A stretch of 64,000 bases of DNA, from the NCBI GenBank assembly GCA_036322835.1, contig AP027304.1, positions 124,001-188,000 of the forward strand, read 5' to 3'. Every line of letters starts with the position of its first letter. The first letter of the stretch is position 1. Made by a program: the position numbers and the translations under genes. Of the stretch, positions 1 to 64,000 are shown piece by piece. This DNA comes from Tenuifilaceae bacterium CYCD. GTDB lineage: Bacteria > Bacteroidota > Bacteroidia > Bacteroidales > Tenuifilaceae. The notes beneath the pieces were generated by a model. The model had not been told where the DNA came from, did not search any database, and saw only the letters and a list, made by a program, of their open reading frames with translations.

Positions 1-72
1 GTTAATCCCAAGTAAGTTGTTTCAAAATTTGCCATTGCGTTTAGGTTTAGAAGTAGGCTGTAAATTACAAAA

Positions 73-750
73 TTAGTTTGATTTATAGTTTCTATGACCA
101 AAAATATTGCTTCCTATCCTCACCATAGAACTTCCCTCCTCTACCGCTATGGCATAATCACTCGACATGCCCATGGAGAGCTCCTTAAACCAACCGCTAC
201 CCACAAAGTACTTTTCCTTAACTGTACAGAAAAGGTTCTTCAGAAATTTGAACTCCATCCTAACCTGCTCCATGTTCTCGGTAAAGGTGGCCATTCCCAT
301 CAGCCCAACAACCCGAATATTCAACATTGCTTGGTACTCATTGGAACTCAAGAGTTCTTCCACCTCATCGACCGAAAGGCCAAACTTGGTTTCCTCCGAT
401 GCTATGTGCACCTGCAGTAAACAATCTATTACCCTATTCTGTTTTTGCGCCTCCTTATCAATTACCTCCAGCAACTTTAAACTGTCAACCGAATGAATTA
501 GACTAACAAACGATGCGATGTACTTAACCTTATTCGACTGCAGATGACCTATTAAATGCCACTCTATATCCTTGGGCAGAGCCTCATACTTTGCAACCAA
601 CTCCTGTACTTTGTTCTCCCCAAAAATGCGATGACCCGCGCTGTAGGCCTCCATAATACTTTCGGCAGGGTGAGTTTTCGAAACAGCCACCAGCGTAACG
701 TACTGCGGAAGCGATGATTTAATATCGTGTAAATTGGTTTGAATGCTCAT
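73..750 (-). CDS. yggS: YggS family PLP-binding protein (PLP homeostasis)
   Basis: This 225-residue protein has the usual length of the YggS/PROSC (PLPBP) family, a cytosolic single-domain PLP-binding protein with no known catalytic reaction that buffers pyridoxal phosphate. The PLP lysine is K25 in VAVSKTHP. The family signatures FGENKVQE and WHLIGHLQSNK follow at about residues 43-75, and a phosphate-binding SMVRIGSNIFG lies at the C-terminus. The gene stands alone. A Bacteroidota promoter lies directly upstream (768-797), which supports this ATG. Confidence 0.95.
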   Translation of the reverse strand: MSIQTNLHDIKSSLPQYVTLVAVSKTHPAESIMEAYSAGHRIFGENKVQELVAKYEALPKDIEWHLIGHLQSNKVKYIASFVSLIHSVDSLKLLEVIDKEAQKQNRVIDCLLQVHIASEETKFGLSVDEVEELLSSNEYQAMLNIRVVGLMGMATFTENMEQVRMEFKFLKNLFCTVKEKYFVGSGWFKELSMGMSSDYAIAVEEGSSMVRIGSNIFGHRNYKSN

Positions 751-1123
751 TGCTGTAAGCTTTTGTGCAAAATTAAGATATTTTGCCTAGCATCAAAACA
801 GTAATTGATGGTTATTGGTTGATAGCTATTAGCAAAGCAGCTTTCTTTGATTCTTTTCAACTAATTATCATATTTACAATCTGCACTGTTATTGCGCATC
901 ACCTGAAGCGTGATGCTTACCACTTGTTTCGATTTGTTTGCATCGTATTAATTCCCCGAATTAAAACTCAAAACTATTCGTATTTAACCTCAACTGAGTT
1001 ATTCTCAATATTACCATAGAACTCCAAACCTTTGACAAGATTATCAAAAGCATGATCTAAAAATAAGATAAGGAGCAGCGATTCCAGAAAGGTTATCGTC
1101 ATGAATATAAATAATATTGAAAT
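751..1123. other. Intergenic stretch, no convincing gene
   Basis: These 373 bases separate divergent genes. An open frame at 783-1019 has no recognisable homology and its start overlaps the yggS promoter. Apart from that promoter I see nothing supportable. Confidence 0.5.
768..797 (-). promoter_or_regulatory. Promoter of yggS
   Basis: Read on the minus strand, TTTG (794-797) is followed after 18 bases by TAATTTTG (768-775), matching the Bacteroidota -33/-7 pattern TTTG/TAnnTTTG. It ends 17 bases before the yggS ATG. Confidence 0.6.
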
Positions 1124-1873
1124 ATGGATCCGATAGTAAAACGCAACAAACTAAGTTCGATCATAATTAGTCTTTTATTCCTTCTAGCAAGTGTCACCGC
1201 TTTATCGCAAACAACCTCTCAGGGTGGTGTTTTTGTGTTAGGAGGTATACATCAATCGCACGAAAGAGCAAAAACATACACCTACTCCCGAATGGGCGAA
1301 ATCTATAGAGAACTAAAGCCCGATATACTTTTAGTGGAAACCCAGCCAAAGTATGTGCTGGATAAAAGTTTCAAAGGAACTCCATTCGACTTTATTAAAT
1401 TCATGATTCCATTAGCACAAAAGGATTCTACCCCTATTTATGGTATCGATTGGTGGGATAACACCAAAGGCGAAGAATGGATGCAACGTCAGAAAGATTT
1501 CTTCCACGATACTACCTATTCATCTGAAATAGAACTACTCGGAAATTTATTCTCTATGTTAAACAACTATTTCGTCGAAAAAGATTTCACAGAGATAAAC
1601 TCGACACTCATAACAAATATATGGAAAGCTAAAAACGAATTTAAATACAGCCTAATGGAACAAAGCCTAACTTACAAAACTATTGCAGCGTATGAAAAGG
1701 AACGAAACAAAAATATAGTAGCCAATATTCTTGAAATAGTTAGAAGATATCCAGATAAAAAGATTCTAATAGCAATTGGAATCGATCATAAGTACTTTAT
1801 TGAAGATCGGCTTAAGGAGAACGGAATTAAGGTTTACCAACCAGATGAAATCGAAGAATTCAAAAAGCATTAA
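1124..1873 (+). CDS. TraB/GumN (TIKI)-like secreted protein
   Basis: A 249-residue protein with a hydrophobic N-terminal export signal (about residues 10-28) ending near ALSQ. Three elements recall the TraB/PrgY/GumN (TIKI superfamily) fold: an N-terminal GGIH (H43), a conserved acidic position in LLVET (E72) and a C-terminal GIDHKYF (H222). Known superfamily members include metal-dependent proteases, but the substrate here is unknown. It is close to a minimal single domain. The assignment rests on motif placement only; an EreA/ChaN-like protein of related fold is the main alternative. Confidence 0.6.
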   Translation: MDPIVKRNKLSSIIISLLFLLASVTALSQTTSQGGVFVLGGIHQSHERAKTYTYSRMGEIYRELKPDILLVETQPKYVLDKSFKGTPFDFIKFMIPLAQKDSTPIYGIDWWDNTKGEEWMQRQKDFFHDTTYSSEIELLGNLFSMLNNYFVEKDFTEINSTLITNIWKAKNEFKYSLMEQSLTYKTIAAYEKERNKNIVANILEIVRRYPDKKILIAIGIDHKYFIEDRLKENGIKVYQPDEIEEFKKH

Positions 1874-1886
1874 AAAACATAACTAT

Positions 1887-3143
1887 TTATTTCTTTTTGC
1901 CCTTACTTTTCTTCTTTTGCTTTTTCTTCTCGAAGGACTCAAACTCCTCAATATCTTTGAGCAGTGCTTTCCAGTCATGCGACGATTCCTCCGATACATC
2001 TATGGTAGCCTCGTATTCTCCTCGGCTCATCGCCATCACAACGATAGGTTTGCTTAAGTAGGTTTCTATTTCGACAAGCGTATCACGTTCCTCCATGCTG
2101 CAGAACGATACCGCTTTACCGCGTTGGTTACCACGACCGGTTCGTCCAACACGATGAACATAATTTTCGGCTACTTCGGGTAAATCGTAGTTTATAACGA
2201 ACTCCACGTTGGGGATATCCACACCGCGGGCACTAACATCAGTGGCTATTAAAATCCTATTTTTCCCTGATTTGAAATTATCCATAATGGCAGATCTTTC
2301 TTTCTGATCTTTTCCGCTATGGATGGTTTGGCTGGCAATGTTTACACGTTCCAGTGCCTTTAGCACTCTTTCGGCTCGCACTTTTGTGCGGACAAATACC
2401 AGTATCTTGCTATCGGGATTTTCGTTGATGAAGCGTTCAAGGAAAAATCGCTTATCGTCCATCTCCACAAAGGCTACGGAGTGGTCGATGTTTTTTGATA
2501 CAGGGTCTTTAGGCGATAAATGAATTCGTACGGCATGACGAACCAATCCGTAGGCCAAATCCTTAATGTGCTCGTTGATGGTTGCTGAGAAGAATAGCGT
2601 TTGACGGTTACGGGGAATACGTCGGATTAACTGCTCCATATCGTGAATAAAACCCAGTTCCAGCATATGGTCAGCCTCGTCGATAATGAGAATCTCAACA
2701 TTCTGAAACGACAGAAAACCTTGACTGGCGAGGTCGAACATACGTCCGGGAGTAGCCACCAGCACATCGGCTCCATTCTTAAGCAGTGCTATCTGCTTAT
2801 CCTGATCAACTCCCCCGTAAATACCAACAACGTGAAGCCCTATTCCCGAAATTAGTTGCTTAAACACATCGGCAACCTGAATGGCCAACTCATGGGTAGG
2901 AACCATAACCAAACAGCGGGTAGTGTATGCCTCCTTTTTACCGTTCCGTGTAGCCAGTAATTGAATTACGGGAATGGCAAAGGCGGCTGTTTTGCCTGTT
3001 CCGGTTTGAGCAATGGCGAGCACATCTTCGCCCTTTAGGGTAGGCGGAATGGCTTTAAATTGAATATCGGTAGGTTTTTGGAACCCAAGCGCCTCAAGGT
3101 TGCGCTTAAGCGTTGGAATAAGATTATACTGTTCGAACTTCAT
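1887..3143 (-). CDS. DEAD-box ATP-dependent RNA helicase (RhlE-like)
   Basis: A 418-residue superfamily 2 RNA helicase. The motifs appear in order: Q motif (GFQKPTDIQFKAIP), Walker A AQTGTGKT, motif Ia PTHELA, Walker B DEAD, SAT, then the second RecA lobe with RGVDIPNVEFVINYDLP and HRVGRTGR. The tail is short and very lysine-rich (KKKQKKKSKGKKK), typical of RNA-binding tails in RhlE/CsdA-like helicases. The likely role is ribosome assembly or mRNA remodelling. It is a single gene with its own promoter at 3192-3223. Confidence 0.95.
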   Translation of the reverse strand: MKFEQYNLIPTLKRNLEALGFQKPTDIQFKAIPPTLKGEDVLAIAQTGTGKTAAFAIPVIQLLATRNGKKEAYTTRCLVMVPTHELAIQVADVFKQLISGIGLHVVGIYGGVDQDKQIALLKNGADVLVATPGRMFDLASQGFLSFQNVEILIIDEADHMLELGFIHDMEQLIRRIPRNRQTLFFSATINEHIKDLAYGLVRHAVRIHLSPKDPVSKNIDHSVAFVEMDDKRFFLERFINENPDSKILVFVRTKVRAERVLKALERVNIASQTIHSGKDQKERSAIMDNFKSGKNRILIATDVSARGVDIPNVEFVINYDLPEVAENYVHRVGRTGRGNQRGKAVSFCSMEERDTLVEIETYLSKPIVVMAMSRGEYEATIDVSEESSHDWKALLKDIEEFESFEKKKQKKKSKGKKK

Positions 3144-3191
3144 ATGCTCTGCCGGGAATAGGTGTACCTGTAAATGTTTGTTTTTCTGCTG

Positions 3192-3223
3192 CGAAACTAC
3201 GCAAAATAGCGATGGTTTACAAA
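3192..3223 (-). promoter_or_regulatory. Promoter of the DEAD-box helicase
   Basis: On the minus strand TTTG (3220-3223) stands 20 bases before TAGTTTCG (3192-3199), a near match to TAnnTTTG, about 48 bases upstream of the start codon. Confidence 0.5.
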
Positions 3224-3268
3224 TGCATCATCATTCCTCTATCTGTCATTTTTAGGGTTATGGTTATT

Positions 3269-4615
3269 CTATTTAGTCTCTCTGAATGCTCCAGCTATAA
3301 GATTTGTAAACCCTATTACGATTGTTATTATGAGTAAGTAAATGCTAACAACAACAAATGATTTAGGAAGGAATAACCATGACGACAATCCAATAAAAAG
3401 TCCAAGCAAGAAGTAGTAAATGAAATATGTGTCGAACATAAAGGTGTAGGGATAGGTCTCCAAATCATAATCTATGGGATCTTTATAGAGCATTCCCAGC
3501 TTGCATTCGGTGAAGAATGCTTCGAGCGGGTTCAATTTCTTGTAATTTTTGTATAGTTCGGCCTGTTTTTCATCTGGCAGGTTAGATAGATCTCCAATGT
3601 ATGATATTTTTGGAAGTTTATTGATAAAAAATAGCCCTACAAATATTATTGCGAGCCACCAGGGAGTATCGGTTGCGGTAAACCCATCGGGGAAAACGAT
3701 GTTCTCGAATCCGTTAATTTGTAATTGCTCCAGTTTGAATCGATCTTCCATTCTGGATCCTAGTAACATTCCTCTACTATTTATGGCAGGAATAAGGAAT
3801 GCAATGGTGACAATATTACTTACTATAAACTTTCCAGAGTTAGTAATCGCTTTGGGGAGTTTAAATAGTATCAAGTCGAATAGAATTTTATTAAGCAAAT
3901 AGATGGATATAAATGCAAGAGAAAATAGAAGGATGAAGCTAATCCATAAATTTTTGAATTTAAGATGGAACTCAAAGATCGGCTTTAGAACATACTTACT
4001 GTAGAAAGAGGCGGGCGATAGCCTTGTGAACTCGAATCGAGTTGTAATGAAAGATGTAATTTCGTTGAAAGAAGCAAAATGGTCATATATGTAATATTTG
4101 ATCTTGGACATTTTACAGTACTTTGGCAGGGCTTGGGAGGTAAAGTTTACCATTTCAAGTACGGCCTTATCTATTTCTCCAGTCATGGCAATCTTTTGTA
4201 TTCGGAGATATTCTTTGCCTGAGCTTATCCCGTTCCAATTCGATAGTACTCTAATGTCGTCGCCCATGCGAAGTTGGATTAGCGCTGGATGTTTGCTGAC
4301 AAAAATATAAACCCCTCTGTCTGCAAAATCGAAGAAATTTGCAACATGTTTATCCTTACCGTGACATTCATCGGCAAAAACCCCAATTTTTCGAATATCA
4401 ACAGAATCAACCGTTCTAACCATGTAGTAGAAACCTACAGGATATTTAAAGTTGGTTATTTTCTGAATGGTGCTATCGCGCAGTATATTTTTCTCGTCGA
4501 GAATAACAGCTTTATACTCCTTATTTTCGGGGCGTTTGCTACATGATGCAATCAGTAGTCCTAGACAAAGGAACTGTATAATTCGATATAATTTTATTTT
4601 ATTATGCTGAAGCAT
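3269..4615 (-). CDS. Membrane lipoprotein with TPM-like N-terminal domain
   Basis: A 448-residue protein starting with a lipoprotein signal (FLCLGLLIASC). Residues of about 40-165 have a TPM-like (DUF477) layout: an opening VILDEKNIL, an FYYMVRTVD strand and a GVYIFVSK strand. At least five membrane segments follow (WISFILLFSLAFISIYLL, an NIVTIAFLIPA stretch, WWLAIIFVGLFF, and two near the C-terminus). TPM domains sit in envelope or photosystem maintenance proteins. It is 3 bases downstream of the caspase-like gene starting at 6238, so the two are probably co-transcribed. The precise function is unknown and the TPM call is moderate. Confidence 0.5.
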   Translation of the reverse strand: MLQHNKIKLYRIIQFLCLGLLIASCSKRPENKEYKAVILDEKNILRDSTIQKITNFKYPVGFYYMVRTVDSVDIRKIGVFADECHGKDKHVANFFDFADRGVYIFVSKHPALIQLRMGDDIRVLSNWNGISSGKEYLRIQKIAMTGEIDKAVLEMVNFTSQALPKYCKMSKIKYYIYDHFASFNEITSFITTRFEFTRLSPASFYSKYVLKPIFEFHLKFKNLWISFILLFSLAFISIYLLNKILFDLILFKLPKAITNSGKFIVSNIVTIAFLIPAINSRGMLLGSRMEDRFKLEQLQINGFENIVFPDGFTATDTPWWLAIIFVGLFFINKLPKISYIGDLSNLPDEKQAELYKNYKKLNPLEAFFTECKLGMLYKDPIDYDLETYPYTFMFDTYFIYYFLLGLFIGLSSWLFLPKSFVVVSIYLLIITIVIGFTNLIAGAFRETK

Positions 4616-4618
4616 TGC

Positions 4619-6238
4619 TTATTTTTTAAAGTAAAAATCGCCCTTTAACTTGCTCCACTCCTGAGGGCTTTGACCTCCATTGCTAATGCGTTCAACCTCT
4701 ACTCTCGTTTTCTTGAAAACACTCTCGATGGATTGGGGTAGATACATCTGCTTAACCAACTGTTCGGTAAATAGTCCATTATTTCCCTGCCCATCCGAAG
4801 CGGTTGCTCCCTCGGAGGTGGCAAACGAAATTATTGTTCCGCTGGTTGGGCTTATCACTTTAAAGCCGCGTTCGGCACCTCTGGACCAACTCCTAAAAGG
4901 ATCGTTACGGCATGCATCGAGTATCACGATGTTAACGTTATCGGGATATTTCTCAAACTCCTCTACAACATAGTTTACTGAGATAGCCTCGAACTTACAA
5001 TCGGATTTATCCTCAAGTTTTGCATCGGTAGGAATAAGGTAGTTTAGCCCATCAACCTGTACACCGTGGCCAGCATAGTAAAACAAGGCAACGTTGTAAT
5101 TGGGCAACTTCTTGCTAAACTCCCTAATTGCCTGCTCCATGGATTGCTTGTTGGCATCAATTCGCTCAATTACCTCGAATCCAAGATTTTTCAGGGTCGA
5201 AGACATTAGAACTGCATCTTTTGCTGGATTCTTGAGGCTTTGTCCCCCTCCGTAGTTTGAGTTCCCAATGACTAAGGCTATACGCTTTTCGTTAGTGCCG
5301 GTAAAACTATTATCAACAGCAAATACTGTATTTACAGGCTCCTGCCTGTTTACATAGAATGTGTAGGTTGATACATTATTTTTTGTATCGGTAGCTTTAA
5401 CCGTAACGGTATTATCGCCAATAGCCAGTTTTAAGTTTTGCTGAAACTCTCCGTATGCATTTATACTGGCCTCAACTCCATTTACAGTAACCTCGTAAAT
5501 TCCACTATTGTCGTATGCTTTTCCTTTAACAAATATCTGCTTATTGGGCTCATAAATCTTATTCCCCATGCTAATAGATGGTTCGTAGATCGATATTTCG
5601 GGGCCAGCATTATCGGTTACAATATTTTGGTTGGTTATGTATGCAACCTTCAAATCATCAAAAAGTACTTTTTGGTTCATGTTTACCCCCAAGCCAACCT
5701 TTGAACCAAAGAAATCATCGAACTTATACTTGCCCACGAAATTGTTGTTGATGTAGAACTCGTAGTCCGATCCTATCTTTTTTACAGTGATGCGATTGCT
5801 ACCATTCTTGTTGATATAATCGGACATTGTCCATTCTATAAGGTTTTTTGATGTCCCCTCAACTTCCATCCTGTATATAAAGTAACCGTTGGCCGATACA
5901 CCAAAGGCAAAGTAGTTATTGGCATCTTCGAGTCCCCAGAGTAGTTCGAAGCTGTTATTCTCAATACCATTCATCCATAACGTATTGCACGATAAGGAAA
6001 AGTCACTGTAGGTATTTATCTCAATATTCCGCCATGTTCCCCACCATCCAGTGCTACGCTTATGTTCAAAAGAGTATTTGCCATTTTGCACCTGAAGCAA
6101 AACACTTTCATCGTCGCGTGTGCTCCAGTTATTTGAGTTATCGTAGAAATTATCCTCGAATACTATTGTTTCCTGAGCCAATAGTAGACTTTGAAAGCCA
6201 ATCAGTAAAAATAGGATTACAAAACATTTGTTTCTCAT
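4619..6238 (-). CDS. Secreted caspase-like (C14) protein with lectin-like and Ig-like N-terminus
   Basis: 539 residues. A signal peptide (FLLIGFQSLLLAQ) precedes a jelly-roll or LamG-like domain (about 25-205, opening FEDNFYDNSNNW). An Ig-like segment follows (about 210-300, opening GPEISIYEPS), then a caspase p20-like domain from about 315. The catalytic dyad is visible: His in FYYAGHGVQ and Cys in ILDACRNDPF. The domain begins with the usual KRIALVIGNSNY. Proteins of this family cleave after basic residues when characterised, but the substrate here is unknown. It is one of three C14 homologues in the window. Confidence 0.9.
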   Translation of the reverse strand: MRNKCFVILFLLIGFQSLLLAQETIVFEDNFYDNSNNWSTRDDESVLLQVQNGKYSFEHKRSTGWWGTWRNIEINTYSDFSLSCNTLWMNGIENNSFELLWGLEDANNYFAFGVSANGYFIYRMEVEGTSKNLIEWTMSDYINKNGSNRITVKKIGSDYEFYINNNFVGKYKFDDFFGSKVGLGVNMNQKVLFDDLKVAYITNQNIVTDNAGPEISIYEPSISMGNKIYEPNKQIFVKGKAYDNSGIYEVTVNGVEASINAYGEFQQNLKLAIGDNTVTVKATDTKNNVSTYTFYVNRQEPVNTVFAVDNSFTGTNEKRIALVIGNSNYGGGQSLKNPAKDAVLMSSTLKNLGFEVIERIDANKQSMEQAIREFSKKLPNYNVALFYYAGHGVQVDGLNYLIPTDAKLEDKSDCKFEAISVNYVVEEFEKYPDNVNIVILDACRNDPFRSWSRGAERGFKVISPTSGTIISFATSEGATASDGQGNNGLFTEQLVKQMYLPQSIESVFKKTRVEVERISNGGQSPQEWSKLKGDFYFKK

Positions 6239-6372
6239 AGCCTATGTTTTTTTAGGATCACAAATAAAAGCAAACTCGCAATGAGTCAAATGTATGAATT
6301 TTTAAAACATTGAGGGCACTTACAGATATGATTTTGAATGATTACGATAGATCGCGAATACTTTACGAAGGT

Positions 6373-6404
6373 ATTGAATTCGGCAGATTATAGTTGTAAC
6401 TTTG
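6373..6404 (+). promoter_or_regulatory. Promoter of the outer-membrane protein gene at 6433
   Basis: ATTG (6373-6376) and TAACTTTG (6397-6404) are separated by 20 bases, fitting the Bacteroidota -33/-7 pattern with one mismatch. The ATG is 28 bases further on. Confidence 0.6.
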
Positions 6405-6432
6405 AGTATATTGCAAACCAATCTCCAAGGCC

Positions 6433-7404
6433 ATGAAAACGAGAATAGTTACTTTGTTTTTTATATGGGGATTACTCATCACTTTCGCCGCAAACACAGT
6501 TGCACAGGTTGACTCCGTATTATTAAAAAGTGACACCATTAAGAGTACTGATAAGATATACATCATACGCACAAACGATGGAGGTGAGTTTATAGGAACA
6601 ATAATACATCAGGATTCCAAGGAGGTGTTGATAGAAACCAAGGACCGGGGGCAAATTTCGATTCCAAAGTACTATATCCGCGAGATGAAACTTACCGAGA
6701 ATTACGAGTTCACAGCCGAGGGCGAGTACATTGCCAAGCAATATTTTTCCACCCGTTACTTTATAACTACCAATGGGCTGCCAATTGAAAAGGGCGAAAG
6801 TTACGTTCAATGGAATCTTTATGGCCCCGATTTTCAGTTTGGGATTCGAAAAAATTTGGGCGTAGGAATTATGACCTCGTGGGTTGGCATGCCTTTGATT
6901 GGAACGCTTAAATATACCATTCCAATATCCCCGAAAACAAATCTTGCCTTGGGCACTTTACTTGGAACAGGCTCATGGATTGAGCCCGACTATGGTATTG
7001 TACTGCCATACGCAGCATTAACCTTTGGCGATAGACGCCGAAACCTAAACTTATCGTTGGGGTACGGGGCTGTTTTTGCCGAGGGCAAAGGCGAAGGAAG
7101 ATTTTTGGCATCCGTGGCCATCATTTCCAAGATAAACAAGAAAATCAGCTTTGTTTTCGATTCGTTCATTATGTTTCCTGGGAAAACCGAAACGGTTGAA
7201 GAGTCCGTTTACAATCCTGGCACCGATACTTGGGATATTGTTTATACCAAGGAGAAGAAGTATGGGTTTGCGATATTAATACCTGGATTGCGTTTCGACA
7301 TTGGGCCGAATAAAGCATTTCAGTTTGGTTTTGGCGGCTTTAGGGTTGACGGTGAATTTTACCCTTCGCCCATTCCAATGTTTCAATGGTACAACAAATT
7401 CTAG
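6433..7404 (+). CDS. Predicted outer-membrane beta-barrel protein
   Basis: 323 residues with a signal peptide ending at NTVAQ. A short SH3/Sm-like strand set follows (IIRTNDGGEFIGTIIHQD, about 44-90), then a region of alternating amphipathic strands rich in Gly and aromatics that ends in a terminal Phe (FQWYNKF), typical of outer-membrane barrels. No close family was recognised. It converges on and overlaps by 4 bases the DUF3795 gene on the other strand. Confidence 0.6.
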   Translation: MKTRIVTLFFIWGLLITFAANTVAQVDSVLLKSDTIKSTDKIYIIRTNDGGEFIGTIIHQDSKEVLIETKDRGQISIPKYYIREMKLTENYEFTAEGEYIAKQYFSTRYFITTNGLPIEKGESYVQWNLYGPDFQFGIRKNLGVGIMTSWVGMPLIGTLKYTIPISPKTNLALGTLLGTGSWIEPDYGIVLPYAALTFGDRRRNLNLSLGYGAVFAEGKGEGRFLASVAIISKINKKISFVFDSFIMFPGKTETVEESVYNPGTDTWDIVYTKEKKYGFAILIPGLRFDIGPNKAFQFGFGGFRVDGEFYPSPIPMFQWYNKF

Positions 7405-7877
7405 TATCGGGGGTTATCCTTTACCTCGTTGTAGTAACTCTCCAAACCTATTTCCCGAATTCTTTTATTAATGGATAGCCATCGGTTATGCAGGTTCTCA
7501 TCAAAGCCTGTATTGCTACATGGGAAATCGTTGCATTGGTAGCAGTAATCAATACCTTTTTGGGTATAGCATTGCTTAACCCTGCATGCAGTAAAAAGAT
7601 GGCACTCCTGCTTTCGGCATCCCTTGCAGTTTTTCGTCGACAAAAGGTGAAGCAGATCCTTAAACTCGGGGTATTTACCAAATTTTGGCTCACTTAGTAG
7701 GGTTTCGAATCGCTTGGCGTAGCCATCAAAATTTCCAAGATGATTGACCAACTGCTGGGCGTGATGTTGAATTGGACCATCTTCAAATGCAAAGCATTTT
7801 TCGCAGAGTAAACCGCATGGGCCAAACTTATCGTTTAATGCTAATTCCATTGAATTATCTTTTTTGAAAAAGACCAC
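7401..7877 (-). CDS. DUF3795 cysteine-rich protein
   Basis: 158 residues, cytosolic. It contains the DUF3795 cysteine pattern: GPCGLLCEKCFAF near the start, NCKGCRKQEC, CRVKQC and YCYQCNDFPC. Such spacing suggests metal (zinc or Fe-S) binding; the family is common in anaerobes and has no established function. An internal ATG (MELALND, start at 7850) matches the usual family start better than the 5-prime ATG, so the first nine residues are uncertain. Confidence 0.85.
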   Translation of the reverse strand: MVFFKKDNSMELALNDKFGPCGLLCEKCFAFEDGPIQHHAQQLVNHLGNFDGYAKRFETLLSEPKFGKYPEFKDLLHLLSTKNCKGCRKQECHLFTACRVKQCYTQKGIDYCYQCNDFPCSNTGFDENLHNRWLSINKRIREIGLESYYNEVKDNPRY

Positions 7878-7927
7878 GAATATAGATTTCCCCGAAAGAT
7901 ATAAATGATATTCAAATAAATTTAAGT

Positions 7928-9097
7928 CTATCCAACCAGAATATTTTCCTCGTATCGATTTACCACCAGAACTCTAAAGAATATTAACCCAATAAGGCAA
8001 ACCATGGCGCTAATCATAAAAATTGCCGAGATCGAAATGTACTGGGCAATTAGCCCCGACATAGCCATTCCAAATCCCATTCCAATATCCAGCGCGGTGT
8101 AAAGCGTGGAGTTGGCTGCACCCCTATGGGTTGAGTCGGCTAGGTTATTCACCATCGATTGGAAGGTAGGGAAAACAACACCTATTCCAAATCCAATAAA
8201 AATGGCCGATAGGAAATACCCTGCGGCATTCTGAACCGATGCTAGAATTGGAAAACTTACTATCAGTATCGATAGACAAATAGTGATAATTCTCCGGGGC
8301 CCATTTCTGTCGAATGCTTTACCCGCCGTTAACCTTGATACGGCAATGCCAATGGAAAATATCAAGAAAAAGAGAGAGGTATTATGCACCCCTATTTCCT
8401 TGCCATATAGCGCAATGAACGAAAGCAACCCGCCGTAGGTACTCATTACAATAAGCACGTTTAATGAGGGAATAATCGATTCTTTACTGAAAAGCGTATC
8501 CATATTTAGGTGAAGGTGTTTTCCTATAATCGACTGCTTGGGGAGATGAATTGTGTTAGCACATACAAGGCTGGCAATACTTATAAGGAAACCCACCATA
8601 AACATGGCTACATATCCCCATTGATGGCAAACAAATAGCCCGATTATTGGGCCTACCGACATTCCCAGCGTTGTTGATAGGGCAAAGTACCCAATCCCTT
8701 CGCCCCGTTTGGCCGAAGGGATAAGATCCACCGCGATGATGGAACTTGCAATGGTGGTGAATCCCCATGTTAATCCCTGCGAGAATCGCAGAAGTATTAG
8801 CGCTGTAACCGACAGGGCAACCAAGTAGCCTGTAAATAGAAGTGAGTATACAATCAGCGCAATAACAAAAACCATTTTGCGGCTATACCTATCGAGCGTA
8901 TATCCCGAAAACGGACGAATCATTACCGATGCAATGGTGTAGGCTGCAACTACAACCCCAACCTGACTTTTCGATGCGTTCAGTTCGCTTACCAGGTAGA
9001 TTGGTAAAACCGAAATTACTGCGTAGTAGGTAATATACATCAAAAAGTTCGACAGTATTAGGAGTACGAAATCCCTATTCCAGATTCTATCGCGCAT
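7928..9097 (-). CDS. MFS transporter (probable efflux)
   Basis: 389 residues with about twelve hydrophobic segments. The major facilitator signature between TM2 and TM3 is present (FSGYTLDRYSRK), with a weaker repeat between TM8 and TM9 (GKAFDRNGPRR). The closest type is the MFS_1 drug or metabolite exporter group; the substrate cannot be predicted. It is a single gene, with a -7 element (TACCTTTG) at 9123-9130 on the minus strand. Confidence 0.9.
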   Translation of the reverse strand: MRDRIWNRDFVLLILSNFLMYITYYAVISVLPIYLVSELNASKSQVGVVVAAYTIASVMIRPFSGYTLDRYSRKMVFVIALIVYSLLFTGYLVALSVTALILLRFSQGLTWGFTTIASSIIAVDLIPSAKRGEGIGYFALSTTLGMSVGPIIGLFVCHQWGYVAMFMVGFLISIASLVCANTIHLPKQSIIGKHLHLNMDTLFSKESIIPSLNVLIVMSTYGGLLSFIALYGKEIGVHNTSLFFLIFSIGIAVSRLTAGKAFDRNGPRRIITICLSILIVSFPILASVQNAAGYFLSAIFIGFGIGVVFPTFQSMVNNLADSTHRGAANSTLYTALDIGMGFGMAMSGLIAQYISISAIFMISAMVCLIGLIFFRVLVVNRYEENILVG

Positions 9098-9122
9098 GGT
9101 ATTATTCTCTGTAAAAACGCTG

Positions 9123-9130
9123 CAAAGGTA
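9123..9130 (-). promoter_or_regulatory. -7 element upstream of the MFS gene
   Basis: TACCTTTG on the minus strand matches TAnnTTTG and lies 25 bases before the start codon. No good TTTG -33 box is visible at the expected distance, so this is only half a promoter. Confidence 0.4.
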
Positions 9131-9279
9131 TCTACTATTAAGTGGCGATATCCGAAATGTGTCTTAAAAAAGGTTATTGGTAGATTGTTAACTTTAGATC
9201 TAAAGCGTAGAACGGTTAGTGGAGTAACCCCTCTGAGGTTCATGCTGTATAACCCAAATGACCATACAACCATAGGCTA

Positions 9280-9312
9280 ACCCTGTCAGGGTTTTTAAGA
9301 CCCTGACAGGGT
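9280..9312. repeat. Perfect 12-bp inverted repeat (REP-like hairpin)
   Basis: ACCCTGTCAGGG (9280-9291) and CCCTGACAGGGT (9301-9312) form a perfect stem with a 9-base loop in the gap between the ankyrin-caspase gene (ends 9379) and the MFS gene. It may serve as a terminator, but its CCTGACAGGG core recurs at about 20153-20162, suggesting a dispersed intergenic repeat. Confidence 0.7.
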
Positions 9313-9378
9313 GGAATTATTCCCAAAAACAGTGTTTCGGAATAAACTATAAATTCATCAAAAAAATAATTAACGGGT

Positions 9379-10647
9379 CTACTTGATCTCCCAGGACAAC
9401 CAATTATCCTGAAGAGTTGGGCTAAAGTTAAGTTGTGGTGTTTGTACCTTTCCCTTCAGTGCGGTTTCTTTTGTTACACTCTCAATAACAAAATCTGAAA
9501 GTTCTTTGATGGTAATAGCCCCCTTGGTTTCCTTCAACTCGCGTAGTAAAAAATATGTCATAAAGCCATGCTGCTTCTCGCGATATACCCCCGATGATTC
9601 TTCTCCCGTGCTCGATGCCAACACAACCATATTTCCATTAACCGCGCCCATTTTGGGACGAACCTTAACACCCTTCATTGTAACCAAACCCTGATTTCTG
9701 GCACCTCCACTAAAGCAGGCATCTAAGAATACAAAAACTCTTTTAGAAGGATACTCGGTCAACTTATCGTATACCTCGGCGAGTTTAACCCCAAGAGTAA
9801 TGTTATTTCCACTAACATCCACGGGAATTAGGTAGGGTTCCCGATTTTGCTCATCGGGTAAACCATGACCAGAATAGTAAAAAATTAACTCGGCCTTACC
9901 GTTTTCAACCCTTGCAAGATTATTAATCCAAATAATACCTTCGCGCATCTGCCCCACCGTTGCATTTGTAAGCAATTTAATTTGCCTCTCGGGCACACCT
10001 AATGTTTTAACACAATAATCCATAAACACTTTTGCATCGTTCACCGCGTAATCTACATTCACCTCAGTTGATAGGCCTGTCTGAAAAGAGCTATAATCCT
10101 CGTTTCCAATAATAAGAGCATAGGTATTTGCTTTACTGCTATTACAAACTGGAACATCAACATCTACATCGGATGGAGCAACAATTGGACTATTACTCGT
10201 TTTTTTCTGATCATTATTGGAATAGAAATTCTTTTGATCGACCTCCATAAGCATTTTAACTATCTCCGCGGATCCTTTTCGCTCTGCAATATCCAATGGT
10301 GTTTCACCATAGGCATTCTTAACGTGTATATTTACCCCCTTTTCTATTAGCCACCGAACAATCTGAGCATTATCTACATCAACCGCTAAATGGATAGGTT
10401 TCCAACCATTGCTCACCCCCTTATTCACATCGGCTCCATTTTCGAGCAGAATTTTTACAACCTCGGTTCTGTTTTTACGAACAGCTCTATATAAAGGAGA
10501 CTCCATAGATGGTTCATTTACATCTGCCCCGTTTTTCAGAAGTTGCGACACCTCTGCTGCTCTGTTGTTTTGAATTGCTTTATTAAGAGGCGATAAACAG
10601 CCTGACATAATAAATATGAGAAGCATTAAACTAAACAATTTCACCAT
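9379..10647 (-). CDS. Ankyrin-repeat caspase-like (C14) lipoprotein
   Basis: The frame opens at 10725, but the internal ATG at 10647 gives a clean lipoprotein signal (MVKLFSLMLLIFIMSGC), so I place the start there (422 residues). Three to four ankyrin repeats follow (LLKNGADVNEPSMESPLYRAV, LLENGADVNKG, GETPLDIAERKG). A linker leads to a caspase domain with catalytic His in FYYSGHGLPDEQ and Cys in FLDACFSGG. Ankyrin repeats suggest docking to a partner on the periplasmic face. The gene stands alone, and nothing shows the substrate. Confidence 0.9.
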   Translation of the reverse strand: MVKLFSLMLLIFIMSGCLSPLNKAIQNNRAAEVSQLLKNGADVNEPSMESPLYRAVRKNRTEVVKILLENGADVNKGVSNGWKPIHLAVDVDNAQIVRWLIEKGVNIHVKNAYGETPLDIAERKGSAEIVKMLMEVDQKNFYSNNDQKKTSNSPIVAPSDVDVDVPVCNSSKANTYALIIGNEDYSSFQTGLSTEVNVDYAVNDAKVFMDYCVKTLGVPERQIKLLTNATVGQMREGIIWINNLARVENGKAELIFYYSGHGLPDEQNREPYLIPVDVSGNNITLGVKLAEVYDKLTEYPSKRVFVFLDACFSGGARNQGLVTMKGVKVRPKMGAVNGNMVVLASSTGEESSGVYREKQHGFMTYFLLRELKETKGAITIKELSDFVIESVTKETALKGKVQTPQLNFSPTLQDNWLSWEIK

Positions 10648-10912
10648 GGCTGATAAATATCTAGAGTTGGCATATCGTTTAACTCTAAATATGCGCCCAT
10701 CCAACAAACCACCACTTTTTTTCATTTTAATCGGGTTTTGAATTATAGTATAAATTTATTTATTTTTTGATAATCAAGATACAAATAAGTCTTTTCAATA
10801 TTTTACTTCGACATCCTATTAAGATTTTGCATCCAAAACCATAAATCTATCCGGTAACAAAAACCAATATTTTCATCCATAGCTTAAATCATCAATAAAA
10901 CATCAAATAAAA

Positions 10913-10945
10913 TTTGCCAATAGGGGCTGCAATTCCTTAACTTTG
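10913..10945 (+). promoter_or_regulatory. Promoter of the propeller/T9SS gene at 11083
   Basis: TTTG (10913-10916), a 21-base spacer and TAACTTTG (10938-10945) match the Bacteroidota consensus exactly. The start codon is 137 bases downstream, leaving a long leader. The remainder of 10648-11082 shows no gene. Confidence 0.65.
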
Positions 10946-11082
10946 AATGTGGTTAGTGTTTTTCTGGTTGTACTATTCCCCATGTAGGTATGCACAGTAA
11001 TCAGCACACATATAGTGGCACAGTTAGAATATACAATTATAAAAGGTGCGGCGTCAGCACTTGAATCACTGACAACAGCGAA

Positions 11083-13410
11083 ATGAAAAAGCATTGCCTT
11101 CTGCTGTTTTATATGGCAGCCTCAGCCCTAGGATTTGGGCAAAGCGCCATTCCAAACGGGAACTTCGAAACATGGAACTCCGGGGTCTATAGCCATCCAG
11201 CCAACTACCCCTATTCATCGAGTATCGAGAACGCGTGGCTGTTTTTAGAGAACGCCGCACCGTTCAACCTAATCAAATCTACCAACTCGTACCACGGCGC
11301 CTACGCCGTACAGCTCTCCACCTCATTGGTGGGTACCGATACCGTTTTCGGGTACTTCATTAACTCGCAGCCCAGCGGTGATGATTTTGCCAGCTGGACC
11401 GGCGGGTTACCCTACGCCCAGCAGCCAACCGGCATAAAAGGGTACTACCAGTACAACGTAGCAACCGCCGATTCGGCCACAATACTTGTAATTTTTAGCA
11501 AGAAAGGTCGAAATCTGGGATCGTATATCTACACCATTGGCGGCGTACACAGCAGCTACACACCGTTCAACTTTACGCTCGATCCGCCGCTTACCGAAAG
11601 GGGACTTGCCAACAACGATGTTAGGGCCATTACAACCGACTCCGAGGGTAATTTTTGGTTCGGAACCAATGGTGGAGGGGTATCCGTGTATAGCGCCACG
11701 GGCTGGACAACCTATACAACCAACGATGGTTTAGTTAACGATACTATCCATAGCATTATGATTGATGACCAAGGCAATAAGTGGTTCTCAACCCCCCAGG
11801 GGGTATCAAAATTCAGCAACTCAGGATGGATTACCTACTCCACCGCCGACGGGTTGGCCAATAACGATGTTTACGGCATGCAAAAAGCCAACGGTAAAAT
11901 CTGGTTTGCCACCAACGGTGGAGGGGTATCTACTTTCGATGGAACAACCTGGGCAACTATAACTACTGCCGATGGACTGGTTAACGATACCGTGCGCCCA
12001 GTAAGGAAGGACAATCAGGGCAACCTGTGGTTTGGAACAGTGGGCGGGGTATCAAAGTTCAACGGAACAACCTTTACAAACTATACCACCAACGAGGGGC
12101 TAGCCAATAACGATGTTAGGCACATACAGATCGATCCCAACAACAACATATGGTTTGCCACCAATGGCGGAGGGGTATCGAAATATAACGGAACCAGCTG
12201 GACTACCTTTACCATCAGCAATGGCTTGGCTAGCAATTTTGTCAATAAGATTCTGATAGAATCCAACGGCACAAAGTGGTTTGGCACGCTAGGTGGAGGA
12301 CTGTCAAAGTACGACGGCACCACATGGACAACCTACAACACCGCCAATGGCCTTGCCAGCGATTCGGTTCGAGCAGTTGCCATCGCCCAAAACAACGTCA
12401 AGTTCTTTGGCACAACCCAAGGTGTTTCGAAGTACGATGGCACCACATGGACCACAATCAGCAAAATAACATCAACCACACCCGACTCGGTAATATTTGC
12501 AGTGGCATCGAGCAATGTTAAGAACGAAAAAACAGGTATTCCGCAAAGTACAGTTCTTATTGATAGCGTTTCGTTTGTTGGGGTTGAGAACCAGCCAACC
12601 TGGCTCAACGGCGATTTTGAGACCTGGGAGGACATTACGGTTAACATGCTGGAAGGCTGGTACACCGAGAGCCAAAACGGCGAGGGCGTTTACAAAACTA
12701 CCGATAAAGTTGCCGGAGACTTTGCCATTGAGTTGATAACGTATTTAGGCGACAGAAACGACCATCCAGCCGCACGCCCAGGAGTTATCCGCACGGGCTA
12801 CTACCCAAGGGACTGTAACGACAACTGCTATGAGCAAGGGGGCTACCCCTACTCTACTCAAAAAGACACCCTAACTTTTTACTACAAATACACACCTTCG
12901 ACCGACGATAGCGCAAGCGTTAGCCTAAGTTTTAAAAAGAATGGAAACACCTTTACACAAATGGGAATTAACCTGCATGCCGCAAATTCGTTTCAACTTG
13001 CAGAACTACCCTTTGACCTACCTCAAGTTCCCGATTCTGTAATTATCGATATTCAGTCATCGTGCTGGCAGGATTCACTGGTATCGTTTGTTGGATCGCA
13101 CTTAATCATCGATGAAATACAGTTTAAATCGCAGCCATTGCCGAACAGCATTGTTATCAATGGTAATGACAAAAAGGAACTTACCGTATTCCCAAATCCG
13201 GCTAAATCATCAATTCACCTAAATAACAGAAAAGTTGATGGCTTCACCGAGTACAAAATTTACAGCATCAGCGGCACATTGGTTAAATCGGGTAGAATTT
13301 ATCGGGATTTCCAAGAAATTCCCGTTAACAATCTTAGCAATGGGGTTTACCTGTTCACCGTTAAATCGCCAAGCACTACTGTTTCTCGTAAACTTATAGT
13401 TCTACACTGA
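11083..13410 (+). CDS. T9SS-exported protein with seven-bladed propeller nested in a PCMD-like domain
   Basis: 775 residues. A signal peptide ends at GFGQ. A PCMD-like jelly-roll domain starts at PNGNFETW (about residue 24). At about 171 it breaks off into seven repeats of about 41 residues of the two-component-regulator propeller type (WFGTNGGGVSVY, TTYTTNDGL). The domain resumes at about 467 with PDSVIFAVASS and VLIDSVSF. A second PCMD-like domain follows (NGDFETW to IIDEIQF), then a type A T9SS sorting domain (LTVFPNPAKSSIHL to the end). It is probably a surface or secreted glycan- or ligand-binding protein. The seven repeats also form an imperfect DNA tandem repeat. Confidence 0.85.
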   Translation: MKKHCLLLFYMAASALGFGQSAIPNGNFETWNSGVYSHPANYPYSSSIENAWLFLENAAPFNLIKSTNSYHGAYAVQLSTSLVGTDTVFGYFINSQPSGDDFASWTGGLPYAQQPTGIKGYYQYNVATADSATILVIFSKKGRNLGSYIYTIGGVHSSYTPFNFTLDPPLTERGLANNDVRAITTDSEGNFWFGTNGGGVSVYSATGWTTYTTNDGLVNDTIHSIMIDDQGNKWFSTPQGVSKFSNSGWITYSTADGLANNDVYGMQKANGKIWFATNGGGVSTFDGTTWATITTADGLVNDTVRPVRKDNQGNLWFGTVGGVSKFNGTTFTNYTTNEGLANNDVRHIQIDPNNNIWFATNGGGVSKYNGTSWTTFTISNGLASNFVNKILIESNGTKWFGTLGGGLSKYDGTTWTTYNTANGLASDSVRAVAIAQNNVKFFGTTQGVSKYDGTTWTTISKITSTTPDSVIFAVASSNVKNEKTGIPQSTVLIDSVSFVGVENQPTWLNGDFETWEDITVNMLEGWYTESQNGEGVYKTTDKVAGDFAIELITYLGDRNDHPAARPGVIRTGYYPRDCNDNCYEQGGYPYSTQKDTLTFYYKYTPSTDDSASVSLSFKKNGNTFTQMGINLHAANSFQLAELPFDLPQVPDSVIIDIQSSCWQDSLVSFVGSHLIIDEIQFKSQPLPNSIVINGNDKKELTVFPNPAKSSIHLNNRKVDGFTEYKIYSISGTLVKSGRIYRDFQEIPVNNLSNGVYLFTVKSPSTTVSRKLIVLH

Positions 13411-13532
13411 TAAGCAGAACAAAACGTTGCACAATGACCGGGATTAACCCGGTTTTTGTTTTAGGGTGAAATACTTTAAAATTGATATCTTCGCACCCGA
13501 ATTGCAAACCAACTCAAAATAGAGCTTACACG

Positions 13533-14183
13533 GTGAAGTACAAAGGAGTAATTTTTGATTTAGATGGCACGCTGGTTAACTCAATTGACGATTTAGCCGA
13601 CTCGATGAATAGCGTTCTGCAGCAAAACAATTTCCCGACTCACGGTATCGATGCCTACAAGCTGTTTGTTGGAAATGGGGTTAAGAAACTTGTTGTACGG
13701 GCTCTGCCCGAAGGGCATAGGGATGAAGCTACTGTTGCAAAGTGTTTCGACATGATGACAGAAATTTACGGCAGAAACTGCACCGCTAAATCCAAACCTT
13801 ACGATGGTATCTGCGATTTGCTGGATGAGCTAACCAAACGGGGTATGAAACTAGCCGTGCTATCGAACAAAACCGATGCGCTAACCAAAGAGGTAGTAGC
13901 CCAACTATTTCCGAATAACCCATTCGAGTATGTGGTTGGATTCACAACCGACGAGTTAAAGAAGCCCAACCCACAATGTGCATTGGAGATTTGCCACAAT
14001 TTAGGATTTACACCCAGCGATATGCTTTACGTTGGCGACTCGGGCACCGATATGCAAACCGCCACCAATGCAAACATGCTTGCCGTTGGCGTGCTTTGGG
14101 GATTCAGGACTCAGGAAGAGCTGCTGAAAAATGGGGCAAAACAGCTAATTAAGCACCCGACGGATCTAATTCAACTGCTATAA
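13533..14183 (+). CDS. HAD-family phosphatase, phosphoglycolate phosphatase-like
   Basis: The open frame begins earlier (TTG at 13482), but I start at GTG 13533 because that gives the normal family N-terminus VKYKGVIFDLDGTLVNS. HAD motif I is DLDGT, motif II is VLSNK, the lysine lies in KKPNP and motif III is YVGDSGTDMQTA. The helical cap between motifs I and II is Gph-like, so phosphoglycolate or a similar small phosphate ester is the likely substrate. The length of 216 residues is normal. Confidence 0.85.
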   Translation: MKYKGVIFDLDGTLVNSIDDLADSMNSVLQQNNFPTHGIDAYKLFVGNGVKKLVVRALPEGHRDEATVAKCFDMMTEIYGRNCTAKSKPYDGICDLLDELTKRGMKLAVLSNKTDALTKEVVAQLFPNNPFEYVVGFTTDELKKPNPQCALEICHNLGFTPSDMLYVGDSGTDMQTATNANMLAVGVLWGFRTQEELLKNGAKQLIKHPTDLIQLL

Positions 14184-14214
14184 CAGCTATCCGGCTCAAT
14201 ACAGCGTGTTCCTT

Positions 14215-14748
14215 TTAGTAAGGTTTCTCCCCTATATAATTCCCGGCAGGATTATAGTTGGCAACAATAATAATTCCACCATCGGCACAAATTGCTACGC
14301 CAACGCCCACATTGGTTGTATTCTTCCAAACCATTTGTGTATAATGACCCGTGGGGTAGAAATTATCCATTGTAATCACATCGTACTTGTACTTTTTTAT
14401 CTCGTCGTACCAACTTTCCGATGCATCCAAAGGTGTGTAGGACGATGCGCTACCCCAAAAAATGTTCTCGCCATACTTTTGTGCCCACTCCCCGCTACTT
14501 GGCCGATGCTGCATTAAACAGCCCTCTGAGGCTAAATGGTCGGCCCATTTCTGGGCATACTCGGCCAACTCCGCCGACCACTGCAAAGGAGCCGATCCTA
14601 CATCTTTTCTTACTTTATTATGATGGTTGAGCAAAGCCTGCGCATCGGCTTGCGAAATTTTTGAACCAGTTTTTACAGGAACAACCTGCGCATTGAGCAC
14701 CATTGCACCTAACAAAAATGCTACCAAAATACCTAGTCTTAGTTTCAT
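14215..14748 (-). CDS. Secreted CAP (SCP/PR-1) domain protein
   Basis: The frame opens at 14844, but ATG 14748 gives a typical signal peptide (LGILVAFLLGAMVLNAQ) and sits behind a -7 element, so I use it (177 residues). The CAP domain shows LLNHHNKVRKDVG, WSAELAEYAQKWAD, YGENIFWGS, GHYTQMVWKNT and VANYNPAGN. The His and Glu positions of the CAP cavity are present. Bacterial CAP proteins are extracytoplasmic with no generally accepted activity. No operon partner is evident. Confidence 0.9.
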   Translation of the reverse strand: MKLRLGILVAFLLGAMVLNAQVVPVKTGSKISQADAQALLNHHNKVRKDVGSAPLQWSAELAEYAQKWADHLASEGCLMQHRPSSGEWAQKYGENIFWGSASSYTPLDASESWYDEIKKYKYDVITMDNFYPTGHYTQMVWKNTTNVGVGVAICADGGIIIVANYNPAGNYIGEKPY

Positions 14749-14772
14749 CACATTGCGGTTTAATACTGTAAA

Positions 14773-14803
14773 CAAAGTTACTAAAAAAGGAAATTGATAT
14801 AAA
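14773..14803 (-). promoter_or_regulatory. Promoter of the CAP gene
   Basis: TAACTTTG on the minus strand (14773-14780) lies 25 bases before the chosen ATG, with TTTA (14800-14803) 19 bases upstream as a weak -33 box. It argues against the longer start. Confidence 0.5.
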
Positions 14804-14871
14804 CCTTTACTTAATTTAAAACTTTCCATCGTGACGCAAACCACATGAAAACAATAGAGCCTCGTTAAATA

Positions 14872-14896
14872 AAAAAGCGCCCTTTGAGGCGCTTTT
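14872..14896 (-). terminator. Terminator of the serC-serA-DUF1015 operon
   Basis: The hairpin AGCGCC/GGCGCT is flanked by A and T runs, 22 bases after the DUF1015 stop. Confidence 0.8.
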
Positions 14897-14917
14897 CCAT
14901 ATATATAAGTAATAAAA

Positions 14918-16159
14918 TTACTTTAACTCGTGAATTACAATACCGCTACGGAGCTTTGGCTCAAACCAGGTGGTTTTTGGAGGCATGATGTTGCCGGTAT
15001 CGGCAATGTCAATTAGCTGTTTCATGGAAACAGGGTAAAGGGCGAAGGCAACCTTCATATCGCCACTGTCAACACGTTTCTTAAGTTCGCCTAGTCCACG
15101 GATACCACCAATAAAATCAATTCTCTTTGATGTTCTCAAATCCTTGATATCAAGAATTGGCTCAAGAACTAGGTTCGATAGAATTGTAACGTCGAGTACA
15201 CCAATTGGATCGTTATCGTTGTAGGTCCCTGGTTTTGCAGTTAACGAGTACCATTTACCCTCAAGGTACATGCTAAAGTTGTGCAGCTTGCTAGGGGTGT
15301 AAATACCAGCACCCATCTCCTTAACCTCGAAACCAGCCTGTAACTTCTCAATTAACTGCTGACCAGTTAATCCGTTCAAATCTTTCACTGTACGGTTATA
15401 GTCAATAATCTTTAGCTGATTATCGGGGAAGATAACCGCCAAGAAGTAGTTGTACTCCTCGTTACCTGTGTGGTTTGGATTGTTTTTCTTCTTCTCAAGT
15501 CCAACACGTGCAGCAGCAGCTGTACGGTGGTGGCCATCGGCTACGTAAAGTGCAGGAACTGCAGCAAAAATCTCGGTGATACGCTTGTTAACAGCAGCAT
15601 CGTCGATAACCCAGAAATGGTGACCAAAACCATCCTCTGCCACGAAATCGTAAACAGGCTTGCTATTCTTTACAACATTCTCAACAATTTGGTCCATCTC
15701 CTTAACTGCAGGGTATGCAAAGAATACAGGCTCAATGTTTGCATTCTGGTTACGAACATGAATCATACGATCCTCCTCCTTATCGGGACGGGTAAGCTCG
15801 TGCTTCTTAATTTTACCCTCCATATAATCCTCAAAATGACAAGCAGCCACAAGTCCGTACTGAGTGCGTCCATCCATAGTTTGAGCATAGATGTAGTACT
15901 TATCCTCAGTATCCTGAACTAACCAGCCATTTGCTTTCCATTTCTTGTAGTTCTCAACCGCTTTATCGTAAGCTTCCTTTGAATGCTCATCGATAATTGG
16001 TTTGAAATCAATCTCTGGCTTAATGATGTGAAGCAACGATTTCTCCCCTGCCTCAGCCTGAGCCTCTACAGAGTTCAACACATCATAAGGACGCGAAGCC
16101 ACTTCCTTTGCAAACTCCTTTGGTGGGCGAATACCCTTGAAAGATTTTATTTTTACCAT
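14918..16159 (-). CDS. DUF1015 family protein, serine-operon member
   Basis: 413 residues, the usual length for DUF1015. Family landmarks include RPPKEFAKEVASRPYDVLN at the N-terminus, a central YVADGHHRTAAAARVG and a final IVIHELK. The His-His-Arg centre looks like an active or binding site and recalls ParB/Srx-type nucleotide-using folds, but no function is established. It is the last gene of the serC-serA operon. This neighbourhood is recurrent in Bacteroidota and links it to serine metabolism by context. An inserted four-helix-bundle gene separates it from serA. Confidence 0.9.
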   Translation of the reverse strand: MVKIKSFKGIRPPKEFAKEVASRPYDVLNSVEAQAEAGEKSLLHIIKPEIDFKPIIDEHSKEAYDKAVENYKKWKANGWLVQDTEDKYYIYAQTMDGRTQYGLVAACHFEDYMEGKIKKHELTRPDKEEDRMIHVRNQNANIEPVFFAYPAVKEMDQIVENVVKNSKPVYDFVAEDGFGHHFWVIDDAAVNKRITEIFAAVPALYVADGHHRTAAAARVGLEKKKNNPNHTGNEEYNYFLAVIFPDNQLKIIDYNRTVKDLNGLTGQQLIEKLQAGFEVKEMGAGIYTPSKLHNFSMYLEGKWYSLTAKPGTYNDNDPIGVLDVTILSNLVLEPILDIKDLRTSKRIDFIGGIRGLGELKKRVDSGDMKVAFALYPVSMKQLIDIADTGNIMPPKTTWFEPKLRSGIVIHELK

Positions 16160-16172
16160 AAAAAAGTTAAAT

Positions 16173-16194
16173 GTTAAGAGTTAAAAGTTAAAAG
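16173..16194. repeat. Left arm of inverted repeat around a four-helix-bundle gene
   Basis: This 22-base segment is complementary to 16566-16587 at 19 of 22 positions. In the minus-strand transcript the two arms would pair and loop out the gene between them. The arm starts 14 bases upstream of the DUF1015 start codon. Confidence 0.65.
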
Positions 16195-16203
16195 ACCAAT
16201 ACA

Positions 16204-16551
16204 TTAAACGGACTTGAGGTATTTGATTAAGCCCAAAGTTAATTGTTTAACCAATAAAATATGTTTAAGAATATCTGAGACATCCGATATATAACCAATT
16301 CTATTTGATATTAATATCTGCGTTTCAACTTCGGCTAACGATCCTATTGCAATGTAAAGGAAATGGATTGTTTCTCCTGAACTATTTCTAGCACATCCCT
16401 CTGCAATATTTGATGGAACTGAAACCACGGCTCTCCTTAACTGGGAGGTTAAACCATAAATCTCTTCTTTAGGAAAAGATTTGGTTAACTCATAAACCTC
16501 TACGGTCAACTCAACAGCCTCTTTCCAAGCCTCAAGTTTTGTATGCTCCAC
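16204..16551 (-). CDS. Four-helix-bundle protein (23S rRNA IVS type) between serA and DUF1015
   Basis: 115 residues, all-helical, with the family signature LTSQLRRAVVSVPSNIAEG at about 34-52. This is the S23/IVP (TIGR02436-like) family, originally found as ORFs inside intervening sequences of 23S rRNA and related to the Avd protein of diversity-generating retroelements. Function is not established; related proteins bind nucleic acid through a basic pentamer surface. Complementary 22-nt arms enclose the gene on both sides, as in rRNA intervening sequences, although here it lies in an mRNA operon. Confidence 0.9.
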   Translation of the reverse strand: MEHTKLEAWKEAVELTVEVYELTKSFPKEEIYGLTSQLRRAVVSVPSNIAEGCARNSSGETIHFLYIAIGSLAEVETQILISNRIGYISDVSDILKHILLVKQLTLGLIKYLKSV

Positions 16552-16565
16552 CTCTTCTCGTTTAA

Positions 16566-16587
16566 CTTTTCACTTTTAACTTTTCAC
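16566..16587. repeat. Right arm of inverted repeat around a four-helix-bundle gene
   Basis: Complementary to 16173-16194 at 19 of 22 positions; lies 14 bases before the start codon of the enclosed gene and just after the serA stop. Confidence 0.65.
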
Positions 16588-16593
16588 CTGTTA

Positions 16594-17517
16594 TTACTTA
16601 TTTACCTGAAATGTTTTATCACCATTCTTAATAAAACCAACAATCTGACGAGCAGAAGCTAGTCCAGCGTTGATGTTTGCCTCGGCAGTTTCGGCACCCA
16701 TTTTCTTAGGGGTAGAGAATACACGGCCAGGGAATTTCTCAACCAACTCAGCGTGATTATCGGCCATAATATCGGTTGCGTACTTAAGGTCTGCTCTCTC
16801 GGTGAAAGTTTTAACCAAGCCAGCCTCGTCAATAACCTCTTTACGGGCAGTGTTGATTAATGCAGCACCCTTAGGCATTTTCGATAGCAGCTCGTAACCA
16901 ATAGATTTTTTGGTTTTGTCGTTAGCAGGAATATGTAATGAAACGTAATGGCAAGTGCTGTAAAGCTCTTCAATTGAACCAACAACCTTTACGCCATCCT
17001 TCTCCATGGCCTCTTTAGCCACGAATGGATCGAAAGCGTAAACTTCCATTCCAAAACCTTTACCGTACTTAGCCACCAACTTACCTACGTTTCCGTAAGC
17101 GTGAATACCAAGTTTTTTACCGTGAATCTCGGTACCGGTACCGGGTTGGAAAAGACCACGGGCCATAAAAATCATCATACCGATTGCCAGTTCAGCCACA
17201 GCATTTGAGTTTTGGCCAGGAGTGTTCATTGCAACAACTCCTTTTGCTGTACAAGCAGCAAGGTCAAGGTTATCGTACCCAGCTCCAGCACGAACAACAA
17301 TCTTTAGATTTTTGCCAGCCTCAACAACTTCCTTGGTAACCTTATCGCTACGCACGATAAGCGCATCGGCATCGGCCACAGCCTTTACCAAGTCATTAGG
17401 ATCGGTATATTTCTCAAGAAGAGCCAATTCGAAACCAGCGTCCTCAACAATCTTTCTAATTCCGTCAACCGCAGCCTTTGCAAAAGGTTTTTCGGTTGCT
17501 ACTAATACTTTGGTCAT
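16594..17517 (-). CDS. serA: D-3-phosphoglycerate dehydrogenase, short Bacteroidota type
   Basis: 307 residues, catalysing the first step of serine synthesis (3-phosphoglycerate to 3-phosphohydroxypyruvate). It has the D-2-hydroxyacid dehydrogenase fold: VVRAGAGYDNLD, NTPGQNSNAVAE, a nucleotide-binding LGIHAYGNVGK and catalytic Arg in LINTARKEV. It is the short form without ACT or other regulatory domains, so feedback inhibition by serine through ACT is not expected. The usual catalytic-His segment (TPHxG) reads STPKKMGAE, with lysines instead. From memory this variant is typical of Bacteroidetes SerA. It is in one operon with serC. Confidence 0.95.
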   Translation of the reverse strand: MTKVLVATEKPFAKAAVDGIRKIVEDAGFELALLEKYTDPNDLVKAVADADALIVRSDKVTKEVVEAGKNLKIVVRAGAGYDNLDLAACTAKGVVAMNTPGQNSNAVAELAIGMMIFMARGLFQPGTGTEIHGKKLGIHAYGNVGKLVAKYGKGFGMEVYAFDPFVAKEAMEKDGVKVVGSIEELYSTCHYVSLHIPANDKTKKSIGYELLSKMPKGAALINTARKEVIDEAGLVKTFTERADLKYATDIMADNHAELVEKFPGRVFSTPKKMGAETAEANINAGLASARQIVGFIKNGDKTFQVNK

Positions 17518-17551
17518 AATTTGATAGTTTTAGTTGATACTTTTTGAAACG

Positions 17552-17576
17552 TTAGAAGTTAGAATACAGAAGTTAG
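17552..17576. repeat. Left arm of inverted repeat around the second four-helix-bundle gene
   Basis: 25 bases, complementary to 17989-18013 at 21 positions. The arm contains the stop codon of the enclosed gene (17573-17575), so the protein's last codon lies in the repeat. Confidence 0.65.
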
Positions 17577-17953
17577 GAGTTAGAATTAACAGAACCACTA
17601 TTCTTTTGCATAGAGTTCATATACGACTCTAGCATTTTACCAATTTCATCGACATCAGCTCTTAAACTATAGGTAGAAGCATAATTTAAATCCTGAGAAA
17701 GAATTAGGTAATACTTACATTCCTCCAGAGAGCCCTGCGAAATATTGTAATATCTAAGTTTGTCCTTTACTCCCTTTTTCTTATACCCTTCGGCAATATT
17801 TGCAGCAATAGATACTGCTGCTCTACGAAACTGACTGGTTAATCCAAATAGTTCCTCTTTAGGAAATGATGCGGTTATCTTATAAACACATAGAACAAAA
17901 CTATGGGCTTTTTGCCACATCAATAAATCCTCGAAACTACCCTTGTTTCCCAT
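17573..17953 (-). CDS. Four-helix-bundle protein (23S rRNA IVS type) between serC and serA
   Basis: 126 residues of the same family as the gene at 16204 but clearly diverged, with LTSQFRRAAVSIAANIAEG at about 38-56 and a longer, polar C-terminus (MQKNSGSVNSNS) that runs into the 3-prime repeat arm. It lies between serC and serA and is transcribed with them. The sequence of its arms (AGAAGTTAG-like units) differs from that of the other element (AAAAGTTAA-like units), so the two are separate acquisitions rather than a local duplication. Function is unknown. Confidence 0.9.
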   Translation of the reverse strand: MGNKGSFEDLLMWQKAHSFVLCVYKITASFPKEELFGLTSQFRRAAVSIAANIAEGYKKKGVKDKLRYYNISQGSLEECKYYLILSQDLNYASTYSLRADVDEIGKMLESYMNSMQKNSGSVNSNS

Positions 17954-17988
17954 AAGTTCAAATGTGCATTACCAAATCTTTTCGTTTG

Positions 17989-18013
17989 CTAAATTCTATC
18001 TTCTAAATTCTAA
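17989..18013. repeat. Right arm of inverted repeat around the second four-helix-bundle gene
   Basis: 25 bases complementary to 17552-17576 (21 of 25). It starts 35 bases upstream of the enclosed start codon and lies after the serC stop. Confidence 0.65.
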
Positions 18014-18030
18014 ATTCTTTTATAAAACAT

Positions 18031-18056
18031 GGGCTGGATAGAGAACCATCCAACCC
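18031..18056 (-). other. Hairpin just after serC
   Basis: GGGTTGGAT and ATCCAGCCC form a stem on the minus strand directly behind the serC stop. There is no long T run, so it may be a processing or mRNA-stabilising stem, or a leaky terminator, rather than a full terminator. Confidence 0.4.
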
Positions 18057-18070
18057 AAGAATAGTACTAA

Positions 18071-19150
18071 TTATGCGTTCAATTTCTCAAATTCCTTCAT
18101 GCAATCAACAAGTGCCTGCACACTCTCAATTGGGCAAGCGTTGTAGCACGATGCGCGGAAACCACCAACCGAACGGTGACCTTTAATACCAACCATTCCG
18201 GCTTTCTTGGCGAAATCCATAAACTCAGCCTCTTTAGCCTTGTACTGCTCGGCCATTACAAAGCAGATGTTCATGATAGAACGATCCTCTTTAGCCGCAG
18301 TGCCCACAAACATCTTGTTGCGATCAATCTCGTTGTAAAGCAGATCAGCCTTTTGGTTGTTAATCTTGTTAATAGCGGCAACACCACCAATAGATTTTAA
18401 CCATTTCAATGTTTCGTGCATTACGAAGATCGAAATTACTGGAGGAGTGTTGTACATCGAGTTGTCCTTAGCTTCGGCACCAATGTGGGTTCTGTAATCA
18501 ACCATGCTAGGAAGTTTACGTTGGATTTTCTCCAAAACATCCTTACGAACAATTACGAATGTAACACCAGCAGGACCAACATTCTTTTGAGCTCCACCGT
18601 AGATAAGAGCGTATTTCTTAACATCAACCGGACGGCTCATAATATCGGAACTCATATCGGCCACTAGGTTAATAGGGCAATCCATATCGGTTTTGATCTC
18701 GGTTCCGTAAATGGTATTGTTGGTTGTGATGTGGAAATAATCAGCATCGGTAGGAATTTTATACCCCTTTGGAACGTAGGTGTAATTCTTATCGGCCGAC
18801 GAAGCAACCACTTCAACTTCACCGTATAGTTTAGCCTCTTTAACAGCTTTTTTAGCCCAAACACCAGTTTCAAGGTAAGCAGCCTTCTTGTTCAAAAGGT
18901 TAGCTGCTACTGTGTAGAACTGGGTTGAAGCACCACCGCCAAGGAATAGAACTGCGTAGTTATCGGGGATATTGAGTAATTCCCTCCATAACTGCTCAGT
19001 TTCAGCCATAATTCGCTCCCAACCTGGAGTCCGGTGTGAGATTTCTAAAAGACCAATTCCAGTACCATCAAAATTACGGATAGCATCAATTGTTGCCTCA
19101 ATGGCTGGTTTTGGAAGCACGCAGGGACCTGCATTAAAATTATGTTTCAT
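18071..19150 (-). CDS. serC: Phosphoserine aminotransferase
   Basis: 359 residues, the standard SerC length. It is a class V PLP aminotransferase converting 3-phosphohydroxypyruvate and glutamate to phosphoserine. Visible are [10 protein letters not shown] at the start, [20 protein letters not shown] and the Schiff-base lysine in [14 protein letters not shown]. The C-terminal [12 protein letters not shown] is typical. It is the first gene of the serine operon and is followed by serA and DUF1015. No serB is in the window. Confidence 0.97.
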
Positions 19151-19268
19151 GATGTTAAAAGTTTTAGTTTGAAATTCGTTGAAGAATGATACGTCAAATT
19201 TCTTAGTTTTTTTTATAATTTCCTAGCAAGATGTTATCAAACAATAATAACTGGAAGAAATCTATAAG

Positions 19269-19979
19269 TTAACGACTTACCAGCCGATTTCCTTCCAAAA
19301 CGGGAACCTTTTCGGTTTGATCGAAGGAAAAACAGTAACCTATAACATTGTCGAGTCCCAACTTTTTGAGGCGATGCCTCTGGGCAACCTTTTCGAGGTA
19401 ACCCGGCACATCCTTTTTGGCCACCCCCCAAAGATCCATGGCCGCATAAACCGAGTCGCAGACTGTGCTATACGATCCCGATTTTAGGAGTTCCGACGCC
19501 AAAGCCCCGGCAAAAAGAGTATCCTCCAGGCAGAACTTGCCCTTCCATCCAGCGCAAAGTATAAGAATATCGCGCTGTGCCGACAGTAAAAACTTCAGCA
19601 CCGCATTAAAGTTCAGGAAAGAACCAATGGCCACCATGCTGGCATCCTTGCCCACGGTTATGGCGTTGGTCCCGTTGGTAGTGCTATACACCACCGTTTT
19701 TCCGCCTACGGTTTCGGGCGTAAAGTAGAAGGGCGAATTGCCAAAATCGGCAAAGTCCAACTTCTCGCCGCTACGCTCGGCCACCACCAAATAGCCCTTG
19801 GCCTTGTACGCTTTAGCCTCCTCAATATCCCTCACGGGAATAATCTCCTTAACACCATTCTTAAACATTGTGCATATCACCGAAGTAGCCCGAAGAATAT
19901 CAACCACCACCACAATCTTATCGGTTGAATCGAAATGGTCAAACACCGATGGCGAAAAGCAAACCTCAATCCTATTCAT
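19269..19979 (-). CDS. comB: 2-phosphosulfolactate phosphatase-like (ComB family)
   Basis: 236 residues with the ComB signature: VVVVDILRATSVICTMF near the N-terminus, AERSGEKLDFADFGNSP and YSTTNGTNAI in the centre, CAGWKGKFCLEDTLFAG towards the C-terminus. ComB hydrolyses 2-phosphosulfolactate in coenzyme M synthesis. In non-methanogens its physiological substrate is unclear, so the name reflects family rather than proven role. It is a single gene with a -7 element TACTTTTG at 19999-20006. Confidence 0.85.
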   Translation of the reverse strand: MNRIEVCFSPSVFDHFDSTDKIVVVVDILRATSVICTMFKNGVKEIIPVRDIEEAKAYKAKGYLVVAERSGEKLDFADFGNSPFYFTPETVGGKTVVYSTTNGTNAITVGKDASMVAIGSFLNFNAVLKFLLSAQRDILILCAGWKGKFCLEDTLFAGALASELLKSGSYSTVCDSVYAAMDLWGVAKKDVPGYLEKVAQRHRLKKLGLDNVIGYCFSFDQTEKVPVLEGNRLVSR

Positions 19980-19998
19980 AGCTCCAACTATTTGCGTT

Positions 19999-20006
19999 CA
20001 AAAGTA
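19999..20006 (-). promoter_or_regulatory. -7 element of comB
   Basis: TACTTTTG on the minus strand, 19 bases before the start codon, matches TAnnTTTG. No good -33 box was found. Confidence 0.4.
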
Positions 20007-20059
20007 GCAAATAATTAAAGTACGAGAACACAACCAGCTATATAACATATAAGCCGGCT

Positions 20060-20086
20060 CTTCCATGCCCTACGGACGATGGAAGG
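20060..20086. repeat. Intergenic hairpin repeat, copy 1
   Basis: CTTCCAT and ATGGAAG flank a short loop. Nearly the same unit occurs at 32130-32156 (CTTCCATG, then CGGAC, then GGATGG), so this is a dispersed intergenic repeat. A CCTGACAGGG core, also present at 9303-9312, follows at about 20153-20162. Confidence 0.5.
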
Positions 20087-20186
20087 TTTAACGAAAAGAG
20101 AAAAGCAACAAGAAGGAGGTTGAAGAACCTACTTAAGTGCGGAGAATAAAAAAACCTGACAGGGGGCATTGTGTCCTATGAAAATG

Positions 20187-20216
20187 AAAAGTCGAAGCTT
20201 GCGGGCTTCGACTTTT
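20187..20216. terminator. Terminator of the surface-protein operon
   Basis: AAAAGTCGAAGC pairs with GCTTCGACTTTT around a 6-base loop, 13 bases after the stop of the 1030-residue protein. Symmetric A and T runs mean it could act in both directions. Confidence 0.85.
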
Positions 20217-20228
20217 CATACTCTAAGG

Positions 20229-23200
20229 CTAATTCTTAATCAACTTTTTATAAACCATTACACCTGACGCTGTTTTTACCTTAATAAAATACATTCCCGT
20301 GCTTAAATTATTTATTGGAATATACTCCTTATCGGTCACTTCTTTTCGAATTAATAGCCTACCATTAGTATCATACAAACAAAGCATTGCACTCCCCTCT
20401 AAACCGTTAATATAGAAACCATCCGTTACTGGATTTGGATAAAGCGTTAACGCATCTTTATTTTCTGTTTCAACATCAGTTTCAGAACCCGCCTCTTGAT
20501 TTACAATTACGGTTTGCGCGTTGACACCTGTTGCCGATACAGAAACTGTTGCACCTCGAGCAGATGCTAAAGTATTGGCTTCGGCTGTAAACGTTAAAGT
20601 TGCATTACCATTGCCAGATGAAGGGCTAACAGTCAACCATGCATGGCTGGAACTTACACTCCATGAGGTATTGGAAGTTACATCGACTGTGGCTGTGGAG
20701 TTGGCCTCCTTTGCAATTGTTACGGTATTTGTAGATACCAATAGCGAAGGTGCTTCCTGCGTCACAATTACCGTTTGAGCATTCGCTCCGGCTGCCGATA
20801 TTGTTGCAATAGCAGAACGAGGTGTCGTGGTTACATTGGCAGCAACAGTAAATGTAAGAGTAGCATTACCAGTTCCCGACGCAGGGCTTACGGTTAACCA
20901 GGATTGATCAGAAATAGCCGACCAAGTTACATTGGCAGCAATATCAACCGAAGAAGAACTATTAGCAGCAGCATCTACAATTACTGTCGATAAAGATACT
21001 GTTAAAAATGATGATACAACATTTATTGATACTGTTTTACTTGTTGTCTCGTAGTTGGCTGTATCGGTAGGATTAAAATCAACTCTTAATGATTGATTAT
21101 CCCCAACGCCTAATTTTGTACCAAACGGCGGTGTGTATATATATTCGCCAACTACATTGGAAGTAGCATTTAGTTGAACGGAACTTAAAGTTGTACCATA
21201 AACAATATCGGCAGGGTTATCCCAACTAATTACGGGTATAGCCTTTATAACATTAATTAAAACAATTGCGCTTGCACTGCTATAGTTTAATATATCATTT
21301 GGAGTAAAAATCACCTCCAACTCCTGATTAACTCCCACATTCAAAATTGTTCCGGCATTTGTGTTATATGAGAAAGTACCTGGAACATCCGCCGTAGCAT
21401 TTAACTGAGCTTCACTTAATGCAGTACCGTAAACAATATCCTCAGGATTATTCCATGTAATTATAGGTACAGCCTTATTGACATTAATTTGTACCGTTTT
21501 ACTAACAATTTCATAATTCACAATATCAGTTGGGGTAAATTCTACACTAAGCGATTGGGAACTTCCAGCACTCAGCAAGGCTCCTGCCACTGGAGTATAG
21601 GTAAATATACCGTCAATACTACTTGTTGCATTTAACTGAGTTTCGCTTAATGTAGTACCATAAACAATATCCTCAGGATTTTCCCATATAACTACCGGCG
21701 TAGCTTTTAGTACGTTAATCGATACAGTTCGGCTAGCAGACAAATAGTTCGCTGTATCTAAAGGGTTAAATACCACATTTAGAGGCTGAGACTGCCCTCC
21801 ATTTAAAACAGTACTAACATCTGGCGTATAAGTATAAGTACCATCCAATTCACAAGTAGCATTCAACTGCAAAGCACTCAGGGCTGTTCCATACACAATA
21901 TCCTCCGGATTTTCCCATACAATTACAGGAGTAGCCTTAATAACATTTATCAGCACGGTCTTGCTTGTTCCTGCATAGTTTAATGTATCAGTGGGAGTAA
22001 ATGAAACATTTAATAGTTGTGATGAGCCTACATTTAGTAAAGTACCAATATCAGGGGTATACTTAAATACTCCATCAACATTTGAAGTTGCATTGAGCTG
22101 GGTTTCAGTTAATGTATCCCCAAAAACAATATCCGATGGATTTTCCCAAGTTATTACTGGGAAAACCTTTTGAACAATGGTTATATGCCTATCATCAATC
22201 AAATCGGCCGAAAGTGTGGCAATTGCAGTACGCGACGAACCCGTTTCATTAACCTCTGCCGTAAAAACAAGAGTATTGTTCCCTTGCCCTGTAGCAGGAT
22301 TAACAGTTAACCATGATTCATCTACAACCACATTCCAACTGGTATTTGAAATTAACTGTGTACTAACAGTGCTATTAGCCTCCATACCAACAGTAAGCCA
22401 CGAAGACGAGGGTGTTAACACAGTATCGCCAACCGCTTGAGTTATGGTTACAACCTGAGCATCTATGCCTTCGGCAGTAATAGTAACATTTGCAGTGCGA
22501 ATTTCGATTGTTGGGTTTTTTGTTGCAGTAAAAGTAAGGGTTGCATCACCTGCTACCATTGTATCTGGACTAACCAATAACCAGGATTGATCACAACTAG
22601 CCTCCCAACTGGTATTCGACACAACCTCTATTGTAGCCAAACTCCCTTCATCTCTGCCAATAGCAACTGAATTTAAAGACACCGCTAGGGTTGTATCCCC
22701 CGGTGCTTGTAAAACAATTACGGTTTGAGCACTCCCGCCCGATGGAGTTACATTTATTGTCGCAATACGAACATCAATTGTTGGATTAATCTCCGCTGTG
22801 AAAATAATAGTATCGTTTCCAGTTCCCTGTGTTGGATTAACCGTTAACCAACTATCAGAACTAGCTGTCCACGGTGTATTAGAGGTAATAAAAACACTAT
22901 CGGAACTAACTATCTTCCCGGGTATATTAATTGAATCATCCGACAGATATAGCAATGCCGAAAAACTTGCAAAACCATCCGAAACCCCTCCATAAAATTT
23001 ACTATACACAGGTACTGAATTTTCTTGCAGCAGCTGCTTTGCAGCAAATCCATCACCAATTCCCCCCGTAAATTTACTATAGAATAGAACCGAGCTCTCC
23101 TGCTGTAAAGTTTTTTCGGCAACTCCATCGGCAATTCCCCCGTTGAACTTACTATAAAAATGCACCGAATTTGTTTGAATTAGCGGCACTATCGAAAACC

Positions 23201-23321
23201 CATCCCCATTCCCTCCATGATACTTAGGATCGGTCTGCGAGTATGCAGACAAACACACACAGAATAAGGTTATATATAGAATTAATCTTTTCACGCTGGC
23301 AAATATTTTGGTAATGCTCAA
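20229..23321 (-). CDS. BACON and Ig-like repeat protein exported by T9SS
   Basis: 1030 residues with an N-terminal signal (LILYITLFCVCLSAYSQ). Next come four short YSKFxGGxxDGF-type repeats (about 30-130). Three BACON domains follow (SNTxWxxSxDxSWLTVxP pattern, ending xVTQ), then five near-identical repeats of about 80 residues opening ITWENPxDIVYGTxLSxxQLNAT (MBG/YDG-like Ig folds). Two more BACON domains and a type A T9SS sorting domain (LTLYPNPVTDGFYINGL to the end) close the protein. It is probably a surface adhesin-like stalk. It is the last gene of an operon, 21 bases after the SUMF1-like gene. Confidence 0.85.
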   Translation of the reverse strand: MSITKIFASVKRLILYITLFCVCLSAYSQTDPKYHGGNGDGFSIVPLIQTNSVHFYSKFNGGIADGVAEKTLQQESSVLFYSKFTGGIGDGFAAKQLLQENSVPVYSKFYGGVSDGFASFSALLYLSDDSINIPGKIVSSDSVFITSNTPWTASSDSWLTVNPTQGTGNDTIIFTAEINPTIDVRIATINVTPSGGSAQTVIVLQAPGDTTLAVSLNSVAIGRDEGSLATIEVVSNTSWEASCDQSWLLVSPDTMVAGDATLTFTATKNPTIEIRTANVTITAEGIDAQVVTITQAVGDTVLTPSSSWLTVGMEANSTVSTQLISNTSWNVVVDESWLTVNPATGQGNNTLVFTAEVNETGSSRTAIATLSADLIDDRHITIVQKVFPVITWENPSDIVFGDTLTETQLNATSNVDGVFKYTPDIGTLLNVGSSQLLNVSFTPTDTLNYAGTSKTVLINVIKATPVIVWENPEDIVYGTALSALQLNATCELDGTYTYTPDVSTVLNGGQSQPLNVVFNPLDTANYLSASRTVSINVLKATPVVIWENPEDIVYGTTLSETQLNATSSIDGIFTYTPVAGALLSAGSSQSLSVEFTPTDIVNYEIVSKTVQINVNKAVPIITWNNPEDIVYGTALSEAQLNATADVPGTFSYNTNAGTILNVGVNQELEVIFTPNDILNYSSASAIVLINVIKAIPVISWDNPADIVYGTTLSSVQLNATSNVVGEYIYTPPFGTKLGVGDNQSLRVDFNPTDTANYETTSKTVSINVVSSFLTVSLSTVIVDAAANSSSSVDIAANVTWSAISDQSWLTVSPASGTGNATLTFTVAANVTTTPRSAIATISAAGANAQTVIVTQEAPSLLVSTNTVTIAKEANSTATVDVTSNTSWSVSSSHAWLTVSPSSGNGNATLTFTAEANTLASARGATVSVSATGVNAQTVIVNQEAGSETDVETENKDALTLYPNPVTDGFYINGLEGSAMLCLYDTNGRLLIRKEVTDKEYIPINNLSTGMYFIKVKTASGVMVYKKLIKN

Positions 23322-23342
23322 TATAAATCCATAACATTTTTA

Positions 23343-24890
23343 CTATTGTGCAGTACGTACACATCTAAAACCATTACATTCCCCTGAACTGGTTGAACTT
23401 CTATACCCCGATTGTAAACTAGATGCGTCAGATGCCCATGAGCCCCCTCTATAGGAAATGCCCACTGTCCAAGTCGAAATATCGGTATTGCCATTGGAGT
23501 AAAGTTCTCCATCACCTGCAACACCATCAAAAGTTGACGTTACATATACCGTCTGCTCTGCGACATTTCCTGACAACTCCATAATGCCATAATACGAGGC
23601 CCCAGCACTTTCCCGGCTACTTACTCCTGTAGCAAAGCATCCAACCCGCATAGGACCCTGAACGCCTGCCTGATTACTATACACTGCATTTGCCCCTACC
23701 GTGCCAGAAACCTCATCAGCCTTGCCCGAATTGCTGATAGAAGTAACTGCAGATACATTAACCGTTCCCCATGCATACTGAGCAGGGATATGCTCCGAAC
23801 CTTTTGATGCCTTTTCATACTCCAGCTCAGTCATTGGCCGTAAACCTGCCCAATCGGCATAGGCTATCGCATCACTCCACCTTATATAGTTACATGCCAC
23901 ATTCTGCCCATCATCGCTCTCGCCGCATGTTCCATTGCCATTTAGGTCGCAGCCCCAGGTTCCTGCAGTGGTAGTAGTTGGGACAACCATACAACGTATT
24001 CCATTCCTATACTGGGGCGATTCTGTTGTTGATGCACTCGACATATACTTGCCCACCGTAACAGCACTTACCCTACTACTCTGCTGCGCAGGCTGTAAAC
24101 TATTCAAAAATTCAACGTACTGCTCCTGGGTGATCTCATACTTCATACAATAAAATGCCGCATATCCCTTAGGAAAACTAGCAGGAATTGTAGTAGCACT
24201 ATAATAATTCGACCACGATAAAAAACCACCAGAACTTCCACTAACTTGCTCTCCTCTAGCATTTATTGCACTTTCGCTACCAATAGTATAATAATAACTA
24301 GGTATTGTAGAATATGTTGTTGTAGAATTTGCATAGTTTCTTGTGAAAAAACCACCAGTACTACCACACCCAAGTTCAAAAGATGCCGTAGGCACATACA
24401 CCATTTCAATGGCAAAGAGCTTAATGCTGGCGTTGGCGGCCTGCTCATCGTTTAGCCCATTTTGCCCGTAGTACCATTTAAGCTTTACGGTTTGCCAGTT
24501 AACCGAGCCAGCCCCCTCGGCATTACGGTAAATAAACACCCCCATCCCATTTGACCCAGAACCAACAGTTGTTGAACCAACCGAGAATGCAGGAACAACC
24601 CCATTGTTTGTACCTATGCTGTACTCCGTTTTATCGGTTGAAAGGTAGCCATGCTTCCATGCATTATTGTTACTAAACTTAAAGAAAACCCAAACGGCAT
24701 CCCAGTTGGTAGCATCGCGCCAGGAATTATCCCAGGCAATATCAAAAGTTACATAGATATAGTCGTTTGTAACATCCTGCCCCGTGAGGGTAACACCCGA
24801 GGTTATTTGTACGTTGTTGGCATTAAGCAAACAAGAACTGCCAATAAGGAAAATACATGATAACAAAAATATTCTTCCTAAAGTTTTCAT
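23343..24890 (-). CDS. SUMF1/FGE-sulfatase-domain secreted protein
   Basis: 515 residues. A signal peptide precedes a beta-rich domain of about 150 residues (DVTNDYIYVTFDIAWDNSW, VWVFFKFSNN). A formylglycine-generating-enzyme-like (SUMF1) domain follows: MVYVPTASFELG, CMKYEITQEQYVEFLNSLQ, IRWSDAIAYADWAGLRPMTE and the C-terminal GGSWxSxxSxLQSGYRSS with GFRCVRT. SUMF1 domains of secreted Bacteroidota proteins are often non-catalytic binding modules, for example in gliding or T9SS lipoproteins. I did not see the paired active-site cysteines of true FGE. It lies 22 bases after the repeat lipoprotein gene. Confidence 0.85.
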   Translation of the reverse strand: MKTLGRIFLLSCIFLIGSSCLLNANNVQITSGVTLTGQDVTNDYIYVTFDIAWDNSWRDATNWDAVWVFFKFSNNNAWKHGYLSTDKTEYSIGTNNGVVPAFSVGSTTVGSGSNGMGVFIYRNAEGAGSVNWQTVKLKWYYGQNGLNDEQAANASIKLFAIEMVYVPTASFELGCGSTGGFFTRNYANSTTTYSTIPSYYYTIGSESAINARGEQVSGSSGGFLSWSNYYSATTIPASFPKGYAAFYCMKYEITQEQYVEFLNSLQPAQQSSRVSAVTVGKYMSSASTTESPQYRNGIRCMVVPTTTTAGTWGCDLNGNGTCGESDDGQNVACNYIRWSDAIAYADWAGLRPMTELEYEKASKGSEHIPAQYAWGTVNVSAVTSISNSGKADEVSGTVGANAVYSNQAGVQGPMRVGCFATGVSSRESAGASYYGIMELSGNVAEQTVYVTSTFDGVAGDGELYSNGNTDISTWTVGISYRGGSWASDASSLQSGYRSSTSSGECNGFRCVRTAQ

Positions 24891-24912
24891 ATTTAAGATA
24901 TTATTATTTTTA

Positions 24913-27333
24913 TTATAGATTTAATTTATAGACATATAAATAATCGACATAGGCAGCGCACTCTGCAAATGTAAATCCAATGGCATTATCACTTGATGAG
25001 AGTGTATCGCCAGAATATGAATACACAAAGGTAGAGTTGATAAAGAAGTAGTAAACGTTGTTAACCCGACGAACGGTCAAAATGTTGAAACTTGAACTTG
25101 ATGTTGTAACTGCACTAGAACTAACGAGACCTGACCAGTTTGTCCAGTTATCATCAGATAGTGTTCCCGTATAGTACTTTCCAATATCTTGATATAACTC
25201 AAAATGTCTCAATTTACTAGAGTTCCCCCAAATAAAACCTATAAAAGAACTTCCCGAGTTATATGTTGTTGCCTGTTTTAATTTAACTGAGATTTCGAAA
25301 TTACCTGTTGGATCAAAATTAGAAAAATTGCCATAAGTACTATACAAATAACCAGTTACATTGTGTTTTAAATAGTAATAACCAGAAGCAACATTCATCT
25401 CTAATGATGATGATGAAGTAATAGTCCATGAATTTGAATTACTTGTAAAATCATCCAAGAATACAGAACTCCGTTGTGATGACGTAATACTATTAAAAAC
25501 GGAATAGTCAACAGGAGCAGAGGTAGTAAATGACAACACACTACCGTATGCCGTTCCGCAAGAATTTGTGGCAAACGCCCTAACATAGTATTTCGTGTTC
25601 GGTGTTAAACCTGTAATAGTAAAATATAATGTATTCGAACTATAACCAGTATAAATACGACTTCCTGAAATGTCAGGATTACCAGTGGTATTAAAGCATA
25701 TTCCATAAGATGAAATTGTAGCACCGCCATCGCTAATAACGTTTAAACCACAAACAACCGATGTAGAGGCTATACTCGAAGGCGTTAATGTTGTAATTGA
25801 AGGTATTGACACTGTAGAAGCAGTAAAACTTTTTTCATCGCCATAAACAATTCCCATACTATTAATAGCATAAGCCCTCACATAATAAGTTGTACCAGGT
25901 GTTAGCCCGGTAATACTACTAGTAAAACTTCCACTTCCAGTTCCATCGGAGGTATGGCTATCGGCAATGGTTGGATTTGAACTAGTACTCCAGCATACAC
26001 CACGGGCAGTAATGGTTAATCCACCATCGCTTGTTATAACACCACCACTGGTTGCTGTTGTGGTTTTTATATTGGTAACTGCCGCTGTGGTAAGAACAGG
26101 AATTCCATTGGTTGTTGTAAAACTCTTTATATCCCCATAAACAGTACCAATACTATTGGTAGCATAGGCTCTTACATAGTATGTGGTACTAAGAGTTAAA
26201 CCGGTAATACTACTAGTAAAACTCCCACTTCCAGTTCCATTTGTGGTATGATTGTCCAAAATAGTAGGGCTGGAACTTGTACTCCAACAAACGCCACGGG
26301 TAGTAATTGCTGCACCGCCATCGCTGGTTATATTTCCTCCCGCTACCGCTGTTGTAGTTGATATATTAGTTACCGAAGCTGTTGAAAGAGTAGCCACTCC
26401 ATCTGTAGTGGTAAAACTTTGTAAATCGCCGTACACTGTACCGAGCGTGTTTGTTGCGTAGGCTCGTACGTAGTATGTTGTACTAAGGCTAAGTCCTGTA
26501 ATACTGCTCGAGAAACTTCCAGTACCGGCACCATCGGAGGTATGGTCACCTTCAATGGTAGGGTTAGTACCTGTGCTCCAGCACACTCCTCTAGCGGTTA
26601 CAGGAGCTCCCCCATCGCTCGTTATGTTACCACCACTTGTGGCTGTAGCAATTGTAATATTCGCCACAGGCGTTGTGGCAAGTGTTGGAATACCGCACTT
26701 TTGAGTTATTATGATAGCTTTACTAAAAGCATCGCCCGTAAACGAAATTGTTGCCACCCGGCTAGTACCAGTGGAATTGCTATCCACCGCTATACTCAAC
26801 AACTGCTTATACCCCATGGGTAATGCTGTAATGCTTGGCCTTGCCCATGCCTGATCGGAAACAACAGTTAATGGCGTATTATTAATTACCGATGCACTGA
26901 TTATGCTTTGTCCATAGCTAACCCCCTTTTCCATAGGAACAATAAAGGCAGAAGGAGCAATCGTAATCTTCGCAACATCTCCATACTGAACTCTGCCTAG
27001 CTCCTTTATATAGCTGCAATAGTTGTAAGTACCTGCTGGTAAACAGGTATCCTTCAATTGGTATTCTCCTAATTTAGAAGCGACACCCGCATATAGTAAA
27101 TTATCGTTTATTGTAGGGATTTCACTTGTGGAATAGCAAATACCGTATTCTGCAACGCCCTTCTCTCCGGCCTGTATTATTTCTCCTTTAAGCGAAACAA
27201 TAAGTGAATCGTTAGAGCTGCTGCTAGTTGCACTAAACCAAAGATCTGTATCCTTACTACAATTAGTTAGAACAAACAAACCACCGATTATTCCTATAAT
27301 AAATACACCAAGTATTCTTGCATTTTTTGTCAT
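24913..27333 (-). CDS. FN3-like repeat lipoprotein with C-terminal lectin-like domain
   Basis: 806 residues with a lipoprotein signal (IIGIIGGLFVLTNC). A degenerate first repeat and a BACON-like segment (SDQAWARPSITALP) are followed by four repeats of about 95 residues: GGNITSDGGxxxTxRGVCWS, then TGLTxxTTYYVRAYATNSxGTVYG. The C-terminal 190 residues form a jelly-roll domain opening FLDDFTSNSNSW. That opening resembles FEDNFYDNSNNW at the N-terminus of the caspase-like protein at 4619-6238. The IS1595 element now begins 18 bases upstream of its start codon, cutting it off from the upstream caspase gene. Confidence 0.8.
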   Translation of the reverse strand: MTKNARILGVFIIGIIGGLFVLTNCSKDTDLWFSATSSSSNDSLIVSLKGEIIQAGEKGVAEYGICYSTSEIPTINDNLLYAGVASKLGEYQLKDTCLPAGTYNYCSYIKELGRVQYGDVAKITIAPSAFIVPMEKGVSYGQSIISASVINNTPLTVVSDQAWARPSITALPMGYKQLLSIAVDSNSTGTSRVATISFTGDAFSKAIIITQKCGIPTLATTPVANITIATATSGGNITSDGGAPVTARGVCWSTGTNPTIEGDHTSDGAGTGSFSSSITGLSLSTTYYVRAYATNTLGTVYGDLQSFTTTDGVATLSTASVTNISTTTAVAGGNITSDGGAAITTRGVCWSTSSSPTILDNHTTNGTGSGSFTSSITGLTLSTTYYVRAYATNSIGTVYGDIKSFTTTNGIPVLTTAAVTNIKTTTATSGGVITSDGGLTITARGVCWSTSSNPTIADSHTSDGTGSGSFTSSITGLTPGTTYYVRAYAINSMGIVYGDEKSFTASTVSIPSITTLTPSSIASTSVVCGLNVISDGGATISSYGICFNTTGNPDISGSRIYTGYSSNTLYFTITGLTPNTKYYVRAFATNSCGTAYGSVLSFTTSAPVDYSVFNSITSSQRSSVFLDDFTSNSNSWTITSSSSLEMNVASGYYYLKHNVTGYLYSTYGNFSNFDPTGNFEISVKLKQATTYNSGSSFIGFIWGNSSKLRHFELYQDIGKYYTGTLSDDNWTNWSGLVSSSAVTTSSSSFNILTVRRVNNVYYFFINSTFVYSYSGDTLSSSDNAIGFTFAECAAYVDYLYVYKLNL

Positions 27334-27351
27334 TGCTGTAATATAATTGAA

Positions 27352-28350
27352 TATGCATATCCGCTAATGTACCAAAATAATTATCTTTACAAAAACACTT
27401 GAGATGAATTTTATCGATTTTGTAAAGAAATATCCAGATGAAGCCAGCTGCATAAGACACTTTCGAACCGTTAAGGAGCGAAAAGGAGTCGTCTGCAAGA
27501 AGTGTGGCAATACGCATCATTACTGGAACAAAACCTACAATTCGCACGATTGCAGCAGCTGTGGATACAGAACCACCTTACGAAGCGGCACCGTTATGGA
27601 GTCATCGAAGCTACCTTTTCAGTACTGGTTGTACGCCATTTACCTGATGACCATGACCAAAAAAGGGATCTCTGCTGCTGAGGTTCAGCGGCAGCTTGGC
27701 CATAAGCGCTACGAACCGATTTGGGCCATGATGCACAAGATCAGATCGGTCATGGGATTGCGCGATGAGCGGTATGAATTGGAGGGCGTTGTCGAGCTGG
27801 ACGATGCCTTTTTCAGAACCCATGCAGAGGACGAAAATGACGAGCTGACCAAAAGAGGAAGAGGCAGTCAGCGGCAAAGCAAAGTTCTAGTTATGGCCAA
27901 AGTTGATCCCAGGCGGGGGCGACCTCGCAGGAACAAAAAGCCATCAGCATTCCGATACGTAAAGATGGTTGTCATTCCGGACTCTTCGTCGAAAACGATG
28001 AACAAAGTAGTCTCAGCGAGCACCAGCTCTTCATCGGTGATTAAGAGTGATGGCTGGCGTGGTTTTAACAAAATCAAAGAGATAAGCTCCAGACATATCA
28101 AAAAGATAGTACCACCCGAGGAGGCTTCAAGAGTACTCCCATGGGTGCATACCATGATTAGCAATGCAAAGAGAAACTTCTTAGGAGTCAATCACAAAAT
28201 AAAAGACGTGTACCTGCAAAACTATCTGGACGAGTTTTGTTATAAAACCAATCGAAGATATTTTGGCAAAGAGTTGTTTGAACGACTTATGGTTGCTGCT
28301 GTAGAAGATACTTGGTATGGTAAAATAAGGTATAATTGCGGATAATCATA
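27352..28350 (+). mobile_element. IS1595-family insertion sequence, copy 1 (999 bp)
   Basis: The element starts TATGCATATCCGC and ends GCGGATAATCATA, giving imperfect terminal inverted repeats. It is flanked by an 8-bp target duplication TAATTGAA (27344-27351 and 28351-28358), the size typical of the IS1595 family. The single transposase ORF ends 5 bases inside the right end. The copy at 40150 has the same length and ends. Confidence 0.95.
27404..28345 (+). CDS. IS1595-family (ISXO2-like) transposase, copy 1
   Basis: 313 residues. An N-terminal zinc ribbon (CKKCG and CSSCG) is followed by a helical DNA-binding region (KKGISAAEVQRQLGHKRY) and a DDE-type ISXO2-like core with acidic residues in VELDDAFF and IKSDGWRG, and a C-terminal NAKRNFLGVNHKIK segment. 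The ORF is intact, so the element is probably still mobile. The translated sequence is identical to that of copy 2 at 40202. Confidence 0.95.
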   Translation: MNFIDFVKKYPDEASCIRHFRTVKERKGVVCKKCGNTHHYWNKTYNSHDCSSCGYRTTLRSGTVMESSKLPFQYWLYAIYLMTMTKKGISAAEVQRQLGHKRYEPIWAMMHKIRSVMGLRDERYELEGVVELDDAFFRTHAEDENDELTKRGRGSQRQSKVLVMAKVDPRRGRPRRNKKPSAFRYVKMVVIPDSSSKTMNKVVSASTSSSSVIKSDGWRGFNKIKEISSRHIKKIVPPEEASRVLPWVHTMISNAKRNFLGVNHKIKDVYLQNYLDEFCYKTNRRYFGKELFERLMVAAVEDTWYGKIRYNCG

Positions 28351-28378
28351 TAATTGAATATTATAAACCAAAATAGTA

Positions 28379-31084
28379 TTAGTATTCAACAAGAATACTG
28401 CTCTCATCACCCCAGAATTGTGGAGTTTGCCCTCCAGAAGAAATTTTCACAGAGGTTTCTTCAACATTTTTGATGACGAAATCCCTCATCTCGCCAAGAG
28501 TAATCTTATGATCATTATTTATATCGGCATATCCCAAAAGCCCTTTACAGAAAAAATATGTAAAAAGTCCTGACTTAGATTGGTCAAATCCTAACGAGGT
28601 TTGACTATCTGAACTAGAATTTATAAGGGTAAAGTTTTTATAGTCATAATAGTTATTTACTGTTTCTACGAAAACTCCTTTAGTCCCTGACATATTCTTT
28701 ACTCCAACTGACTCTGTAGAACGGCTACTTCCACTAAAACAGGCATCTAATATTACAGTAACACTTTTTGCTCCTAGTGCATTTAAGTCTGCATAGAATT
28801 GATTTTTTTCATATCCAAAATCTTCCACTCCTTCAACAACACCATCATTAGGAAAGAGATACACTTTTTTCCCATCTTTATCAGGCATACCGTGTCCTGA
28901 ATAAAATACAAACACATCAGTCTCATTTGGAATAATTGCTTTTTTTAAATCGCCCCATCTAGGATTGAATAATTTTTTTAAATTACTACTGGAAACTTCT
29001 TCATTTAATTTTATATAAACCTCACTAATTCCAAACCGTTTTTTAAAATACTCTTCCATAAGTGATGCATCGTTTTCGGCATATGGGGCATCTGGAATAT
29101 TATTCTGATATTTTTCAATGCCAATAACAACCGCAACAGAATTGCGTCTTTCCATTTTACCTTCACCAACGTCATTAATATCAACCATTTCACCAAAATT
29201 TGCTTTCAATGAATTTTTCTTAGTATATTCAATCTTAGCTTTATTGTGCTCATAATCACTAAAATCGCTTTCAACAATAAAAGTTTTGGCTTTACTTGGT
29301 TTTTGATTAATTGCAATTGGTAACTGTCTGTTCGAAAAACTTCCCTTGCCAATTTTTTCATTAATAGAAAGATATATTGGAAGGGTGTCTTTTACAGTAG
29401 CCACTTTGTTAAGCACCAAGTAAAAGTCTATCTCTTTTATGTCTCCAGATGCGATAGTTCCTATATTATCTGAAATAGTAGTTGATGGATCATCATTGTT
29501 TTTTAACAATTTAATACCATCAATGGGTGTATATACTCTATAGCTGGTTGATGATGCTTCGGTTAGTCCTACATTCTGTATTTCCAATTTAATTTTAACT
29601 TTTTCACCAAGTTGCAATTTTCCATCAGGCTGATTCCTTGCAAATGCATTTTCATCGTTATCAATTACTTCAAGACTTCTTATCTCAATCTTAGGTGGAT
29701 TGTATGCTAATGTTTGCAATGATAAGAATGCCGTATCCATATCAAATCCTCCTTTTTCAAGAACTTGAATTTTAAGTCGATGTTTTGCTGTTTTAACATC
29801 AATTCCAGCTTTAATAGGAACCTCTATTAACTTGCTTTTTCCGTTTGGAATAGTCCCAGCATAAACTGTAGAAAACTTTAATGCAGAGTCTGGTTTATCA
29901 TCAGTAATTACAACTTTTAAATCATTAGCATAACCAGTACCTTTATTAAACAATGTGATTTTTAATTTAGAATTTTCATTAGCATCAAGAATACCATTAT
30001 TATTATCATCCTGATAAGTAATATCGGGTACTAAATCAGCAGGATTAGTCCCCATATTTAACTTGCCCAACATCTCAATGGCTTTTTCATCATCGGGTTT
30101 CATCTTTAATGCCTGTTCATAAAAGAACTTTGCTTGCTTTTTATCATTTGATTTGTAACAGTTATTGGCTTTTTCCATTGCTGCATAATAAAAATCCATA
30201 TTTACTAAACGCAATGTGGTTGAAGCAGCAACATCATTCGGTTTATATCCTAAGGCTTTCTCGTAATATTCTTTAGCTCTTTCAAGATTTTTCTGACTAT
30301 AATAATTATTAGCTTTTTCCATGGCAATATCATAATACGAACGGGTATCAATCTCAACCTGCTGTTTTTCCACCTTAACACTCTTTCGTTTGTTTGGAAT
30401 ATAAGCATAGCCATCTAAATCAACGGCATTTTTACGAGCCTTATGGTTCTTCGACAAAATTGAGGCAAGATCAATCGTCCAAACGGCTGCTGCCGCGCCA
30501 AAGCAAGCATAGCTGGCATATAAACTCTTATTATAACTATCCAAATTTTTATCTAGTTGAATTCGATTTGGACTCTCCTTATATTTATCGTATCGGGTTA
30601 ATGAAGTGGCATAGAAATATGATCCAGCAGCAATAAGTCCCCATCCTACCAAACCTTTTACCCAGGTATTCTGCGAGGGCCTAACATTCTTTCCTCCTAA
30701 GCCTGGCCAAAGGATGGAAAGACCAACATTTTTTAATGGAGTATGCCTCTCCAGCGGACAAACCTGTGCCTTGGCATTCAAAACCTGATTAAAATCGTTT
30801 ATCGATTCTTTTCTAAAATCCCATGCCACTATCTTCTGCTGGCTATTGTTTCCAAGATGTACTCGCAATTGCTGCTTCTGAGGCTTAAACGTTTTACCCG
30901 CTCCCGAAAACTCTAGATCTGCATTAAAATTAGAATCTTTAATTCCAGAAATAGCGGTATTAATAGTTCCTCTTGTCCTATCATAATACACTGAATCAAT
31001 TGTTACATTCTGAGCATTTGCACATAGAAATGTAAAAAACACTACAATGAAAGGTAAAGGTTTTATTAAAAGGATTTTTCCCAT
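28379..31084 (-). CDS. TPR/CARDB caspase-like (C14) exported protein
   Basis: 901 residues with a signal peptide (FIVVFFTFLCANAQ). An N-terminal domain includes a hydrophobic segment (VKGLVGWGLIAAGSYFYA). Two TPR units follow (about 255-345, KAKEYYEKALGYKPND-like), then an EF-hand-like loop DDNNNGILDANE (about 357-368) and two CARDB-like beta domains (NKGTGYANDLKVVI, IQNVGLTEASS). The C-terminal caspase domain has catalytic His in FVFYSGHGMPD and Cys in ILDACFSGSSR, and a second calcium-loop-like DINNDHKITLGE near residue 855. It lies 11 bases after the DUF4384 gene. Confidence 0.9.
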   Translation of the reverse strand: MGKILLIKPLPFIVVFFTFLCANAQNVTIDSVYYDRTRGTINTAISGIKDSNFNADLEFSGAGKTFKPQKQQLRVHLGNNSQQKIVAWDFRKESINDFNQVLNAKAQVCPLERHTPLKNVGLSILWPGLGGKNVRPSQNTWVKGLVGWGLIAAGSYFYATSLTRYDKYKESPNRIQLDKNLDSYNKSLYASYACFGAAAAVWTIDLASILSKNHKARKNAVDLDGYAYIPNKRKSVKVEKQQVEIDTRSYYDIAMEKANNYYSQKNLERAKEYYEKALGYKPNDVAASTTLRLVNMDFYYAAMEKANNCYKSNDKKQAKFFYEQALKMKPDDEKAIEMLGKLNMGTNPADLVPDITYQDDNNNGILDANENSKLKITLFNKGTGYANDLKVVITDDKPDSALKFSTVYAGTIPNGKSKLIEVPIKAGIDVKTAKHRLKIQVLEKGGFDMDTAFLSLQTLAYNPPKIEIRSLEVIDNDENAFARNQPDGKLQLGEKVKIKLEIQNVGLTEASSTSYRVYTPIDGIKLLKNNDDPSTTISDNIGTIASGDIKEIDFYLVLNKVATVKDTLPIYLSINEKIGKGSFSNRQLPIAINQKPSKAKTFIVESDFSDYEHNKAKIEYTKKNSLKANFGEMVDINDVGEGKMERRNSVAVVIGIEKYQNNIPDAPYAENDASLMEEYFKKRFGISEVYIKLNEEVSSSNLKKLFNPRWGDLKKAIIPNETDVFVFYSGHGMPDKDGKKVYLFPNDGVVEGVEDFGYEKNQFYADLNALGAKSVTVILDACFSGSSRSTESVGVKNMSGTKGVFVETVNNYYDYKNFTLINSSSDSQTSLGFDQSKSGLFTYFFCKGLLGYADINNDHKITLGEMRDFVIKNVEETSVKISSGGQTPQFWGDESSILVEY

Positions 31085-31095
31085 TTTACTTGAAT

Positions 31096-31953
31096 TTATA
31101 TTGATTTACGAATTATAAACGACTTATAAACAACCTTCCGCTGATCTGGCATTATTGAATATATCCATGAAAATATTTTTTCAGCATCGGTTAATTTTAC
31201 AACATCCCCAGCAGTATTGTCATAAGGTATATTTTCCTTAGTGAAAACAAAAATCAGACGATTGGTCTCCTCCGTATCATTCGTCACTTTTAATCGGTAA
31301 TTAATGCGACCTTTAGCTAATGGGAACGAGTACTGCATGTCGTGTTCAAAAATCTGAGACTTCTCAATAACATTTGGAAACAACAATGAAGCATCATTAT
31401 CCGTAATATTAAAAACCGTAAGATAGCAGTCTTTTGTAGGCGTAAAGGAGAATGACATTAGATCACCATTGTCATACGAACTTCTTAAATTATCAATATC
31501 AATTTGAGCATTAAAACTAGGATCAGTTCTTGTTCCGTACTTTATTACCTCGGCATTAATTGTTACTTGGTATACAAACTGTTTTGTTTCTGGATCTATT
31601 TGCTTAATCTCATTGATTATTTCAACATACCTAACAGCACCATATATTTCTGATTGAATATTAGATAAAAAAGACTGGGTTAAATTATTATTTACTTCAC
31701 TATTATATAGCATTTGATGAGAATCAATATATTCATCAATACCAGCCACTCTTAAAGCCTCTTTTTTGGCTTCATCAATAGCCATCTGCCTAGCCTGAAT
31801 TTCACTAATATTCCCCGAAATATAGGCAGCTCCTTTAATATTCTTTACGGGAACCGTTTCCTGCGCAAAACCTATAACCGTTATTAATAAAAACATTATA
31901 GTTAAAACTCGCTTTAAGATAAATAGAACATAATGAGTAACCTTTATTTCCAT
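31096..31953 (-). CDS. DUF4384 exported protein, partner of the caspase-like protein
   Basis: The frame opens at a TTG (31968), but ATG 31953 is the likelier start (285 residues). After a signal peptide (TIMFLLITVIGFAQ), residues of about 30-130 resemble LPP20/FlgT-type domains (ISGNISEIQARQMAIDEAK). Then comes DUF4384: YDNGDLMSFSFTPTKDCYL and ASLLFPNV. DUF4384 proteins are often encoded next to C14 caspase domains or fused to them, as here. It is the first gene of the operon and is preceded by 21-bp-period repeats that may bind the nearby LytTR regulator. Confidence 0.8.
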   Translation of the reverse strand: MEIKVTHYVLFILKRVLTIMFLLITVIGFAQETVPVKNIKGAAYISGNISEIQARQMAIDEAKKEALRVAGIDEYIDSHQMLYNSEVNNNLTQSFLSNIQSEIYGAVRYVEIINEIKQIDPETKQFVYQVTINAEVIKYGTRTDPSFNAQIDIDNLRSSYDNGDLMSFSFTPTKDCYLTVFNITDNDASLLFPNVIEKSQIFEHDMQYSFPLAKGRINYRLKVTNDTEETNRLIFVFTKENIPYDNTAGDVVKLTDAEKIFSWIYSIMPDQRKVVYKSFIIRKSI

Positions 31954-32050
31954 AACTATTTCCCTCAAAAAATCAATTAGTAAATTTTATTTAAAAATAT
32001 CGAACAGAAATAAATCTTACAACTCAGCGAAGTCTTCAAAATCACTGAAT

Positions 32051-32110
32051 GACAACTATTGGGTTCTGAACCTCAAAAATTTGTGACTGAGCGGCCAAAA
32101 TTCGTGACTG
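32051..32110 (-). promoter_or_regulatory. Candidate LytTR-type operator A (three direct repeats, 21-bp period)
   Basis: On the minus strand CAGTCACGAATTTT (from 32110), CAGTCACAAATTTTT (from 32089) and CAGAACCCAAT (from 32068) start exactly 21 bases apart, two DNA turns. This is the geometry of LytTR-domain binding sites. It lies about 100-160 bases upstream of the DUF4384-caspase operon. Confidence 0.5.
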
Positions 32111-32129
32111 GGGATTTTGTGAATTGACG

Positions 32130-32156
32130 CTTCCATGTCCTGCGGACAACGGATGG
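32130..32156. repeat. Intergenic hairpin repeat, copy 2
   Basis: CTTCCATG, a CGGAC centre and GGATGG resemble the unit at 20060-20086, with imperfect pairing. Confidence 0.45.
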
Positions 32157-32161
32157 TCAGG

Positions 32162-32191
32162 CAAAAAAAAAACGAAGCCTTTCGGGCTTCG
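32162..32191 (-). terminator. Terminator of the zinc-ribbon gene
   Basis: CGAAGCC/GGCTTCG hairpin followed on the minus strand by a long T run, 25 bases after the stop codon. Confidence 0.85.
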
Positions 32192-32216
32192 CTTAACTCC
32201 TAAATACAGGATCAAT

Positions 32217-32444
32217 TCAGTTACGGCGTGGGTTTCGAATCTTAACCATCTGTACATGACCACAGGTTGCACACTGTACCGAGGCAACCTCGGTTACCCC
32301 TTGGGTAAGGCTTAAAGTATGCTTTTCCGATTCTACATCTCCACATTTCTCGCACCTCACCCTGTAGGTAATAGAGTGGAAAGGGTGTTCCAGAAGGCTT
32401 CCGCCCTGAATTGTTACTACGTCTATATCGTTAATAGTTTCCAT
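32217..32444 (-). CDS. Small zinc-ribbon-like protein
   Basis: I start at ATG 32444 (75 residues; the frame extends to 32480). Two CxxC knuckles, CEKCGD and CATCGH, are separated by about 25 residues and end in a basic tail (KIRNPRRN), consistent with a single zinc ribbon. No family was recognised. It has its own terminator, and about 150-180 bases upstream lies a two-unit repeat of the candidate LytTR type, so it may belong to that regulon. Confidence 0.6.
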   Translation of the reverse strand: METINDIDVVTIQGGSLLEHPFHSITYRVRCEKCGDVESEKHTLSLTQGVTEVASVQCATCGHVQMVKIRNPRRN

Positions 32445-32585
32445 AATGTAAACAGATTGGTCAATAATAGCTTTACACACTTAGCGCCTGCAAAAGCACT
32501 TACATAAAGGTAAAGGCTACTGATCATAACTGCAACACTCCACCAACCCAAAGGTTACCGAATTAGCCAGAAATAGAGCTGAACT

Positions 32586-32623
32586 ACTAAAAATTGGTTC
32601 TGAACAACCAAAAATCGTTACTG
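32586..32623 (-). promoter_or_regulatory. Candidate LytTR-type operator B (two direct repeats, 21-bp period)
   Basis: On the minus strand CAGTAACGATTTTT (from 32623) and CAGAACCAATTTTT (from 32602) begin 21 bases apart and match the units of operator A. The site lies between the LytTR gene and the zinc-ribbon gene. Confidence 0.5.
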
Positions 32624-32639
32624 GAGGTTTCCTCCCTTT

Positions 32640-33395
32640 TTACATTAAGTTGAAACGCTCCTGCAATTGACCAACAAAGCTGTTACTGGCCACCAGTCCT
32701 TTCGCTCTGTCGAACGGGGGATAAAGAATGCACTCCTTTCCCTTGACCATGGATAGGTACGATATATTGATTATTTGATCGCGGTTAATCCGCATGAATG
32801 AATTGGAGTACTTTAGTATATCGCAAGCGGTTGTGCTTTTTTTCAGCTGAATTTCGGTTAAATCCGATAGTGCTGCCACCCATCGCTTCTTATCGTTTAG
32901 GTAGTAGAAGTACCCCACCTGATTGAGGTTAAGCATTCGGAACCCATCAATGGTGGTTATCATCAATGTTGTTTGCCCCGAAAACGTCCGGGCAAACTCA
33001 TCGCTAAACGGAATGGCTTGCTTTTCCTGACTGTGTACGCTGATAAACCGCTCCATCACTTGGTTCAGTTCATCGTTATCGAATGGTTTTAAAATATAGT
33101 CGAAAGCCGACTCGCGGAGCGCATCGAGCAGGTACTTATCGTAAGCTGTACAAAACACCACCTGCATGGGCCAACTGATTGTAGTATTTAACTCCCGTAG
33201 CAAGTCCAGCCCAGTTGTATCGGGCAGCTCTATATCCAAGAACACAAGGGCTGGCTTATGCTTAAGAATTAACTCTTTACCCGTCGTGGCGGTTTGGGCA
33301 GTTCCGGCAACACATACCTCGTGATAAGCGGTAAGCGAATTGAGTAGATGGCTAATGCACAGGGGATCGTCATCAATAATAACTGTATCAATCAT
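32640..33395 (-). CDS. LytTR-family response regulator
   Basis: 251 residues. The receiver domain has the acidic pocket in VIIDDDP, phospho-acceptor Asp in LVFLDIELPD and Lys in YILKPFDND. The C-terminal LytTR DNA-binding domain (about 140-250) includes LNQVGYFYYLNDKKRW, an FMRINRDQIINISY segment and a YPPFDRAKG tail. It is encoded 34 bases downstream of its presumed sensor kinase. Direct repeats with LytTR-like 21-bp spacing lie just beyond its 3-prime end and upstream of the caspase operon, the likely targets. Confidence 0.93.
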   Translation of the reverse strand: MIDTVIIDDDPLCISHLLNSLTAYHEVCVAGTAQTATTGKELILKHKPALVFLDIELPDTTGLDLLRELNTTISWPMQVVFCTAYDKYLLDALRESAFDYILKPFDNDELNQVMERFISVHSQEKQAIPFSDEFARTFSGQTTLMITTIDGFRMLNLNQVGYFYYLNDKKRWVAALSDLTEIQLKKSTTACDILKYSNSFMRINRDQIINISYLSMVKGKECILYPPFDRAKGLVASNSFVGQLQERFNLM

Positions 33396-33428
33396 AGTAA
33401 GCAGCTGTAAGGTTTTATATGGGATGAT

Positions 33429-35459
33429 TTATATTTGATACGAATAATTTTTCGGGATATATATCGAGACTTTTGTTCCATTAGCAGAATTATCGGCTGC
33501 TGAAATGGAAAACTCTATTTTCTGTTCGTTTTGGGCATTCAAAAGTTCTATGGTTTGATATATCACCTTAAGGCCAGTGCCCGTTCCCTTGCGCTCCACC
33601 GGCGCTCTATTGAATCCAACACCATTATCGGTAATGGAGATTGCAACGCCGTATTCCATACCAGCAACAGCAACACGCAATTCCTTCTGTCCATCCATAC
33701 CCCGCAACGCATGCTTGATGGCATTCTCCACAGGAATTTGAACTATCATGGATGGGAGCATAAACCCATCGCAATCAATTCTCTCATCTACCTCCCATTG
33801 CAGAACAAAATCATCGCCAAGGCTATTCCTTTCAATATTGATGTAGGTTTTTACAAAATCCAACTCCTTGCTTAGCGGAACGCAAAGACTCTCCGTAACC
33901 TCTAGGCTATGGCGTAAAAGTTTAACCAACCCTCTTAATTCAGATCTTTCCGCCTCATTCTTCTCCGAGATTATTTCGTGATTAAGCACATTGAATACAA
34001 AGTGGGGCGATATCCGGCTCCGCACGCTCTCCATCCTCAATTTCGATATCTGGTTTAGATGCTTTAACCGAAGAAGGTCGTTCTTTTTCCTTAGGTATAG
34101 GAATGTAAAAGTCCCTATCAATAAAAACACCACAAAAACCGATATCCAGAAATACTTGGTTAATCGCAAATTTTCCAAATCGGTCTGCTGCTCCTGAATA
34201 AGCAAGTTCTTACGAAGCAATAAGGTATCCTGCTTGTAGCGCATATCCAACTCAGCCACACGCCCCTTTACCCGCTCCGATCGAATAGAATCATCAATTT
34301 GCACATTGCGCAGCAGGTAATCGTAGGCTTGCCTATATTTTGCCACATTGTAGCAATATTGCTGCATGAGTTTATTTCGGAGGGCAATAAACTGCGGATC
34401 AATACCATCGGTTTTGCTGTATTGAAGAATCCATTGCTCTGCAAGCTTTGGGTTGCCTTGTTTTAGAGCCAACTCTGCATTTACGGTGGCTAAATAGTAA
34501 AGGAAAGGGTAATGATTGATGGATTTGAAATAGCTATAGCTATTATTGAGATAGTAGTATGCCGAATCGAACTGATTAAGTTTACAGAGTATATCGCCAA
34601 GATTTCCCTCGCATAACGCGATATGAAACTTGTAGCCATGCGGAAGAACCAATTCCCGTGCCCTCTGGAACCAGGGTAGCGCTGCATCGTACTCCCCCTT
34701 ATAGTAATAGTAGTTCCCACGATTGTTGCAGAATGTAAATTTCTCGCTCAACGTTCTATTCTCCAATCCCTTTTCAGCCTGTCGGAAATACCTATCGGAT
34801 AAATCGTACTCCGCAATGCCAAAATATGCCTGCCCCAGTCCAAAATATATTGGAAATGCAAGTTGATCAACAATTTTTAAAGAATCACTAACCTGCAAAG
34901 CCCGTCTATAGTAATAAACACTACTTACATAATCACTTTTCTGAGTATATACATCCGCAATGTTGATATAGAGGTTTGCTATTTGAGAAGGTTTTGAGGA
35001 ATAGCAAGCTTGCTCAATTGCTCTCTTATAGCATACAATTGAAGAATCAATATTCCGCATTTCACTATTGTATACTCCCAAATAATTATAACCTTCACAT
35101 AGAAGTGAGTTTACAGGGGGACTTTTAACCTCTTTATTACAAAACTGGATCAAACGCTTAGCCATAATACATCCAGAATCGTAGTCGCCTACTCTCATGT
35201 AACTGGATATCAAAGCGGAGTATATTTGATAGTAGCTCAAACTATCGACGGTAAAATGTATGGCTTTACGCCATTGCTCCCTAGCAAAATAAGGATTTGC
35301 TTCCAACGAATCATCTCCAAGATTTACCAGAGAATCAACAACATTATCACTTTCTGATCTATTAGTGACGGAACTTTTGCAGGCGAAAAGAAGTAGAGGA
35401 AACAGTATTGCTAAAAAAAAACTATTTCGAACACTAAAAAAAACAACTCGGGTTTTCAT
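33429..35459 (-). CDS. TPR-containing LytS-like sensor histidine kinase
   Basis: The frame opens at 35549, but ATG 35459 gives a lipoprotein-type signal (FLAILFPLLLFACKSS; 676 residues). About ten TPR-like helices fill the periplasmic region (for example YLGVYNSEMRNIDSSIVCYKRA). A membrane span follows (YFWISVFVVFLLIGTFTFLYL at about 460). The His_kinase (LytS/YehU-type) domain has H in RISPHFVFNVLNHE and an ATPase lobe with ITDNGVGFN and GTGLKVIYQ. The likely input is a periplasmic protein or peptide signal. It pairs with the LytTR regulator downstream. Confidence 0.92.
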   Translation of the reverse strand: MKTRVVFFSVRNSFFLAILFPLLLFACKSSVTNRSESDNVVDSLVNLGDDSLEANPYFAREQWRKAIHFTVDSLSYYQIYSALISSYMRVGDYDSGCIMAKRLIQFCNKEVKSPPVNSLLCEGYNYLGVYNSEMRNIDSSIVCYKRAIEQACYSSKPSQIANLYINIADVYTQKSDYVSSVYYYRRALQVSDSLKIVDQLAFPIYFGLGQAYFGIAEYDLSDRYFRQAEKGLENRTLSEKFTFCNNRGNYYYYKGEYDAALPWFQRARELVLPHGYKFHIALCEGNLGDILCKLNQFDSAYYYLNNSYSYFKSINHYPFLYYLATVNAELALKQGNPKLAEQWILQYSKTDGIDPQFIALRNKLMQQYCYNVAKYRQAYDYLLRNVQIDDSIRSERVKGRVAELDMRYKQDTLLLRKNLLIQEQQTDLENLRLTKYFWISVFVVFLLIGTFTFLYLRKKNDLLRLKHLNQISKLRMESVRSRISPHFVFNVLNHEIISEKNEAERSELRGLVKLLRHSLEVTESLCVPLSKELDFVKTYINIERNSLGDDFVLQWEVDERIDCDGFMLPSMIVQIPVENAIKHALRGMDGQKELRVAVAGMEYGVAISITDNGVGFNRAPVERKGTGTGLKVIYQTIELLNAQNEQKIEFSISAADNSANGTKVSIYIPKNYSYQI

Positions 35460-35614
35460 AGAACTATTAGAAAGACAAATTATTATGGTAATTATTCCAG
35501 TTAACGTTTTGTTATATAAAGTTAAATATTTTTTTAAAATTGATAACACCCCGCTCTATTTTATTCTAAATTGTTAGCAATATTTTAAAACAGTTAAAAG
35601 AATATCATTACAGC

Positions 35615-35647
35615 ACAAAAAAGGCTAGTCGGTAATGACTAGCCTTT
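35615..35647 (-). terminator. Terminator of gcvT
   Basis: AAAGGCTAGTC pairs with GACTAGCCTTT around a 6-base loop and is followed by a T run on the minus strand, 21 bases after the gcvT stop. Confidence 0.85.
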
Positions 35648-35667
35648 ACTACAATATTGTGATAATC

Positions 35668-36774
35668 CTACTTTGCCAAGTGAAATGGTGGTTTAACAAC
35701 CTTTGCCTTAAGTTTTTTATCGCGAATGCCGATATAGATTTCAGTTCCCTCTTTCCAGAATCCTTTCTTGAGGTATCCCATACCAATACCCTGCTTGCTC
35801 ATTGGTGACATAGTGCCCGAGGTAACTTCGCCAATCTCATTACCCTGTGCATCGTAGATAAGATAATGCTGACGGGGAACTCCACGATCAAGCATAATAA
35901 AGCCTTTTAGCATCTTTTGGGTACCTTCGGTTTTGTGTTTCTCCCAAATATCGCGGTTGATGAAGTTTTTACCATCAACAAATTTGGTAATCCATCCTAA
36001 ACCAGCTTCGATTGACGATACCTCGTCGTTCATATCGTTACCATAAAGGCAGAATCCCATCTCGAGGCGAAGAGTATCGCGAGCACCAAGACCAATTGGT
36101 TTAATGCCAAACTCCTTGCCAGCCTCAAATACAGCGTGCCATAATTTATCAGCATCCTCGTTTGCACAGTAAATTTCGCATCCACCAGCACCGGTATAAC
36201 CAGTTGTTGCAAAAATCACCTCTTTAATACCAGCAAAAGGAATCTTCTTAAAAGTATAGTACTCCATATCCTCTACCGAAGCGGAGGTAAGCTTTTGCAT
36301 TGCTTTAAGAGCAAGTGGACCTTGAATAGCAAGCTGAGCAATTTCGTTAGAAGCGTTATAAAGTTCTTTACCAACAGTTAAACCAAATTTTGGAGCATGT
36401 TCGCAAAGCCATTTCCAATCTTTCTCAATGTTCGAAGCATTAACAACAAGAAGGTAAGTTTGGCTATCAACCCTATAAACTAGTAAATCGTCAACAATAC
36501 CGCCTCGTCCATTGGGGAAGCAGCTGTATTGAACTTTACCATCAAAAAGTACAGATGCATCGTTGCTGGTAACGTATTGGATAAAGTCTAGCGCTTTTGG
36601 CCCTTTTACCCAAATCTCACCCATGTGCGAAACATCGAATACGCCAAGTTTTTCGCGAACAGTAATGTGCTCATCGTTAATTCCGCTATACTCGATAGGC
36701 ATATTATAGCCAGCAAATTCAGCCATTTTTGCACCTAACTCGATATGGAACTTAGTAAATGCTGTATTTTTCAT
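35668..36774 (-). CDS. gcvT: Aminomethyltransferase, glycine cleavage T protein
   Basis: I start at ATG 36774 ([10 protein letters not shown]; 368 residues), the normal T-protein start. The T protein takes the aminomethyl group from H protein and makes 5,10-methylene-THF. Visible are [56 protein letters not shown] and the C-terminal [10 protein letters not shown] barrel. The other glycine-cleavage genes are not in the window, so it stands alone. Confidence 0.96.
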
Positions 36775-37055
36775 TTTAGAGTAGTATAAGTTGAACAAAT
36801 AATGATTTATGCAAAACTAGTGTTTTTATTTTTAAGATATTCGTCATATTTTTTTTTGTTGAAAACGATTGATGTGTTTTTGAACATTATATGACCATAT
36901 GATAGGTATTCGATAATAGATTTAGAGCATAATAAGTAACAATAATACATTATGAATTTCGTACCTATTCCCAACTAAAATTCTATAGCCTATTAAAAAA
37001 CCATCTTGCCAAAAAGAATTCCGCGCTATTTTAATCAACTCCAACTAATTTTTTC

Positions 37056-37063
37056 TATATTTG
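37056..37063 (+). promoter_or_regulatory. -7 element of the HPt-STAS operon
   Basis: TATATTTG matches TAnnTTTG and lies 33 bases before the chosen ATG. The TTG that opens the longer frame (37061) lies inside this element, which supports the ATG at 37097. The rest of 36775-37096 shows no gene. Confidence 0.4.
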
Positions 37064-37096
37064 GTTAGATTTAATAAAATTTATGGTGTAACTTAC

Positions 37097-37474
37097 ATGA
37101 CTGGATTACAAAATATTGCCATGAGCGGGTACAAACATGTAAATCTTGATGTACTAAAGGAAATATCTGAAGGGAGCAATGATCTTATGCGCGATCTAAT
37201 ATTCCTTTTTATCAGTCAGATTCCGGTTTTCTCCGAACAACTCGATTACTATTACAAAAACGAAGACTTTGTGTCGTTGGGTAAGCTTGCCCATAAGATT
37301 AAAAGTTCAGTGGCCATGATGGGCATAAGCGAACTATCGTCGGATATGAAAAAGTTGGAAAACCTTGCCCAGGAAAAGAAGGATATTCACAAATACCCCG
37401 AATTTATTGAAAAATTCAAACGTATTTCAACGGAAGCAGTTAGCGAACTAAATGATATACTTCAAAGCATTTAA
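37097..37474 (+). CDS. Stand-alone HPt phosphotransfer protein
   Basis: 125 residues, a four-helix HPt domain with the phospho-accepting His66 in LGKLAHKIKSSVAMMG. It has no kinase or receiver attached, so it must serve a separate hybrid kinase or phosphorelay. It is followed 18 bases later by a STAS gene, suggesting a phosphorelay coupled to a partner-switching module. Kinases and receivers are encoded a few kb away, but nothing shows which is the partner. Confidence 0.85.
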   Translation: MTGLQNIAMSGYKHVNLDVLKEISEGSNDLMRDLIFLFISQIPVFSEQLDYYYKNEDFVSLGKLAHKIKSSVAMMGISELSSDMKKLENLAQEKKDIHKYPEFIEKFKRISTEAVSELNDILQSI

Positions 37475-37492
37475 CCATAAAAAACCAACCAT

Positions 37493-37825
37493 ATGATAAA
37501 CTTTGAAAAAAATGGCGATGTAACGGTAATATCATTCAGCAACGATAATAAGTTGAATGTTACCGTAACCCAAAAGATCAAATCGGAAATTATTAAGTTA
37601 ATTACCCCAAACTCAAAGGTAACTCTTAACCTGAATGGAATTAACTATATCGATAGTACAGGGTTTGGAATGTTGCTATCGGTTCTAAGACATTGCAAAA
37701 ACAATAATTCCGGGCTAAAACTTTGCAATATTACCCCCGAAGTTATGGAACTTATCAAACTCCTACAACTTCAAAGTGTCTTTGATATCCGCGAAAGCGT
37801 TGACGACTGTTTGAAAAGCTTTTAA
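37493..37825 (+). CDS. STAS-domain protein, anti-sigma factor antagonist-like
   Basis: 110 residues, a single STAS domain (SpoIIAA/RsbV type). The conserved loop is NYIDSTGFGMLLSVLR, with the serine of the IDST motif as the probable phosphorylation site. Such proteins switch partners with an anti-sigma kinase depending on phosphorylation. No RsbW-type kinase is adjacent; a SpoIIAB-like HATPase is encoded at 53353. It is co-transcribed with the HPt gene and ends in a clear terminator. Confidence 0.88.
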   Translation: MINFEKNGDVTVISFSNDNKLNVTVTQKIKSEIIKLITPNSKVTLNLNGINYIDSTGFGMLLSVLRHCKNNNSGLKLCNITPEVMELIKLLQLQSVFDIRESVDDCLKSF

Positions 37826-37848
37826 TCTTGTAACCATATTTTATAATT

Positions 37849-37876
37849 GGGTCTTCAAAATTGAAGACCCTTTTTT
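37849..37876 (+). terminator. Terminator of the HPt-STAS operon
   Basis: GGGTCTTCAA and TTGAAGACCC form a 10-bp stem followed by TTTTTT. Confidence 0.9.
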
Positions 37877-38089
37877 AATAAACTAAATTAAAACAATGCC
37901 ACAAACTAACCTTTAATTAGAGATATCTAACGATAGATCCTATGATGCGCGATACACTAAAATTTGTTCCTCGTCATTTCATTAAGTTTGTGCAAAAAAT
38001 AATTATATTGCTGCATAAAAGCAACAAAATCCAATTAAACTCGAATAAATAAGTATAATAATCATTAAACTGAAAAAGGAGGTTAAGCC

Positions 38090-38488
38090 ATGAAAAACAA
38101 TTTTTTATGCCCCAAATGCTCAGGGTATCTGAACGTGGGCGAATACGTAATATTCAACATCCGGAATAAAAAGCATACTAAAGGGTTACTTCTACTTAGT
38201 CCTGTTTTAGGGAATTACACTTACGAAATGCATCCATCCTACGAAGTATCGACCGGAGAAAGTGTAGATTTTTATTGCCCCATTTGTCATGCCTCGCTTT
38301 CGGTTGAAGGATCGGAAAACCTTGCAGCGATAATCCTTCAAGAAGAAAGTGGCGAAAAACACCATATAGTATTCTCGAGAAAAGAGGGTGAAAAATGCAC
38401 CTATAAGATCTCCAATAAAACAATTGAAAAATTTGGGGCACACGCCAATAACTACATCGATTTTATATCGGCAAGTATGATGAAATAA
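38090..38488 (+). CDS. Hypothetical zinc-ribbon protein with strong Shine-Dalgarno
   Basis: 132 residues, not recognised. Two CxxC motifs, CPKCSG near residue 7 and CPICHA near residue 64, suggest one zinc site holding an N-terminal beta domain. A helical tail follows. The gene is preceded by AAAGGAGG (38075-38082) 7 bases before the ATG, an unusually good ribosome-binding site for this phylum and for this window. It stands between the STAS operon and the kinase-regulator pair on the opposite strand. Confidence 0.7.
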   Translation: MKNNFLCPKCSGYLNVGEYVIFNIRNKKHTKGLLLLSPVLGNYTYEMHPSYEVSTGESVDFYCPICHASLSVEGSENLAAIILQEESGEKHHIVFSRKEGEKCTYKISNKTIEKFGAHANNYIDFISASMMK

Positions 38489-38545
38489 TATAACTATACC
38501 GTTGAAGGTAAGATTGGTTGTTGTAAACACCCAACTGATCTTATC

Positions 38546-39175
38546 TTAAATTGATACAAGCCCATTTTTTATAGCATAAACCACAAGCGAAATTGAATTT
38601 TTAGATTCAGTTTTAAGCAACAATTCGGCACGATGTTTTTCAACCGTCCTAGCACTAATAAATAGTTTATCCGCAATTTCTGCATTTGAAAGTCCCTTGG
38701 CTATAAGAGCCAGAACTTCATTCTCCCGTTGAGTAAGTTCTACTAACTTAGCATCCTTGCGTTTTTTTAACATGCTAACCAGCAAATCTTGCGAAAAATA
38801 TAAATTACCATCAAGTATTTCATCAATGGCTTTTTTTACTTCAGAGGAATCGGACTCTTTAAGAATAAACCCTTTCACCCCTAAATCAATCATGGAGCTG
38901 TAGAACTCCTCGTCCTTATGCATTGATAGTATTAATATCTTCAAGTCAGGGTGAATCATTACGGCTTGACGTGTTGCCTCTACACCGTCCATCACGGGCA
39001 TCTCTATATCTAAGAGTACAATATCGGGCTTGCTCTCTTTTAGTAAATCTAGAAACTCCTTGCCATTATTCGCTTGGGCCATTACCTCAATGTTTGCCTG
39101 ATTGGCAAGCATAAAGGCTAAACTTTCCCGAAATATTTTGTGGTCGTCAACAATTATGGCCTTTTTGGATTCCAT
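38546..39175 (-). CDS. NarL/LuxR-family response regulator
   Basis: 209 residues. The receiver has acidic residues in IIVDDHKIF, phospho-Asp in VLLDIEMPVMDG and Lys in FILKES. The C-terminal LuxR helix-turn-helix is LTQRENEVLALIAKGLSN and then FISARTVEKHRAEL. It starts one base after the stop of the sensor kinase, forming a classical pair. That kinase is now split by an IS element, so the regulator may have lost its cognate input. Confidence 0.95.
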   Translation of the reverse strand: MESKKAIIVDDHKIFRESLAFMLANQANIEVMAQANNGKEFLDLLKESKPDIVLLDIEMPVMDGVEATRQAVMIHPDLKILILSMHKDEEFYSSMIDLGVKGFILKESDSSEVKKAIDEILDGNLYFSQDLLVSMLKKRKDAKLVELTQRENEVLALIAKGLSNAEIADKLFISARTVEKHRAELLLKTESKNSISLVVYAIKNGLVSI

Positions 39176-39176
39176 T

Positions 39177-40149
39177 TTACCTTAGGTTAATTGGCGATTC
39201 TAATTTAAACAAAAAACCGTTCCCCTGCGATGTTTTTATCGAGTAATCGCCATTAATACTCTTCACTCTATTATCGATATTGGCCAATCCATGCCCTGAC
39301 TTATTACCACTAGCAATTGATTCTATGTCAAAGCCTTCTCCATTATCATGGTATTCAATAAAAAGTCTTGAATTTCTATAATCTATTTTAAGTTTAATCT
39401 CTTTTGCCTCTGAGTGTTTCAGCGTATTGTTAATCAACTCCTTAATTATCCTATAAATGATAATTTCTACCTGCTTTTCAAACTTGAATCCTACGGCATT
39501 AGTATCAAAGGTAATCGGAACCAGCATTTTTAGATTATCTATCTCAGCATAAATTGCAGAAATCAATCCAAAGCGTTCAATTAAATGCGGACTTATATTA
39601 TTGGAAATAGTTCTTACATTCTCTATCGAACTCTTGATTAAATTCTGAATAATTTCAATGATCGAAGAATGCGTCGATCCCTCTAATTTTTGTTGTAGAA
39701 CAGAAACATACATTTTCAAACTTGCCAGCAAGGGTCCAATATCGTCATGTAAATCGGCGGCTAAACGGCTGCGCTCTCGCTCTTCGGCTTCAATGGTTGT
39801 ACGTAGTATAAGTTTTTCCATCTCACGCCTCTCCCGGATATCCCTTATTATGGAGAGAATTACCTTTTCGTCCCTATACTCTATTGTATTTGCACTCAAC
39901 TCAACGGGAATCCGTTCACCCTTGGAGTTAATAATCTCTATTTCAATATTGCTGAATACATTGCCTTCAAGTAAAGTTTGTATAAGTTTTTTAACAATGG
40001 GATGATAAATATCTGGAATGCTATCGAAAATATCGCCCTTATAAAGATCCTCATCGCTAAGAAGGATCATCTCCTGAAAGGCTCTATTTGCATCGAGCAA
40101 CACAAAGTCCTTTGAAACTATTACAATTCCATCGGATGTATTATTGAAA
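39177..40149 (-). pseudogene. Sensor histidine kinase, C-terminal fragment (IS-interrupted)
   Basis: This fragment carries the end of the third PAS domain (DANRAFQEM onward), a HisKA_3 dimerisation helix with the phospho-His in RLAADLHDDIGPLLAS, and a HATPase with HDNGEGFD and GHGLANIDNR. Removing the 999-bp IS and one 8-bp target copy joins it in frame to the fragment at 41149-42292. The joint reads IEIFNNTSDGIVIVSKDF, a normal PAS opening, and the total is 702 codons. The longest remaining frame starts only at a GTG at 40103, inside the PAS domain. Confidence 0.93.
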
Positions 40150-41148
40150 TATGCATATCCGCTAATGTACCAAAATAATTATCTTTACAAAAACACTTGA
40201 GATGAATTTTATCGATTTTGTAAAGAAATATCCAGATGAAGCCAGCTGCATAAGACACTTTCGAACCGTTAAGGAGCGAAAAGGAGTCGTCTGCAAGAAG
40301 TGTGGCAATACGCATCATTACTGGAACAAAACCTACAATTCGCACGATTGCAGCAGCTGTGGATACAGAACCACCTTACGAAGCGGCACCGTTATGGAGT
40401 CATCGAAGCTACCTTTTCAGTACTGGTTGTACGCCATTTACCTGATGACCATGACCAAAAAAGGGATCTCTGCTGCTGAGGTTCAGCGGCAGCTTGGCCA
40501 TAAGCGCTACGAACCGATTTGGGCCATGATGCACAAGATCAGATCGGTCATGGGATTGCGCGATGAGCGGTATGAATTGGAGGGCGTTGTCGAGCTGGAC
40601 GATGCCTTTTTCAGAACCCATGCAGAGGACGAAAATGACGAGCTGACCAAAAGAGGAAGAGGCAGTCAGCGGCAAAGCAAAGTTCTAGTTATGGCCAAAG
40701 TTGATCCCAGGCGGGGGCGACCTCGCAGGAACAAAAAGCCATCAGCATTCCGATACGTAAAGATGGTTGTCATTCCGGACTCTTCGTCGAAAACGATGAA
40801 CAAAGTAGTCTCAGCGAGCACCAGCTCTTCATCGGTGATTAAGAGTGATGGCTGGCGTGGTTTTAACAAAATCAAAGAGATAAGCTCCAGACATATCAAA
40901 AAGATAGTACCACCCGAGGAGGCTTCAAGAGTACTCCCATGGGTGCATACCATGATTAGCAATGCAAAGAGAAACTTCTTAGGAGTCAATCACAAAATAA
41001 AAGACGTGTACCTGCAAAACTATCTGGACGAGTTTTGTTATAAAACCAATCGAAGATATTTTGGCAAAGAGTTGTTTGAACGACTTATGGTTGCTGCTGT
41101 AGAAGATACTTGGTATGGTAAAATAAGGTATAATTGCGGATAATCATA
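40150..41148 (+). mobile_element. IS1595-family insertion sequence, copy 2 (999 bp)
   Basis: Same ends and length as copy 1. The 8-bp target duplication is TATTGAAA (40142-40149 and 41149-41156). It lies inside the histidine kinase gene in the opposite orientation. Confidence 0.95.
40202..41143 (+). CDS. IS1595-family (ISXO2-like) transposase, copy 2
   Basis: 313 residues, identical in translation to the transposase at 27404, with the same zinc ribbon (CKKCG, CSSCG) and ISXO2-like core (VELDDAFF, IKSDGWRG). Frames on the opposite strand also translate identically between the copies, so the DNA is essentially the same. This implies recent transposition. Confidence 0.95.
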   Translation: MNFIDFVKKYPDEASCIRHFRTVKERKGVVCKKCGNTHHYWNKTYNSHDCSSCGYRTTLRSGTVMESSKLPFQYWLYAIYLMTMTKKGISAAEVQRQLGHKRYEPIWAMMHKIRSVMGLRDERYELEGVVELDDAFFRTHAEDENDELTKRGRGSQRQSKVLVMAKVDPRRGRPRRNKKPSAFRYVKMVVIPDSSSKTMNKVVSASTSSSSVIKSDGWRGFNKIKEISSRHIKKIVPPEEASRVLPWVHTMISNAKRNFLGVNHKIKDVYLQNYLDEFCYKTNRRYFGKELFERLMVAAVEDTWYGKIRYNCG

Positions 41149-42292
41149 TATTGAAAATTTCAATATATCTGCCATAAAGTTTAGATAACTCATTGGTTTT
41201 CTCCGCAACTAAATCCTCTAAGTTTTCTTGGTATTCCTTAAGCTCTCGCTCAGTATTTTTAAGTTTAGTGATATCTCTGGTTAATCGGCCAACAAGATAA
41301 CTTTTGGACAATTGAATGGGGAATAATGTGGAGGATACGTATTTCACTTCGCCACTTGGAAGATATATTTCTCCTTCTATTACCCTCAAACCCTGCTTAT
41401 CTATAGAATTGATGTATTTTTTTGTTGTGTCTTTTATCTTTTTATAAGCCTCAGGCGTTTTTTTATTGGGATGTAAAAATTCAAACTCCAAATCGTATAC
41501 TTTTCTATTTATTGCAGAGTCATAAGATAGCCCGGTTATTTCTGATAGTGATTTATTCCACTCCACCACATTGTAGTTGGTGTCAATTATCGAAATTCCC
41601 TCAACCGATTGGTCTATAAAACTTTTAAACTTTTCCTGATTTAAAACCAATAAATCGTGAAGTTCTTTTCTAATATTTACCTCTCTATTTAGATCCTTGA
41701 GTGTCTTGTTCAACTCCGAGTTCGAAAGTCGTAACTCTAAATTCGTGACATTTAACTCCTCCACCGTCAAAGAGAGTTTCTGGTTTAACTCTATCAACTT
41801 TTCGTTTCGTTCGGCAACCAAACTCTCCAAATCGCTTCGGTAAATATTTAATTCTGCAATATTTTTTTTGTAATCCGTAATATCGGTTAGAAACTGAACG
41901 ATAAACTGCTCATTAAACAGGTGGAATGTGTTAACACTGACATTCGCAATGAATTGCGATCCATCGGATCGTTCATGAACCCACTCATACTCCAACGGAC
42001 CTGTAAAAGGCTTAGATTCCCCAACTATCTTTTTTATTTTTTCAGTCGAAAAAACACCGTCGGGTTGATATATCGGAGAGAATTCAGAGAGACTATGCCC
42101 ATTTAGTCGATCCCATGAATATCCAAATAACTCCTCCGCTTTAGTATTACTATCAATAATTATATCATCCTTAAGAATTAGAATAGCAATGGCCGCATGC
42201 TGAAAGATAATTTTATGAGTTTCCACCTCATACCTTACATCCTTATAATGATCGGAACTTAAATCTTTATAATTCTTAAAATTATCATTCAT
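41149..42292 (-). pseudogene. Sensor histidine kinase, N-terminal fragment (IS-interrupted)
   Basis: I start at ATG 42292 (the frame itself opens at a TTG at 42316). Two PAS domains are visible (HAAIAILILKDDIIIDSNTK and DQSVEGISIIDTNYNVVEWN), joined by coiled-coil helices (NEKLIELNQKLSLTVEELNV). A third PAS begins at the break. There is no membrane segment, so the kinase was probably cytoplasmic. The fragment could still make a PAS protein of about 380 residues without a kinase core. Confidence 0.92.
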
Positions 42293-42421
42293 GGCTATCG
42301 AAAATTCTATTCCCAATTTATGAAATTTTGTGGAAAGTTTACTAATACACCATGATCTTCAATCCTAAACAATTTGTTCAGCTTGATTAACGGCAAATTA
42401 TCGATCAAACTTCCCTCGTAT

Positions 42422-42535
42422 GGGTATAAATACCCACTCCAATGTGGTATTTATAGGTACATTAAAATGGGTAATATTGATTTATTTTAATGGTATTTAA
42501 ACCCTAAAAACCTCAACCTATACAAGATATTTTTG
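42422..42535 (+). promoter_or_regulatory. Control region of the receiver-chemoreceptor operon
   Basis: Contains the inverted repeat GGGTATAAATACCC (42422-42435), ATTAAAATGGGTA (42461-42473), GTATTTAAACCCTAAAAA (42493-42510) and a -7 element TATTTTTG (42528-42535). The same boxes recur in the same order before the degenerate receiver at 45186. No TTTG -33 box is present, which suggests an activator-dependent promoter. Confidence 0.65.
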
Positions 42536-42555
42536 CATCATAAGACACTATAGCT

Positions 42556-42951
42556 ATGATACCAATACGAATTGCCATAGTTGATGATAGCGAAGATTTT
42601 CGAAAAGCGGTTCGATTCTTCCTAGAACAAATCCCCGATTTTATAATAGTTGGTGAAGCCCAAAGCGGAAAAGAATTCATTGAACTAGCCCAGAACGCCC
42701 CCATTGACATCGCATTGGTTGATATAAAAATGCCAGAAATGGACGGTATCACCGCCACATACCAAATAGCCAAAACGCATTACCCATACCTAAAAATTAT
42801 CGCAGTATCGATGCACAACGATATGGAAAACCTTAAGGCAATGATTGAAGCCGGAGCCATGGGATATATCAACAAGGAGGATGTGTTCTCTCACCTTGAA
42901 AAAGCAATTCGCTCTGTAGCCAGCAATAAGCATTATTACGGAAAACTATAA
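42556..42951 (+). CDS. Receiver-only response regulator (CheY/NarL-type)
   Basis: 131 residues, one receiver domain without an output domain. Acidic pocket D10-D11 in IAIVDDSED, phospho-acceptor D56 in IALVDIKMPEMDG, Ser85 and Lys107 in GYINKED are all present, so it should be functional. The sequence is nearest to NarL-type receivers, suggesting loss of the DNA-binding part. It is followed 17 bases later by a chemoreceptor gene, implying a role in a chemosensory or phosphorelay pathway. Confidence 0.9.
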   Translation: MIPIRIAIVDDSEDFRKAVRFFLEQIPDFIIVGEAQSGKEFIELAQNAPIDIALVDIKMPEMDGITATYQIAKTHYPYLKIIAVSMHNDMENLKAMIEAGAMGYINKEDVFSHLEKAIRSVASNKHYYGKL

Positions 42952-42968
42952 ACTAAAATCCTACTGCT

Positions 42969-44864
42969 ATGAAATGGAACGATCTAAAAATCTCAAAGAA
43001 ACTCTTTATCGGGTTTGGAACTGTACTACTACTAACAGTACTTGTTGGGGGTACAAGCTTTATTGGGTTTCAGAATCTCAGGGATAGAGTAAAAAAACGC
43101 AACGAGGTAGGAGCTCTACTCTCAGATCTTGTTTATACAAGGTTAAATGTTCGCGTGTATATGGATAAGTACACCGAGTCCAATGCTAAAGAAGCATATA
43201 TCTATTTGGACAAGATCCTCAAGGATGCTCAGAATTTAAAAGTGAGATTTACAAAAACTACTAACATTCAACTTGCACAAAAATTCATTGATAATATCAA
43301 TGCATATAAAACAGGACTCGATAACTGTGTCACAATTACCAACAAAAAAATTGAAGCCCTTAAGAAACTCGATGAAGCAGGAGTTTCATCCATGCGAGTT
43401 GCTCAAAGCGCCGGAATCAATACACAAAGCCGCTCAATGATGAGTTTCTTAGAGAGTAGAATATACGCCAATAAAGCCATACGTTCATCGGCTAACGAGG
43501 ACTTTGAAGCCTGGCGCGAAAAGTTTCAAAACGCCAGCAATGCGTTAAAGAAAGAATATCCTGGAGTTCTAAATGCAAGCATAGATAACTACGAAAGCGC
43601 AATGGATACCTACGTTGCGCAACTTCTTGAAATGGAAAAAGTAGAAGGAAATCAAGTAGTTGCTGGACAGAATGCAAAAGCAGCCGCCGAAGAACTTGTT
43701 TTAGCAATGGAAAATCAGCAAAACTCAGAATTTCAAAGGGCTATTACCTTAATTTCTTTATTCATTATCATTGCAATTGCCATAGGTGTTATACTTTCGA
43801 CTTTAACCGTAAAATCAATAACATCTGTAGTTGATAATTCCGCTGCTGTATTAGAGAAAGTTGCCAATGGTGATTTAACTATTTCCATTGAAAAAAATTT
43901 ATTGGACAGAGGTGATGAACTCGGAATTTTATCAAATCTTCTCAATAAAATGATTCTTCAACTCCGAGAAATTACTTCATCCGTAATAATTGGTACCGAT
44001 AATATTGCTAAGGCAGCGGAGCAGCTAAGCGCAACCTCTCAACAGCTCTCACAAGGATCCAACGAGCAGGCATCATCGGCCGAGGAGGTTTCCAGTTCGA
44101 TGGAAGAAATGGTTTCGAATATTCAACAAAATTCAGATAACTCGCAGCAAACCGAAAAAATATCATTACAAGCGCAAAAAGGAATGAGTGAGGTTGCGGC
44201 CAAAGCCCAAAAAACAGTTGAGTCGAACAGAGTTATTGCCGATAAAATACGGATCATTAATGATATTGCCTTCCAAACCAATATTCTAGCGCTTAACGCA
44301 GCCGTAGAGGCAGCCCGGGCAGGTGAGCATGGCAGGGGCTTTGCAGTTGTTGCCGCAGAAGTCCGCAAATTAGCCGAACGCAGTAAAATTGCAGCAGATG
44401 AGATTGTTTCTCTTACTCAAAATAGCCTTGAACTATCGGAAAGCGGAGGAAAGCAAATGATGGAAATTGTTCCAGATATTGAAAAGACTACCAAATTGGT
44501 TCAGGAAATTGCAGCAGCTAGCCTAGAGCAAAATGGAGGTGCGGAACAAATAAACAATGCAATTCAGCAACTATCTCAGGTAATCCAGCAAAACGCAGCC
44601 GCCAGCGAGGAAATGGCTTCGAGCTCCGAGGAACTAAGCAGTCAGTCTGAGCAACTACGCCAGATTATTAGTTTCTTTAAGGTGGATACTAAATCCGATT
44701 CTTTCTGGAAAACTTCAGATAGATCAGCCTCTTCAAAGCCAGAAACACATACAACAAAGGCTAAAATAGTAACATCGAAAACCATTACTCAGAAATTACA
44801 TCAAAATAAGGGCGGAGTTAACCTTAAAATGGACAAGGACGATTCTGCTTTCGAAAATTTCTAA
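42969..44864 (+). CDS. Methyl-accepting chemotaxis protein
   Basis: 631 residues. TM1 at about 12-32, a helical periplasmic ligand domain of about 220 residues, TM2 near 260-280 ([18 protein letters not shown]), a HAMP domain ([16 protein letters not shown]) and the long signalling coiled coil. The hairpin tip carries the universal [18 protein letters not shown] stretch followed by [20 protein letters not shown]. The C-terminus has a linker of about 60 residues ending SAFENF, possibly a receptor tail. No cheA or cheW lies nearby. It is co-transcribed with the receiver gene. Confidence 0.95.
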
Positions 44865-44886
44865 GAAATAATTTTTACAAGAAAAC

Positions 44887-44916
44887 AAAGCCACAGAAAA
44901 CTGTGGCTTTGCTTTT
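44887..44916 (+). terminator. Terminator of the receiver-chemoreceptor operon
   Basis: AAAGCCACAG and CTGTGGCTTT around an AAAA loop, followed by GCTTTT. The rest of 44865-45185 holds only the control region of the next gene. Confidence 0.85.
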
Positions 44917-45052
44917 ATCACACAATGCGAAGACGAAAATAAGTGCAGAAAATCAAACTATACTTCACAAATAATTTTAAATAAAGAGTTTATATCTCCG
45001 AAACTTCTGTTATCAATCCAATACTTATAATCCAAAAAACTACTTATCAATA

Positions 45053-45164
45053 GGTATTTATACCCACAGAAGATTAGTATATGTATGTATATTAAAATGG
45101 GTAGATATATAGTAAATAATAGTATTTAAACCCTAAAAAAGGCACTACACACGGTATAATTTTG
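45053..45164 (+). promoter_or_regulatory. Control region of the degenerate receiver gene, copy of that at 42422
   Basis: GGTATTTATACC (45053-45064), ATTAAAATGGGTA (45091-45103), GTATTTAAACCCTAAAAA (45122-45139) and -7 element TAATTTTG (45157-45164). Palindrome centre to box 2 is 32.5 bases and box 3 to -7 is 17 bases, both equal to the region at 42422. Confidence 0.65.
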
Positions 45165-45185
45165 TATCAAAGAAAATCTATAATT

Positions 45186-45611
45186 ATGATACTGCCAATT
45201 AGAGTTGCAATTGTTGCGAATAGCAAAGAGATAAGAAATTCTCTCAGGAAGTTTCTAGAACAGAATGCCGATATTGTTGTGGTAGGCGAAGCTGAAACTG
45301 AGAATGAATTTACTGAACTTGCAAAAAAACTGCCAATTGATGTAGCTCTTGTTGATCCTCAACTGCCAATTATTGAAGGCATTGCGGCCTCGTACCAAAT
45401 AGATAAAATAAATATTCCCTACCTAAAAATCGTTTTAGTATCAATGCATAATGATATGGAATACCTTATGACTATGATTGAAACTAAGGCAATGCGGAAT
45501 TTGCAGAGTAAAAGCAACTACACGTCGTTAGAAAAAGCCATTCGCTCAGTTGCTGAAAATAAACATTATTACGGAAACCCCTACTGCAACTATAATTATG
45601 CATTGAATTAA
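45186..45611 (+). CDS. Degenerate receiver-domain protein (pseudo-receiver)
   Basis: I start at ATG 45186 because the earlier TTG lies in the -7 element (141 residues). It is a paralogue of the receiver at 42556, sharing PIRVAIV, EFTELAKKLPIDVALVD and SLEKAIRSVAENKHYYG. The acidic pair is replaced (Ala11-Asn12) and the switch Lys is lost (NLQSKSN in place of YINKED), while the phospho-acceptor Asp57 remains. It is unlikely to be phosphorylated normally and may act as a constitutive or competing partner. The C-terminus is extended by a Tyr/Asn-rich tail. Confidence 0.85.
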   Translation: MILPIRVAIVANSKEIRNSLRKFLEQNADIVVVGEAETENEFTELAKKLPIDVALVDPQLPIIEGIAASYQIDKINIPYLKIVLVSMHNDMEYLMTMIETKAMRNLQSKSNYTSLEKAIRSVAENKHYYGNPYCNYNYALN

Positions 45612-45634
45612 TTGATCCTATAAATATTGAATAA

Positions 45635-45663
45635 AAAAGGTTGCTACTAAGTAGCAACCTTTT
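45635..45663. terminator. Bidirectional terminator between the degenerate receiver and the hydrogenase operon
   Basis: AAAAGGTTGCTAC and GTAGCAACCTTTT with a 3-base loop; A and T runs on both sides serve the two converging transcripts. Confidence 0.88.
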
Positions 45664-45715
45664 CGCTTAACCAACCTAAACAAATACCTGAAAAACAGGC
45701 ATTATGCTGTAAATA

Positions 45716-46201
45716 TTAATCTTCGTATTCTTTGATGATATCCTTAACACCATCAGGAGAAACACGTCCGTAAACTTTCTCGCCAATTAGCACTACTGGT
45801 GCTAATCCGCAAGCCCCTACGCAACGTAAGCAACTAAGAGAGAATTTACCATCGGGTGTGGTTTCACCAACCTTGATGGCTAGGACACGCTTAAACTCAT
45901 CCAATACCTTTTCTGCACCACGTACATAGCAAGCAGTACCAGTACAAACACTGATTGGGTGCTTACCTTTAGGAAGCATGGTAAAGAACGAGTAAAATGT
46001 TACTACTCCGTAAACCTTGGCAACTGGAATGTTTAGGTTTGCGGCCACAACTTCCTGTACTTCGGCAGGGAGGTAGCCAAAACTTTCTTGAGTCTTGTGT
46101 AGAACGTTAATTAACTCGCCTGCATCGTTGTTGAACGATTTGCAGATATCCTGAATTTTCTTAATCTGCTCTGGCTTAAGTTCAACTTTTATATGTGACA
46201 T
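45716..46201 (-). CDS. hydC: NAD-linked [FeFe]-hydrogenase subunit, NuoE-like [2Fe-2S]
   Basis: 161 residues, thioredoxin-like [2Fe-2S] protein of the NuoE/HndA family. The four ligands lie in CTGTAC and SCLRCVGACG. The N-terminal helical part (LLxVLHKTQESFGYLP) and VAKVYGVVTFYSFF are typical. It is the gamma subunit of a trimeric hydrogenase, passing electrons between the flavin subunit and HydA. It is the last gene of a four-gene run (HndB-like, HydB, HydA, HydC) transcribed from the Rex-controlled promoter near 50290. Confidence 0.95.
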   Translation of the reverse strand: MSHIKVELKPEQIKKIQDICKSFNNDAGELINVLHKTQESFGYLPAEVQEVVAANLNIPVAKVYGVVTFYSFFTMLPKGKHPISVCTGTACYVRGAEKVLDEFKRVLAIKVGETTPDGKFSLSCLRCVGACGLAPVVLIGEKVYGRVSPDGVKDIIKEYED

Positions 46202-46219
46202 TGATTTATCCTCCCTCTA

Positions 46220-47995
46220 TTAAATGTATATATCTTTATTACCCTTCTTAAAGTAATGTGTATGAAGAAGGTGATGTGCTTTTTCGCTCATGGGTTTACC
46301 CAAGAACTCTTCATACAATTGCTTAATATATGGGTTCTCATGCGACTTTCTAATAGTCTTACTAGCGTCTTCGTTATAAATTGCAGCCATACGGGCCTTA
46401 ATTATCGAAGAATCGCCATGGTGTAAAGGTTGACCACCACCACCAATACATCCACCAGGACAAGCCATGATTTCTATTGCATGGTAGTTTGCTTTGCCTG
46501 CACGTACATCATCTAGAAGTTTACGTGCATTTCCTAAGCCGTGTGCAATTCCAATATTGATTGGAAGACCATTGAAATCGATAGTAGCAGAACGAATACC
46601 TTCCATACCACGAAGTTCTGTAAAGTCAACTTTTGGCAAAGTTTTGCCAGTTTGAACCTCGTATGCAGTACGAACAGCAGCCTCAATAACACCACCAGTA
46701 GCACCAAAAATAACAGCAGCACCTGTTGACTCACCTAGAGGACGATCAAAATCTTCATCGGCTAAATCAACAAAGTTGATATTGAATTGCTTAATTAGAT
46801 GCGCAAGTTCACGGGTTGAAATTGAATAATCAACATCAGGATTGTTATCGTGCTTGAACTCTTCGCGTTGGCACTCATACTTCTTAGCCAAGCAAGGCAT
46901 TACTGATACAACCACTAAATCCTCGCGTTTCTTACCTAGTTTCTCAGCAAAGTATGATTTTGCAATTGCACCGAACATCTGCTGTGGAGATTTTGCGGTT
47001 GAAGGTACATCAAGCATATCGTTATAGTTGGTTTCGAAGAAGTTCACCCAACCTGGACAGCAACTTGTAAGGATAGGCAACTTAACGCTCTTATCGCCAT
47101 TTAAGTGACGGGTTAAACGACCAAGTAACTCGGTTCCTTCTTCCATGATGGTAAGGTCGGCAGCAAAATCAGTATCGAATACAAAATCGAAACCTAATTT
47201 ACGTAGGGCTGCAGCCATTTTTCCAGTAACCGAAGTACCTGGCTCCATTCCAAACTCCTCGCCTAATGCTGCACGTACAGCTGGTGCGGTTTGGACAAGA
47301 ACAGTTTTAGTAGGATCGGATAAAGCACGAATTACTTTTCCGGTATGATCAACCTCGGTTAAAGCACCAGTAGGACAAACAGCCACGCACTGTCCGCAGA
47401 AAGTGCAAGGCGATTTTTGTAAATCTTGCTCAAAAGCAGGAGCAACAACTGCCATAAAACCACGGTTTACAGCACTTAACGCACCAACTGTTTGAACATC
47501 GTTACACATTGTTTCGCAACGACGGCACATGATACATTTGTCTACATCGCGAATGATTGAAGGCGAAAAGTCCTTCTTGTAGGTAGACATTTCGGCGTAT
47601 TCCTGTCCAGGAATTTCGCGAATACCCAAGCGAACTGCCATATCCTGCAAATCGCAACGACCACTTTTGGGGCATGTTAAGCAATCCTTTGGGTGATCCG
47701 AAAGGATTAACTCCAAAACTGTACGACGAGCATTGATTACACGGGTAGTGTGAGTTTTAACCACCATACCATTCATACAGTCGGTAGAACAGCTAGGCGC
47801 AAGATTTCTACGTCCTTCAACCTCTACCACGCAAATTCTACAGCCAGCAGGTTTGTTTTCAACCTTAAGGTCGTGTAAATCCATGTAGCAAAGAACAGGA
47901 ATGTCGATTCCTAAGCTTTTTGCTGCTTTATAAATAGTTGTCCCCTTAGGTACTTCTATTTCTCTATTATCTATTGTAAGTTTTACTGTTTCCAT
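46220..47995 (-). CDS. hydA: [FeFe]-hydrogenase catalytic subunit, locus 1
   Basis: 591 residues. An N-terminal [2Fe-2S] domain (GCRICVVEVEG), a His-Cys [4Fe-4S] site (LSDHPKDCLTCPKSGRC), two [4Fe-4S] ferredoxin sites (CIMCRRCETMC and CTFCGQCVAVC), then the H-cluster domain with canonical L1 TSCCPGW, L2 MPCLAKKYE and L3 EIMACPGGCIGGGGQP. A small-subunit-like helical tail ends the protein. This architecture matches HydA/HndD of trimeric NAD-dependent, often electron-bifurcating hydrogenases: proton reduction to H2 or the reverse with NADH and ferredoxin. Confidence 0.97.
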   Translation of the reverse strand: METVKLTIDNREIEVPKGTTIYKAAKSLGIDIPVLCYMDLHDLKVENKPAGCRICVVEVEGRRNLAPSCSTDCMNGMVVKTHTTRVINARRTVLELILSDHPKDCLTCPKSGRCDLQDMAVRLGIREIPGQEYAEMSTYKKDFSPSIIRDVDKCIMCRRCETMCNDVQTVGALSAVNRGFMAVVAPAFEQDLQKSPCTFCGQCVAVCPTGALTEVDHTGKVIRALSDPTKTVLVQTAPAVRAALGEEFGMEPGTSVTGKMAAALRKLGFDFVFDTDFAADLTIMEEGTELLGRLTRHLNGDKSVKLPILTSCCPGWVNFFETNYNDMLDVPSTAKSPQQMFGAIAKSYFAEKLGKKREDLVVVSVMPCLAKKYECQREEFKHDNNPDVDYSISTRELAHLIKQFNINFVDLADEDFDRPLGESTGAAVIFGATGGVIEAAVRTAYEVQTGKTLPKVDFTELRGMEGIRSATIDFNGLPINIGIAHGLGNARKLLDDVRAGKANYHAIEIMACPGGCIGGGGQPLHHGDSSIIKARMAAIYNEDASKTIRKSHENPYIKQLYEEFLGKPMSEKAHHLLHTHYFKKGNKDIYI

Positions 47996-48008
47996 TGTTC
48001 ACCCCTAA

Positions 48009-49802
48009 TTATTGAATGCTAATAGCATTGAATTTACATTTCTCAATACATGCACCGCACTTAATACATATTGCAGTGTCTATTTCATGAGGTTTTTTAC
48101 GCTCACCGCTGATTGCATTAACAGGACAGTTACGAGCACATGCTGTACATCCAACGCAAGCTTCAGGATCAATCACATACTGCATTAAAGACTTACATCT
48201 TCCCGCAGGACATTTCTTGTCGACAACGTGAGCAACATACTCATCATAGAAATTATCAAGTGTAGAAAGAACTGGGTTTGGTGAAGTTTGACCAAGACCG
48301 CAAAGCGCAGTATCCTTGATAACCTGCGAAAGGTTGCGTAGTCTGTCTAAGTCCTCCATAGTTCCATCGCCTTTGGTAATCTTTTCGAGTAACTCGTAAA
48401 GACGTTTATTTCCGATACGGCATGGAGAACATTTACCACAACTTTCCTCAACGGTAAAGTCTAGGTAGAATTTCGCAACAGCAACCATACAGTCATCCTC
48501 ATCCATTACAATCATACCACCAGAGCCCATCATTGAACCAGCAGCAATTAGATTGTCATAATCAATAGGAGTGTCTAAATGCTTTTCAGTTAAGCAGCCG
48601 CCAGATGGGCCACCTGTTTGAACAGCCTTAAACTTTTTACCATTCTTTATTCCTCCGCCAATTTCAAAAATAATCTCGCGAAGGGTAATCCCCATTGGCA
48701 CCTCAATTAAGCCAACGTTATTGATTTTACCTGCCAACGCAAACACTTTCGTTCCTTTCGATTTTTCGGTTCCGATTGATGAATACCAATCCGCACCTTT
48801 TAGTATGATAGGACAAACATTTGCAAAGGTTTCAACATTGTTAACGTTGGTGGGTTTAGCCATATAACCACTTTCTGCTGGGAATGGAGGCTTAACGGTT
48901 GGTTCTCCACGTAATCCTTCCATGGAATGAATCAATGCAGTTTCTTCGCCGCAAACAAAAGCTCCAGCACCATAACGAAGTTCAATATCAAAATCAAATC
49001 CTGATCCTAATATATCTTTTCCAAGTAGGCCATATTCACGAGCCTGTGCAATTGCAACTTTCAAGCGTTGAATTGCAAGTGGGTACTCAGCGCGGATATA
49101 AACTAAACCTTTTGTAGCACCAATACAGTATCCGCAAATAGCCATAGCTTCAATTACAGAGTGTGGATCACCCTCTAGAACAGAACGATCCATGAAAGCA
49201 CCTGGGTCGCCCTCATCGGCATTACATACAACGTATTTTTGATCGGCCTTATTTTTACTGGCAATTTCCCATTTAATACCTGTTGGGAAACCACCGCCTC
49301 CACGACCGCGAAGACCTGATTTCTTAATTATATCAATAGTTTGCTGAGGATCTAGTTCTGCTAAGGCTTTTCCTATAGCCTGATAACCATCGCGAGCAAT
49401 ATACTCGTCAATATTTTCAGGATTAATAAATCCGCAATTACGTAAAGCTATACGTATTTGCTTACGATAAAAGCCCATATGCTTTGAATCCGATATGTGC
49501 TCATTTTTAGCAGGATCAGTATAAAGCAAGCGGGTAACTTTACGTCCTTTTACTATATGCTCCTTAACAATTTCAGCAGCATCTTCAGGTTTAACCTGGG
49601 TGTAGAATGTATTATCGGGTAGAACCTTAACAATAGGCCCTTTTTCGCAGAAGCCAAAGCAACCTGTCATGATTACTTGAACATCATTCTCCATGCCATT
49701 GGCAACCAATTCCGATTTTAACTTTTCTACAATCGCATCGCTTGAGGAAGCCCTACAACCGGTGCCTCCGCAAACTAGTAAATGCATTTTATACTTTGCC
49801 AT
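48009..49802 (-). CDS. hydB: NAD-linked [FeFe]-hydrogenase flavin subunit, NuoF-like, full length
   Basis: 597 residues. The N-terminal thioredoxin-like [2Fe-2S] domain (CGGTGCRAS, TGCFGFCEKGP) precedes the NuoF core with FMN/NAD sites (GLRGRGGGGFPTGIKWE, VVCNADEGDPGAFMDRS). The [4Fe-4S] ligands follow (ESCGKCSPCRIG, CGLGQ). A C-terminal 2x[4Fe-4S] ferredoxin closes the chain (CVGCTACARNCPVNAI, CIKCGACIEKC). This full domain set is the one seen in electron-bifurcating HydB subunits. Confidence 0.96.
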   Translation of the reverse strand: MAKYKMHLLVCGGTGCRASSSDAIVEKLKSELVANGMENDVQVIMTGCFGFCEKGPIVKVLPDNTFYTQVKPEDAAEIVKEHIVKGRKVTRLLYTDPAKNEHISDSKHMGFYRKQIRIALRNCGFINPENIDEYIARDGYQAIGKALAELDPQQTIDIIKKSGLRGRGGGGFPTGIKWEIASKNKADQKYVVCNADEGDPGAFMDRSVLEGDPHSVIEAMAICGYCIGATKGLVYIRAEYPLAIQRLKVAIAQAREYGLLGKDILGSGFDFDIELRYGAGAFVCGEETALIHSMEGLRGEPTVKPPFPAESGYMAKPTNVNNVETFANVCPIILKGADWYSSIGTEKSKGTKVFALAGKINNVGLIEVPMGITLREIIFEIGGGIKNGKKFKAVQTGGPSGGCLTEKHLDTPIDYDNLIAAGSMMGSGGMIVMDEDDCMVAVAKFYLDFTVEESCGKCSPCRIGNKRLYELLEKITKGDGTMEDLDRLRNLSQVIKDTALCGLGQTSPNPVLSTLDNFYDEYVAHVVDKKCPAGRCKSLMQYVIDPEACVGCTACARNCPVNAISGERKKPHEIDTAICIKCGACIEKCKFNAISIQ

Positions 49803-49822
49803 TACAAGTACCTCCTGATGGA

Positions 49823-50221
49823 TTATTTGTTATCAATTGTCTCGTAGTTTGTTGGGATTATGCCATCAACTAATTCGCCATTCTTGATATATTTTTCAAT
49901 AATATCATCGGCCTTTTTGTTATCGACATATCCAAAAATCACTGGCTCCTTACCAGGAAGCTTCACCTCAATAGTTGGTTCGGCGTAGCAGTATCCCATG
50001 CATCCTGTTTGAGTAACAACTGCCTGAATACCTCTTTTATCCAGTTCCTCCATCATGAATTCCATCACAGTTTTAGCACCGGAGGCAATTCCACACGTAG
50101 CCATCGCTACTTTAATTTGCACTAGGCTTTCTGATGAATCACCCTTCTCTCTAATGTCAATCTTAGACTGTAGGGTTTCTTTCATTTTCTTCAGATCAGC
50201 CAACGATTTAACTTTTGTCAT
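49823..50221 (-). CDS. [2Fe-2S] thioredoxin-like ferredoxin, HndB-like
   Basis: 132 residues with the thioredoxin-like [2Fe-2S] fold. Ligand cysteines are seen in MATCGIASGA and QTGCMGYCYAEP. It resembles HndB of Desulfovibrio and the small gene beside the Thermotoga hyd operon. The probable role is an extra electron-transfer component or an assembly partner of HydB, whose N-terminal domain has the same fold. It is first in its transcription unit, behind a Rex-type operator. Confidence 0.85.
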   Translation of the reverse strand: MTKVKSLADLKKMKETLQSKIDIREKGDSSESLVQIKVAMATCGIASGAKTVMEFMMEELDKRGIQAVVTQTGCMGYCYAEPTIEVKLPGKEPVIFGYVDNKKADDIIEKYIKNGELVDGIIPTNYETIDNK

Positions 50222-50282
50222 AGTTAATTCTATTTGTATGTATTGGGTTGGTTTGAATAACGTTATTATAAGTTTTCGAGCA

Positions 50283-50315
50283 CAAAATTACTCTTACTTG
50301 TTAATTCGTTAACAA
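50283..50315 (-). promoter_or_regulatory. Promoter with perfect Rex-type operator before hydrogenase locus 1
   Basis: TTGTTAATTCGTTAACAA (50298-50315) matches the Rex consensus TTGTTAAnnnnTTAACAA at all 14 specified positions. On the minus strand a -7 element TAATTTTG (50283-50290) follows it, and ATTG (50313-50316) may be the -33 box. Bound Rex would cover the promoter and block transcription until NADH rises. Confidence 0.85.
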
Positions 50316-50330
50316 TTGATTTTATGTTTT

Positions 50331-50885
50331 TCAGCCTAATTCACTTATTTGTAATTCGTCTAAATTTGATGAGATCAATTCTTTAATAAGCGGGTAAACG
50401 CTGGGGTTATTAACAGCCACTCCATCCAATGCCGCTAAAATGTCAGCTGTAGATATGGAAAACTCATCGGAACCACGCTTGTAAATGAATAAAAAGTTAG
50501 TATCGGGATACGAACATATAAGCATACTAACGACACCGGCAACATCGCCAATAGGCAAACAATCAATATTATTTGGGTTTAGAGTGGCTTTAAGCGATGT
50601 TCCCTGCCCCAAAGCAGACTCTATCTGCATACTTCCTCCTGCTCGCTCGGTATTTTGCTTCAGCAAAGGAATACCCAGCCCAACTTTACGAGTTGTACGG
50701 GTTGTAGTATAAGGATCGGTAACACTTTGAAGAAATTCAGGGCTCATTCCCTTTCCGTTATCCGTTATGATTATAGCAAGATAGTCGTTTTTTTTGTCAA
50801 CTTCAATTCTAATTTCAATATTAGAAGCCTGAGCGACAACAGAATTCTGAACAATATCGAGTATATGCAGCGATAAATCCTTCAT
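50331..50885 (-). CDS. HATPase-domain protein of the hydrogenase regulatory module
   Basis: 184 residues. It has a GHKL ATPase fold with an N-box-like DIVQNSVVAQASNIEIRIE, a G1 box ITDNGKGMSP, a G2 region TRKVGLGIPLLKQN and GQGTSLKATL, but no histidine phospho-acceptor domain. Similar genes accompany hydABC in Thermotoga and clostridia without a proven role. It may phosphorylate or bind a partner in the module (DRTGG, PHP or sensory hydrogenase protein). It lies 18 bases after the PHP gene. Confidence 0.82.
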   Translation of the reverse strand: MKDLSLHILDIVQNSVVAQASNIEIRIEVDKKNDYLAIIITDNGKGMSPEFLQSVTDPYTTTRTTRKVGLGIPLLKQNTERAGGSMQIESALGQGTSLKATLNPNNIDCLPIGDVAGVVSMLICSYPDTNFLFIYKRGSDEFSISTADILAALDGVAVNNPSVYPLIKELISSNLDELQISELG

Positions 50886-50903
50886 ATTTCGAACTAAATT
50901 TTT

Positions 50904-51632
50904 TTATACCAAATACCTACTTTCTACAATTGCCAGCTTCAGATCCTCAAAAGATAAATCATTCATCAAAAATGTTGTAGATATTGTCCCTATTTGATCT
51001 AGCATATGGGCATCGGAACTTCTAACAAAACGTTTCCTTGTAACAAAAGGGTTTGACGCTAAAAATTTTTCCTCGGTGGTATATTTTGACAACTCAATGG
51101 CATCATATTTTAAATCGGGAGGTACAAAGCCAAGTTGACTAGTTAGGCTATACTTTGGCCTATCGGCATGAGCAGGAATGAATAAACCCCCGTTGCCGTG
51201 CACAAATGCTTCAATATCATTAATTCCTTTTGATAAAGCTCCGTGCAAAAGGTATTCAACCTCCTCAACAATTTCTTCCTGCTCATTCACCACAACCTGA
51301 TAGCCAAAAATGTCAGGATTATTTGGAACTCTTTGGATGTTTTCTTCGATATATTCTTGAAGTTTTAACCGACTATCATTATCCTCAAACAGGCACACAC
51401 AATGCACCTCCTCACGAGTAGTAACTTCTGCCCCAAAAACCGCGAGAATACCTAATCTTTCAGCAATCCTCTGAACCAATGGACCATGTAAAGTAGAATT
51501 ATGATCTGTAACCGCTATAATATCTAAACCAACCGCCTTTGCTCTATTTACAATATTTACAGGACTCATCTCCAAATCGGCACAAGGAGATAAAACACTA
51601 TGGATGTGCAAATCGGCACGGTATTGATTCAT
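50904..51632 (-). CDS. PHP-domain phosphoesterase-like protein, hydrogenase regulatory module
   Basis: 242 residues. The PHP metal-binding residues are in place: DLHIHSVLSPC, VTDHNS, FGAEVTTREE, IPAHADRP and SSDAHML. PHP domains are Mn/Zn/Fe-dependent phosphoesterases. In this conserved hydrogenase neighbourhood it could hydrolyse a phospho-protein or nucleotide signal. The start codon overlaps the stop of the preceding DRTGG gene, indicating translational coupling. Confidence 0.88.
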   Translation of the reverse strand: MNQYRADLHIHSVLSPCADLEMSPVNIVNRAKAVGLDIIAVTDHNSTLHGPLVQRIAERLGILAVFGAEVTTREEVHCVCLFEDNDSRLKLQEYIEENIQRVPNNPDIFGYQVVVNEQEEIVEEVEYLLHGALSKGINDIEAFVHGNGGLFIPAHADRPKYSLTSQLGFVPPDLKYDAIELSKYTTEEKFLASNPFVTRKRFVRSSDAHMLDQIGTISTTFLMNDLSFEDLKLAIVESRYLV

Positions 51633-51967
51633 TATTTATTTAATAGCTGATATAGTTTTCCTGTTATCTCAAATGCTTCTAAACTTGTACCTAATACCGG
51701 AATTCCTTCGTTATTACTCTGCTGCAATGTATTTTGTTCCGGTTCAAATCCCTTAACAAGAATAATTGCCGATAATTCTTTTAGCGAGGCAATAGCCATT
51801 ACATTTATATGCGTTTGCAACGTAATCCATACCATTCCAGCATCGGCATTACCCATCACATCACTGAGCAAGTCGGAAGTATAACCTCCTGTAATCTCCT
51901 GATTTAACCCCTCGCTTCCCGAAAATAATTTTAAGTCTAAATGCTTTACAATATCTGCAACTGTCAT
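51632..51967 (-). CDS. DRTGG-domain protein 1, hydrogenase regulatory module
   Basis: 111 residues, essentially one DRTGG domain: opening VADIVKHLDLKLFSGSEG, then GGYTSDLLSDVMGNA and AIILVKGFEPEQNT. DRTGG domains also occur in phosphotransacetylase-linked and CBS-linked proteins, probably as regulatory ligand-binding units; no biochemical activity is established. It lies 8 bases after the sensory hydrogenase-like gene and overlaps the PHP gene start. Confidence 0.85.
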   Translation of the reverse strand: MTVADIVKHLDLKLFSGSEGLNQEITGGYTSDLLSDVMGNADAGMVWITLQTHINVMAIASLKELSAIILVKGFEPEQNTLQQSNNEGIPVLGTSLEAFEITGKLYQLLNK

Positions 51968-51975
51968 AATTATAA

Positions 51976-53349
51976 CTATTTATTCCTGATTGGTTTTTCA
52001 CAATTTTTCAAAAAACGGTTGTCCCCCCAAATTTTCTTCATAATCCTAAACGAGTGTTCTGGATCTAATTTAGTCTGCTCCATAATCTTCTGTAGAAATA
52101 CGCAGCGAGAAATAGCACCTTCGCCCCGTACAATATCTTCAGCAAGAGCCAAGCACGATGGTGCGCCACATACACCACAATCTATTCCAGGGAGATAACA
52201 CATTAAGCGGTTTACACGCTCCATTTTTTTCATGGCAACAGCCATATCTTCATCCAGCTTAACCATTGAACGGGGCTCAACCCGACCCAACCCAATTTTC
52301 CCCACTAAAAATTTTTGATACTCTATCAGTTTTGAACTTGCAACCCTTGGAGTATCACCAGGAAAATTTCTCATCGATCGTTTCCTTAACAATTCAGCCG
52401 TTAAAAACCTATTGCTAGCCGCAAGAATTCCTCCCGCACAACTTTCGTCACATGCCCGTAATTCAAGAAAGTCGACACCTGAAACCTCGTCATTTTCGAT
52501 CTTTTCTAAAAACTCAATAACATTATAAATCCCATCAATAGCCATTGTCCGACCCTCAACATTAGCGGCCTCGCCATTAGTCAATGCCCAAGTAATGCTC
52601 CTCGATGATAGCGCTGGCCTATCATCATTGGTATTCCGATCTACAGTTCTCTTCTTAATCTCATGTAATGTCCTGTTGTATATTAAATCCATATTGATAA
52701 CTCCTGTTAGCTCAGATTTATCTTCGCCAACAGGGCTTTTTACTGCAGCAATCTTTGCAGCACAAGGCGTTACATAAAATATTCCAATTTCACTTTCTGG
52801 TATTCCACTTTCACTGTATTTCTTTCTCAAGTAAGAAGTTGTTAAATCCAAAGGAGGACGCAAAAGCATTATATTTCCTACTAACCATGGAAATTTTACT
52901 TGAACAAGTCTTACAATTGCAGGGCAAAACGAAGATATGATTGGCTTTTTAGTCTGATTTTTAACGATATAATCGTTAATCTGAGGAATTAGGTATTCCA
53001 CAGAATCCTCAACTTCTATAACTTCGGAAAATCCGATATTTAGTAACGCCTGTATCACCATTGCAGGATTAACATCCTCAGGATATTGTCCAAATAATAC
53101 AGATGGCACCATTACTATTCGATGCCTATAGCTAAAAATATTCTGGAAATCATCCTGTTCAACAATTATGGCCCCAGTTGGACAAACCCTATAGCATTCA
53201 CCACAGTCGATGCACCTATTGCTATGTAAATGGGCTTTCCCTCCCGTTACTCTTAGAGCCTCAGTAGGACAAGCCCTCATGCAGTGAGCACAACCAACAC
53301 ATACGTCAGTTCTTATTTTTAGGGCATGATGAAAACTAACCTTTTCCAA
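51976..53349 (-). CDS. Sensory-type [FeFe]-hydrogenase-like protein
   Basis: 457 residues. Two N-terminal [4Fe-4S] sites (CVGCAHCMRACP, CIDCGECYRVCP) precede a reduced H-cluster domain. L1 reads SSFCPAI rather than TSCCPxW, L2 is TPCAAKIAAV, L3 is ELRACDESCAGG. The four cubane-ligand cysteines are kept, but the proton-relay Cys is replaced by Phe. A C-terminal CGVCGAPSC Fe-S domain follows. This resembles the TM1421-type proteins beside bifurcating hydrogenases and fits a redox or H2 sensor better than an enzyme. It is surrounded by HATPase, DRTGG and PHP genes. Confidence 0.85.
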   Translation of the reverse strand: MEKVSFHHALKIRTDVCVGCAHCMRACPTEALRVTGGKAHLHSNRCIDCGECYRVCPTGAIIVEQDDFQNIFSYRHRIVMVPSVLFGQYPEDVNPAMVIQALLNIGFSEVIEVEDSVEYLIPQINDYIVKNQTKKPIISSFCPAIVRLVQVKFPWLVGNIMLLRPPLDLTTSYLRKKYSESGIPESEIGIFYVTPCAAKIAAVKSPVGEDKSELTGVINMDLIYNRTLHEIKKRTVDRNTNDDRPALSSRSITWALTNGEAANVEGRTMAIDGIYNVIEFLEKIENDEVSGVDFLELRACDESCAGGILAASNRFLTAELLRKRSMRNFPGDTPRVASSKLIEYQKFLVGKIGLGRVEPRSMVKLDEDMAVAMKKMERVNRLMCYLPGIDCGVCGAPSCLALAEDIVRGEGAISRCVFLQKIMEQTKLDPEHSFRIMKKIWGDNRFLKNCEKPIRNK

Positions 53350-53352
53350 AAC

Positions 53353-53784
53353 CTATTCTCCTTCCTTTGAACCTTTCAGGTATACAGTAATCTCCAAATA
53401 AGTTCCCAGTCCAACTTCACTAGATATTTTAAAATCATCCGAATTATCCTTGATATTAGGCAACCCCATCCCTGCTCCAAATCCCATCTCTCTTACAATT
53501 GGCGAAGCTGTTGAAAACCCTGGCTGCATAGCCAATCCTATATCAGGAATTCCTGGACCATTGTCATCTAGCGCTATAATAATTTTCTCAGTATCTATAT
53601 CTACTGATATTAACCCATTAAAGGCATGAGCAGCAATATTCACCTCTCCTTCGTACAATGCTACAACCACACGTTTAATAATAGTCGAATCGACATTAAG
53701 CTGTTTAAGAATTTTCTTAATCTGGCTAGAAGCATTGCCTGCCCTAACAAAATCGCCACCCTGAACTTTAAACTCAAAATGCAT
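53353..53784 (-). CDS. SpoIIAB/RsbW-like ATPase, hydrogenase regulatory module
   Basis: 143 residues with an anti-sigma-factor-kinase-type GHKL fold: VVVALYEGEVNIAAHA (N box), IIALDDNGPGIPDI (G1) and FGAGMGLPNIKDNSDDF (G2). Proteins of this shape phosphorylate a serine of a STAS partner. A STAS gene exists at 37493, but no STAS gene is in this operon. It overlaps or abuts its neighbours (3 bases before the sensory hydrogenase gene), suggesting a complex with it. Confidence 0.85.
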   Translation of the reverse strand: MHFEFKVQGGDFVRAGNASSQIKKILKQLNVDSTIIKRVVVALYEGEVNIAAHAFNGLISVDIDTEKIIIALDDNGPGIPDIGLAMQPGFSTASPIVREMGFGAGMGLPNIKDNSDDFKISSEVGLGTYLEITVYLKGSKEGE

Positions 53785-53792
53785 TGCTACCT

Positions 53793-54137
53793 TTAATAAA
53801 CAGCCTTAATACCAAGATTGTATAGAATACCGGCAACCTTAAACATAGTGCCCGGATATTCAATCAAAACTATGCAATTTTCTTTTGCCAACCTAATCAT
53901 GTCTTCGCTTACTCTTTTGTTTCTCACAAAAACAATAGCCTGTAAATCGGACATTTCTGCAGTACGAACTGCCTGAATATTCGCTAAACCAGTAATTAGC
54001 AGAAGTTTTTCGGTTTTAACCGTAAGCACATCGCTCATTAAATCGGAAGCAAACGCATACTCGATCTCATTGTCTAGGCATTCTTCACAACAAACAACAC
54101 TTCCACCTATGCACCCTACAAGTTCTTTTAATTTCAT
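53793..54137 (-). CDS. DRTGG-domain protein 2, hydrogenase regulatory module
   Basis: The frame opens at 54206, but a -7 element lies at 54184-54191, so I start at ATG 54137 (MKLKELVG; 114 residues). The DRTGG domain has EYAFASDLMSDVL and LQAIVFVRNKRVSEDMI. Unlike the other copy it carries extra cysteines near the start (CIGGSVVCCEECLD), which might bind metal or sense redox state. It is the first gene of the regulatory operon. Confidence 0.8.
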   Translation of the reverse strand: MKLKELVGCIGGSVVCCEECLDNEIEYAFASDLMSDVLTVKTEKLLLITGLANIQAVRTAEMSDLQAIVFVRNKRVSEDMIRLAKENCIVLIEYPGTMFKVAGILYNLGIKAVY

Positions 54138-54183
54138 ATATAAAATATTTCTTTTTGGGAATAATCTGATAAATAATCGAATG

Positions 54184-54213
54184 CAAAAGTAAATAACGTT
54201 ATTCATTTAACAA
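54184..54213 (-). promoter_or_regulatory. Promoter with Rex-like operator before the regulatory module
   Basis: A -7 element TACTTTTG (54184-54191) and an ATTG -33 box (54211-54214) are spaced 19 bases. Between and over them lies ACGTTATTCATTTAACAA (54196-54213), matching 11 of 14 Rex positions, with the same placement as at 50298. Confidence 0.55.
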
Positions 54214-54348
54214 TTGTAAATTTGTTAAATTTTACTTATGTTATCATACTAACAAATAGTGATTTTGTTGCAAAATCGACAAGCATTGTAAGGTAGCAAA
54301 AATATGTTTAAGAACAATACATATTGACTGCTCAAAAAATTAAGTGCA

Positions 54349-54375
54349 AAAAAAGGGGCTAGTGCCCCCTTTTCT
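54349..54375 (-). terminator. Terminator of hydrogenase locus 2
   Basis: GGGGC/GCCCC hairpin with a T run on the minus strand, about 25 bases after the stop of the second HydA gene. Confidence 0.8.
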
Positions 54376-54398
54376 CAACTTATGAATAAAACTACTAT

Positions 54399-56189
54399 CT
54401 AGTAGCGCTGACGCTCTTTATAGTGAGTATGAAGCAACTCATGAGACTTATGACCGTTTGGCTCGTGCAAAAACTCCTTGTAGATAGCAATAACTTCAGG
54501 ATTTTCGTGAGATTTGCGAATCTTCATCCCTGCATCCTCACGATAAATAGCCTCGGCTCGCTTTTGACGAATCTCAGCATTGGTTGGAATTGGTTGCCCT
54601 CCTCCTCCAATACATCCACCGGGACAAGCCATAATCTCAATAAAATGCCAATCTCCTTTACCAGATTTAACCGCATCCATAACCTTTTTGGCATTGGTTA
54701 GACCATGTGCAACCACTGTTTTCAAAACAGCTCCTTCTAAAAACTTCCAATCAGGAGCAGCATTCTCAATCTTAACAGATGCCTCACGAACGCCTTCCAT
54801 TCCACGAACAGGGGTAATGTTCAGGCCATCAAAAGGAACCTCACGGCCAGTTACAACCTCGTAAGCAGTACGCAATGCAGCCTCCATAACACCTCCTGTT
54901 GCACCAAAAATAACAGCAGCACCAGTCGAATCCCCCATTATGCTATCGCAATGCGATTCGGCAAGAGCATTAAACTCAATACCCGCTTGCTTAATCATGA
55001 TTGCTAACTCGCGAGTGGTGAGAACGTAGTCAACATCCTTATATCCACTCGAACGCATCTCTGGTCTATCAGCCTCAAACTTTTTAGCAGTACATGGCAT
55101 TATTGATACAGAAACAACTTTTGCAGGATCTAGATTCCGCTTTTGTGCATAGTATGTTTTTGCTAGCGCACCAAACATTTGCTGAGGAGACTTACATGTA
55201 GATAAATTTTCAAGATACTCTGGGTATGTATGCTCAATGAACTTGATCCATCCTGGCGAACAACTTGTAGCCATAGGCAGCTTTACACTTGTATCCTTAT
55301 CTACAAGTGCTTTCCTAAGCCTTCCTAATAACTCGAAGCCTTCCTCCATAATCGTAAGGTCTGCAGTAAAATCCGTATCAAGCACAGAATCAAACCCTAG
55401 ACGACGAAGCGCTGATACCATTTTGCCAGTAACAATTTCACCAGGCTCAAAGCCTAAGTCTTCCCCAAGGGCAACCCTAACAGCAGGAGCAGTTTGAACC
55501 ACCACATGTTTATCGGGATTATAGATTGCCTCCCATACCTCATCGATATAGTTACGCTCTATTAAAGCGCCGGTTGGACAGCGATTTACACACTGACCAC
55601 AGTTGGTACAAACCACCTCAAACATTGGATTCTCAAAAAATGTGGAAATTTTCATCTTCTCTCCCTTATAGGCAACACCCAATGCACTAACGTGCTGAAG
55701 CTCCTCGCAGGTACGTACACAACGCTGGCAACGAATACACTTGCTATCATCCTTAATGATAGAAGGAGAATAAGCATCCATTTGGTAATTTTTGTGCGGC
55801 ACCAAATCTATAAACATAGGATCTGAAATTTTATATTCCGATGCCAAATTCTGCAATTCACAATTACCATTTTTATAACAAGTTGTACACTTTGCATTAT
55901 GCTCCGAAAGCAAAAGATCTATAATATGCTTACGTGCAGTACGAACCTTAATAGTATTGGTCATAATTTCCATACCTTCAGCAACAGGCATAGCGCATGA
56001 TGCAGGCAAGGTACGGGCTCCCTTCATTTCAACAACACAAACACGGCAGTTACCAGCAATACATAGGTCATCATGGTAACAAAGGGTAGGAATATGAATG
56101 TTAAGCAGCTTGGCAGCCTGTAAAATGGTTGTCCCCTCATCTACTGTTACGGGAATTCCATCTATAATGAGATTTATTTTTTTAGCCAT
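54399..56189 (-). CDS. hydA: [FeFe]-hydrogenase catalytic subunit, locus 2
   Basis: 596 residues with the same domain order as the locus 1 subunit: [2Fe-2S] (GNCRVCVVEMKG), His-Cys site (LSEHNAKCTTCYKNGNC), two [4Fe-4S] sites (CIRCQRCVRTC, CTNCGQCVNRC) and the H-cluster domain. L2 (MPCTAKKFE) and L3 (EIMACPGGCIGGGGQP) are canonical, but L1 reads TSCSPGW where the paralogue has TSCCPGW. The change falls on the second Cys, in other enzymes a ligand of the H-cluster cubane. This may be a subgroup variant. Its partners are the compact HydB and HydC upstream. Confidence 0.94.
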   Translation of the reverse strand: MAKKINLIIDGIPVTVDEGTTILQAAKLLNIHIPTLCYHDDLCIAGNCRVCVVEMKGARTLPASCAMPVAEGMEIMTNTIKVRTARKHIIDLLLSEHNAKCTTCYKNGNCELQNLASEYKISDPMFIDLVPHKNYQMDAYSPSIIKDDSKCIRCQRCVRTCEELQHVSALGVAYKGEKMKISTFFENPMFEVVCTNCGQCVNRCPTGALIERNYIDEVWEAIYNPDKHVVVQTAPAVRVALGEDLGFEPGEIVTGKMVSALRRLGFDSVLDTDFTADLTIMEEGFELLGRLRKALVDKDTSVKLPMATSCSPGWIKFIEHTYPEYLENLSTCKSPQQMFGALAKTYYAQKRNLDPAKVVSVSIMPCTAKKFEADRPEMRSSGYKDVDYVLTTRELAIMIKQAGIEFNALAESHCDSIMGDSTGAAVIFGATGGVMEAALRTAYEVVTGREVPFDGLNITPVRGMEGVREASVKIENAAPDWKFLEGAVLKTVVAHGLTNAKKVMDAVKSGKGDWHFIEIMACPGGCIGGGGQPIPTNAEIRQKRAEAIYREDAGMKIRKSHENPEVIAIYKEFLHEPNGHKSHELLHTHYKERQRY

Positions 56190-56209
56190 TTTTCAAATTT
56201 TTAAGCAAA

Positions 56210-57373
56210 TTAGTAAATCATCTCTTCCTTAAAATTCTCAACTATTGAGAAGAACGAGTTTGCAACACTCTGACCAAGACCGCATTTTGCAGTTATCTTC
56301 ATAGTTTGAGCTAATTTTTGCAATTGCTCAAGGTAAGCAGCATGGCGCTCGCCTTTCTTTACGGCCTCAATTCCAAGTTTTAATTGTTGACAACCAACCC
56401 GACAAGGAGTACATTGACCACAAGACTCTTCCTCAAAGAATTCAAGATAGTTCTTCAATACGTTGTACATGGAACGGGAACTATTGAAAAGCATCATAGA
56501 ACCACCAGTAGGAACGCCTTCGAAACCAATAATGGTATCCTTAAACTTTTTGCGAGGAACGCAGAAGCCAGATGCACCTCCAACTTGAACGGCTTTAGTA
56601 TCGCCATCGCCAAACTCATCAACAAACTGCTCAACAGACATGCCTAACTCCAACTCGTAGATACCAGGTTTAGGAGTATCACCAGATATTGAGAACACCT
56701 TAGAACCACGGGAATCGGCAGTACCAAGTTCTTTGAACTTACGCGCACCATAGCGGAAAATCATAAATGAATAAACCAATGTCTCCACGTTATTAATAAC
56801 GGTAGGTTTTTTACGGAATCCTGAAACAGTTGGATACGGAGGCTTGTTCCGGGGCTCACCACGATCACCTTCCATAGATTCGAATAGCGCACTTTCCTCC
56901 CCACAGATATAAGCACCACTACCCATTATTATCTTAATTTTGAAATTGACACCTATTTCATTTATAACCTTATGAAATGCATCAAGTTGCTTTTCCAATT
57001 CAGGAAGCAAAAAACGATATTCCCCGCGCAAATACAAAAATCCCTCTTTAGCATTGATAACCTTAGCACAAATGGCCATTCCACCAAAAACCTTCTGAGG
57101 AACTTTAAATAAAATTTCGCGATCCTTAAATGTTCCAGGCTCTCCTTCATCTGCATTACACACAATATACTTATCGGGATCGGCCTGTTCGCTTGTGAAT
57201 TTCCATTTAAGTGCAGTAGGGAAACCAGCACCACCACGACCTTTTAAGCCGGATTCAAGAAGTTCATTAATAATATCATCATTAGCACGTTGATAGGTCG
57301 ATTTTAGAATATCCTTTAGGTTACAATCCTGATCGAAGATAAGGTCAACGCGACGTAAAAAGTTATTTGACAT
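56210..57373 (-). CDS. hydB: NAD-linked [FeFe]-hydrogenase flavin subunit, short form, locus 2
   Basis: 387 residues, only the NuoF core: GLKGRGGAGFPTALKWKF, VCNADEGEPGTFKDRE and the [4Fe-4S] ligands ESCGQCTPCRVG with CGLGQ. Both the N-terminal [2Fe-2S] domain and the C-terminal 2x[4Fe-4S] ferredoxin of the locus 1 subunit are missing. Electron routing must therefore differ; a simpler NADH-dependent, non-bifurcating enzyme is possible but unproven. It lies between the HydC and HydA genes with gaps of about 20 bases. Confidence 0.94.
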   Translation of the reverse strand: MSNNFLRRVDLIFDQDCNLKDILKSTYQRANDDIINELLESGLKGRGGAGFPTALKWKFTSEQADPDKYIVCNADEGEPGTFKDREILFKVPQKVFGGMAICAKVINAKEGFLYLRGEYRFLLPELEKQLDAFHKVINEIGVNFKIKIIMGSGAYICGEESALFESMEGDRGEPRNKPPYPTVSGFRKKPTVINNVETLVYSFMIFRYGARKFKELGTADSRGSKVFSISGDTPKPGIYELELGMSVEQFVDEFGDGDTKAVQVGGASGFCVPRKKFKDTIIGFEGVPTGGSMMLFNSSRSMYNVLKNYLEFFEEESCGQCTPCRVGCQQLKLGIEAVKKGERHAAYLEQLQKLAQTMKITAKCGLGQSVANSFFSIVENFKEEMIY

Positions 57374-57391
57374 GGTATAATCTCCTATACT

Positions 57392-57856
57392 TTACTTTAT
57401 CATGTATTCATTAATAATTTCTCGAACCTTCTCGGGTGTTAACTCGGTATAAGCCTCATCGTTAACAAGCATTGCAGGCCCCTTGTGACACCATCCTAGG
57501 CAGTTCGTTTCGAGTAAGGAAAATTTTCGATTCTGAGTAGTTTCACCAATCTTAATTTTCAAAATATCCTCTAACTCTTGTATAATTAAATTCTTTCCCT
57601 TCATTGCGCAGGATATAGTCCTACAAACTCTGATTACATATTTTCCACGAGGCTGAGTATCGAGAAAACTATAAAACGTAGCTGTTCCGTAAACCTTTGC
57701 CGCAGAAATGTCCAATTCCCGAGCTATCTCGGTCATTGCCTCGCTTGAAATGTAGCGCTCCTCTTGCACAACGCCTTGAAGAATGGGGATCAAACTCTCC
57801 CTTACTCTTCCATGCTTATCAGCAAGTTTTTTTACCAATTCTTTAGTTTCCGTCAT
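57392..57856 (-). CDS. hydC: NAD-linked [FeFe]-hydrogenase subunit, NuoE-like, locus 2
   Basis: 154 residues of the NuoE/HndA [2Fe-2S] family. Ligands lie in VCRTISCAMKG and NCLGWCHKGP, and KVYGTATFYSFL is the family signature. It is the first gene of the second hydrogenase operon, behind two Rex-type sites. The low similarity to the locus 1 copy fits an independent complex rather than a recent duplicate. Confidence 0.95.
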   Translation of the reverse strand: MTETKELVKKLADKHGRVRESLIPILQGVVQEERYISSEAMTEIARELDISAAKVYGTATFYSFLDTQPRGKYVIRVCRTISCAMKGKNLIIQELEDILKIKIGETTQNRKFSLLETNCLGWCHKGPAMLVNDEAYTELTPEKVREIINEYMIK

Positions 57857-57880
57857 AATTCAATTTTTTAAAAACAACTT

Positions 57881-57915
57881 TTGTTATTTTATTAACACTG
57901 TTACATTGTTAACAA
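57881..57915 (-). promoter_or_regulatory. Two adjoining Rex-type operators before hydrogenase locus 2
   Basis: TTGTTATTTTATTAACAC (57881-57898) and CTGTTACATTGTTAACAA (57898-57915) each match 12 of 14 positions of TTGTTAAnnnnTTAACAA and share one base. They lie 25-59 bases before the hydC start. I could not place a clear TAnnTTTG element. The rest of 57857-58161 shows nothing but this and the peptidase terminator. Confidence 0.65.
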
Positions 57916-58114
57916 ATCAATTATTTATAACAAATTGATTTTCTTGCATAAATATAATAACAAGTTTGAATTAACAAAGTGATTAATGTCAGTTTTTAAT
58001 GCAGATTTAAGACCAAAACTTCAATTTAGAAACATTCAAATCAGTTTATACAAATAAGTGTAAGTTAGGGGCACACTTTAATAGCATGAGAACCTTGATA
58101 TCTGAAATATACAA

Positions 58115-58142
58115 TAAAAAAGCCCAACCAATGGTTGGGCTT
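58115..58142 (-). terminator. Terminator of the maf/S46 peptidase operon
   Basis: AAGCCCAACC/GGTTGGGCTT stem followed by a T run on the minus strand, 20 bases after the peptidase stop. Confidence 0.88.
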
Positions 58143-58161
58143 AAATATTACCTCGAAAAGT

Positions 58162-60324
58162 TTATTGAATAACAGTCATCTCATTTATCAGATTTTCAGC
58201 CCCAGCATACCTATCGATCACAAATAATGCATACCGAATATCTAGCGCAATATTACGGCAAAAGTTGGGATCGAACATCACGTCGCTCATGGTACTCTCC
58301 CAGCAACGATCGAAGTTTATACCAATTAGGTAACCATTAGCATCGAGTACCGGACTGCCGGAGTTCCCCCCTGTAGTATGATTTGTTGCAATAAATGCAA
58401 CGGGAACGGTACCATTTACACCATACCGCCCAAAATCTTTTTTATTGTATAAATCAATCAATTTTTGTGGAGGCCTATAATCAGGAATATCGGTTTGGGT
58501 CGATTTTTCCATAATTCCATCAATTGTGGTATAGTAACTATAGACAACACCATCCTTTGGCTCAAAACCTTCTACTTTTCCATAGGTGAATCGCAAGGTT
58601 GAATTAGCATCAGGGAAAAAGTGCTTATCTGCCTCCATCTTCATTAAACCGTTAACATAAGATCGATACATAATATCTAGGCTATCGTTGATCTCAAAAT
58701 ATCGGTCTTTAACTTTATCGTTGTATAGATTCTCGAATTGCGAATAAATACTATAAATATTATCCGCCTGAAAAAGACGCGCATTTGTGCTGTCTAATCC
58801 GCTAAGCAAGGTAAATACCCTTAAACTATCAGAAAAAATTGTTTGGCTGTATACATCGCCAGCCATCTGCATCCAATTCCCCTTATAGTTCTTATAAAGT
58901 TTTTCGAGAAAATCGGGCTGATAATTCACAGGAACTTGCTCATAGTATGACTTCATCATTGCTGCAAAAACCTCAACATCTACTTTAGCCTCAAAATCTT
59001 TATAAAATCTATTTGCATAATTGACTAAGTTCATTTTTGCAGCTTCGAATTTTGCAGTATCGCGCGAAACCTCAATAGCTTCCGATATAGCCCGGTCGAA
59101 ACGGGAGGCAAAATTGATTAACTCTACAGCATATACCGCCTCATTCCGATAATCAGCAACCAACGATAATGGGGTTAATTCCCCGTAAAGTCTTTTAAAA
59201 TTTGGCAATAAATTTCCGTATTGTTTTTTTAGTTCTGCAGATTTATCGACCCATGCTGAATACATATTTTCTAACTCTCGCTTTTTGGAAACAGCATCTA
59301 GCCTTCGCAAGCCAATAGTTTCGCCAATCCATTTTTTCCAAGCATTGGCAACGCTAGCGTGCTTACTTGCATACTTAATACGAATAGTATCATTGGAAGC
59401 CATATAATTATTAAAGATAGAAAGTCGGGTATTCCTCAAGTTTATCTTATGAGGATTAGTCTGATTGATCAGCAACTCAACAGCATCCGAAGTTAGAAAC
59501 TGCTGGGTTCTGCCAGGAAATCCATAGACCAAGGTAAAATCACCCTCCTTAACGCCCTTCATGGATATTGGAAGAAATTTCTTAGGTTTATAGGGTACAT
59601 TATCCGGCGAATAAACTGCAGGCTTGTTATTTTTATCGGCGTATATTCTGAAAAGGGAAAAATCGCCTGTATGACGGGGCCATACCCAATTATCGGTATC
59701 GCCTCCAAACTTGCCTATTGACTCAGGAGGAGCACCCACTAGGCGAACATCACTAAACTCCTCGTAAAGAAATAGGTAATACTCATTACCATAATACATC
59801 GGACGAATAACAGATTTATATCCAACACCCTCAACCTCAACCTTGGCTGAAATAGCCTTTATGTTATCATTGATAATCTTTTGGCGATCAACATCGACCA
59901 TATCACTATTCACACCATTAAGCACCTGCGCTGTAACATCCTCCATCCGAACAAGAAAGCGGACTGTTAATCCAGGATTGGAAAGTTCCTCCTGCTTGCT
60001 CATAGCCCAAAAACCGTTGGTTAAGTAATCATGCTCAACCGATGAGTGTTGCTGAATGCTTGAAAATCCACAATGATGGTTAGTAATGATTAACCCTTCA
60101 GGCGAAATAAGTTCAGCTGTACAACCTCCACCAAATTGCACAATTGCATCTTTGAGGCTTGACCGATTAACACTATAAACATCCTCTGCAGTCAACTTAA
60201 AGCCCATCTTTTGCATTTGGTCTATATTCTTACCAATAAGCATTGGAAGCCACATTCCCTCATCGGCAAAAGAATTAATGGCGACAACCGCCATAAGCAA
60301 AAAAGTAGAAACAATCTTTCTCAT
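58162..60324 (-). CDS. S46 family dipeptidyl-peptidase, DPP11-like
   Basis: 720 residues with a signal peptide (LLMAVVAINSFAD). It is a chymotrypsin-like periplasmic exopeptidase with a helical cap. The catalytic His lies in ITNHHCGF (about 84) and Ser655 in GGNSGSPVLD. Arg673 in GINFDRCW is the residue that gives Porphyromonas DPP11 its preference for Asp/Glu at P1 (DPP7 has Gly there), so acidic dipeptides are the likely products. This fits amino-acid or peptide fermentation. It is the last gene of the operon beginning at 63219. Confidence 0.93.
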   Translation of the reverse strand: MRKIVSTFLLMAVVAINSFADEGMWLPMLIGKNIDQMQKMGFKLTAEDVYSVNRSSLKDAIVQFGGGCTAELISPEGLIITNHHCGFSSIQQHSSVEHDYLTNGFWAMSKQEELSNPGLTVRFLVRMEDVTAQVLNGVNSDMVDVDRQKIINDNIKAISAKVEVEGVGYKSVIRPMYYGNEYYLFLYEEFSDVRLVGAPPESIGKFGGDTDNWVWPRHTGDFSLFRIYADKNNKPAVYSPDNVPYKPKKFLPISMKGVKEGDFTLVYGFPGRTQQFLTSDAVELLINQTNPHKINLRNTRLSIFNNYMASNDTIRIKYASKHASVANAWKKWIGETIGLRRLDAVSKKRELENMYSAWVDKSAELKKQYGNLLPNFKRLYGELTPLSLVADYRNEAVYAVELINFASRFDRAISEAIEVSRDTAKFEAAKMNLVNYANRFYKDFEAKVDVEVFAAMMKSYYEQVPVNYQPDFLEKLYKNYKGNWMQMAGDVYSQTIFSDSLRVFTLLSGLDSTNARLFQADNIYSIYSQFENLYNDKVKDRYFEINDSLDIMYRSYVNGLMKMEADKHFFPDANSTLRFTYGKVEGFEPKDGVVYSYYTTIDGIMEKSTQTDIPDYRPPQKLIDLYNKKDFGRYGVNGTVPVAFIATNHTTGGNSGSPVLDANGYLIGINFDRCWESTMSDVMFDPNFCRNIALDIRYALFVIDRYAGAENLINEMTVIQ

Positions 60325-60338
60325 GCTCTGTATTTTAA

Positions 60339-60932
60339 TTATTTCAAAAATTTAATCAATTCATTATGCAAACGTTGAACGGGCAGCCCCATTACATTAA
60401 AATACGAACCCTCAATTTTTTCAATCCCCACAAATCCAATCCATTCCTGTATCCCATAAGCTCCGGCCTTATCGTAAGGGCTATACCTATTTACATAGTA
60501 GTTAATTTCATCGTCAGTAATATTGCGGAAATACACATCGGTTTGTGAACTAAAACACATAGATTTTGATTTTACTGATAAGCAAACTCCTGTTATCACT
60601 GTATGTTTATTTCCAGATAACTGTTGAAGAATTTTAAACGCATCACTATAATCAAAAGGTTTCCCAAGAATAGCTCCATCGCAAATTACAATAGTATCGC
60701 AGGTAATAAGAATTATATCGTTGGTTAGCCGATCGGTAAAAAAAGAAGCCTTATGCTTGGCTAAATACATTGGAACCTGATCAACTGACAAATCACTGGG
60801 ATACGATTCGTTATCATGATTAGTTTGCCAAACCTCAAAATCAACATCAAGACCTTTAAGCAATTCCTGTCTTCGAGGTGAATTTGAAGCAAGAACCAAC
60901 CGTTTACCTTTTAGTATATCGTTTAATAACAT
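60339..60932 (-). CDS. maf: Maf-like nucleotide pyrophosphatase
   Basis: I start at ATG 60932, 2 bases after the upstream stop; the TTG at 60950 would overlap it. 197 residues. The Maf signature LVLASNSPRRQELLKGL lies at the N-terminus, with ITCDTIVICDG and the C-terminal KAGAYGIQE. Maf proteins hydrolyse non-canonical NTPs such as dTTP/UTP or modified forms. The operon position between a prenyltransferase and an S46 peptidase gives no extra hint. Confidence 0.94.
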   Translation of the reverse strand: MLLNDILKGKRLVLASNSPRRQELLKGLDVDFEVWQTNHDNESYPSDLSVDQVPMYLAKHKASFFTDRLTNDIILITCDTIVICDGAILGKPFDYSDAFKILQQLSGNKHTVITGVCLSVKSKSMCFSSQTDVYFRNITDDEINYYVNRYSPYDKAGAYGIQEWIGFVGIEKIEGSYFNVMGLPVQRLHNELIKFLK

Positions 60933-60934
60933 CG

Positions 60935-61897
60935 TTATAGTATCAACCAACGGAAAACCAAAGTATAAAGTAAACCAAAAAGCATTACATACTTACACAG
61001 CCGACTAGCCTTATGATAATCGGATTTGTTTTGAGCCAATAGCAACATCACAAAAAGTGCAAAAATTGGAATCAATATAAAAACAATGAAGTACGTAAAG
61101 GTATAGTAATCAAATCTTCCGGAAGGAAGAAATCGCATATAGCTGGCAAAGAGGTATATCAGAATAATAAGAGTGATCATCAAAACAGATGATGCTACTA
61201 TTTTTGAAACTTTTATTCCGAAATGAACAGGTAAAGTATTGCGACCATATACTGTATCCCCCTCAAAATCCTCTATATCCTTAACTATTTCGCGAACAAA
61301 CGTAAGGAGAAAAGCAAAAAGTGCATACCCGCCAACCCAGTATACCATTGTATAAAGTTTTAACTGGTATATTGCAATTACTTCCCAATACGTAGCAAAA
61401 AGGGGGTACTCAAATATAAGCGGAATCAAAGGAACAAGTCCAGTTAATATAGCAACCAGAATATTTCCAATTAATAGTTGCCGTTTATACGTGGTTGAAT
61501 AAAACCATAAAATGCCCGTAGTCAAAACAAATAAAAGCGAAAAAATAGGTTTTCCAACTCTTATAGCAACAATTAACCCCAATAAAATTCCCAGAATACT
61601 CAGAATTAAGTGAACCGCAATGGCCATTCTTCGACTCACAGACTTTCCAACAACTACTTTTTGAGGTCGATTTACCAAATCGGTACGAGTATCGAAATAA
61701 TCATTTATTACGTAACCCGCTGCCGTTATGAAAACTGTAGCCAAAACGAGCATTGCAAAGGACAACAAGCCCAGTTGCAACTCAAAGCCAAAACTTTGAA
61801 GTATAGGCTGCATAATAAAATACCTTACAAGAAACATTGTTGCTGCAACAATCAGCAAATTCTTGTACCGAACCAATTGAAGTATTTCCATAAACAA
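60935..61897 (-). CDS. UbiA-family prenyltransferase (GGGP geranylgeranyltransferase-like)
   Basis: 320 residues with eight to nine membrane segments. The two Asp-rich prenyl-diphosphate motifs are present: NDYFDTRTDLVNRP (about 65-78) and DIEDFEGDTVYGRNTLPV. This resembles the Bacteroidota proteins annotated as geranylgeranylglycerol-phosphate geranylgeranyltransferase rather than MenA or heme O synthase. The actual acceptor is unproven. It lies 10 bases after the KdsC-like gene. Confidence 0.85.
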   Translation of the reverse strand: MFMEILQLVRYKNLLIVAATMFLVRYFIMQPILQSFGFELQLGLLSFAMLVLATVFITAAGYVINDYFDTRTDLVNRPQKVVVGKSVSRRMAIAVHLILSILGILLGLIVAIRVGKPIFSLLFVLTTGILWFYSTTYKRQLLIGNILVAILTGLVPLIPLIFEYPLFATYWEVIAIYQLKLYTMVYWVGGYALFAFLLTFVREIVKDIEDFEGDTVYGRNTLPVHFGIKVSKIVASSVLMITLIILIYLFASYMRFLPSGRFDYYTFTYFIVFILIPIFALFVMLLLAQNKSDYHKASRLCKYVMLFGLLYTLVFRWLIL

Positions 61898-61907
61898 TCT
61901 GGATTAA

Positions 61908-62432
61908 CTACTGTAAACCGTTAGACGATGGCCCCCACTTTCCGTTTAATCGGAGCACTTGTTCTATAACATCTCTAACACAGCCCTTCCCCCCTGCATA
62001 GGATGAAATATAAGCAGAAATCTGTTTAATCTCAGGAGCCGCATCTAAAGGGCAAGTTGGTATGCCAACTTTTTTTAATGCCTCGTAATCGGGCAAATCA
62101 TCTCCCATATATAAAATCTGCGAGAACTCAATTCCATACTTGAACCTAAAATCCTCCAAGGCCTCAATTTTATCGGTTGCACCTAAATATATATCGGTAA
62201 CACCGAGTCCTTTGAAACGCTCCCTAACTGCTTCGGACTTTCCTCCGGAAATAATAGCAATAGGAAACCCTCGCTCAACAGCAACATGAACAGCATAACC
62301 ATCGCGAGTATTTGATGTTCGCATAAGTTCGCCCGAGGGGTGAAGAAGAACTGTGCCATCGGTAAATACTCCATCAACGTCAAATACAAAGGCCTTAACA
62401 TCGGCAAGGAGTTCTTTGAAATTTTTCTTCAT
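61908..62432 (-). CDS. kdsC: KdsC-like HAD phosphatase (KDO-8-phosphate phosphatase)
   Basis: 174 residues, a capless C0-type HAD phosphatase that normally works as a tetramer on KDO-8-phosphate in LPS core synthesis. Motif I is FVFDVDGVFTDGT, motif II IISGGKS and motif III YMGDDLPDYEALKKVG. The C-terminal GGKGCVRDVIEQVLRLNGKW is typical. No kdsA or kdsB is in the window. Its neighbours DUF2520, UbiA-like and Maf form a compact operon. Confidence 0.92.
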   Translation of the reverse strand: MKKNFKELLADVKAFVFDVDGVFTDGTVLLHPSGELMRTSNTRDGYAVHVAVERGFPIAIISGGKSEAVRERFKGLGVTDIYLGATDKIEALEDFRFKYGIEFSQILYMGDDLPDYEALKKVGIPTCPLDAAPEIKQISAYISSYAGGKGCVRDVIEQVLRLNGKWGPSSNGLQ

Positions 62433-62442
62433 GAGATAAAGG

Positions 62443-63219
62443 TTATTGCTTGCTTAATTTTTGAATGCTCAAAGATAATTCATTGTAAACTTTGTGCAAT
62501 TGCTCATCGAAGTTCTTGAGCAGGTTGGAATGCATTTCGATAGTGTTAAAATCACCACGAACGGCTGGTCCTGTTTGAACATCCTTAGGATTTGCGGTAA
62601 ACGCCTTTCTTACCGTTTCGTCAACCAATGGCTGTAAAATTTTAAAATCTATTCCATTTTCAGAAGTTAAACGGTACGTTAACGCTAAAATATGATTGGT
62701 AAAGTTATTGGCAAAAACTCCGCTTAGATGCAGCAACATCCTTTTTTCTGAAGTTAGTTCATTCACAGAAAAGCCAATCTCCCGTCCAACATCAAATAAA
62801 AAACTAAGAACATCTACAGAACTGGCTTCTACAAAGATTGGAACACCTTTTAAATCGACCAACTGGCTTTTAGAAAATGTTTGAAAAGGGTAAAAGACCC
62901 CTATTTCTTTGGACTTTACATTTGCCAAAACCGATAAAGGAGTACTCCCACTTGTATGCACAACAATGCCATCAACGTTTCTCAAATTATCGGCAATTTT
63001 TGATATTGAGTTATCGGAAACTGCAATTATATAAAGATCTGCACACTCATCAATATCGGCTAAACTATTTATTGGAATCGCATTATATTTACACGATAAA
63101 ACCTCTGCATTTCTCAGCAATCGTGAGTAAACCTGAACAATATTCCAACCTGCATTTGCAAAAGCAAATGCTAAAGAGGTTGAAACATTTCCAGCACCTA
63201 TTAATACAACTTTCTTCAC
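62443..63219 (-). CDS. Rossmann-like DUF2520 oxidoreductase-like protein
   Basis: 258 residues. The N-terminal NAD(P)-binding motif is VVLIGAGNVSTSLAFAFANAGW, followed by ISKIADNLRNVDGIVVHTSGS. The C-terminal helical DUF2520 domain has LSGVFANNFTNHIL. The architecture resembles ProC/6-phosphogluconate dehydrogenase-like proteins, but the substrate is unknown. It is the first gene of the operon running to 58162. Confidence 0.88.
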   Translation of the reverse strand: MKKVVLIGAGNVSTSLAFAFANAGWNIVQVYSRLLRNAEVLSCKYNAIPINSLADIDECADLYIIAVSDNSISKIADNLRNVDGIVVHTSGSTPLSVLANVKSKEIGVFYPFQTFSKSQLVDLKGVPIFVEASSVDVLSFLFDVGREIGFSVNELTSEKRMLLHLSGVFANNFTNHILALTYRLTSENGIDFKILQPLVDETVRKAFTANPKDVQTGPAVRGDFNTIEMHSNLLKNFDEQLHKVYNELSLSIQKLSKQ

Positions 63220-63304
63220 AAAATAAGGACTCTATGTATTATTCACAAGACGTCAGATAATTTCTGCCTGTTTGATTGCATAAAGTTAGTGCATTTAATT
63301 CTAA

Positions 63305-63344
63305 CTAAAAAAGACATCCGGAACTACTTGTAAAGTTCCGGATG
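63305..63344 (-). terminator. Terminator of the gene at 63380
   Basis: CATCCGGAACT/AGTTCCGGATG stem with an 8-base loop, and a T run on the minus strand, 36 bases after the stop. Confidence 0.85.
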
Positions 63345-63379
63345 CCAACCCTCTAACCTATGTAAACCTAAACCAAAAC

Positions 63380-63907
63380 CTAATTTCTTGAAGTATGTGA
63401 ATTTATAAGAATAGAGCATATCTCATACTTTTCCTCCAGCACAAATTGCTCTATTAAATTTTCGGGCATATTAACATTATTAAACTTAATATGTCGAAAG
63501 TCAAAAACCATACCATTACTATTAGCAAAATCGCATCTTAAGGGATCTAATATTTCTGAATAATGAGCATTATTTCCATTGATAGATTCGCTATTCTTTG
63601 ATAAAATATAATTTTCTGTTGCTTCGTCAATCCAAAAACCACTTGTTTCCTCAATTTTGAGCAAAGTTGCTCGGTTTATGTTTCGAAGTAAAGATCTTAA
63701 TCGCAATTGAAGAATTAAAAACTCCTTATTTTCAACTTGTAACCGCTTATTAATCTCAATAAGTTCAAATAATCTTGTAGAAAAGTCACCAGACATAGAT
63801 TCTGAACTCAAAGAATAAATCTCATTCTGATTACTAGCAATAACCTGACAATTATGAGCAATCCGTTCGCCCAACTCAAGAACTAATGTATTAAACAACT
63901 CGCTCAT
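63380..63907 (-). CDS. Unrecognised helical cytoplasmic protein
   Basis: 175 residues without a signal peptide or membrane segment. The first 90 residues are predicted coiled-coil-like (RLFELIEINKRLQVENKEFL, LQLRLRSLLRNINRATLL). The second half is mixed with an FDFRHIKFNNVN segment. I recognise no family. It is monocistronic, with its own terminator; the region to the window end shows no further gene. Confidence 0.55.
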   Translation of the reverse strand: MSELFNTLVLELGERIAHNCQVIASNQNEIYSLSSESMSGDFSTRLFELIEINKRLQVENKEFLILQLRLRSLLRNINRATLLKIEETSGFWIDEATENYILSKNSESINGNNAHYSEILDPLRCDFANSNGMVFDFRHIKFNNVNMPENLIEQFVLEEKYEICSILINSHTSRN

Positions 63908-64000
63908 TAATAGTCCATTTACTTATAATAAATTTACAAAATAACACTGCAAATGTCAATTTTGTTTTACAACTTTTGACCAAACAATAGTTAAATTTGA

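Follow-up and report, generated by a model that had tools for sequence, protein, structure and literature searches.

What are two genes of the S23/IVP family, a large family known mainly from rRNA intervening sequences (IVSs), doing at both junctions of a protein operon, and why is each enclosed by complementary arms? The window analysed here, a 64,000-nt stretch of the genome of Tenuifilaceae bacterium CYCD, carries a serC-serA-DUF1015 operon with both junctions occupied in this way, and an earlier note, made from the letters alone, had read the arms as RNA stems that may fragment the polycistronic message and change the SerC:SerA:DUF1015 ratio. At each junction lies a compact S23 element, ~420-460 nt long, whose sense S23/IVP gene is enclosed by two inverted tandem-unit arrays, as follows:

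14918..16159, minus strand: DUF1015 gene, downstream operon gene (PF06245, 372.6 bits)
16166..16195, minus strand: S23a 3' arm, inverted array of the same 7-mer type as the S23a 5' arm
16204..16551, minus strand: S23a, S23/IVP four-helix-bundle gene of 115 aa with a GTG start, serA-DUF1015 junction
16558..16587, minus strand: S23a 5' arm, 7-mer array reading GTGAAAA-GTTAAAA-GTGAAAA-GTTAAAC in the sense direction
16594..17517, minus strand: serA-like 2-hydroxyacid dehydrogenase of 307 aa, middle operon gene (PF02826 and PF00389)
17552..17576, minus strand: S23b 3' arm, inverted array of AGAAGTT/AGAATAC type, overlapping the end of S23b
17573..17953, minus strand: S23b, second S23/IVP gene, 126 aa, serC-serA junction
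17989..18013, minus strand: S23b 5' arm, sense 7-mer array of AGAATTT type
18071..19150, minus strand: serC, phosphoserine transaminase, upstream operon gene (NF003764, 464 bits, and TIGR01364, 447.7 bits, both above cut-off)

The assignment of both junction genes to the S23/IVP family, already made in the earlier note, is borne out by profile scores well above the cut-offs (PF05635, cut-off 33.8: S23a 123.2 and S23b 123.5 bits; TIGR02436, cut-off 24: 120.8 and 121 bits). The two proteins are ~42% identical over their aligned part, and their genes stand in operon-sense orientation, all five genes being on the minus strand; the stop codon of S23b falls within the 3' arm of its own element. The serA-like gene reaches 208.6 bits against TIGR01327, below the equivalog cut-off of 454. 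The genome, a single contig, holds five S23 genes above cut-off. The arms also match exactly as had been claimed, at 19 of 22 positions for S23a (16173-16194 with 16566-16587) and 21 of 25 for S23b (17552-17576 with 17989-18013), and their scores of 17.5 and 15.0 were reached by 0 and 1, respectively, of 2000 dinucleotide shuffles of the flanks. A scan of the 64-kb window for inverted pairs no more than 700 nt apart, seeded on exact 8-base matches and scoring at least 14, returned 6 pairs, with the S23a arms at the top (17.5) and the rest at 14-15; the S23b arms, which lack an exact 8-base run in register, are absent from these pairs. The label of low complexity attached to the arms is misleading, as they are really ordered tandem 7-mers (GTTAAAA-type in S23a, AGAATTT-type in S23b).

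Flank complementarity of S23 genes outside rRNA, the absence of which would have told against the earlier note's idea, proved to be common in the half of that check which can be computed. With arms called where an inverted flank match scores at least 16, and mismatched flank pairs serving as control, arms enclose 76 of 128 S23 genes in the window's own genome and its relatives (control 1.2%), and 50 of 85 in named genomes from about a dozen phyla (control 1.0%). The first sample represents part of the listed S23 matches (80 stretches plus the search loci), in which 149 S23 hits reduce to 137 distinct genes, 128 of them with 250 nt on both sides and 4 of these 128 from viral contigs; the arm test was applied to the 5 S23 loci of the viral-contig scan. 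The named-genome scan yielded at least 587 confirmed stretches with S23-related genes, yet it was built from 9 closer S23 sequences, a choice that biases the 80 named loci toward their S23 subgroup, and one gene (L154, score below 16) occurs twice among the 85 and once in the 212-element set described below. Non-S23 ORFs from the same loci reach a score of 16 in 4 of 121 cases, 3 of which overlap S23 genes, and at least five ORFs of this control proved to be S23 or S23-overlapping despite exclusion (three of them scoring at least 16). Scores below 16 were obtained for 52 of the 128 and 35 of the 85 genes, and one divergent S23 group (L005, L065, L126-L128, L130) scores between 8 and 10.5.

Each arm consists of short units repeated in tandem, in most cases 7- or 8-mers, and the two arms of an element are inverted relative to each other. 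Autocorrelation of the arms is 0.605 at lag 7, whereas lags other than multiples of 7 give 0.24-0.35, and across 212 elements the periodicity lies above the 99th percentile of shuffled letters in 138 of the 5' arms and 140 of the 3' arms, with medians of 5.1 and 5.0 units per arm, respectively. Both arms have the same period at 93 of 103 loci (permuted mean 48.5, maximum 62), and periods 7 and 8 recur across distant phyla. Strand composition is similarly regular, with G exceeding C in 135 of 144 left arms and falling below it in 5, such that the C-poor strand reads inward. The unit sequence itself is locus-specific in most cases and common to both arms of one locus. The two arms of a locus are thus arrays of one unit type, and hardly base-for-base mirrors of one another.

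Among close homologues, unit type goes with S23 lineage. Of the 212 elements, 206 have at most one stop. Of the 121 pairs with unrelated neighbours and S23 identity of at least 0.6, 21 share arms (17.4%), compared with a mean of 1.9% and a maximum of 6.6% in 1000 permutations. This link is visible only above about 0.55-0.6 S23 identity, and, taken over every pair with unrelated neighbours, the similarity of the proteins does not correlate positively with that of the arms (Spearman -0.04). Related S23 genes at unrelated sites share 9-mer arms, for example, in L132/L133/L135 versus L134/L142. At synonymous divergences of about 0.8 or more, or saturated, all 13 both-armed pairs share arms; of the 24 pairs whose dS was undefined or at least 0.7, this test took in 21, leaving out three pairs within the unarmed L065/L127/L128/L130 group, and set aside 8 of the 21 with a member scoring below 14. 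The S23 genes themselves are under purifying selection, with a median dN/dS of 0.07 over 28 pairs that are non-independent, genes being common to several pairs (8 of 36 pairs gave no dS).

Comparison of operons with and without the insert, which the earlier note had suggested as a way to define the ends of the elements, revealed occupied, gene-less and plain junctions, but no clean target duplication. The occupant varies between related species at the serA-DUF1015 junction (26 of 30 serA loci examined; L027, L028, L029 and L036 left out) and at one in Flavobacterium: some carry one S23 element, some another, some an inverted array without a gene, and some none of these. Occupants were labelled by eye at both, the masked L278 being left unlabelled; four serA-DUF1015 junctions (L022-L025) lack any such element and have gaps of 12-27 nt. 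Occupants also differ at two junctions within the window's genus, and among the gene-less arrays is one, in the genome of the window itself, that is pieced together from several unit types. Mapped on the Flavobacterium host tree, which is weakly resolved, occupants require 14 changes against a shuffled mean of 16.3, a value as low being found in 24 of 200 shuffles, and so the labels are barely less scattered than shuffled ones. The Flavobacterium S23 tree includes 6 of 7 lineage-B genes together with lineage-A copies under other ids (L250, L251), because of which lineage A does not form one group. Neither target-site duplication nor clean excision was found at the two window-genus junctions and the one Flavobacterium junction searched, where arm surroundings are AT-rich and the window-genus sites compared are only 82-94% identical. 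Instead of insertion, homologous exchange that replaced the junction in its entirety could account for the different occupants.

Given that the arms are arrays of one unit type hardly mirrored base for base, and that the unit tracks S23 lineage, they look like repeated DNA recognition sites. We therefore favour, with a probability of roughly one half, the explanation that they are DNA-level recognition arrays ending an IVS-like element in host operons, with the S23 pentamer as their likely reader. Under this explanation the arms would present repeated recognition sites at both element ends, comparable to multi-site transposon ends, and the predicted reader would most likely be the S23 pentamer itself, perhaps with about one unit per subunit. 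The S23-family relatives 2gsc and 2rld have solved structures with five chains each, and in the account of the Coxiella IVS the X. campestris S23p is described as a homopentamer and S23/IVP as having no known function (PMC4990558). The elements would replace one another as modules at operon junctions, where turnover is seen, and may be expressed via host read-through transcription, as with IVSs in rRNA; if the arms pair in the transcript, and are perhaps cut there by RNase III, this would then be a by-product.

Several alternative hypotheses may explain the same symmetry. The one closest to the earlier note, that selection for pairing maintains the arms as a stem in RNA, from which RNase III-like cutting removes the S23 part and separates or tunes the operon messages, appears unlikely to us, even though the arms do pair in predicted RNA when folded against shuffled controls, as the earlier note had proposed (S23a: z -3.32, 0 of 100 shuffles as stable; S23b: z -1.88, 3 of 100). 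Most S23 genes run in the same direction as both neighbours (114 co-oriented with both versus 2 opposed to both, among the 126 of 137 genes with both neighbours called within 700 nt), a bias that would fit an RNA-level life cycle as well; RNase III cuts mid-stem in the Coxiella rRNA IVS as described (PMC4990558), and hairpins could likewise form from the inverted arrays without a gene that occupy the same junctions. However, over 144 loci the arm mismatches comprise 136 G·U against 167 A·C, with no excess of G·U, whereas terminator-like hairpins, a control in which perfect pairs were demanded at both stem ends and hairpins were not individually inspected, gave 53 against 23. Since the arms are hardly in register, part of this wobble count compares paralogous units, which makes a test of register the cleaner of the two: when the units of one arm are put in shuffled order, the match is hardly lowered (mean percentile 0.56 over 90 loci), although a slight in-register excess remains (Wilcoxon p 0.012; 8 of 90 loci above the 95th percentile). 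Wobble ratio and unit-order permutation, both near null, point to no constraint specific to RNA, and searches of 15 loci for known RNA families returned 8 matches at E<=0.5, none at gathering score. A cutting or ratio-setting device is further at odds with the fact that related species have other occupants, or, as at L022-L025, none, at the same junction. Of the earlier reading, what stands is the existence of IVS-like sense S23 elements with complementary enclosing arms; what finds no support is the retention of the arms as a stem in RNA, for cutting or for setting a protein ratio.

More doubtful again is the idea that the arms are a mutational by-product, with slippage arrays homogenised by template switching or gene conversion and a unit devoid of function. 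It would account for units that vary inside arrays, are shared by both arms and differ between most loci, as well as for gene-less arrays such as the several-unit patchwork and for the slight in-register excess. Yet copying by template switching should yield arms that match in register, of which there is a weak sign at most; the unit type is kept near synonymous saturation and, more often than in permutations, at non-orthologous sites of related S23 genes, while the same two periods recur in distant phyla. Movement of non-autonomous elements in trans, by a RAYT/Y1 transposase as for REPINs or by a reverse transcriptase (RT) as for Avd-bearing diversity-generating retroelements, strikes us as highly improbable. 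S23b is distantly similar to Avd, and at E<=1e-6 matches to Y1 occur in 30 and to RT in 15 of 40 genomes; against this, the window's genome, with its five S23 genes, has no match to PF01797 (Y1) or PF00078 (RT) at E<=1e-6, the S23-rich relatives G011, G016, G019 and G021 have no RT match at that threshold, and the distribution of the enzymes speaks against a strict need for them. As for chance complementarity of AT-rich, low-complexity flanks, the arms are indeed C-poor and AT-rich, and two-copy inverted matches may arise by chance, but scores are far lower in all three controls (flanks paired across loci, shuffles, and ORFs other than S23), and we consider that these rule it out, leaving it a negligible probability.

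S23 elements are probably an overlooked class of interchangeable, candidate mobile elements in distant bacteria. A bolder version, to which we attach only tentative belief, is that they may be bacteria-wide, transposase-free minimal mobile elements, in which a five-protein ring reads about five 7- or 8-base units at either end of its own element, with the unit 'word' re-evolving along with the protein and rRNA IVSs being a special case. Were this so, each lineage would have a private address common to both element ends, and rRNA IVSs would be such elements that had landed in a ribosomal RNA gene. The cross-phylum arm rule, namely a unit common to both ends that follows the protein lineage, gives S23 a testable function, the recognition of its own arms; it also ties rRNA IVSs to the hundreds of related genes found elsewhere, and makes the arm units a natural library of possible protein-DNA specificities. 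It further cautions that complementary arms flanking a gene need not imply a selected RNA stem.

Among known systems, the nearest is the 23S rRNA IVS of the Coxiella and Leptospira type, which the elements resemble in size, sense S23 ORF and complementary enclosing arms. The Coxiella IVS is 428 nt long, and an inverted-repeat stem encloses its sense S23 ORF (PMC4990558). Directly before that ORF stand tandem heptamers (GACAGAT), three in number or, in some strains, two (PMC4990558), a further likeness, though heptamers beside the S23 ORF are a trait not known to be general in IVSs. The elements differ in their host, a protein operon junction in place of a 23S rRNA gene, where IVSs sit in helix 9, 25 or 45 (IVS arms being known here from the literature only), and, whereas the Coxiella authors judged S23p to be probably unexpressed (PMC4990558), the S23 pairs compared in this analysis show purifying selection. 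In the window's genome the three 23S genes, of 2821 nt each, span the whole model without an IVS-size insert, and two short 23S motifs had no exact match among 243 loci. A highly divergent LSU sequence (G001:C311) bears several inserts, the largest of ~200 nt, in which no open frame of 80 codons was found. The S23 family entries (PF05635, TIGR02436), of which S23a and S23b are clear members, describe the protein; the literature searched, which included few subscription papers and no bioRxiv preprints, yielded no account of S23 genes flanked by such matching arms.

Intergenic tandem heptamer repeats are known from Cyanobacteria as STRRs. TAACTGA heptamer repeats, likewise intergenic tandem 7-mers, have been described from Beggiatoaceae, Cyanobacteria and Bacteroidetes, but as direct repeats; a single case in the sets is inverted, and the term S23 occurs 0 times in the text of that paper (PMC4679880). 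Similarity of S23b to the Avd of diversity-generating retroelements is distant and below cut-offs (bAvd, PF22296: 33.9 bits, cut-off 40; DivGenRetAVD: 34.6 bits, cut-off 80), and the window's genome lacks an RT match. REPIN/RAYT and other MITE-like palindromes are short inverted intergenic elements, some of them gene-less. Unlike these, the elements described here have hypervariable tandem-unit arms tied to an S23 gene, in a genome lacking a Y1 match. With transposons and MITEs, finally, they share inverted ends, and the occurrence of a related gene with the same arms at unrelated sites.

Both junctions of the serC-serA-DUF1015 operon are occupied by genes of the S23/IVP family (PF05635), laid out as follows:

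18071-19150, minus strand: serC
17573-17953, minus strand: S23b, S23/IVP gene at the serC-serA junction
16594-17517, minus strand: serA-like gene
16204-16551, minus strand: S23a, S23/IVP gene at the serA-DUF1015 junction
14918-16159, minus strand: DUF1015 gene

The earlier note had reported this arrangement, with complementary arms enclosing each gene, and we confirm it, including the exact arm matches (19/22 for S23a and 21/25 for S23b). The arms are ordered 7-mers in inverted orientation, GTTAAAA-like around S23a and AGAATTT-like around S23b. Their arm scores are 17.5 and 15.0, equalled by 0 and 1 of 2000 dinucleotide-shuffled flank pairs, respectively. Predicted RNA folds likewise pair the arms of both elements, with z values against shuffles of -3.32 (S23a) and -1.88 (S23b). 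The 307 aa product of the serA-like gene (16594-17517) scores 208.6 bits, far under the PGDH equivalog cut-off of 454, consistent with a short form. Many relatives carry a terminator-like inverted repeat after serC, and by eye S23b lies downstream of that repeat (18010-18070).

Such arms are not peculiar to this operon. The genome yields seven PF05635 matches, two of which are halves of one broken gene, and inverted short-unit arms are visible by eye at L001, L004 and the broken L006/L007, built from different units (TGTCACT, GTTGATA and a 9-mer, respectively) and scoring 15.0, 19.5 and 24.0 (L006); none are seen by eye at L005, which scores 9.5. Directly upstream of the L001 element lies a second, gene-less inverted TGTCACT-type array pair, and the 3' arm of L001 contains an ATG, the apparent start of the next gene (both by eye). 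The L004 element apparently lies between a suf-operon gene and what we take to be sufS, whose first codons, translated by eye, would be 3' arm. Across part of the S23 loci among the matches listed for 40 genomes, this one included, each gene's 5' flank was set against the reverse complement of its 3' flank (220 nt each). A score of at least 16 is reached by 76 of 128 S23 genes (4 on viral contigs; mean of all own flank pairs 18.0), against 1.2% of mismatched flank pairs (mean 9.1), and by non-S23 ORFs of the same loci in 4 of 121 cases, 3 of which overlap S23 genes. In 80 named loci, among the matches listed in a genome scan, 50 of 85 S23 entries do so (mismatched pairs 1.0%). Complementary flanks, which the earlier note had proposed looking for outside rRNA, are thus borne out in both samples. 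As judged from record titles, these 50 entries cover about 12 phyla, among them Bacteroidota, Clostridia, Acidobacteria, Planctomycetes, Verrucomicrobia, Nitrospirae, Chloroflexi, several proteobacterial groups, Ignavibacteriales and candidate phyla. S23 genes also occur on IMG/VR viral contigs (L067-L071), where 3 of 4 tested score at least 16. A divergent subgroup (L005, L065, L126-L128 and L130) has arm scores of 8-10.5 and low dN/dS where computable, L005 and L065 sharing the motif DMLCES...NIVGGY; it is possibly a domesticated member of the family.

The anatomy of the arms is regular. Over 87 loci, the autocorrelation of the arms averages 0.605 at a lag of 7 and 0.578 at a lag of 14, against 0.24-0.35 at the remaining lags from 3 to 13. 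Among 212 elements, arrays exceed the 99th percentile of letter shuffles in 138 5' and 140 3' flanks, with period 7 in 91 and 91, period 8 in 30 and 28, and a median of 5.1 and 5.0 units per array, respectively. Where both ends carry arrays, the two arms agree in period at 93 of 103 loci (expected 48.5, maximum 62). Unit sequences vary widely, TT, AG, GT and AA being over-represented given letter content (240 units), and the inward-reading strand is C-poor (G>C in 135 of 144 left arms, G<C in 5).

The earlier note interpreted the arms as an RNA stem. Selection on pairing in the transcript should tolerate G·U mismatches above A·C, as is seen in 120 terminator-like hairpins of the fetched loci (53 against 23), yet the arms of 144 armed loci hold 136 G·U and 167 A·C; the first 87 of these loci gave 94 and 102 and differ from the hairpins at Fisher p 0.0017. 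Mirrored arms should also lose their match when unit order is shuffled in one arm; the actual order is barely better than shuffled (18.01 vs 17.25 over 90 loci; percentile 0.56 on average; p 0.012 by Wilcoxon test), so that the arms have the unit in common but hardly the register. Arrays about equally frequent and long at both arms are what DNA-level recognition at two ends would produce, whereas an RNA reader would meet the unit in one arm only. The earlier interpretation is partly supported: IVS-like S23 elements with enclosing arms stand, and pairing selected as an RNA stem is not supported. As to orientation, both neighbours lie on the S23 strand in 114 of 126 cases with both called (both opposed in 2, mixed in 10), compared with 66 of 91 co-oriented triplets among other genes of the same loci. 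S23 elements are mostly sense within co-oriented gene runs, as rRNA IVSs are in rRNA, a bias compatible with dependence on read-through transcription and also with an RNA-level life cycle.

Gene and unit are held together among close homologues. Of 121 pairs whose neighbours are unrelated and whose S23 identity is 0.6 or higher, 21 (17.4%) have arms in common; when arms were permuted among genes 1000 times, the share averaged 1.9% and never exceeded 6.6%. Over all 9860 unrelated-neighbour pairs protein and arm show no positive correlation (Spearman -0.04), which makes the link a short-range one. Where both members are armed and dS is either saturated or at least about 0.8, all 13 pairs share arms (pairs non-independent, genes reused), and the unit thus outlasts neutral sites. 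The S23 protein is itself conserved (median dN/dS 0.07, 28 pairs).

Occupants of a given junction differ among relatives. The serA-DUF1015 junction has an S23 match in 9 of 26 serC-serA-DUF1015 sets compared, and in L027 outside those 26; three of the nine are broken (L010 by a stop codon, L017 and L018 by stops and split frames). By eye, a remnant is left in L011 and gene-less arms in L013, while L015, L016 and L020, like L235 at a junction of the same-genus genome G001, have different gene-less inverted arrays, 8-mers of CTTTGCGT/CTTAGCGT type, at junctions that have S23 elements in related species; gaps in L022-L025 are 12-27 nt. Comparing operons with and without the insert, as earlier proposed, thus places an S23 element, a gene-less array or a short gap at the same junction; a clean target duplication was looked for at two same-genus junctions and one Flavobacterium junction and not found. 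S23a clusters with L017, L018 and L021 (support 100/98), all from other genera and with similar GTKAAAA-type arms (by eye), and not with L009, the copy in same-genus G002. Among 30 serA loci, the serC-serA junction has an S23 match only here and in L029 (broken). One S23 junction of G002 is plain in this genome and has a gene-less inverted array in G001; at a second, both have only a right-arm-like array. Elsewhere in this genome, 7-mers of four or more types (GTTGATG, GTGAAAA/GTTAAAA, AGAATTT and TGTCTGA/AGACATC) follow one another in L236 (contig C1, about 3148400-3148800; locus positions 1300-1600), and several of these types also occur in S23 arms of this genome or its genus (by eye); no PF05635 match is listed there.

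At a Flavobacterium junction upstream of an ndpA-like gene, 17 of 30 species carry an S23 gene related to that of L153; by eye these fall into two lineages, of 10 and 7, whose 8-mer arms differ. By eye, seven others (L275, L280, L282, L283, L286, L287 and L291) have a short gene-less inverted 7-mer hairpin with the arm AGAATCA-AGAGCCA-AGATAAA-AGAC, three another inverted repeat, one is masked, and two resemble other or decayed S23 genes. On the host tree the occupant labels require 14 changes, compared with 16.3 on average for shuffled labels, of which 24 in 200 need no more. The two S23 lineages are intermixed within a 12-species clade (SH-aLRT 99, no bootstrap; tree weakly resolved). In the S23 tree, lineage B (6 rows) is a single clade (support 95); lineage A does not emerge as one group, because its gene copies under other ids and the related L157 fall within it. 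Differing occupants may reflect several insertions at one site, or junctions exchanged in their entirety.

The observations comprise a sense S23 gene, inverted unit arrays with a common unit, gene and unit kept together among close homologues, and differing junction occupants. On a DNA-level reading, the arrays would be putative binding sites at the element ends and an S23 ring their candidate reader. The S23-family structures 2gsc and 2rld each contain five chains, and the X. campestris S23p is described as a homopentamer (PMC4990558). This genome has no Y1 transposase or reverse transcriptase match at E<=1e-6.

The closest known system is the S23-bearing IVS of 23S rRNA. Identity with it was rejected, given the protein-operon site and 23S genes in this genome that lack such an insert. 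Contig C311 of the G001 bacterial assembly (L248), whose AT-rich LSU rRNA is highly divergent, is probably contamination. CPR rRNA inserts are also described as encoding the 23S_rRNA_IVP domain (PMC11270868), and the Coxiella IVS as having two or three tandem heptamers before its ORF, in strain-dependent number (PMC4990558). In the literature searched, nothing in print ties S23 genes to matching repeat arms; the association is real and widespread, and undescribed there as a rule. Unlike rRNA IVSs, the present elements sit in a protein operon, yet gene family, size and enclosing arms are all as in the S23-bearing IVS, and the two work alike and are probably kin.
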